Of a stretch of DNA of 22,736 nucleotides, positions 1 through 22,736 are shown piece by piece. Both the position numbers and the translations under genes were made by a program. Position 1 is the stretch's first letter. Every line of letters starts with the position of its first letter. This DNA comes from a virus: positions 1 through 22,736 of IMG/VR virus record IMGVR_UViG_3300038463_000049, one strand, 5' to 3'. The notes below the pieces were generated by a model. It ran no database searches, had not been told where the DNA came from, and saw nothing but the letters and a program-made list of their open reading frames with translations.

Positions 1-1
1 A

Positions 2-2239
2 GCTTATGGCGGTGGTGTTGATGAAATTAACGAAATACCATGTCCAACCTGCAATGGGAATAAGAATAATATTCCTATAAAAGAATGTCCTACATGCCTT
101 GGTAAAGGATCTGATAAACCTGGATTTGCTCAAACTGGTGAAGCTAAGCATGATATTGTTTGTCCTACATGTAATGGTTCTAAAAAGAGAACTATCGCAT
201 CTCCTTATACACCAATTCTTCAGGTTAAGTGCCCACATGTTGACGGGAAAGATACTTATACTAAACCTGACGCTGAAGGTGCTGGTAATGAATTAGGCCC
301 TTATGATAAAAATTATTTTGAAGGACAACGCCTACTTCCGTTGAAACTTCTCTGGAAAATTAGAGGTGTAGAATCAAAGTACGACTATGAGAGTAAAAAT
401 AACTTATCGGACTTTGATGGAATAACTCCACACGAAGTCGGAATGCTTACTCCCCCCGTACCTCCGATTCATAGTGCAAAAGAGCCATCTTATATGGACT
501 TCCTATCAAAGACAGAACTACTAGACCCAGATCGTCAAAGAACTGCAAGTAACTTCTTTAAAAGGATTAAAAATAGTTTCAATAGCAAAACAGCCAAACC
601 CGATGAATCAGGAGATGATTTTTTTGGTAAACCAGAAGGTCCTAAAGATTCACCAGAAGAAGACTTTTTACCAGAAGGATTATCATTAGCTCCATTAACT
701 CCATCTAGAAGAACTTTAACGCCTGAACAGAATAAGCGTCTACATGGAGGTCCTATAACAGTTCGCCAAATGGATGAATCTGATATGTTGCGTCCATTTG
801 TAAATAATCCTTCTAAAGCACTAGAGAAAACTAAATCTATGTTAAAGGGGCAAAAGTCCCTTAGCGAAAAGCGTTCTACTATGTCCAAAATGTTTAAGGG
901 TATGAAGGATCTTGAAGCAGCAACTGAAACACAGGAGAACGAACCCGATGAACAAGTAAAGGCAAAGAGCAAAAAACGCGATCTTGGTTTACGTCCTTCT
1001 TATAGAGGTTGGAGAGATAATCTTCAAACTGTTAGCGAAAACCTGGATATTTTTGGACAGTTAAGAGGAGCTTTGAGAAAAAAACTTTCTCCTGTCATAG
1101 GTAAGGATATGGACCCTGAAATCGCTACTGCTCTAACTGCTCAACAATTTAGGCAGGGTAGAAAAATACCTCACCAAAGCGGTAGCGTACTTGATTTAGG
1201 CAAACATAAAATGGGTATCACGGACCCCATGCCATATTTTAAAAATGACGAAAATTGGCGTGAAGTCCATAACGGTCTTGGTTGTGACCATGATCCTGGT
1301 GAAGACCATGAACCAGATGTTGGATGTATGGTTGATTATCATAATCCTTCTGATAGCCCTAGAGAAGGCGTCACTACTGGTATTAACAGTAGACTAGTAA
1401 CAGGAAAATACACTAAGCCAAATGGCAAAGCTATTCTTCAAACTGTAGGAGCACGTTTAAAAAGACCTATGGAATCTGGATTAGCTAAACAAGATCTTAG
1501 AGGTTCAACCCCACAGTGGACTCCAGAGAACTTTGGACGTGTAGTAGAACTACCAGCAGATAGAGCTACATGTGTCCCTAATAGGATACAAAGAGAACAT
1601 TATGTGGTCAATCACACTATAGAACCTCCAACAGAAAAATCAGAATACACTTCTTTGCCAGCAGAAGAAACAGGTGTCCCAGGTAGAAGTCCAGAACCAG
1701 TTCTTGCTAAAGAAAAGGTTAAATTTCCAGAGGAGATCCGTCAGGGTGGTCCAAAAGAATCAGTATATGTTGGAAACCCCTTATACCAACTTAATAACCC
1801 ATTTAGTACACAAGAAGTTGAACATGGAATGTGGGCTAATAACCCTGTTGTTCAACACTTCGCTAAACAGATTAAAAATGGTAAACGACCAGAAAAGTTT
1901 AAGCCTTATATACCAGAACCAAAGTTCAATAGTCAAAAAATGCGAGATCGTCCAGGATTAACTGGACCTCCTGCTCAAGAAGAAGGTAGGAGTCTTGATA
2001 CAGATGGTTTTGACTTAAATACTCTATTTGATTCCCCAGGTGAAGAAACTTCACCTAAAACCTCTGCAAAAGAAGAAAATAAGTTAAATCCGGTTGAAGA
2101 AAATGCAGATGATACTTATGATACTGATAAGAAACTTAAGGTACAAAAAATGCAAAGAACTCAAGTACATATGGTAGAACCAACTAATTCCTCTACTCCT
2201 GATATTACCCCCGATGTACCTCAAATGAATTACAGTTAA
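2..2239 (+). CDS. Large low-complexity phage protein with CxxCxG zinc-ribbon array (5' partial)
   Basis: The frame is open from base 2 to the TAA at 2237-2239 (745 visible residues), so the true start lies upstream and the TTG at 341 is not a start. The visible N-terminal part carries three CPTC motifs (visible residues 14-17, 29-32 and 54-57) followed by G residues, as in DnaJ-type zinc ribbons, plus a C77/H79 pair. A zinc-binding fold is therefore likely. The rest is charged, Pro-rich and low in hydrophobic clusters, with a second Cys/His/Asp patch encoded near 1282-1345 (GCDHD, DVGCMVDYH). No catalytic motif is recognised. It sits upstream of the portal, where phages usually carry terminase or accessory virion genes, but it does not look like a terminase. 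Zinc binding is inferred from motif spacing; function is unknown. Confidence 0.8.
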   Translation, partial: AYGGGVDEINEIPCPTCNGNKNNIPIKECPTCLGKGSDKPGFAQTGEAKHDIVCPTCNGSKKRTIASPYTPILQVKCPHVDGKDTYTKPDAEGAGNELGPYDKNYFEGQRLLPLKLLWKIRGVESKYDYESKNNLSDFDGITPHEVGMLTPPVPPIHSAKEPSYMDFLSKTELLDPDRQRTASNFFKRIKNSFNSKTAKPDESGDDFFGKPEGPKDSPEEDFLPEGLSLAPLTPSRRTLTPEQNKRLHGGPITVRQMDESDMLRPFVNNPSKALEKTKSMLKGQKSLSEKRSTMSKMFKGMKDLEAATETQENEPDEQVKAKSKKRDLGLRPSYRGWRDNLQTVSENLDIFGQLRGALRKKLSPVIGKDMDPEIATALTAQQFRQGRKIPHQSGSVLDLGKHKMGITDPMPYFKNDENWREVHNGLGCDHDPGEDHEPDVGCMVDYHNPSDSPREGVTTGINSRLVTGKYTKPNGKAILQTVGARLKRPMESGLAKQDLRGSTPQWTPENFGRVVELPADRATCVPNRIQREHYVVNHTIEPPTEKSEYTSLPAEETGVPGRSPEPVLAKEKVKFPEEIRQGGPKESVYVGNPLYQLNNPFSTQEVEHGMWANNPVVQHFAKQIKNGKRPEKFKPYIPEPKFNSQKMRDRPGLTGPPAQEEGRSLDTDGFDLNTLFDSPGEETSPKTSAKEENKLNPVEENADDTYDTDKKLKVQKMQRTQVHMVEPTNSSTPDITPDVPQMNYS

Positions 2240-2279
2240 TCTCTATTGGAACTTACCATAGTTATCGTAAAGGAAATTT

Positions 2280-2741
2280 ATGACCACAACTTCTAAATTA
2301 AACATTAAAGTCGCTGATCTCTTCTCAGAAGGTTCTGAGGTAGATGACGATTTTGTTGCCCCAAATCAGGCTCTTCCCAACGACTTCGTTGATGAGTCCC
2401 AGAGTGACCTACAACGCAATGAGAACTCAAAGCAAGAACTTCGAAATGGATGGGCAGAACGCATTGACTGGGACATTGCTCATGGAACTCAACATGGTCG
2501 TGACACTGACAATCCAGCCCAACAGACCGCTCCATATAATCAGTTGGTTTCTGCCTCAAAAGATTCTGTATTTGGTACTGTGCTTGTACAGGATGGTTCA
2601 GTTGTAAAAGGCCGTGTCGCTGCTCAAGGAATTCAAGGAACAGTTATCTCAGAAGGAACTAATGAATTCTCAGTTATTTGGGATGACAAAGTAGCTTCTA
2701 CTGAAGAGAAAGCAAATTACCGTTTGATTAATCAAAGGTAG
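2280..2741 (+). CDS. Hypothetical phage protein, possible SH3-like C-terminal domain
   Basis: This encodes 153 aa from an ATG with a clear ribosome-binding site (AAAGGA at 2269-2274, five bases before the start). The first roughly 90 residues are polar and acidic and look disordered. Residues about 97-152 read as short beta strands separated by glycines (GTVLVQDGSVVKGRV, then a VIW tryptophan strand), which resembles small SH3/KOW-like barrels; this is a pattern impression only. I do not recognise the family. Its last codons contain the -35 box of the promoter for the next gene, so the 3' end doubles as regulatory DNA. Confidence 0.75.
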   Translation: MTTTSKLNIKVADLFSEGSEVDDDFVAPNQALPNDFVDESQSDLQRNENSKQELRNGWAERIDWDIAHGTQHGRDTDNPAQQTAPYNQLVSASKDSVFGTVLVQDGSVVKGRVAAQGIQGTVISEGTNEFSVIWDDKVASTEEKANYRLINQR

Positions 2742-2752
2742 TATGCTATACT
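2724..2752 (+). promoter_or_regulatory. Extended -10 promoter giving a leaderless transcript for the 2761 gene
   Basis: A TTGATT -35 (2724-2729) is followed by a 17-base spacer and TATACT (2747-2752), with the extended -10 dinucleotide TG at 2744-2745. The expected start point is about 2759-2761, at or within two bases of the ATG at 2761. No Shine-Dalgarno sequence precedes that ATG, so leaderless translation is the simplest reading. The -35 lies inside the upstream coding region. Confidence 0.7.
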
Positions 2753-2760
2753 AGTTTAGT

Positions 2761-3378
2761 ATGGTACTTAGACTTTCTACAACAAAAATTGTATCTCGTT
2801 CAATAGATCCGGTTGAAGTAGTTTCCCCAGAAGTTACATTTGTTGCGATAGATACTTATATTGAAACATCTCGAAAAGATGAATTTATTATAGGTAATCT
2901 TTTTGATTATAATGGTAATAAGATAAGTTATACATGGGATTCTAAACAGAATCAGGTTGCTGCACTAAAAGGTAAAAACTTAAATACTGAAATGATTATT
3001 TCAGCTAGTGAATTCCTCAAGAATCTATATAAAAAACCAGATCCAAGTCTAGATGTAAAAGTATTATCAACTCATATTGTTAGTGCAATACAAGATTTTG
3101 CAGGACCAAATAACGTAATTCCATTTAAAGCAGATGCCTATAGAACCAAAAAAGCTTTAATGGCAAATACAAAAGAATCTGAAGAGATAGATAATAACTT
3201 CATTTATGACTACGAAAACGATTCTACCGCACCAGTATTTTCGGGTGAATTCCTAGGGGACGATGAAGAAGTGGACGATTTTGATGAGCAATTAGCTTTA
3301 AAGTCGCAGGAGTTTTTGAAAGAGCATCCTGAATTAAAATCAGAGATGGAAATCGTCAGACTTCTAGAAGGAAATTAA
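2761..3378 (+). CDS. Hypothetical phage protein with acidic C-terminus
   Basis: This encodes 205 aa. The ATG is preceded by TATACT eight bases upstream and by no ribosome-binding site, which supports a leaderless start. The N-terminal half (about 1-135) is mixed alpha/beta and looks folded; residues about 138-205 are rich in Asp and Glu (including DDEEVDDFDEQ) and end in a probable charged helix. There is no signal peptide or membrane segment, and I recognise no family. The TAA is followed one base later by the next ATG. Its placement before the portal suggests a virion assembly or chaperone-like role, but that is inference from position alone. Confidence 0.75.
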   Translation: MVLRLSTTKIVSRSIDPVEVVSPEVTFVAIDTYIETSRKDEFIIGNLFDYNGNKISYTWDSKQNQVAALKGKNLNTEMIISASEFLKNLYKKPDPSLDVKVLSTHIVSAIQDFAGPNNVIPFKADAYRTKKALMANTKESEEIDNNFIYDYENDSTAPVFSGEFLGDDEEVDDFDEQLALKSQEFLKEHPELKSEMEIVRLLEGN

Positions 3379-3379
3379 T

Positions 3380-4117
3380 ATGGCTAATTGGGCTGAAGGA
3401 GTAGGACCAAGACAAGTTAAATACACTTGGCCTCTTGGCCAATTTACTAATTTATTTTGGAATGGAACTCCCCCTAGCGGAGCACTACTAAGTGCTATTA
3501 ATCCTAGTGGTACTCAGATTGGTTATCCTCCTTATCCAACGCAAAGTCAATATGGTACACCATCTGGTACAGTACCAGGTTCATTAAATCCTGGTCTTAA
3601 CCCCATTAGTGGTACCAACCCATGGGGATATGGAAATAGTATTGATATTGGACCAATTTGTTCGTTTGATTCACAAACGTCAATTAATGATGCAACTTAC
3701 ACTAGTGTAAGTCTTTTTGCAGTATCTGGTTGGGCCGGTTCTTGTGTAGTTACTTTACAAGGAAATCTAAATCGTTATTCAACTAGTGGTTGGGTAGCCG
3801 TAATTCAGACGACTGTATCATCTGCTCAGACAACTTACTTTATGGGTCAACCTCAAGCGTCTGGTTTTGCTTATAATGCATATCGATTAGTCGCAAGTGG
3901 TGGTACAGGAGTTATCAACTGGTCAACTACTGGGATGTTCCTTGATCTTTCTGCCATGGGTGTGGGCTCCAATGCTTTGGATACTAACAGTTCATTGGGA
4001 TCTCTTACTATTAGTGCTCCAAAAATCTATTCTCTTATTAGTGGAGTTATAGTTAGTACTCCTGGTCCATCAATTATTCCTAATCTCCCAAGTAATCATA
4101 CTTGGCTTGGCCCATAA
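3380..4117 (+). CDS. Probable beta-rich virion structural protein
   Basis: This encodes 245 aa, starting one base after the previous stop with AGAAGGAA as ribosome-binding site. Composition is dominated by Gly, Ser, Thr, Pro and aromatic residues with few charges, typical of extracellular phage beta proteins. Residues about 10-85 are Pro/Gly-rich and probably extended. Residues about 88-195 alternate hydrophobic and small residues and look like a beta sandwich (for example VSLFAVSGW and YNAYRLVASGGTG). I recognise no enzyme motif. Decoration, neck or fibre-associated roles are all possible; the position before the portal favours a head or neck component. Confidence 0.7.
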   Translation: MANWAEGVGPRQVKYTWPLGQFTNLFWNGTPPSGALLSAINPSGTQIGYPPYPTQSQYGTPSGTVPGSLNPGLNPISGTNPWGYGNSIDIGPICSFDSQTSINDATYTSVSLFAVSGWAGSCVVTLQGNLNRYSTSGWVAVIQTTVSSAQTTYFMGQPQASGFAYNAYRLVASGGTGVINWSTTGMFLDLSAMGVGSNALDTNSSLGSLTISAPKIYSLISGVIVSTPGPSIIPNLPSNHTWLGP

Positions 4118-4125
4118 AGGATATT

Positions 4126-4308
4126 ATGTCAATGGAACGCGAACAACGTATTAAGACAGCAACCCTGCGACGTGTGGGAACAAATTACACGTTAAGTGGT
4201 AGTGCAATTCGTGGGGGAAGAGTAATTATCTTATCTGGTGAAACTTCCTTCTATCACTGTGGTCATGAACGAGCTCCTGGCATTGATTCATGCTCTTGCG
4301 GAATGTAA
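4126..4308 (+). CDS. Small putative zinc-binding protein
   Basis: This encodes 60 aa from the ATG at 4126, which has AAAGGA four bases upstream (4116-4121). An ATG six bases later (4132) would give better spacing and cannot be excluded. A longer version from a TTG at 4102 would overlap the previous gene and is unlikely. The protein is basic at the N-terminus. Its C-terminal 17 residues hold H44, C45, H47, C56 and C58 in a compact knuckle-like arrangement, suggesting one bound zinc. Family unrecognised. It is the last gene before the portal promoter. Confidence 0.65.
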   Translation: MSMEREQRIKTATLRRVGTNYTLSGSAIRGGRVIILSGETSFYHCGHERAPGIDSCSCGM

Positions 4309-4324
4309 TTTTATCTATTAGAAT

Positions 4325-4353
4325 TTGCAATTTTCGCAAAAATAAGATATAAT
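4325..4353 (+). promoter_or_regulatory. Consensus-like promoter for the portal gene, leaderless start
   Basis: TTGCAA (4325-4330), a 17-base spacer and a perfect TATAAT (4348-4353) precede the ATG at 4361 by exactly seven bases, so the mRNA should begin at or next to the start codon. There is no ribosome-binding site. A short inverted repeat, TTTGC (4324-4328) and GCAAA (4336-4340) with a seven-base gap, overlaps the -35 region and could be an operator. Confidence 0.75.
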
Positions 4354-4360
4354 ATAGTTA

Positions 4361-7300
4361 ATGCCAAACGAAAAAGACTGGTCGGCCTCTACTCAATTAA
4401 ATGAGATGAAGAGGAATCCTCTCTTTAATCGTCTTCGCGCACAAAGTACAGTTGATACTGGTAGATACGGTAATCTCTCGCAAGACGTAAAAAACTATAC
4501 CCGAATGTCTGCTGGTAGAGAGCGGTTAAATAGTTTTAGTGCTAACAAAAAAGAATTATATTTACCTAGCGATAATATAGGTCCAGCAGTTAGTAGAAAT
4601 CAGCGTACTGGTGCATCCATGGGCACCAACTCCGAGTGGGCAATGCCTAAACTCCATGACCCATTTGAGTGGTTTAGAGAGAGATGTATTTTACCTGGAC
4701 AGTGGATGAGTTTGTTGGATGGTGCTAAAAAGGTTGAAGATGTAGTTTGTGGTGATAAAGCTTTGACACATATGGGTCGTTACCGTAGAGTTCTCGATAC
4801 AAAAACACAACAATATGACGGTAAGATTTATACAGTAACTCCTCAGTATAGATTTCCAGTTACTTTAACAGAGGGACATCCTTTTTGGACAAAAAGAAAT
4901 GATGTAATCGACTGGGTACATATTAATCATCTAAAGCGCGGAGATCTAGTTTTTGTTCCCGTGGATAATTCTATTGAAGACTATGAAGAAATATCTATAA
5001 TTGATTCTCTAAATGATGATGAATTTACTGTTAAAGATGGATATATTACACATCATAAATCTGGACAGTATAAGAATATTGGACGACCAATTAATAATCT
5101 TCCGATCTCAATCCCTGTTACGGAAGAATTGATGTGGCTCAGTGGTCTATATATTGCTGAGGGTTCATGCGGAAATCGTGATAAATCTCTTACCTTTTCT
5201 CTAAATAAAAATGAGACAGAATATGCAAATCAAATACTTGATTATGCAAAAAAAGTCTTCGATCTAGATGGGCATATCGATGATCGTTCACATATTGATA
5301 ATACAATCAATGTAATAATTACTAGTCAAGCATTAGTACAGTGGTTCAGAAATACATTTGGTTCTGGTGCATATAATAAGCATTTACCAGAATGGATGAT
5401 GCACCTTCCAGAGAATAAGCAGAAGGCACTTCTACGTGGTTACTTCGATGGAGATGGTTGTTACCAACCTGTCGAAAGTTCATTCTTCTCATCTTCAAAT
5501 GCTCTTACAGACCAACTTGTTCTTCTCTTAGAAAGAAATGGATTTTTCCCATCAATTTATAAACGTACAACTAAATCCTTCTCAAGTAATACAGAAGGCA
5601 AAAATGTAAATATTAATCGTTCTGATAACCCACGTTTTTTGCAGTGGCTTGGTGTTGATATTTTTGATAATGATCCAAAATTTATCGAAGAAAATATACG
5701 TCGTTTTCCAATTGAAAGAACGGATACAGGTTATTGGGTTCCTGTAAAATCAGTAGTTGAAGAAGATTATTCAGGGCCAATTTATAGTTTTACCATCACA
5801 GAAGACCATAGTTTTGTTGTCGAATCATTGGCGCAAAAAAATACATGGTGGTTCAACATGGAGGATCCCGACGAACAAACTCGAAAGATTCGTGACTGGG
5901 CAAGGTTAATTTACACCACTCACTATCTAGTTCCTTCAATGATCGATATCTATTCTCGATTCCCATTGCTGGGAATGGAATTTGCCCACCCTGATAAAAG
6001 AGTTAATGAATTTTTCTCAGAGTTGTTTTGGGATGGTTTACAGTATCAAGATTTTCTGTATTCATTAAGTCGTGAGCACTGGCTCATTGGTGATGTATTC
6101 GCACTTGGTTCATGGAATGATGGTATTGGTGCTTGGGAAGCTGATGAACTAATTAACCCCAATGATGTTGTTGTTGCCAAGAACAGAGCTCTGAGAACTT
6201 ATCAGTATCATATTAAAGTTCCAGAAGAAGTTAAAAAGTTAGTAGAGACTAGACAACCAGAAAAAGAATTTGCCATGCTTATGGCTATGTATCCTGACGT
6301 AGTAGAATACGCCAGAAAAGATGTTGAGATCCCTGTTTCAGATGTGATTATGAAGGGCATTCCCTATAAGTGTCTGGTAGCAGGAACTGATATGTTAACT
6401 CCAACTGGTCCACGTCCAGTTGAGGATCTTCAGATTGGTGATCCTGTTATAGCATGGGATATTACTGCAGACACTCCAGTTACTAGTTATGTAGAACATA
6501 ATTCTGTAAAAGAGGCTTCCCCCGTAGTAACAGTCACTACAAAGAAAGGCCGCACACTTACTTGTACTTTGGATCATCCTTTCTTAACACCAACCGGCAT
6601 GATAAATGCAATAGACTTATCACCAGGAGATAAAATACGTATAGGTACGTCTATTGATCTTAAGTCAAAAGAAGTGCCTGTAGATCTTGCTTATTTCTTG
6701 GGACTTATGGTAGGTGATGGATCTTATTATTCTCATTACTTTGAATTTCATAATGAAGAACAAGTCCTTATCGATTGGGTTGAAGAATTTGTTAAGCAAT
6801 ATGATTGTGTTCTACACAAGAAATTTAAGAGCAGTTTTGCTATCGTTAATGATGGAACTAATGGGAAAACCAAGTTTTCAACTGGATCGAATAACCTACG
6901 GAATCTTTTCCGTGACCTAGGTATATTTGGACAAAAATGTCAAGAGAAGAGAGTTCCCCAATTAATATGGGAAGGCTCAGAAGAGGCTAAATGGGCTTTT
7001 CTCTCTGGATATTTAGACTCTGATGGCTGTCTAGTTTCTCGTACTGACCAGAAATCACAGAAAACGTATAATGCTTATGATTGGGCAAGTTACAACCAGA
7101 AGTTGCTGGATGATACTCAGCTATTACTATCTGTTCTTGGTGTCCCAACCACCCGTAGTCCTCATCATATTAAAGTTGAATCTTATCAAGGTGTTGATAT
7201 TCTCCGGGAGAAGCTAACTCCATTGCTTCCTAGAAAACAACTAAAACAGATGTGGGACCAACAGGTTGTGTCTTCATCTGTTTTAGAGTGGGATACGATT

Positions 7301-9109
7301 AAAGAGATAAAAGTGGCTGGAGAGCAAGAAACTTATGCACTTTGTATCGCCGGGGCACACACACATGTTAGTGCTGGTTTAGTCACCAAAAATACCAACC
7401 CTTGGGCTGAACACGGTACTCCTCTTCTTATGAGGGCCTTCCGTCAGTTAATGATGGAAGAAAGTTTGCAAGCCAGTATGGAAGCAATCTCTGATAGATT
7501 GTATTCGCCACTTATTTTGGCAACACTAGGTTTACCTGATGCTGATGGAGATGGTCCTTGGATTCCTGATGCTGAGGAATTAGGTGCTTTGCGAGATGAC
7601 TTAGCAATGGCTATTAATGCTGACTTTAGATTAATGGTATATCATCACGGTCTAGAAATTCAGAATGCATTCGGTAGAGAATCTATGCCTCGATTGGATG
7701 ATGACTTCTACCGAATCCAGGCTAACTACATGATGGTTTTTGGTATTGGCTCTGAACTATTACAGGGTGGTAAGAGTGGTGCAACCTATGCTAGTGGTGC
7801 TCTTAACCGTGAACTAATTACACAGATGTTAACTACCCATCAACACCAAATTAAGCATTTTATCCAAGGTCGTATGCGAGCTGTTGCTGAACGTCAAGGA
7901 TTCTACGAATATCGTAATGTCGGTGGGCACCCAGTACCAATCATGGAAACTGTGTTAGTTGTTGATGAAGAAACTGGTGCTCAGTTCGTTGAAGAACGCC
8001 CAAAACTCGCTATCCCTGATATTATCTTCCAAAGTATGTCACTACAGGATGAAAATATTGAGCATCAATTCCTACAACAGTTAGCTGGTATGGGTCTTCC
8101 TGTTAGCTTTCAGACATTTACTCGAAATGCTGGTCTTGACTTTGAGGATGAAATAGAAACCGTTAAGAGAGAAAAGGTCGATCTAGTAATTGCAGAACAG
8201 CAAGTTAAGAAAGATATCTTTGATAGGTGCTTCCAATTACAACTACCTATTCCTATGGAATATCAAGCCGAGTATGAAGCGTACATTATGCAACTACAAG
8301 ATCCACAATTAGCTGAACAACTACGACCTGGTGCTATACAGGGTCTTGGTTCGCCTTCTCCTACTCCAAATATTGGTGGAACACCTGTTCATACTGATGT
8401 GAATGGTATTCCTAATATGTATCCATCTATTGCCAACCAAGAAACTCTAGATAGTTTGGGTACTCAAAAGAAGCATCCACCAGAATCTCATGAGCAAAAG
8501 AAGACACAACCGAAGCAATCTAAATCGGGTAAACCAAATGGTCCACAGAAGAAGACTGCCAGTATTGAAGATAATGAGATGGTAGTCACATCTAAAAAGA
8601 CTGGCGATGACATTATCATCGAAGAGGGTGCCATAGTATCTAATGTTGGTGAAGAAGGTGGAGAGTGGGGTAAGTATCGCAAGAGTAACCCCAAGCAGGC
8701 ATCAGTTACTGAAGAGTTTGATGGTGAACGAGAAATAACCTATGGAGATAGAATGAAGTTTTCTGTTCCATGGGAATCACAGTTTAGAACTCAAATGAAG
8801 TTAGCTAATGGTCAAAAAATCGTTGTTGATGATAATTACGAAAAATATGATGAAATTTATATGAAAGATCATATTGCAAAGATTTTAGAGTCTAACGTCG
8901 TTGGCCCAGAAGATAATGACTTCGATGACAAATTGAATGAAGACATCATCCCCACTAATATGGATTTCGATAAGCATAAGAGTGAAATGATGGGTTTTGA
9001 TAACAAAGCCATTACTGGAGTTAATACAGAGGATATGGGTCCTAAAGTTACATTCGGGTCACAAGAATTCCCAAATCGCAAAAAACCAGACGACACAAAA
9101 GATAAATAG
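4361..9109 (+). CDS. Portal protein precursor containing two inteins
   Basis: The 1582-aa precursor should mature to about 855 aa after excision of two inteins (residues 109-494 and 671-1011). Exteins are 1-108, 495-670 and 1012-1582. Portal identity rests on the joined extein: a PSMIDIYSRFPLLG segment and aromatic-rich region (about 525-590), then EHGTPLLMRAFRQLM, a helical stem-like region and FGIGSELLQGGKSGATYASG, followed by a long helical and charged C-terminal tail. It also rests on position just upstream of a prohead protease, scaffold-like and capsid genes. The portal forms the dodecameric DNA channel at one capsid vertex and docks the terminase and neck. Both junctions join without frame loss, giving ...WFRER+TWWFNM... 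and ...GIPYK+TNPWAEHG.... The start is leaderless behind a TATAAT. The last ~200 residues are polar and may be disordered. Confidence 0.88.
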   Translation: MPNEKDWSASTQLNEMKRNPLFNRLRAQSTVDTGRYGNLSQDVKNYTRMSAGRERLNSFSANKKELYLPSDNIGPAVSRNQRTGASMGTNSEWAMPKLHDPFEWFRERCILPGQWMSLLDGAKKVEDVVCGDKALTHMGRYRRVLDTKTQQYDGKIYTVTPQYRFPVTLTEGHPFWTKRNDVIDWVHINHLKRGDLVFVPVDNSIEDYEEISIIDSLNDDEFTVKDGYITHHKSGQYKNIGRPINNLPISIPVTEELMWLSGLYIAEGSCGNRDKSLTFSLNKNETEYANQILDYAKKVFDLDGHIDDRSHIDNTINVIITSQALVQWFRNTFGSGAYNKHLPEWMMHLPENKQKALLRGYFDGDGCYQPVESSFFSSSNALTDQLVLLLERNGFFPSIYKRTTKSFSSNTEGKNVNINRSDNPRFLQWLGVDIFDNDPKFIEENIRRFPIERTDTGYWVPVKSVVEEDYSGPIYSFTITEDHSFVVESLAQKNTWWFNMEDPDEQTRKIRDWARLIYTTHYLVPSMIDIYSRFPLLGMEFAHPDKRVNEFFSELFWDGLQYQDFLYSLSREHWLIGDVFALGSWNDGIGAWEADELINPNDVVVAKNRALRTYQYHIKVPEEVKKLVETRQPEKEFAMLMAMYPDVVEYARKDVEIPVSDVIMKGIPYKCLVAGTDMLTPTGPRPVEDLQIGDPVIAWDITADTPVTSYVEHNSVKEASPVVTVTTKKGRTLTCTLDHPFLTPTGMINAIDLSPGDKIRIGTSIDLKSKEVPVDLAYFLGLMVGDGSYYSHYFEFHNEEQVLIDWVEEFVKQYDCVLHKKFKSSFAIVNDGTNGKTKFSTGSNNLRNLFRDLGIFGQKCQEKRVPQLIWEGSEEAKWAFLSGYLDSDGCLVSRTDQKSQKTYNAYDWASYNQKLLDDTQLLLSVLGVPTTRSPHHIKVESYQGVDILREKLTPLLPRKQLKQMWDQQVVSSSVLEWDTIKEIKVAGEQETYALCIAGAHTHVSAGLVTKNTNPWAEHGTPLLMRAFRQLMMEESLQASMEAISDRLYSPLILATLGLPDADGDGPWIPDAEELGALRDDLAMAINADFRLMVYHHGLEIQNAFGRESMPRLDDDFYRIQANYMMVFGIGSELLQGGKSGATYASGALNRELITQMLTTHQHQIKHFIQGRMRAVAERQGFYEYRNVGGHPVPIMETVLVVDEETGAQFVEERPKLAIPDIIFQSMSLQDENIEHQFLQQLAGMGLPVSFQTFTRNAGLDFEDEIETVKREKVDLVIAEQQVKKDIFDRCFQLQLPIPMEYQAEYEAYIMQLQDPQLAEQLRPGAIQGLGSPSPTPNIGGTPVHTDVNGIPNMYPSIANQETLDSLGTQKKHPPESHEQKKTQPKQSKSGKPNGPQKKTASIEDNEMVVTSKKTGDDIIIEEGAIVSNVGEEGGEWGKYRKSNPKQASVTEEFDGEREITYGDRMKFSVPWESQFRTQMKLANGQKIVVDDNYEKYDEIYMKDHIAKILESNVVGPEDNDFDDKLNEDIIPTNMDFDKHKSEMMGFDNKAITGVNTEDMGPKVTFGSQEFPNRKKPDDTKDK
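4685..5842 (+). other. Intein 1 in portal, with LAGLIDADG endonuclease
   Basis: Precursor residues 109-494 (386 aa). The first residue is C109 (CILPGQWM), followed by a splicing block A-like segment with GDKALTH. TEGHPFW at 170-176 is block B with its TxxH. The endonuclease region shows two LAGLIDADG helices, LSGLYIAEG (260-268) and LLRGYFDGDG (357-366), each with an acidic residue, so cleavage activity is plausible. The C-terminal blocks read YSFTITEDHSFVVESLAQKN, ending at N494 with T495 as the +1 nucleophile. The penultimate residue is Lys rather than the common His. Boundaries are placed by motif and by restoration of a continuous portal sequence. Confidence 0.9.
6371..7393 (+). other. 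Intein 2 in portal, with LAGLIDADG endonuclease
   Basis: Precursor residues 671-1011 (341 aa). It starts at C671 with CLVAGTDMLTPTGPRPVEDL, a textbook block A. Block B is CTLDHPFLT (735-743). LAGLIDADG helices are FLGLMVGDGS (779-788) and FLSGYLDSDG (880-889), both with their acidic residues. The C-terminal blocks are ETYALCIAGAHTHVSAGLVTKN, ending at N1011 with T1012 as the +1 residue. As in intein 1, the penultimate residue is Lys. The two inteins differ in length and in endonuclease sequence, so they are not a simple recent duplication. Confidence 0.92.
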
Positions 9110-9155
9110 TGTAACTAAAGTGTAAACTTAACCTAGGTAATGAAAGGTCGTTAAA

Positions 9156-9332
9156 ATGTCATTCTTGCTAGGTGAAGATAATGTTACACTTCCAAAATAT
9201 GCTGTTTATGAAGGGTCCTTTCTCAGTGTAACTTCTCCGCTAACAAAGTTGGCAATTATACAAGAGGGTGAACATCAAATTGCTCGAAATAGTCATAAGT
9301 TAAATCTCAACGATTCAATTTATGATAATTAA
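9156..9332 (+). CDS. Small hypothetical protein (58 aa)
   Basis: This short gene encodes MSFLLGEDNV... to ...SIYDN. Its ATG has GAAAGG eight bases upstream (9142-9147). The protein has alternating polar and hydrophobic residues compatible with a small beta fold and no membrane segment. It lies in the portal-protease operon, and its TAA ends seven bases before the next ATG. No family recognised; small proteins here may be portal- or neck-associated, which is only positional inference. Confidence 0.6.
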   Translation: MSFLLGEDNVTLPKYAVYEGSFLSVTSPLTKLAIIQEGEHQIARNSHKLNLNDSIYDN

Positions 9333-9338
9333 TGACTA

Positions 9339-9791
9339 ATGTTGCTATCAAGTGTTTCCGTTAATCTCTTGTCGGGCGTTCACCTCAGCACTGTTTATTT
9401 ACTCTTAGGTATTGCACTGGCAACGGTTAGTCTCTATATTGCAATTAAGAAAAATAGACAAGATAACAAAGATGCGATTGCGGAAGCTATTACAGATAAA
9501 GTAGTAGCCGATTCTAAACAAGATATAGCAGAAGCAGTTAAATTAGAGGTAATCAAAGCAGTAAGATCAGAAATTGCTAATATTGATTATAAAATCACTA
9601 GAAATGGAATGACTAGTAATAATTTAGGTGATGTTGCTGCTCGTACTGAAGAAAAGGTGGACCTGTTAAATAGAACTGTAGAAGTATTAGCGATTACTGT
9701 AACAAATACTAATGAACGACTTGTTGAACACATAGGTTGGCACAGTGGATATGAAGATAGTCAGAAATTATTTAAGGATAAGAAAAAATAA
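9339..9791 (+). CDS. N-terminal membrane anchor plus coiled-coil protein
   Basis: This encodes 150 aa. Residues about 18-37 (TVYLLLGIALATVSLYIAI) form one hydrophobic helix followed by a basic KKNR stop, so the N-terminus is probably membrane-inserted with the rest cytoplasmic. Residues about 40-135 are strongly helical with heptad-like spacing (AIAEAITDKVV..., EEKVDLLNRTVEVLAITV) and look coiled-coil. The ATG follows the previous stop by six bases with no clear ribosome-binding site, suggesting translational coupling; the TAA shares one base with the next ATG. Single-helix plus coiled-coil proteins in phages include holin-like and membrane-tether proteins, but nothing here fixes the function. 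Confidence 0.7.
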   Translation: MLLSSVSVNLLSGVHLSTVYLLLGIALATVSLYIAIKKNRQDNKDAIAEAITDKVVADSKQDIAEAVKLEVIKAVRSEIANIDYKITRNGMTSNNLGDVAARTEEKVDLLNRTVEVLAITVTNTNERLVEHIGWHSGYEDSQKLFKDKKK

Positions 9792-10480
9792 TGTTTAGAA
9801 AATATGGCGCTCCCTTCCTAAAACTACCACATAGTATTGATACTAACTTCTCAAATATAGAAAAGATTCCTGAACACAGTATTGATTGGTCAGACTTTAA
9901 GTTTAACCCTAATACTAATGCTGAAAATGGGTACCTCTATAGGATTAGTAGGGCCATCAGTACACGAGTAAATGCCAACTATGATGGATGGCCCGTAGAT
10001 CAAGTCAAGCAATCTTACAAAACATTCAATGGACGTCCTTGCTTTGTGGAGCATAACAATGCTGATCCCAAGCGTCATCGTGGTGTAATTCTTGCATCAA
10101 TCTATAGAGAAACCAAATTGGGAAGTGGAATTATTGATGGTTCTGTTTACTGTCTAGAGGAACTAGATGCACAAACATTTCCTAGACTAGCAAATGCTGT
10201 AATGGATGGTTCACTTAATGGTGTTTCTATGGGGGCAGATGTACAAGGAACAATATGTTCTGCATGTGGTAAATATGCTTCAAAACCAGCAGAATATTGC
10301 ACTCATATTCCCAAATTAAAGGGACAGATGACCACTGTTTACAAGAATGGTCGTAAGATTGAATCGAGAGTTTGGGAAAACTGTATTAAACCTAATTTCT
10401 TCGAACTATCTTCAGTTTTTGATCCAGCCGATGAATCTTCTTTGATTATAAAAAAATTCTACAAATCCCCTGCATTCTAA
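9791..10480 (+). CDS. Prohead (capsid maturation) protease with zinc-knuckle insertion
   Basis: This encodes 229 aa and overlaps the previous stop by one base (TAATG). The fold signature of phage prohead serine proteases is visible: FVEHNNADPKRHRGVI with probable catalytic H88, the DGSLNGVSMGADV loop with probable catalytic S146, and the C-terminal FFELSSVFDPAD motif (about 203-213). The enzyme would cleave scaffold and capsid-protein tails inside the prohead after assembly. Directly after the catalytic Ser strand sits a CSAC...YCTH cluster (C156, C159, C170, H172), a probable structural zinc site not part of the minimal fold. It is placed between portal and scaffold-like genes, as expected. 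The exact third catalytic residue cannot be assigned by eye. Confidence 0.85.
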   Translation: MFRKYGAPFLKLPHSIDTNFSNIEKIPEHSIDWSDFKFNPNTNAENGYLYRISRAISTRVNANYDGWPVDQVKQSYKTFNGRPCFVEHNNADPKRHRGVILASIYRETKLGSGIIDGSVYCLEELDAQTFPRLANAVMDGSLNGVSMGADVQGTICSACGKYASKPAEYCTHIPKLKGQMTTVYKNGRKIESRVWENCIKPNFFELSSVFDPADESSLIIKKFYKSPAF

Positions 10481-11208
10481 TGTTAAACGCTACAGACCAA
10501 GTAATTGACTTCCACCGTAGTCTTCCTAAAAAGGAAGCTAAAGAAATAATGAGAGTCAATCTCACTGTTCTAGGTCTATGTCCTCAATGCTCTGGAGATA
10601 ACTATCGATCTGGTATCTGTGAAGACTGTGGCTTTATTAGTCCTGAAGTACAAGAAGCTATTAAAGAATTTGAAGAAGCACAAAATACACCTGTAAAAGT
10701 GCCAAAGAAAAAATCCGAAGACAGTAAACAATTTTCACCTGGTTACCCAAAATTATCTAGTTCAAGTACTTCAACATACTATGAATATTTACAAAAGAAT
10801 CATGGAACGAAACTAGATCTTTGCCCTAATGGTCATTTAATGGACGAAACTGGCCTAATGTGCCGAGAACCAGAATGTACTTACGAGAGACCTCCAGCTC
10901 AACTAGATTTTAAAGCACCCTCCTACACGGGCATCAGTCCAGACATCGAGCAAAAAAGAGTGTTCGTCAGTCCCGCCGAGAAACACATCACGGTAATGAA
11001 AAAAAAGTTAAAAAGTTACAAAAAGAAGAATAAAACTAGTAATAAATCAGAAAACTCAAATGAGGATATGAATGGCGCTCCTGGAACAAGTTTAGATGAT
11101 GCATCTGTTGCAGCTAATGACAAAATTACTAGAGGACAACAGATGTTAGAGGATGCTGCGAAACTTGAATACTTTAAAAACTTACAAGGCGAAGAAGAGG
11201 AAAATTAA
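10480..11208 (+). CDS. Double zinc-ribbon protein of the head operon
   Basis: This encodes 242 aa, with a one-base TAATG overlap on both sides and so tight coupling to protease and scaffold. Ribbon 1 is CPQC...CEDC (C34, C37, C47, C50). Ribbon 2 is CPNGH...C...C (C115, H119, C128, C133). A Lys-rich stretch follows (about 174-187, MKKKLKSYKKKNK), then an acidic helical C-terminus ending EEEEN. The basic patch could touch DNA or an acidic scaffold. I recognise no named family. Co-translation with the protease and scaffold suggests a prohead-internal or assembly role, by inference from position. Confidence 0.7.
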   Translation: MLNATDQVIDFHRSLPKKEAKEIMRVNLTVLGLCPQCSGDNYRSGICEDCGFISPEVQEAIKEFEEAQNTPVKVPKKKSEDSKQFSPGYPKLSSSSTSTYYEYLQKNHGTKLDLCPNGHLMDETGLMCREPECTYERPPAQLDFKAPSYTGISPDIEQKRVFVSPAEKHITVMKKKLKSYKKKNKTSNKSENSNEDMNGAPGTSLDDASVAANDKITRGQQMLEDAAKLEYFKNLQGEEEEN

Positions 11209-12545
11209 TGTCTAGATTCCAAGCTGGAAACGGTTGGCAGAATAGTGGTGCTCCTAGCCCAGCTACTCCTCGACAACTTCCATATGACCAAGTGGATACA
11301 ATTAACCTAGATTCATGGGGAGCTTCTGAGCAATCTCCTCCTCCTGCTGATGAAATAGAAGGTTGGGTTGCAGATCAACCAGCTGCTCGTTTTGTTGATG
11401 TTCAAGATCTAGATGCTGCTGACGAAGGCGAAATCGTCGGAGGTCCTGGTTCCAGTGCTGTTTACCCAGAAGGTCGGCAAATGTATGCTAACTATCAGGG
11501 AGCTTTTGACAACGATGTAGATGAAAAACTATATAAGGTTGCAGAAAACATTCATAATGTTCAGGTAGCTATTGCTAATGGTGATGACTTTAGTTTCTCT
11601 GGTGCACAGAGTGCAGCTAATGAAGCTAATGACCATATAAAGAGTGCATCTACTGATGTAAATCTACAATTTGTTGTTGCTAGTATTCCTTCGATTCTAA
11701 ATGACATTGAAGACAACCTTGTTGCTACGAACGATTACCGTCAAGCCTCAAAAGATCTCTCTGAATTAAAGACTCTCGTAGAAGACACTTACAAGTTTGC
11801 TTCTGATGATGAAGATGATGATGAAGACGAAGACTCAACAAAAGAAGCATCAAAGGTGACAGATGATGAGTCGGAAACCGAACCTTCTGAAAAGACTGCG
11901 ACGAAAGTTAGCACGGAAACTCAGCAAGGCGAGAAGACTGAGGATGGTGCTGTGGATACTTTTGTAAATCGTCTTGCGACAAATGGTAATCAGGAAACCC
12001 TTCAAATTACTGATGTTCGTGATCTAGATGATTCAGGCAGTAACTTCACTTACGAGAAGACAGTTACTCCTGACCATATAACGAATGTACTAGAACCAGA
12101 AGAAGTCAATGGTGAAGACGCTGGTTATGTTGGATATATGAACTGGGGACAAGGTACAGGAATTGAGCAGGGAGTCGGAGTACATCCTGAAGTCTTCCCT
12201 AATGATACTACTAACCCAGCACTTGTGCCATATTCTGCTGTACAGGCTGCTCGCACTAAGGTTTTTGCAGCTCTCAATCTTTATGAAAAACTAGAGACTC
12301 TTGACATGGTTAATCCAGATGAGAAGTTTATTCATATTGCTAAATTCGAACAAATGTCAGATGCTGAGCTAAAGGGATTTAGCGAATCAATTGACATGTT
12401 TGAGAAGTCCGAGACTAGTCGATCTCGGGTCAAAAAGGTGGCTTCTACAAATCGTGGACGCCTACCGGATATGGGTCGAGCGACTACGGCCAGCGTTAGC
12501 AAAGACAGTGTCCTTGCTGATGATTATCTATTAGGTATCAAGTAA
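11208..12545 (+). CDS. Probable capsid scaffolding / prohead core protein
   Basis: This encodes 445 aa. It starts on the A of the upstream stop and has GAAGAGG as ribosome-binding site. The protein is acidic and mostly polar. Residues about 103-197 are helical and probably coiled-coil, followed by an extreme acidic run (residues 200-209, DEDDDEDED type) and a Ser/Thr/Glu/Lys-rich linker. The C-terminal ~100 residues are again helical (AARTKVFAALNLYEKLETL) and end in a basic segment. Lying directly between the protease and the decoration/capsid genes, an acidic helical protein of this size fits a scaffold that the protease degrades. There is no direct sequence motif for scaffolds, so this is mainly context. 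Confidence 0.6.
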   Translation: MSRFQAGNGWQNSGAPSPATPRQLPYDQVDTINLDSWGASEQSPPPADEIEGWVADQPAARFVDVQDLDAADEGEIVGGPGSSAVYPEGRQMYANYQGAFDNDVDEKLYKVAENIHNVQVAIANGDDFSFSGAQSAANEANDHIKSASTDVNLQFVVASIPSILNDIEDNLVATNDYRQASKDLSELKTLVEDTYKFASDDEDDDEDEDSTKEASKVTDDESETEPSEKTATKVSTETQQGEKTEDGAVDTFVNRLATNGNQETLQITDVRDLDDSGSNFTYEKTVTPDHITNVLEPEEVNGEDAGYVGYMNWGQGTGIEQGVGVHPEVFPNDTTNPALVPYSAVQAARTKVFAALNLYEKLETLDMVNPDEKFIHIAKFEQMSDAELKGFSESIDMFEKSETSRSRVKKVASTNRGRLPDMGRATTASVSKDSVLADDYLLGIK

Positions 12546-12558
12546 GGAGATACAACAT

Positions 12559-13083
12559 ATGATACAGCTTACAAGCTTATCACAAGTCGGTGTCCACCGT
12601 ACCTTCATTCCACTTCAGAGTAAGTATGAGGCCACCCCCGTTGGGACTTTTCTAGACCCAACAGAAGTAGGCAATATTTATTCCGGTATGGTTGTGTATC
12701 GTACTGGTGGAGATACCGTCGCACTATTTGATGGAAACACGGCAGTTTCCGGTTCTACGAGTCCTAAGCCTTTTGGCTTTGCTGCTCTTGACCGAAACGC
12801 CAGCATTGACGATGTTACCCAAACAGGCGTCAACGTATTTACCGTATGGATTGGTGGTGACAACGCCTACTTCCAAGTCTCAGCTCCTGCATTCGATGCT
12901 ACACAGAGTTACACAGTTTCAACTAGTGGTACTCCTGTGTATTTGTATGCCGGTACTGGTACTCAGAAGGCCGTTCTTACTTCTACTGCTCCTAATGCTT
13001 ATGCTACCCCAGTTGCTGAACTGATTGACGTTCTTGGTCCAACCCAAATCGTTATCCGTATAGTACCTCGTGGCACTCTATAA
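12559..13083 (+). CDS. Probable head decoration protein
   Basis: This encodes 174 aa from an ATG with the strongest ribosome-binding site here (TAAGGAG at 12543-12549, nine bases upstream). The sequence is all-beta in character (VGNIYSGMVVYRTGGDTVALFDG, YFQVSAPAFDATQSYTV), uncharged, and contains the short PFGFAALDR strand often seen where small capsid-stabilising proteins fold. It is immediately upstream of the major capsid gene with similar GC-richer codons, consistent with a highly expressed partner binding the capsid exterior. I infer decoration from position, size and composition; a capsid-vertex or fibre protein is the alternative. Confidence 0.6.
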   Translation: MIQLTSLSQVGVHRTFIPLQSKYEATPVGTFLDPTEVGNIYSGMVVYRTGGDTVALFDGNTAVSGSTSPKPFGFAALDRNASIDDVTQTGVNVFTVWIGGDNAYFQVSAPAFDATQSYTVSTSGTPVYLYAGTGTQKAVLTSTAPNAYATPVAELIDVLGPTQIVIRIVPRGTL

Positions 13084-13086
13084 GAA

Positions 13087-13104
13087 TAATTATAGAGATA
13101 ATTA
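13087..13104 (+). promoter_or_regulatory. Small hairpin in the leader of the capsid gene
   Basis: TAATTAT, a four-base AGAG loop and ATAATTA form a perfect seven-base stem just upstream of the purine-rich ribosome-binding tract (AAAGGAAAAGGAAAAG, 13107-13122). It could affect mRNA stability or processing ahead of the capsid gene. Function is inferred. Confidence 0.4.
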
Positions 13105-13125
13105 CTAAAGGAAAAGGAAAAGAAA

Positions 13126-14115
13126 ATGCCATTCACTAAATCAGGCGCACGCGTTGCGGTAGGTTCAGATGATTATGTCGAGAAGATTCTAGGTGCTCAA
13201 GATCGCCTAGAGGAAACTACTGGTCGTAAGACCGCTTCTAAGGAAGCAAAGGAAGCTCGTCTAAGTCAGATCCTAGCCGACCGTTCAAACTACATGGTCC
13301 GTCTTGGCCAGGGTATGATTGGTCCTATCCAGTTGAAGCTTCGTTATCAGGGTCTAACCCGTAACGTTCTTCTGGAAGACCCACTTACACCTGGTGTCCC
13401 TGTCATGTACGATATTCTTGACGAATATGGTCAGGCCTATATCCTCAGTGGTTCTGAGGGAGAGGTTAAGGTAACACGATTCGAAGGTAAGAAAGTTCCC
13501 CTTCGGTTATATCGTATTGCCACCTTCCCTGAGATCAAAAAGGAAGACCTTTGGACCCTACGTGTCAACATTGTTGAGTATGCACAGGACATGTCCAAGC
13601 AGGCTATTATGATCCAAGAAGATGCCCGTACTATTACGGTTCTTCAGGCTGCTATCAATAACTACGCTGTTGACCCTAACCACACGGTTAGTCCTAACCA
13701 CATCGTTAATGAATTGAGTGGCTACGTTACGCCAGACTCATTGTTCGATGCTGTTGCATTGGTCGAGGTTCACCAGTTGGAGGCAAGTCGCTTGCTATTT
13801 AACCCAATTGACTACCGAGACCTCTACAAGTGGGACATCAACCAGACCGGTTGGGCCTTCAAGGACCGTGTTGTTGCTGGTGAGCGTATCGTTCAATTCG
13901 GTGGTTTCCAGGTTCAGCGTTCAATCGTTGTTCCTCAGGGTACCATCTATCTAACTCCATCTCCTGAGTTCCTTGGTGTAATGCCAGTTATGTACTCACT
14001 AGATGTGGAGGAGAACCACACTCCTGAGAAGTTCCTCAAGGGTTGGGTCATGGACGAATATATAAGCCAAGCGGTGTTGAACCCAAGAGGGCTCGCACAG
14101 ATCGTGAAATCGTAA
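13126..14115 (+). CDS. Major capsid protein
   Basis: This encodes 329 aa with a very strong purine ribosome-binding tract. Order and size fit an HK97-fold major capsid protein. An N-terminal helical, charged arm (about 1-55) is followed by a beta segment (QLKLRYQGLTRNVLLEDPLTPG) and an E-loop-like part with SGSEGEVKVTRFEGKKVPLRLY. A long helix with EYAQDMSKQAIMIQEDARTITVLQAAI and an A-domain end (VVPQGTIYLTPSPEFLGVMPVMYSLDV) complete it. It builds the icosahedral shell. Codons are visibly optimised compared with neighbours: about ten of a dozen Asn codons are AAC, Phe is mostly TTC and Lys mostly AAG, as expected for the most abundant protein. Its last residues, GLAQIVKS, are echoed in a relic 150 bases downstream. 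There is no cleavage-site evidence for the protease in the sequence itself. Confidence 0.85.
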   Translation: MPFTKSGARVAVGSDDYVEKILGAQDRLEETTGRKTASKEAKEARLSQILADRSNYMVRLGQGMIGPIQLKLRYQGLTRNVLLEDPLTPGVPVMYDILDEYGQAYILSGSEGEVKVTRFEGKKVPLRLYRIATFPEIKKEDLWTLRVNIVEYAQDMSKQAIMIQEDARTITVLQAAINNYAVDPNHTVSPNHIVNELSGYVTPDSLFDAVALVEVHQLEASRLLFNPIDYRDLYKWDINQTGWAFKDRVVAGERIVQFGGFQVQRSIVVPQGTIYLTPSPEFLGVMPVMYSLDVEENHTPEKFLKGWVMDEYISQAVLNPRGLAQIVKS

Positions 14116-14170
14116 ACAAACCCATTTAATTAGTAACTCTCAAAGTTACTATAAATGCAGTAATTACAAG

Positions 14171-14220
14171 AAAACAAGGACTGTTTTCAGGAGAAATCTT
14201 GAAAATGGTCCTTGTTTTTT
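14171..14220 (+). terminator. Strong rho-independent terminator after the capsid gene
   Basis: A 19-base arm at 14171-14189 pairs along its full length with 14200-14218 (17 Watson-Crick pairs and two G-T wobbles) around a ten-base loop, and ends in a run of six T (14215-14220). It separates head genes from the nuclease cassette. The A-rich 5' flank could let it work in both directions. Confidence 0.88.
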
Positions 14221-14240
14221 GTCATATGCGTGATTAAAAA

Positions 14241-14285
14241 GTCAATACCGGGTTAGCCCAGATTGTGAAAATATCTTCATCCATT
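14241..14285 (+). pseudogene. Relic of a second capsid-gene 3' end
   Basis: Read in frame from 14241, the bases encode V-N-T-G-L-A-Q-I-V-K-I-S. This repeats the major capsid C-terminus N-P-R-G-L-A-Q-I-V-K-S encoded at 14080-14112. In the shared GLAQIVK block the nucleotides differ only at synonymous sites (CTC/TTA, GCA/GCC, ATC/ATT), so the copy came from a diverged homologous gene that had been under protein-level selection. It is bounded upstream by an in-frame TAA. It probably arrived with the nuclease cassette. Confidence 0.65.
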
Positions 14286-14316
14286 ACCCATACCTTGAGG
14301 TGATAATATAACCTAC

Positions 14317-14345
14317 TTGACATGAAACCTCTGAGTTGATATACT
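14317..14345 (+). promoter_or_regulatory. Consensus sigma70-type promoter of the nuclease gene
   Basis: A perfect TTGACA (14317-14322), 17-base spacer, extended TG (14337-14338) and TATACT (14340-14345). Predicted start is near 14352, giving a leader of about 38 bases that contains an imperfect hairpin (CATCCAC... with ...GTGGTGATG, 14351-14373) and the AAAGGA ribosome-binding site. It shares the TGnTATACT element with the promoter at 2724-2752. Confidence 0.85.
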
Positions 14346-14389
14346 AGATACATCCACTAAGTTGGTGGTGATGCGTATAAAGGAATTTT

Positions 14390-15406
14390 GTGTTAACCGA
14401 TGAGACGTTCATCAAGAACAACAAAAAGCATGTAGTAGGTTTTTGCGATAATTGTGGAAAAAGATTCGATAGAGAACTTAGTTACGCCAATAAGATGCAA
14501 TACTGCTCTACCACGTGTATGGGCAAAGGACGCACTAAAAATGCGCTTAAAGACTATACCTGTGAAAATTGTACTAAACCTTTTCAGAGGCCAGTTAGTT
14601 TTGGCAAAAATAGATTTTGTTCACAGGATTGTTCAATAGAGTTCCAGGCAAATAAAAATAGAAAATTAATTACTTGTGCTAATACTGATTGTAATAAAAA
14701 ACTAGTTACTACGAATAGTAAATATTGTTCTAAAAAATGTAAAAATTCACATACAACCAAAAAATTTGTAAATTTAAAGTTAGATTTGAAGACCAAATTT
14801 TTGAAAAAGCCTAAAGATTACTACAAGAAATACCTTGATGAAAAGGGCCGTTATACGAATTGTGTTATATGCGAAAAAACACTAGATAAACCCTATGCCC
14901 AGAAACTCTTTTGTGACCGTAGGTGTAGAACTGTTGGTGGAGAATTAGGGATCAGATATACCCCAATTTTTATTGACAAAGAATGCTTAAGTTGTGGTAA
15001 GACATTCCAAGAAAGAATTGGAGAGACTAAATCCCACCAAAAGAAATATTGTACACATGATTGTTACTTGAAGGTTAACAAAAAAGCTGGAAAAAGATAT
15101 GTATCTTTGTTGGGTGAAGAAGCTGTTGTTTATCATTCTGGTTGGGAATTAAGATTTGCGGCAACATGTCTGCGCTTTGATATACCATGTCGTAGGTATG
15201 ATGGTGATCCTATTTCTACAACTGTTGGAGATTATTATCCAGATTTTATTGCTGGCGAAAATGATGATATCATTGAAATTAAAGGGTATTTAGACAAAAA
15301 GGCAGAAATAAAGATTAACACTGCTCATCAAATTTTTGGTGATCGTTATAAAATTCTATTAGAAGAAGATCTTAAAAGGTTTGAAGAAACAGGAGAATTA
15401 GTATGA
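14390..15406 (+). CDS. Five-zinc-finger PD-(D/E)XK nuclease, probable free-standing homing endonuclease
   Basis: This encodes 338 aa from a GTG with AAAGGA five bases upstream (14379-14384); there is no closer ATG. Five tandem C-x2-4-C...C-x3-C fingers are visible: C19/C22/C39/C43, C58/C61/C77/C81, C96/C101/C113/C117, C158/C161/C175/C179 and C199/C202/C221/C225. Most read YCS or FCS before the third ligand pair. The C-terminal ~95 residues are a nuclease: YHSGWELRFA (E253), YYPDF (D285) and EIKGY (E296, K298) give the D...ExK core found in VSR-like and phage homing nucleases. The finger array would supply DNA-site recognition. Low GC (about 23% in one 60-base sample within the finger region) contrasts with the capsid gene upstream. 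It overlaps the next gene by four bases (ATGA). Homing function is inferred from architecture, own promoter and the capsid-end relic beside it. Confidence 0.8.
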   Translation: MLTDETFIKNNKKHVVGFCDNCGKRFDRELSYANKMQYCSTTCMGKGRTKNALKDYTCENCTKPFQRPVSFGKNRFCSQDCSIEFQANKNRKLITCANTDCNKKLVTTNSKYCSKKCKNSHTTKKFVNLKLDLKTKFLKKPKDYYKKYLDEKGRYTNCVICEKTLDKPYAQKLFCDRRCRTVGGELGIRYTPIFIDKECLSCGKTFQERIGETKSHQKKYCTHDCYLKVNKKAGKRYVSLLGEEAVVYHSGWELRFAATCLRFDIPCRRYDGDPISTTVGDYYPDFIAGENDDIIEIKGYLDKKAEIKINTAHQIFGDRYKILLEEDLKRFEETGELV

Positions 15407-15948
15407 GTAAGAGTAAAAAAATGGATACATTAGAACATCTTATTAAGTACGGACTTATTACAGTTCCTACTAATTGTGAACTTTGTTTTGGGACAGGAAG
15501 TTTGTACCCAACTAGTTATTCACTACAAGTTTGTCCTAATGGGTGTAATAGTTTATCTAAAGAATTCCCTAAAACAGTAAATTATGGAGGAGATACCCAT
15601 CCTCAAGTACTTGTACGTCATGGTGTTTTGATGGATATTTTTGACATGAAAAAACCTTGGAAGATTGCTGAAACCTTTGATTTTGCCAGAGTAGCTTGGG
15701 TAGATGCTGGAGTTGCTAATATTATTAATTTACTTTGGAGATCTAAAATAGACACCTGGGTATCTTGTCAGGGTGGTTCTTATGGAGGAGAAGAAGAAGC
15801 TGCCTATGTAGGCTTATGCTTAGTCGATGACAAAAAAATTGATCTTGCTAGAGATATTATCTCCAAATATGGGATTATCACGAGTGAAGAAGATGACAGA
15901 GATAATGAATTTTCTTCTGATTATGTCTTCAGATGGTTATGGAAATAA
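15403..15948 (+). CDS. SCQG-motif phage protein with N-terminal zinc site
   Basis: This encodes 181 aa; the ATG overlaps the nuclease stop (ATGA) and has CAGGAGA upstream. The N-terminus has CELC...CPNGC (C25, C28, C44, C48), a likely zinc ribbon. The second half carries VDAGVANIINLLWRSKIDTWVSCQGG followed by YVGLCLVDD and a helix (LARDIISKYG). This resembles a small domain common in actinophage proteins, in which a helix with an Asp-Ala/Pro-Gly start precedes an SCQG or SCEG turn; that family has no known function to my knowledge. Coupling to the nuclease suggests it may travel or work with it, which is inference. Confidence 0.65.
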   Translation: MSKSKKMDTLEHLIKYGLITVPTNCELCFGTGSLYPTSYSLQVCPNGCNSLSKEFPKTVNYGGDTHPQVLVRHGVLMDIFDMKKPWKIAETFDFARVAWVDAGVANIINLLWRSKIDTWVSCQGGSYGGEEEAAYVGLCLVDDKKIDLARDIISKYGIITSEEDDRDNEFSSDYVFRWLWK

Positions 15949-15950
15949 AA

Positions 15951-16103
15951 ATGACCAAAATTAAGTTAACTCCTGAAAAATTAACTAACCAATCTTCAGT
16001 TTGGGATCGTGCTTTTGAAGAAATTATACGTTCCAGGGAAACTAATACTCGTCCTAATCCAGAAGTTTTCAAGAACCTTACTAAATCTACTGGCGGTAAC
16101 TAA
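15951..16103 (+). CDS. Small hypothetical protein (50 aa)
   Basis: This short ORF starts two bases after the previous stop and encodes MTKIKLTPEKLTNQ... to ...STGGN. It is basic and helical in the middle (SVWDRAFEEIIRSRE). No good ribosome-binding site is visible, so expression would rely on coupling. Codon choice is like its neighbours. It could be a genuine small accessory protein of the same transcript; function unknown. Confidence 0.5.
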   Translation: MTKIKLTPEKLTNQSSVWDRAFEEIIRSRETNTRPNPEVFKNLTKSTGGN

Positions 16104-16192
16104 AACTAGTCATAAATCACCCTAGTTACTGTTAGGACCCTTGACTCCCCTTAATAACTAATAATTTTTAGCTTTAGGGATAGGTTCAATGG

Positions 16193-16240
16193 TTCTTTCC
16201 TTGACGATTTTCGATAAATAATCGAAAATAAGAGAAAGAA
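16193..16240 (+). promoter_or_regulatory. Long interrupted hairpin before the 16253 gene
   Basis: A perfect nine-base stem (ATTTTCGAT 16207-16215, ATCGAAAAT 16221-16229, five-base loop) is extended by outer pairing of TTCTTTC (16193-16199) with GAAAGAA (16234-16240). It ends 12 bases before the ATG. It lacks a T run, so a leader structure or processing site is more likely than a terminator. The rest of the 149-base gap (16104-16252) holds nothing else I can support. Confidence 0.5.
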
Positions 16241-16252
16241 AAGAGAATAAAA

Positions 16253-16861
16253 ATGGCTACAGTTAGTCGCAACGATGATGGCAAATCAAAACCGCTTCCG
16301 GTAAAAGACGTAGAAGGCGAGTTTGTTCCACATAAAGCCTCTCGTGAAGATTTATCTTATAAAAATGCTCCAGTATCAGCTGGTATTAGACGACTCAAGG
16401 CACATCAGGTTACTAATTGGATAGAGAATCTATCTGGTAATGTTTCTAACTGGGCCAATGGCACAGATAGTAATGCGCTCAAGTTTCGTTTAGAGCCTAA
16501 TGGTTTTTATGGTTCAGTAATTAACATTCCTGATGAAATTAAAAATCATCCCTTTGTTCAAAGGGCATCTGTTCGTGGTTTGATTAGATTCTTAACCGAA
16601 GAACAGGCACTTGATCGAGCCGACGAACTTATTGATGCTCCAGACCAAGCTGATGAATCTGTTCAGGAAATGTTAAAAGCTCTTGCTCCTGGTGCTGCTC
16701 GTAATATGACTACAAACTTTAAAGAAGGCGTCCCAGATGACGCTGAACAAGTTGGTAAAGCAATGACAGCAGACGCAATTTGGGCGAATGCTAAGAATCC
16801 AGCTCTAAGAGTTGCACTTGATAAGCAGATTCCAATTGAGATTGATGCAGATAGTCTGTAA
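16253..16861 (+). CDS. Hypothetical phage protein, predicted mostly soluble alpha/beta
   Basis: This encodes 202 aa from an ATG preceded only by an A/G-rich tract (AAGAGAATAAAA). The N-terminal ~40 residues are charged and probably flexible; residues about 45-115 look folded (HQVTNWIENLSGNVSNW, FRLEPNGFYGSVINIP). The rest is helical and acidic, ending EIDADSL. There is no membrane segment, zinc site or enzymatic motif. Position after the capsid region fits a head-completion or neck protein, but I cannot identify it. Confidence 0.7.
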   Translation: MATVSRNDDGKSKPLPVKDVEGEFVPHKASREDLSYKNAPVSAGIRRLKAHQVTNWIENLSGNVSNWANGTDSNALKFRLEPNGFYGSVINIPDEIKNHPFVQRASVRGLIRFLTEEQALDRADELIDAPDQADESVQEMLKALAPGAARNMTTNFKEGVPDDAEQVGKAMTADAIWANAKNPALRVALDKQIPIEIDADSL

Positions 16862-16863
16862 TA

Positions 16864-17112
16864 ATGGCTATTGAAGAACTAAATAAGCATCTTCAAGCAG
16901 CTCATGGTGTTACTAAAGATTTACAAGACTGGTCTGCACCAATTTTTCACGCACATCAACATTGTAATGAGGATCATAAAAGTTGTGATCCATCACACCA
17001 CACTGCTAAATGCAATAAATTAGATGACTGGTTCCATCCCACGGAAAATGCTAAAAAGAACTATCCTGACAACTATAAAGCCCATAGGCACACTGCATCT
17101 TCAGAATTCTAG
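16864..17112 (+). CDS. Small His/Cys-rich putative metal-binding protein
   Basis: This encodes 82 aa and starts two bases after the previous stop, without a clear ribosome-binding site. A dense ligand cluster spans residues 29-58: H29, H31, H33, C34, H38, C41, H45, H46, C50 and H58, enough for one or two zinc ions. Flanking helices are short and polar. No family recognised. It is probably translated by coupling with the 202-aa gene upstream. Confidence 0.65.
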   Translation: MAIEELNKHLQAAHGVTKDLQDWSAPIFHAHQHCNEDHKSCDPSHHTAKCNKLDDWFHPTENAKKNYPDNYKAHRHTASSEF

Positions 17113-17133
17113 TTAAATTTAACTTTATTTTTT
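17111..17133 (+). terminator. Weak terminator-like palindrome
   Basis: A perfect 14-base palindrome, AGTTAAATTTAACT (17111-17124), overlaps the stop codon of the 82-aa gene and runs into TTTATTTTTT. The A/T-only stem of about five pairs is weak, so at best it attenuates transcription. Confidence 0.35.
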
Positions 17134-17184
17134 CGTAGATATCAGTCTAGTTATTGAGATAAACTTTTATCCAAAGGATTAATT

Positions 17185-17403
17185 ATGGCCAACGTTCCTA
17201 GTGGGAACCTTTCCCTAAATACAACCACAAACTGGTACAACCCATTTGTTTATGGTTCACCTAACTTTACCATTAGTGGTACTCCCAACGGCAACGTTCC
17301 GGTGTATACATTGTCGGGTACCGGTTATGCTTCACAGAGCCAAGCAGGTAACGTCTTGCAGACTGACCAGTATAACAGCAGACGTGAAGGTTTCGGCTCT
17401 TAA
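17185..17403 (+). CDS. Small beta-type virion protein
   Basis: This encodes 72 aa with AAAGGAT as ribosome-binding site. It is nearly free of charge and rich in Asn, Gly, Ser, Thr and Tyr (NWYNPFVYGSPNFTISGTPNG), and ends in a polar tail with RREGFGS. This is typical of small structural or decoration proteins in phage tails and heads, but no specific family is evident. It opens the run of beta-rich virion genes that continues to the window end. Confidence 0.65.
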   Translation: MANVPSGNLSLNTTTNWYNPFVYGSPNFTISGTPNGNVPVYTLSGTGYASQSQAGNVLQTDQYNSRREGFGS

Positions 17404-17458
17404 TTTTGTTGGCTAATACTAATATTACTAATAAAGACATTAAAAAGGAAAATTAATA

Positions 17459-18148
17459 ATGGCAACATTTCCAACTCCCAATGTTCCGCTAGAACAGCAA
17501 ACTAAGCAAACTATTGTACAGAATCAGCGTACTGGTCTTAATGCCTACACTGGTAACCCAATTGATGTAATTAATGCTGCTGCTATTAGTGGTCTATATG
17601 CGCTAACAGTAAGTGACTCTACTACTGCATTTGTATTCAGTGGATCAGCTGGTGTTTCTTCACCACTAACTGGGGCTTCTACCGTTGCTGCTGCTCTATC
17701 TGGTGTTGCTACAGCTCTTGGTTCAAGTGTTTATTACACTAGTCCACTACCTGGTGTAGGTATTGATCAACTATTTAATCACAAGGTAGTAATTGAAATT
17801 CCTGCTGGTGGAACACTGGCTGTTTCTGGGTCTACTGCAACAATTACCAATGTTTCCTTAATATCCGGTGGGTTAAACGCTGCATTCCCTACTTACACTA
17901 ATAGCCCATTTGCAACTCCTAACTGGACTGATCAATTTGTTGTACATGCTTACCCTGTAGGTGGATTTGGCAACACAACCCAAGACACTACCAAGACAAT
18001 TGAAGTACAAGTAAAGCAGATTCAGACTGGTGAAGGTCCTTCGGGTGGTAATGAAACTCAGGAATGGACTGAATTCTTTGCCAATTACCAGATCAATCTT
18101 AATCAGACTGACCAGGTTCTTGCCAATCGTACAAAATTACAGAATTAA
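17459..18148 (+). CDS. Beta-rich virion structural protein
   Basis: This encodes 229 aa with AAAAGGA upstream. It begins with a polar arm, then a Ser/Thr/Ala/Gly-rich region (about 35-95). The next part has clear strand alternation (HKVVIEIPAGGTLAVSGSTATITNVSLISGG) and a C-terminal segment with TIEVQVKQIQTG and TEFFANYQINLNQTDQVLAN. There is no enzyme motif, signal peptide or membrane helix. It is likely a tail, neck or capsid-surface component; the precise role is not readable from sequence. Confidence 0.65.
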   Translation: MATFPTPNVPLEQQTKQTIVQNQRTGLNAYTGNPIDVINAAAISGLYALTVSDSTTAFVFSGSAGVSSPLTGASTVAAALSGVATALGSSVYYTSPLPGVGIDQLFNHKVVIEIPAGGTLAVSGSTATITNVSLISGGLNAAFPTYTNSPFATPNWTDQFVVHAYPVGGFGNTTQDTTKTIEVQVKQIQTGEGPSGGNETQEWTEFFANYQINLNQTDQVLANRTKLQN

Positions 18149-18172
18149 TCCACTTTAAAGAATTAAATTCTT

Positions 18173-18793
18173 ATGGTGGTAGAAGGAACTGCTACTAGTC
18201 GGCTCCGTTCTTTAGTTGTATCAGGACTAATCAATCAACCACTGTATAGTGGACCCCAATTTTTGTGCATTGGTAATGACCATGGTTTTAACAAGGTTAG
18301 TGCTACTGATCAGGCTTTATTCACAGAAGTTGGGAAAAGGATTAGTGGTACCATAACTCAGGTTAGCACTGTTACTAGTGGTGATACCTATCAGTGGGAA
18401 GGTACTTTATTAGTATCTGGGTTTACTGGTATTACTAATATTGGTCTTATTAGTTCTTTGGGTTCTCCTATCCAGGATACTTTGGCTCAACAGATTTCTT
18501 CAAGAACACAAAGTTTTATTGTTCCTAGTCACTTTAATTTATGGCCCTCACCATCAGGTAATTTCTACAATATTCAAGTAAATACAGAAGTAATGACTAT
18601 TACTGGAACTAATGGAACTAATACTTTGTACGTTCAAAGAGGGATCAATAACTCTACCCCTCTGGAACTGATTTCGGTTGGTACTACTATTACTCAAGTT
18701 TCCGGTACATTATTTCAGCATATTAGTTCTAATTTCCCAAATTTTAGTAATGGCGACACAATTCAATTTATTATTCAAGAAATTTTTGAATAA
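18173..18793 (+). CDS. Tail-type virion protein with E-M-x-V...RG module
   Basis: This encodes 206 aa. The ATG abuts a 15-base inverted repeat (AAGAATT, A, AATTCTT, 18158-18172) and lacks a ribosome-binding site, so the start is the best available rather than certain. Residues about 137-175 contain NTEVMTITGTNGTNTLYVQRG followed by STPLELISVGTTI. This is the small module often seen in actinophage tail proteins, with an E-M strand, an L-x-V-x-RG strand and a G-x-x-I end. Related modules appear in the two fibre-type genes downstream. The remainder is beta-rich. Confidence 0.65.
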   Translation: MVVEGTATSRLRSLVVSGLINQPLYSGPQFLCIGNDHGFNKVSATDQALFTEVGKRISGTITQVSTVTSGDTYQWEGTLLVSGFTGITNIGLISSLGSPIQDTLAQQISSRTQSFIVPSHFNLWPSPSGNFYNIQVNTEVMTITGTNGTNTLYVQRGINNSTPLELISVGTTITQVSGTLFQHISSNFPNFSNGDTIQFIIQEIFE

Positions 18794-18864
18794 TTTTCAA
18801 GACAACATTAATTCTTCTCTAGAATAACACTAGTTATTGAAGAAACATCAACCAAGGATGCAAC

Positions 18865-19425
18865 ATGGCTTCTAGCTCTCTATATCTCTTTCCCCAAGAG
18901 GGACTGAACGTACTTTTGGACATTGTTCCAAGAGGTATAATTACCATTAACTCAGGTACTGACTATTACGTTGGTCTCTTTACTACTTCATGGGCTACTG
19001 TAGAAGGTTACGGTTATCCCAATATTAACGTAACTCTTAACAGTGGTACTTATCCTATAGCTGAAGTTTCTGGTACTGGTGCTGGTGGTTATAATCGTCT
19101 TACTGTATCTGGTCTAGGTTGGGGTGCCCCCACTGCAGGTACTACTTTGATCGGTGCTAACACTATTAACGTTCAGCAAAGTACTTATGGCACTAGCCAA
19201 ACCTTTACTTGTAACTCAGGTACTTGGACGCCAGTTTATGGCATGTTCTTAGCTACTTGGGGTACTCTTTGGGGTGCTTCTAACCCCGCTGCAGCTGCTC
19301 CTCCTAGCTTGCCAAACATTGTGTTATGGTATGCTCCTTTTGCCGATGGTAACTCAGTTACATTATCGAGCGGGGACTCACTTGCCATAACACCTACATG
19401 GCAGTCCGCTCCATACCCAGCATAA
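18865..19425 (+). CDS. Beta-rich tail/virion protein
   Basis: This encodes 186 aa with AAGGAT seven bases upstream. The opening LFPQEGLNVLLDIVPRG and the following GTDYYVGLFTTSW strand resemble small virion proteins in which a short helix precedes a jelly-roll-like domain. Middle and C-terminal parts continue with GGYNRLTVSGLGW, WTPVYGMFLATWGTL and IVLWYAPFADGNSVTLSSGDSLAITPTW, the last typical of a beta-sandwich edge. There are almost no charged residues. Probably part of the tail tip or fibre assembly; not identified more closely. Confidence 0.65.
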   Translation: MASSSLYLFPQEGLNVLLDIVPRGIITINSGTDYYVGLFTTSWATVEGYGYPNINVTLNSGTYPIAEVSGTGAGGYNRLTVSGLGWGAPTAGTTLIGANTINVQQSTYGTSQTFTCNSGTWTPVYGMFLATWGTLWGASNPAAAAPPSLPNIVLWYAPFADGNSVTLSSGDSLAITPTWQSAPYPA

Positions 19426-19450
19426 CACCTGGTCAGAACGTATATTCATA

Positions 19451-19478
19451 TTACATATTCTATTTTATGGTGTACTAT
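19451..19478 (+). promoter_or_regulatory. Leaderless-type promoter of a broken zinc-finger gene
   Basis: TACTAT (19473-19478) ends seven bases before the ATG at 19486, the same geometry as the portal promoter. A weak TTACAT (19451-19456) stands in the -35 position with a 16-base spacer. Confidence 0.45.
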
Positions 19479-19485
19479 ATACACT

Positions 19486-19606
19486 ATGTCAAAAAGAGTC
19501 TACCCAAAAAAAAAGCAACTTGTGTAGTTTGCAATAATACTTTTTATATTGAAAATTATAATTAGGATAAAAATAAAAAGACTTGTTCGCCAATCTTATT
19601 CTCTTA
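19486..19606 (+). pseudogene. Decayed zinc-finger (homing-nuclease-like) gene
   Basis: From the ATG the frame encodes 26 residues (MSKRVYPKKKATCVVCNNTF...) to a TAG at 19564-19566. It then continues in the same frame with DKNKKTCSPILFS to a TAA. The pattern C-x2-C-x3-F...KKxCS is that of the fingers in the intact nuclease at 14390, but the stop and the missing final Cys show that it is broken. No nuclease domain remains. This is the remnant of a second free-standing element, or of a related finger protein. Confidence 0.55.
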
Positions 19607-19716
19607 ATAATTATGTAGGTGGAGCGGCCCCTGCAGCTAAGGCAGTTTTAACTTCTATTATTAATTCACTTGGAGTAACACAAGGTTTAGGGTGGTTTAT
19701 AGATGGAACTTCCTAA
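19582..19716 (+). pseudogene. Truncated N-terminal tail-fibre module
   Basis: In frame with the TAA at 19714-19716, 44 codons read LVRQSYSLNNYVGGA... to ...GLGWFIDGTS. The opening matches the start of the fibre protein at 21030 (MSRSPYALNSYTGGA) at 8 of 15 positions, and its end resembles that protein's GGWYLALDYGTS. No usable ATG or GTG precedes it. I read it as a fibre-gene head left after insertion and deletion at this spot; a real 55-aa gene from a TTG at 19549 is less likely. Confidence 0.45.
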
Positions 19717-19726
19717 AGGACAATAA

Positions 19727-21019
19727 ATGGCAATTGAAACCCCTGCTAACGGAGTAGCAACTACACTAGCTTCAGGCATTACTAGTGGTGCTACTACTTG
19801 TTACCTTACGTCTGCAACAGGATTTACTAATAATCAATATCACTGTCTAATTACTGATAATGTCAACTTTGAAGTAGTAGAGTTTACTGGACTTTCTAGT
19901 AATCTTGCTACTATGCAACGTGCAGTCGAAACATATGGAGGATCAGCAACAGCATCTACCTTTGCTGCAGGATCGCAGATAATTGTGGTTACTAGTGTAC
20001 AGAGTGTTCAAAATATGATTTCTCAGTATAATGGTTCTGCAGGTAAGAATGTAATTATTAATGGTGGAATGGATATCTGGCAACGTGGAACTTCGTTCCC
20101 TCTGACGAACACTCAAATCTATACAGCCGACCGTTGGAGCACATCGGGAAGTGCAACCTCTATTGCAACTGTCTCGCAGGTTGCTGCCCCGGCACTTACC
20201 GGATTCGGAAAGGCGTTGCGAGTACAGCGCAACTCGGGAGCGTCGGCCACCGCGAATATATCAATTGGGCAGTCCTTAGAGTCGCTGAACTCGATACCAC
20301 TTGCCGGTCAGACGGTGACATTCTCGTTTTGGGCGCGGATTGGCGCAAACTTTTCGGGAGCAAGCAACGAAATCACGGCCTACCTTGTGTATGGGACTGG
20401 GATCGACCAAAACTTTCAGAATGGTAGTTACACAGGGCAAACGTCTATCGTTAATCAGAGTCCTGTACTTACAACGACGTGGCAGTATTTTTCGTATTCA
20501 GGAGTCGTTGGTGCAACCGCGACGGAGTTGGCGTTAGAGTTCTACTACGGACCAGTTGGCACCGCTGGGGCAAACGACTACTTCGATATCACGGGTGTGC
20601 AACTGGAACTCGGTAATACGGCTTCTATATTCTCTCGTGCAGGTGGTGACATACAAGGTGAATTAGCGAAATGTCAACGTTACTGTTATGAAATGAATAG
20701 TGCACAAGCAAGTGATGGTTACGCTATATATAGCGGAAGTGTTCAGTGTATTGCGACTACTAATGCACTTGCTATTATTACTTTTCCAACAACTATGCGA
20801 ATAGCGCCATCTTTCACATCATCAGTGGCAACAGGATTAACTACACAATCAGCCAACGGAACAGGAGCTGCTCTATCGGCTATTGCCCTGGACAGAAGTA
20901 CGCCTAACAATGCAGAACTAACCTTAACTTGTGCTGCTGTATTAGTTGCTGGAAATAGTTCTCTTTTGTTTTCAAATGGCAACAACACATCCTATTTAGC
21001 ATTTTCTGCAGAACTCTAA
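19727..21019 (+). CDS. Tail fibre-type protein with N-G-x-M...DRW adhesin domain
   Basis: This encodes 430 aa with AAAGGA five bases upstream. Residues about 18-90 form the tail module also seen in neighbours (TSGATTCYLTSATGF, NFEVVEFTG, MQRAVETYGG). Residues about 108-305 match a domain widespread in phage fibres: NVIINGGMDIWQRGTS, YTADRW, GQTVTFSFWAR, DYFDITGVQLELGNTAS and then ELAKCQRYCYE. It is thought to be a carbohydrate-binding-type beta sandwich. The C-terminal ~110 residues are a further beta domain. It probably binds the host surface. Bases about 20090-20620 are 53-58% GC in sampled 60-base lines, against about one third in the following gene, so the adhesin core looks recently acquired. 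Confidence 0.8.
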   Translation: MAIETPANGVATTLASGITSGATTCYLTSATGFTNNQYHCLITDNVNFEVVEFTGLSSNLATMQRAVETYGGSATASTFAAGSQIIVVTSVQSVQNMISQYNGSAGKNVIINGGMDIWQRGTSFPLTNTQIYTADRWSTSGSATSIATVSQVAAPALTGFGKALRVQRNSGASATANISIGQSLESLNSIPLAGQTVTFSFWARIGANFSGASNEITAYLVYGTGIDQNFQNGSYTGQTSIVNQSPVLTTTWQYFSYSGVVGATATELALEFYYGPVGTAGANDYFDITGVQLELGNTASIFSRAGGDIQGELAKCQRYCYEMNSAQASDGYAIYSGSVQCIATTNALAIITFPTTMRIAPSFTSSVATGLTTQSANGTGAALSAIALDRSTPNNAELTLTCAAVLVAGNSSLLFSNGNNTSYLAFSAEL

Positions 21020-21029
21020 AGGATAATAA

Positions 21030-22322
21030 ATGTCTAGATCGCCATATGCATTAAACTCATACACTGGTGGTGCTACCTATGCAACTATTGTGGCAACAGG
21101 TATTGGTGCTGCTGACACTACTATAACTATTACTGGTACTAATGCAAGTTGGAGTCCTTTAGGTACTGCAGGGGGTTGGTACCTAGCATTAGACTATGGA
21201 ACTTCTGCAGAAGAGAAGATCTTCGTTCCTTCAGGATCTTGGACATACTCTAACACTGGTGTTTCATTAGTAGGAGTTACTCGGGGAATTGATGGAACTA
21301 CTGGGGTAATTCATCCCGCAGGATCATTTGTAGCACCGGTTATTACTTCTATTGATACTTTTGAAGCTAATGAATTAGTATCTCAAAACCTTGGTAACTT
21401 TATAGTTCGTAGTGCTACAGCTACTTGTACTCCAGGAGAATGGACTGTATTTTCAGGAACTACTGCTGCACAAACTCTAAGTTTACCTTCAGGGGTTATT
21501 AACCAAACTGATAACCAGATATCTAACTACTCTACTGTTGGATTAACTATTGCTTCAGGTTCTAATGCAAAACTTAACAACTATGGAGTTTTGGGTAATG
21601 TAATTATTCCCCCTAATGCTTCATATACTTTTACCTATGAACCTACCAATACTACTTGGTACACAACTGGTACTAATACTCCTACTGCTTATGTAGGGAG
21701 CGGTCTAGCAGGACAGCATCTAACCCCTTCAGGGGCTATAGCTGGACAATTATCTTGGGCTATGCCTACTAGTTATGATATGCCTGCAACCTATCTAAGT
21801 CCCTATAATGCATGGAACTTAGACCCAGGGGTAAATATTGGTAGTGCTGCTGTTCTTGTTACTGGCACTTTATATTATAATGCTATTTGGATTCCTACTG
21901 CTATGACTCTTAGTGGTATATCATTTTACCCTACTACTTTTGCAGCTACTGACACTGCCTATATAGGTTTCTTTAACTCAACTACTCAATTAGCAGTATG
22001 TTCAGGTATTATCGGTGGTACAACTAACGCATTAGTTAAAACTCTTATTTCTGGTGGTACCTATAATATTTCCTCTCCTGGACTTTATTACATTGGAATA
22101 GTAATTTCTGGATCGAGTGCCACCTCCTTTGGAGGCAACGTACTTACTATTCCCTCTTTATATAATTTAGGAGTAGGCAATCAAACAAATTCGGTCACAG
22201 GGTTAAGATTAGGCACTGTAGTTATAGGTAACAGAGCATTATATGCTAATAATGCAACCATTAGCGGCATAATACAGAGCGCTCCATCACCAGGCCCAGT
22301 TCTTTTCTTTGCGCTATCATAG
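21030..22322 (+). CDS. Tail fibre-type protein
   Basis: This encodes 430 aa with AAAGGA upstream, ten bases after the previous stop. Residues 1-105 are the shared tail module: YALNSYTGGATYATIV, DTTITITG, LDYGTSAEEKIFV, then VTRGIDGTTGVIHPAGS, the most complete RG..GT..H..G form in the window. Residues about 115-225 contain a strand-rich domain with TLSLPSG and IPPNASYTFTYEPTNTTWY, resembling spike or stalk segments. The C-terminal ~190 residues form another beta domain (GTLYYNAIWIPTAMTLSGISFYPTTF, GLYYIGIVISGS), likely a receptor-binding or capping head. The gene is AT-rich throughout. Confidence 0.7.
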   Translation: MSRSPYALNSYTGGATYATIVATGIGAADTTITITGTNASWSPLGTAGGWYLALDYGTSAEEKIFVPSGSWTYSNTGVSLVGVTRGIDGTTGVIHPAGSFVAPVITSIDTFEANELVSQNLGNFIVRSATATCTPGEWTVFSGTTAAQTLSLPSGVINQTDNQISNYSTVGLTIASGSNAKLNNYGVLGNVIIPPNASYTFTYEPTNTTWYTTGTNTPTAYVGSGLAGQHLTPSGAIAGQLSWAMPTSYDMPATYLSPYNAWNLDPGVNIGSAAVLVTGTLYYNAIWIPTAMTLSGISFYPTTFAATDTAYIGFFNSTTQLAVCSGIIGGTTNALVKTLISGGTYNISSPGLYYIGIVISGSSATSFGGNVLTIPSLYNLGVGNQTNSVTGLRLGTVVIGNRALYANNATISGIIQSAPSPGPVLFFALS

Positions 22323-22333
22323 AATAGCCACTA

Positions 22334-22736
22334 ATGGCGACACCTCTAGATAGACATCCTTGGACTGAATCCACCCAGGCATATTATGGTGGTACAGAGT
22401 CATACTATCCAGTACTCTTTCCCACTATTTCGGGATTTAATGCTTCTTTCTTAATTCCTGCCTATCAATATCCTACTTTAGGGATTTGGCCTCAACTCTA
22501 TATAACTCCACCTATAGGAACTACGGGCTATGTTATTGTTGACATTGCTAGTGGAACTCTCCCCACAGTAGACCCCAACTATACTTCTGCAATTGCTAGA
22601 GCTCAAAATGCAGGTTGGACTTGTTTAGGTTATGTTGATACCAACTATACTGCAGTAGTTTCAGGACAAGTAGAAAACTTAGTACATGACTGGTTCACAG
22701 TTTATGGGATTAAGAATATTTTCTTTGATCGTGCAG
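22334..22736 (+). CDS. Spherulin-4-like (GH135-type) tail protein, 3' partial
   Basis: This is open from an ATG 11 bases after the previous stop to the window end (134 complete codons, no stop). After a short arm, residues about 40-134 read FLIPAYQYPTLGIW, YVIVDIASG, DPNYTSAIARAQNAGWTCLGYVDTNY and WFTVYGIKNIFFDRA. This is the pattern of Spherulin-4 family domains: a TIM-barrel strand order with conserved DPNY, GYVDT and FFD acids. Family members include fungal Sph3 (GH135), which cleaves galactosaminogalactan. Here it would be a virion-associated polysaccharide-degrading or -binding protein. Activity is not shown by sequence; the C-terminal half is outside the window. No ribosome-binding site is evident. 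Confidence 0.7.
   Translation, partial: MATPLDRHPWTESTQAYYGGTESYYPVLFPTISGFNASFLIPAYQYPTLGIWPQLYITPPIGTTGYVIVDIASGTLPTVDPNYTSAIARAQNAGWTCLGYVDTNYTAVVSGQVENLVHDWFTVYGIKNIFFDRA

Follow-up and report, generated by a model that had tools for sequence, protein, structure and literature searches.

A zinc-finger PD-(D/E)XK nuclease gene at the recoded end of a phage capsid gene: a candidate natural home-and-rescue element

We analysed a virus record of 22,736 nucleotides (22.7 kb), termed the window in the following, in which the gene of the major capsid protein (MCP) is followed by a gene for a zinc-finger nuclease. The main point, absent from the preliminary description of this DNA, is that the nuclease cassette is embedded in the terminal part of the capsid gene, for which it brings along a recoded replacement. 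From the sequence comparisons described below we consider it highly probable that the nuclease is a homing endonuclease that cuts the 3' end of naive MCP genes, becomes integrated at this place and restores the gene by means of a recoded tail resistant to cutting. In a mixed infection the finger array would read roughly the last 30-45 bp of the naive capsid gene, and the PD-(D/E)XK domain would cut it 5-8 codons ahead of the stop. With the carrier genome as repair template, the recoded capsid tail, the terminator and the nuclease gene would then be copied in, such that interruption and reconstruction of the capsid gene would coincide. Recoding would leave the protein unchanged while abolishing the site match, which would prevent re-cutting. 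The original tail would stay behind as a displaced scrap.

The nuclease gene is a single intact open reading frame with a GTG start (Table 1), and two further IMG/VR contigs carry identical copies of it. It begins 274 bases past the MCP stop, with a terminator and a promoter in between; the latter agrees with the consensus promoter that had been attributed to the gene beforehand. The five Cys4 fingers of the preliminary description were likewise recovered. They follow the cysteine pattern C-x2-4-C...C-x2-4-C, which is treble-clef/YacG-like, with a weak match to YacG itself. Because the pattern is conserved across a family whose members carry 2 to 5 fingers, it does not arise by chance. AlphaFold2 modelled the finger part with moderate pLDDT values of 56-82, a range that is not confident, such that the fingers are assigned by their sequence pattern as putative zinc binders. 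An array of this length is not peculiar to the present phage: most of the Bixzunavirus alleles read have five fingers, too. The 181-aa frame that overlaps the nuclease stop is possibly a passenger of the same insertion; neither L041 nor L042, two close relatives, has a counterpart of it after the MCP gene.

Table 1. Features at the capsid-nuclease locus of the window
Feature	Position	Strand	Details
Major capsid protein (MCP) gene, host and presumed target of the cassette	13126..14115	+	PHROG_2522 major head protein, E 1e-102
Recoded MCP tail, comprising the final 11 codons and the stop	14080..14115	+	no other 10-codon window of the MCP gene is as rare
Intrinsic terminator, MCP-nuclease intergenic region	14172..14217	+	20-pair stem plus T run
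Probable displaced MCP tail copy	14250..14270	+	GGGTTAGCCCAGATTGTGAAA = GLAQIVK, synonymous with the MCP end; 7/7 residues
Sigma-70-like promoter of the nuclease gene	14317..14345	+	TTGACA-N17-TATACT, 11/12, extended -10 TG
Zinc-finger/PD-(D/E)XK endonuclease gene	14390..15406	+	338 aa; PHROG_1271, E 1e-28
Putative finger 1 (C19-C43)	14444..14518	+	Cys4 pattern
Putative finger 2 (C58-C81)	14561..14632	+	Cys4 pattern
Putative finger 3 (C96-C117)	14675..14740	+	Cys4 pattern
Putative finger 4 (C158-C179)	14861..14926	+	C161, C175 invariant among aligned relatives (A2)
Putative finger 5 (C199-C225)	14984..15064	+	present in all family members
PD-(D/E)XK nuclease core, residues 245-338	15122..15403	+	E253, D285, E296, K298
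ORF, 181 aa, start overlaps nuclease stop (ATGA)	15403..15948	+	weak phrog_6638 match
Native next gene, insertion flank	16253..16861	+	homologues directly follow MCP in nuclease-free relatives (L107, L066, L111)

The C-terminal core contains the motifs S-x-W-E253-x-R, PD285F and E296-I-K298-G, which are kept in distant relatives. In profile alignments with 11-12 relatives, P284, D285 and K298 are invariant, position 296 is E or D, and E253 is conserved as well. Since the whole protein gave only weak Foldseek matches, the C-terminal domain was modelled separately. The AlphaFold2 model, which could have lacked the PD-(D/E)XK core claimed for this protein, contained it as a helix, strands, a helix and a strand with a pLDDT of about 85-94. 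Almost all of its best structural matches belong to this superfamily, namely VRR-Nuc (Z 7.5), TnsA (6.5, rmsd 2.2 over 84 residues), I-Bth0305I (6.2), Vsr (6.2) and Hjc (5.9) as well as Bax1 and FAN1. The top matches had Z values of 5-7.9, where values below 8 count as moderate; together with the conserved motif these moderate fold scores make the predicted PD-(D/E)XK assignment sound.

The database labels of the family point elsewhere. PHROG_1271, which aligns over fingers and core, is labelled "HNH endonuclease", as are GenBank records. No Pfam HNH model matched the window protein or its relatives at E<=1, and with a PD-(D/E)XK core in place this label can be ruled out. The label Holliday junction resolvase, also found in GenBank, fits poorly; the likeness to Hjc is one of fold only.

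Relatives of the nuclease were found by tblastn in 139-141 phage records, nearly all of them from Mycobacterium cluster C (Bixzunavirus); those outside this cluster were ScoobyDoobyDoo (Myrnavirus) and the Gordonia phage RedWattleHog. Profile scans added 18 loci in IMG/VR, and such a scan of 84,980 bacterial and archaeal genomes returned no cellular relative. In every locus read (about 30, from at least four phage lineages) the nuclease gene is located directly 3' of the MCP gene. The window MCP itself is about 60% identical to the MCPs of Rhodococcus phage E3 and of Mycobacterium cluster C. The same capsid gene followed by another gene, with the nuclease missing, is seen in Stormageddon, E3, Myrna, Phabba, ValleyTerrace and Skog and in about 40 lake-phage contigs. 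Presence or absence of the nuclease at this one site distinguishes RedWattleHog from Stormageddon, L057 from L107 and ScoobyDoobyDoo from Myrna.

This distribution bears on whether the protein is a resident housekeeping enzyme, i.e. a Holliday junction resolvase or packaging nuclease that merely happens to be placed in the head operon. Hjc-type folds among the structural matches and the resolvase labels would agree with such an origin, but close relatives live without the gene, and its alleles are only 50-98% identical within one genus. Relic deletions, transfer across genera and the fact that synonymous recoding of the adjacent gene end strictly accompanies the nuclease (see below) also argue against it. 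We therefore regard a resident enzyme as extremely improbable; by distribution, motif and fold a housekeeping resolvase, a packaging nuclease and an HNH enzyme all drop out. The homologues flank a conserved gene, as had been anticipated for a mobile enzyme rather than a housekeeping protein. The fixed MCP 3' site, the patchy presence and the recoding point to a role in site-specific homing at this gene.

In phages that carry the nuclease, the last 8-15 or so MCP codons are respelled compared to nuclease-free relatives, and in near-isogenic pairs all changes are synonymous. RedWattleHog and Stormageddon differ in 7/15 tail codons but only in 1/285 codons upstream (p=1e-9). For L057 and L107 the respective counts are 12/15 and 0/285 (p=5e-19), and for L112 and L094 13/15 and 53/281 (p=9e-8). 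The excess was weak for ScoobyDoobyDoo (p=0.008 and 0.05) and, taken alone, not significant for the L072 group (p=0.13). Among 691 testable nuclease-free pairs none showed a tail excess at p<1e-3, and the ratio of tail to body divergence was 1.02 over 880 nuclease-free pairs, where pairs are not independent observations. These controls rule out that high synonymous divergence is a general property of the gene end. Some synonymous excess (7/25 last capsid codons) was seen between Myrna (L009) and Phabba (L010), both nuclease-free, and is perhaps the scar of an old invasion.

The respelled tails also have a characteristic codon usage. For most carriers, no other ten-codon stretch of the MCP gene is made up of codons as rare as the final ten (percentile 0.0), whereas 40 nuclease-free lake phages have tails of ordinary codon rarity (median percentile 0.65). 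The window tail, CCA AGA GGG CTC GCA CAG ATC GTG AAA TCG TAA, is at percentile 0.0 as well. Synonymous changes between the window and the relic phage L042 amount to 10/12 in the tail versus 17/97 upstream (p=1e-5), and to 7/12 versus 12/97 with respect to L041, which carries a different nuclease (p=9e-4). As every close relative with readable flanks is either invaded or a relic, the window's clade offers no naive allele for comparison; when this clade was searched by pattern for a naive tail, the contigs obtained were all either already known, invaded, relics or truncated.

The original capsid ends can still be found next to the nuclease genes. The nuclease frame of RedWattleHog ends with ...ATCATCCTGCGCAAGTCCTAG followed by TCGACTCG, which equals the Stormageddon MCP end and its flank base for base. 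The cassette has thus entered the capsid gene six codons ahead of its stop, and the displaced capsid tail supplies the nuclease with its own C-terminus and stop. In L057 and L056, KIVKA-stop and the native flank lie just behind the nuclease gene, and in Tonenili a displaced GIVILRKA-stop is found downstream. For the window, the stretch encoding GLAQIVK (Table 1) is probably such a displaced copy: its protein score was 32 compared to a maximum of 26 among shuffles (0/60), while its DNA score was equalled by 1/500 shuffles. It precedes the nuclease gene, in contrast to the downstream tails of RedWattleHog, L057 and Tonenili, such that the history of the window insertion was not simple; one possibility is stepwise invasion and repair. 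L072 probably has the same upstream arrangement as the window.

The main alternative is ordinary intronless homing, which could in principle produce a divergent gene end, if co-conversion imported the ordinary capsid tail of a divergent donor. Flank conversion is described as the normal outcome of phage homing in PMC2988022. RedWattleHog itself provides an example with gp18 (L005 5634-6071), an HNH gene located between nrdB (ribonucleotide reductase beta) and RNA ligase that is absent from Stormageddon. There, divergence affects both flanks and extends to amino-acid changes, and a displaced copy is absent. The contrast between these conventional homing marks and the capsid locus supports a rescue tail over plain co-conversion. 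Furthermore, the tails of carriers are made up of the gene's rarest codons, whereas nuclease-free tails are typical. The carrier tails have diverged by about 0.6, beyond the mean of about 0.375 for the most distant nuclease-free relatives. Near-isogenic tails differ only synonymously, and the displaced originals persist. Co-conversion of an ordinary tail appears quite improbable on these grounds.

Alternatively, the nuclease may primarily be a weapon that destroys the capsid gene of coinfecting rivals, with the recoded tail as self-immunity and homing as a secondary effect. The capsid gene is essential, its tail is the presumed target and recoded tails resemble an immunity; competition between phages would leave identical marks in the sequence. 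The displaced native tails, on the other hand, show that the cassette inserted into naive genes, i.e. homing. We judge a primarily weapon-like role to be unlikely, noting that weapon and homing roles are not mutually exclusive.

Homing followed by rescue agrees with what is seen in phages that have apparently lost the nuclease. Tonenili, with 47 residues left, L042 and ValleyTerrace appear to be relics of deletions in which the recoded tail was retained. L042 contains the final codons of a nuclease behind a terminator. Both L042 and ValleyTerrace retain terminal codons of the lost nuclease and do not represent naive empty sites. In L042 the slot after the capsid gene is occupied by a HicA-toxin-like frame (5155-5604; Pfam E 0.003, below the curated cut-off).

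The cassette also travels. ScoobyDoobyDoo (Myrnavirus) and Lukilu (Bixzunavirus) have both finger array and tail in common, and so do L024 and Salacia, which indicates that the cassette moved as a unit between lineages. Within the cassette the predicted DNA-binding part is far more variable than the nuclease: most pairs of cluster C alleles share 36-67% identity in the finger DNA, compared to mostly 88-100% in the C-terminal part. The fingers of Sebata form a mosaic, with finger 1 of the ScoobyDoobyDoo type, fingers 2 and 3 of the Cactojaque type and finger 4 of the Yucca type. This mosaic reflects natural shuffling of the presumed DNA-reading array. In L041 (5059-6099) the same nuclease core is preceded by an HTH-like N-terminus and three Cys4 fingers, which would correspond to a replacement of the predicted DNA-binding part.

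The array had been proposed to be a modular DNA-site reader. Indirect backing for this comes from the variable finger number, the shuffling and the HTH swap. A correlation of finger type with capsid-tail type was overall not significant (Mantel r=0.19, p=0.058; partial p=0.17, with body distances inflated where MCP lengths differ), such that the specificity of the array is something we infer. Tentatively, and with somewhat less than even confidence, we suggest that phages exchange finger modules and recombine them on a constant PD-(D/E)XK engine, thereby re-aiming it at variants of the capsid site, and that each version travels with its own recoded rescue tail. The family would then constitute a natural zinc-finger nuclease system and, in effect, a natural, re-targetable home-and-rescue drive.

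The closest parallel that we found are the gene hybrids created by mobile ORFs in fungal mitochondria, in atp6 of Allomyces and in atp6, atp9, cox2 and nad3 of Glomus (PMC3630166). There, the inserted endonuclease brings a foreign, largely synonymous C-terminal part, and the native copy is kept downstream (PMC3630166). The phage element shares the element-borne synonymous tail swap, here confined to the last MCP codons, and the displaced native tail, found in RedWattleHog, L056, L057 and Tonenili and probable in the window and L072. It differs in using a Cys4-finger PD-(D/E)XK enzyme in phages instead of LAGLIDADG or GIY-YIG enzymes in mitochondria, in always occupying one capsid site, in its tail of about 10-15 rare codons and in its occurrence in several lineages. 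By analogy, the phage nuclease would work like the fungal hybrids while standing outside their family, with another enzyme class and another host.

Like the free-standing phage homing endonucleases (T4 Seg, Mob and Hef; ICP1), the element adjoins an essential gene, is patchily distributed, converts its flank and leaves relics. The available parts of PMC2988022 and PMC10448857 describe phage homing endonucleases as inserting between genes, as lying near essential genes or as splitting them, with co-conversion of the flanks, and contain no recoded rescue tail. A phage precedent for such a tail was not found in the open-access literature. The nuclease class also differs from that of the T4 and ICP1 enzymes. 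It is shared at the superfamily level with I-Ssp6803I and I-Bth0305I (PD-(D/E)XK and EDxHD homing endonucleases), the catalytic domain of the latter being among the structural matches given above. Both of these are intron-associated homing endonucleases; the window nuclease, unlike them, is free-standing and equipped with a zinc-finger array.

In its logic the proposed mechanism resembles HomeR, a home-and-rescue drive that cuts an essential gene, inserts and rescues it by a recoded, cut-resistant end (PMC7968924). HomeR is a synthetic Cas9 system for insects, while the phage element is natural with putative protein-based recognition; the likeness is one of analogy, with no homology. If our reading is right, a selfish element resides within the coding end of the most essential structural gene of the phage and is harmless through carrying a recoded copy of that end. 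A logic invented for synthetic drives would then appear to have evolved naturally and to have spread in several actinophage lineages.

RedWattleHog/Stormageddon and L057/L107 provide natural near-isogenic pairs for a direct test. The finger arrays with their matching, presumably resistant sites form a natural series from which a recognition code of Cys4 fingers could be learned, and respelled tails are a simple computational signature for similar elements elsewhere. The cassette family also accounts for the fact that well over a hundred genomes carry misleading HNH and resolvase labels.

Two further observations concern other parts of the window. At its left edge (2-2239) a protein starts with DnaJ-like CxxCxGxG zinc repeats (E 1e-4, below the cut-off). 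The portal gene (4361-9109) contains two intein-like insertions with LAGLIDADG and Hint/intein-splicing domains; together with the nuclease, the head-gene cluster of this phage thus harbours three mobile endonuclease elements.

Follow-up and report, generated by a model that had tools for sequence, protein, structure and literature searches.

A Spherulin-4/GH135-type barrel on a probable phage tail fibre, a putative exopolysaccharide depolymerase

Phage virions are known to carry exopolysaccharide depolymerases on their tail spikes and fibres, and these enzymes are mostly beta-helix lyases or hydrolases, with a fold unlike the Spherulin-4 barrel considered here. For that barrel the closest solved structures are those of Sph3 (GH135; 5c5g and 5d6t), an endo-alpha-1,4-N-acetylgalactosaminidase of Aspergillus, which is a membrane-bound biosynthetic enzyme. 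According to the available text of PMC12054363, which also gives the roles of the catalytic Asp/Glu pair, GH135 and GH166 enzymes are retaining alpha-N-acetylgalactosaminidases. Pel, as summarised in PMC9135694, is an alpha-1,4-linked GalN/GalNAc polymer, and pel loci are present in actinobacteria according to the summary of PMC7112168. Among viruses, spherulation-specific proteins encoded by three Atacama viral genomes have been taken, in the excerpted text of PMC8269230, as the products of sporulation-related auxiliary genes. In the literature that we searched, mostly non-subscription and largely at summary level, we found no description of this domain as a phage depolymerase.

The stretch of DNA analysed here, which we call the window, is the complete IMG/VR record IMGVR_UViG_3300038463_000049, 22,736 nucleotides long. 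On its plus strand, an open reading frame starting with an ATG at 22334 is still open at the window end (22334..22736, 134 residues) and represents the 5' part of a probable fibre gene with a Spherulin-4 (PF12138/GH135-like) domain. A longer contig, IMGVR_UViG_3300034065_000086 (57,949 bases), includes the whole window sequence at 100% identity and carries the gene on to 334 codons, with the frame still open. The initial annotation had proposed a Spherulin-4/GH135-like domain from the letters of the window, together with an extension of the gene and a profile search among the ways to check it, and both bear the proposal out: the window fragment matches PF12138 (Spherulin4) at 44.9 bits (E=1.3e-11; residues 39-133, 22448..22732 on the plus strand, profile positions 2-104 of 239), and the complete domain in the longer copy matches it at 98.3 bits (E=6.4e-28; residues 39-251, profile positions 2-234), both above the curated cut-off of 30.2 bits. 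Chance similarity is ruled out by the Pfam score together with shuffled controls; a profile of seven distant rows, which lacked the window row and its four nearest, gave 90.0 bits for the true fragment, -0.8 bits for the reversed one and 8.3 bits for the best of 1000 shuffles, of which 908 passed the reporting limit. For the longer copy no Pfam family other than Spherulin4 was reported, the domain protein had no match in PHROGs or NCBIfam at E 0.01, and PF12138 was found in 0 of 14 control genomes. Against solved structures, phmmer with the single sequence had just two matches up to E=10, both of them chains of Sph3 (5c5g and 5d6t, E about 8e-8), and the alignment profile returned the Sph3 chains at E about 1e-31, with the remaining five rows at 0.55 or above. 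The motifs on which the proposal had rested are also present, all on the plus strand: DPNY (22571..22582, residues 80-83), GYVDT (22628..22642, residues 99-103) and FFD (22721..22729), the last extending to FFDR (22721..22732). Across a 12-row alignment, made of 11 rows from viral contigs and one from a viral-looking contig of a metagenome-assembled genome (MAG), G99, Y100, V101, T103 and D132 are invariant; conservation of DPNY is incomplete, the motif being variable in the family.

The model predicted from a 12-row alignment (mean pLDDT 73.2, pTM 0.71) is a (beta/alpha)8 barrel of the kind expected for GH135, as a prediction and not a solved structure. Its residues 41-250 have pLDDT of 71-96 as means of ten-residue blocks, and residues 1-34 and 252-291 are unreliable. 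Closest to the model is Sph3 (5d6t, Z 25.2, rmsd 2.4 over 221 residues, 23% identity; 5c5g also about 25), clearly ahead of the other barrels listed, and among these the concern that the complete sequence might match another barrel family is not borne out. The next structures among the matches listed are GH191 enzymes (Z up to 15.5), a GH18 chitinase (14.4) and PelA of GH166 (13.4-14.2); these three families were considered as a home for the domain and rejected on these scores. A GH114 entry is absent from the best 50 structural matches, a listing that by itself does not exclude GH114.

The window phage can be placed by its major head protein (13126..14115, plus strand; phrog_2522, E=1.3e-102), which is 60% identical to that of Rhodococcus phage E3 and 59% identical to those of Mycobacterium phage Myrna and Gordonia phage Stormageddon. 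Of the 216 phage records that it matches, 211 take their names from Mycobacterium, Mycolicibacterium, Gordonia, Rhodococcus or Eggerthella. As judged from this sequence, the phage resembles, and appears to stand near, actinobacterial myoviruses, and its host is probably an actinobacterium. Directly upstream of the Spherulin-4 gene lies a 430-aa protein with an N-terminal virion-structural match (21030..22322, plus strand; phrog_23837, E=9.3e-11), preceded by another 430-aa protein that matches a tail fiber family over the C-terminal part of that family (19727..21019, plus strand; phrog_4492, E=2.3e-44). These two matches, the tail genes on a second contig and the tail-domain fusions of relatives, both described below, support the tail module in which the domain had initially been placed, and we regard a Spherulin-4/GH135 barrel on a probable tail fibre as well supported.

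Elsewhere in the window, the portal protein (4361..9109, plus strand; Pfam and PHROG matches) carries intein and homing-endonuclease segments; its ORF of 1582 aa has two Intein_splicing and three LAGLIDADG_3 stretches, with the portal matches in two stretches, and probably holds two inteins. Just past the head gene, a Cys-rich ORF of 338 aa (14390-15406) has, by eye only, the look of a homing-type zinc-ribbon endonuclease.

The probable course of the gene beyond its 334 codons is suggested by a second contig. IMGVR_UViG_3300034065_000086 ends within a 54-base tandem repeat, and IMGVR_UViG_3300038463_000081 begins in the same repeat, the two overlapping at 127 of 127 bases, all of which are repeat. 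On the second contig the frame continues for 939 residues, first with YVTN-type propeller repeats (TIGR02276; Lactonase PF10282) and then with a cationic region (positions 1261-2700 of that contig; 480 residues, 103 Lys/Arg versus 8 Asp/Glu) that has a period of 18 residues (autocorrelation 0.42 versus 0.16, the 99th percentile of the maxima of 500 shuffles). For a portion of the cationic repeats the single-sequence model is unreliable (pTM 0.23), and the other four models have mean pLDDT of 24.5-41.8. On the 3' side of the continuation follow an NlpC/P60 gene and then sheath, tape-measure and minor-tail genes. Probably, the two contigs hold one gene, running from barrel through propeller to cationic region and joined only through the repeat, and IMGVR_UViG_3300038463_000081 probably continues the genome of the window phage. 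When queried with the propeller region, the viral contigs returned only its own contig and the phages collection returned no match; a scan with an 18-residue-repeat peptide returned the two known contigs only, with no repeat-spanning contig. If the join is true, the Spherulin-4 gene lies in the stretch that corresponds to the interval between head protein and sheath in phage E3, where lipase, cutinase, tail fibre, endolysin and Hep_Hag genes are found. A probable NUMOD3 homing endonuclease (5470-6372 of IMGVR_UViG_3300038463_000081) sits between the NlpC/P60 and sheath genes.

We found the domain in 12 viral records, namely ten IMG/VR contigs (including IMGVR_UViG_3300034065_000086, which contains the window sequence), Virus Rctr41k and Rothia phage Spartoi, the last a single phage with two accessions. 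From the phages collection, five queries with the domain drew only Rctr41k and Spartoi; the kin of the window phage among the phages of Mycobacterium, Gordonia and Rhodococcus were absent from the results, so that its nearest cultured relatives appear to be without a parallel. A tblastn search with the window domain missed Spartoi, and distant copies may therefore be overlooked; the 134-aa fragment had no match in the phages collection at E 0.01, and the Rctr41k domain alone returned no relative in the viral contigs. Several of these relatives have tail features of their own. One (L014) carries a C-terminal Peptidase_S74 chaperone and another (L015) Phage_tail_C, both passing the Pfam cut-off, and L015 and L013 have collagen-like stretches that fall short of it; in L020, a minor-tail protein encoded downstream of a tape measure gene carries two domains as a fusion; and Spartoi gp21 is preceded by four minor tail proteins (gp15-18) and followed by lysin A (gp26). 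The scan of genome contigs gave a single locus, QMIW01000141.1 (L016) of a Chloroflexi MAG; the protein it encodes is identical to the C-terminal end of that of Rctr41k, so the contig is probably viral and came into the MAG by binning. Within Chloroflexota the family is sparse, with a match in 6 of 301 genomes, four of them above the cut-off, one of these four being the Rctr41k-like contig. Automatic annotation already knows of the domain in phages, since the matches in the viral structure library include several that bear the name 'Spherulation-specific family 4' and one called 'Tip attachment protein J'. In a tree of 26 rows (L032 was dropped for its length), the window domain is placed together with the four from contig IMGVR_UViG_3300048824_000013 (support 100/99) and next with L010 (88/91). 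Phage and cellular labels change at least 5 times on this tree (shuffle average 9.0; 3 of 500 as low), the deep branches are without resolution, and the starred branches are compatible with a single origin.

As to the substrate, bacterial members of the family offer a pointer. On a Kocuria rosea plasmid the Spherulin-4 gene lies downstream of pelF with one gene between, on a Streptomyces californicus plasmid it lies downstream of pelF with four genes between, and both members stand directly before an endo-alpha-1,4-polygalactosaminidase gene. Taken with the chemistry of Pel and the activity of GH135, as far as the sources summarised at the outset describe them, these neighbourhoods make a Pel-/GAG-like exopolysaccharide our best guess for the substrate. 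The domain is acidic (net charge -13 over residues 1-250), which would suit a cationic polymer. The protein could instead be a virion glycosidase with some other glycan as its target, for example envelope polymers that bear galactosamine or a different exopolysaccharide; identity to Sph3 is only 23%, and the lipase and cutinase genes between head and sheath of phage E3 point to envelope degradation in that interval. Against this stand the pelF and polygalactosaminidase neighbours of the bacterial members and a fold that is nearest to GH135 and then to GH191 enzymes, and we consider the other glycans unlikely, though worth keeping in mind.

In the longer copy, D132 (22727..22729) and E184, the latter beyond the window, align with the nucleophile and the acid/base of Sph3; the complete domain thus keeps the Asp and Glu of GH135 enzymes, and the worry that the full sequence might lack the catalytic acids can be set aside. 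In Sph3, the Glu aligned to E184 comes 56 residues after the Asp aligned to D132. We take the Sph3 nucleophile to be Asp166, which with Glu222 fits this spacing, and Glu167, directly after the nucleophile, to be the third acid of the active site. In the available text of PMC12054363 the nucleophile is printed as Asp196, with Glu222, and this is probably a misprint, the spacing to Glu222 pointing to Asp166. In the window protein R133 (22730..22732) takes the place of the Glu that follows the Sph3 nucleophile, so that the third-acid feature of the Sph3 type, which does not define the family, is lacking. The comparison covered 27 domain sequences, of which phage or viral records supplied 13 and cellular records 14, L030 and L032 being weak partial members; left out were L031 (a fragment that failed the motif filter), the duplicates L008, L016 and L020, and, with 10 of 12 plasmid records used, two further Streptomyces californicus records. 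The nucleophile column is D in 27/27, and the acid/base column is E in 23/27 and D in two; of the other two rows, L030 has H, with a Glu in the column just before, and L032 a gap. At the site that follows the nucleophile, 11 sequences have E, 9 have R and 7 have Q (4 E, 6 R and 3 Q among phages; 7 E, 3 R and 4 Q among cellular members), the three cellular R rows being two near-identical copies from Streptomyces californicus and one from Kocuria rosea. Because Arg is common at this site, in cellular members as well, Arg133 reads as a common variant and not by itself as a sign of decay. A dead enzyme deduced from Arg133 alone was not accepted, since Arg is also found in three bacterial members, but it keeps a low probability.

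Contig IMGVR_UViG_3300048824_000013 carries four domains in two ORFs whose active-site letters differ (DR/E, DE/E, DQ/D and DR/D) and which supply both acid/base Asp copies; given these Asp-for-Glu changes and Arg133, some phage copies may bind and not cut. Extended to the window protein, this would make the barrel a catalytically dead or very weak carbohydrate-binding module, the receptor-binding part of a fibre that holds alpha-GalNAc polymers uncut, and Arg133 in place of Glu, the two Asp copies and the diversified fourfold contig would all fit. The nucleophile and the acid/base Glu are nevertheless kept at the frequencies given above, and, of the three bacterial members with Arg, two of them near-identical, the two whose loci were viewed more widely have pelF and polygalactosaminidase genes there; binding without cutting is, in our view, doubtful and on balance quite improbable. 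Very improbable indeed is an auxiliary gene for host sporulation or stress tolerance, as proposed for the Atacama soil viruses: the family name derives from spherulation and three viral members are so interpreted in the excerpted text of PMC8269230, but the domain lies among virion genes here and is fused to tail modules in relatives, the characterised family member is a glycoside hydrolase according to the available part of PMC12054363, and the proteins of PMC8269230, which average 1,265 aa, would by inference be of a length that suits a fibre.

We therefore return to the reading we prefer, a virion depolymerase for an alpha-GalNAc (Pel-like) exopolysaccharide, carried by a tail protein of an actinobacterial myovirus, to which as a whole we give a probability of roughly 0.65. 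The family, the catalytic pair, the position among structural genes and the tail fusions of relatives, as read from sequence, and the barrel as predicted, are consistent with it, and the putative use as an exopolysaccharide depolymerase is likely. The gene product would be a tail-fibre or tail-appendage protein, presumably present in the virion, with a Spherulin-4/GH135-type TIM barrel as its N-terminal domain. If the barrel is catalytically active, it would be a retaining hydrolase that uses D132 as nucleophile and E184 as acid/base, and its target would be an exopolysaccharide with alpha-linked GalNAc/GalN, of Pel- or galactosaminogalactan-like type; such hydrolysis around the cell of the presumed actinobacterial host would open a path for the tail to the envelope.

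More tentatively, with odds that we put a little short of even, Spherulin-4/GH135 barrels might form a widespread and unrecognised class of virion depolymerases, shuffled among tail architectures in up to four copies per contig with diversified active sites, and acting on Pel-like alpha-GalNAc exopolysaccharides chiefly of actinobacteria, the published viral sporulation genes included. The depolymerase reading, if true, would add an enzyme family to the phage depolymerases, with a predicted substrate (Pel-like galactosamine exopolysaccharide), in phages of actinobacteria, whose phage-accessible surface glycans are, to our knowledge, less studied. It would also offer an alternative reading of viral genes published as sporulation helpers. 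Since the isolated Rothia phage Spartoi carries the domain, the idea is testable in a cultured phage.

Set beside the known systems, the window domain shares with Sph3 its Pfam family, the predicted barrel (Z 25) and the Asp/Glu pair, and differs in the Arg that replaces the Glu beside the nucleophile, in sequence (23% identity) and in its setting, a phage structural protein where Sph3 is a membrane-bound biosynthetic enzyme. PelA (GH166) and the GH114 and GH191 endo-galactosaminidases are, in the available text of PMC12054363, related barrels with an Asp/Glu pair that act on galactosamine polymers; PelA and the GH191 enzymes have the lower structural similarity to our model given above for the matches listed. 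The Atacama viral proteins, likened here by description and not by sequence, bear the same family name, are large and have their nearest relatives in Actinobacteria as far as PMC8269230 is available; they are interpreted there as products of sporulation auxiliary genes, and the tail context seen here suggests a different role for them. Rothia phage Spartoi gp21 (YP_010755497.1, annotated as hypothetical) is alike in its PF12138 match (E=1.7e-35), its tail cassette and its actinobacterial phage, and unlike in being shorter (362 aa), in having Glu beside the nucleophile and in belonging to a much smaller phage of 35 kb. The virion exopolysaccharide depolymerases of tail spikes and fibres, for all the difference in fold, are alike in the proposed role and in the modular tail setting, down to the S74 chaperone found in L014.
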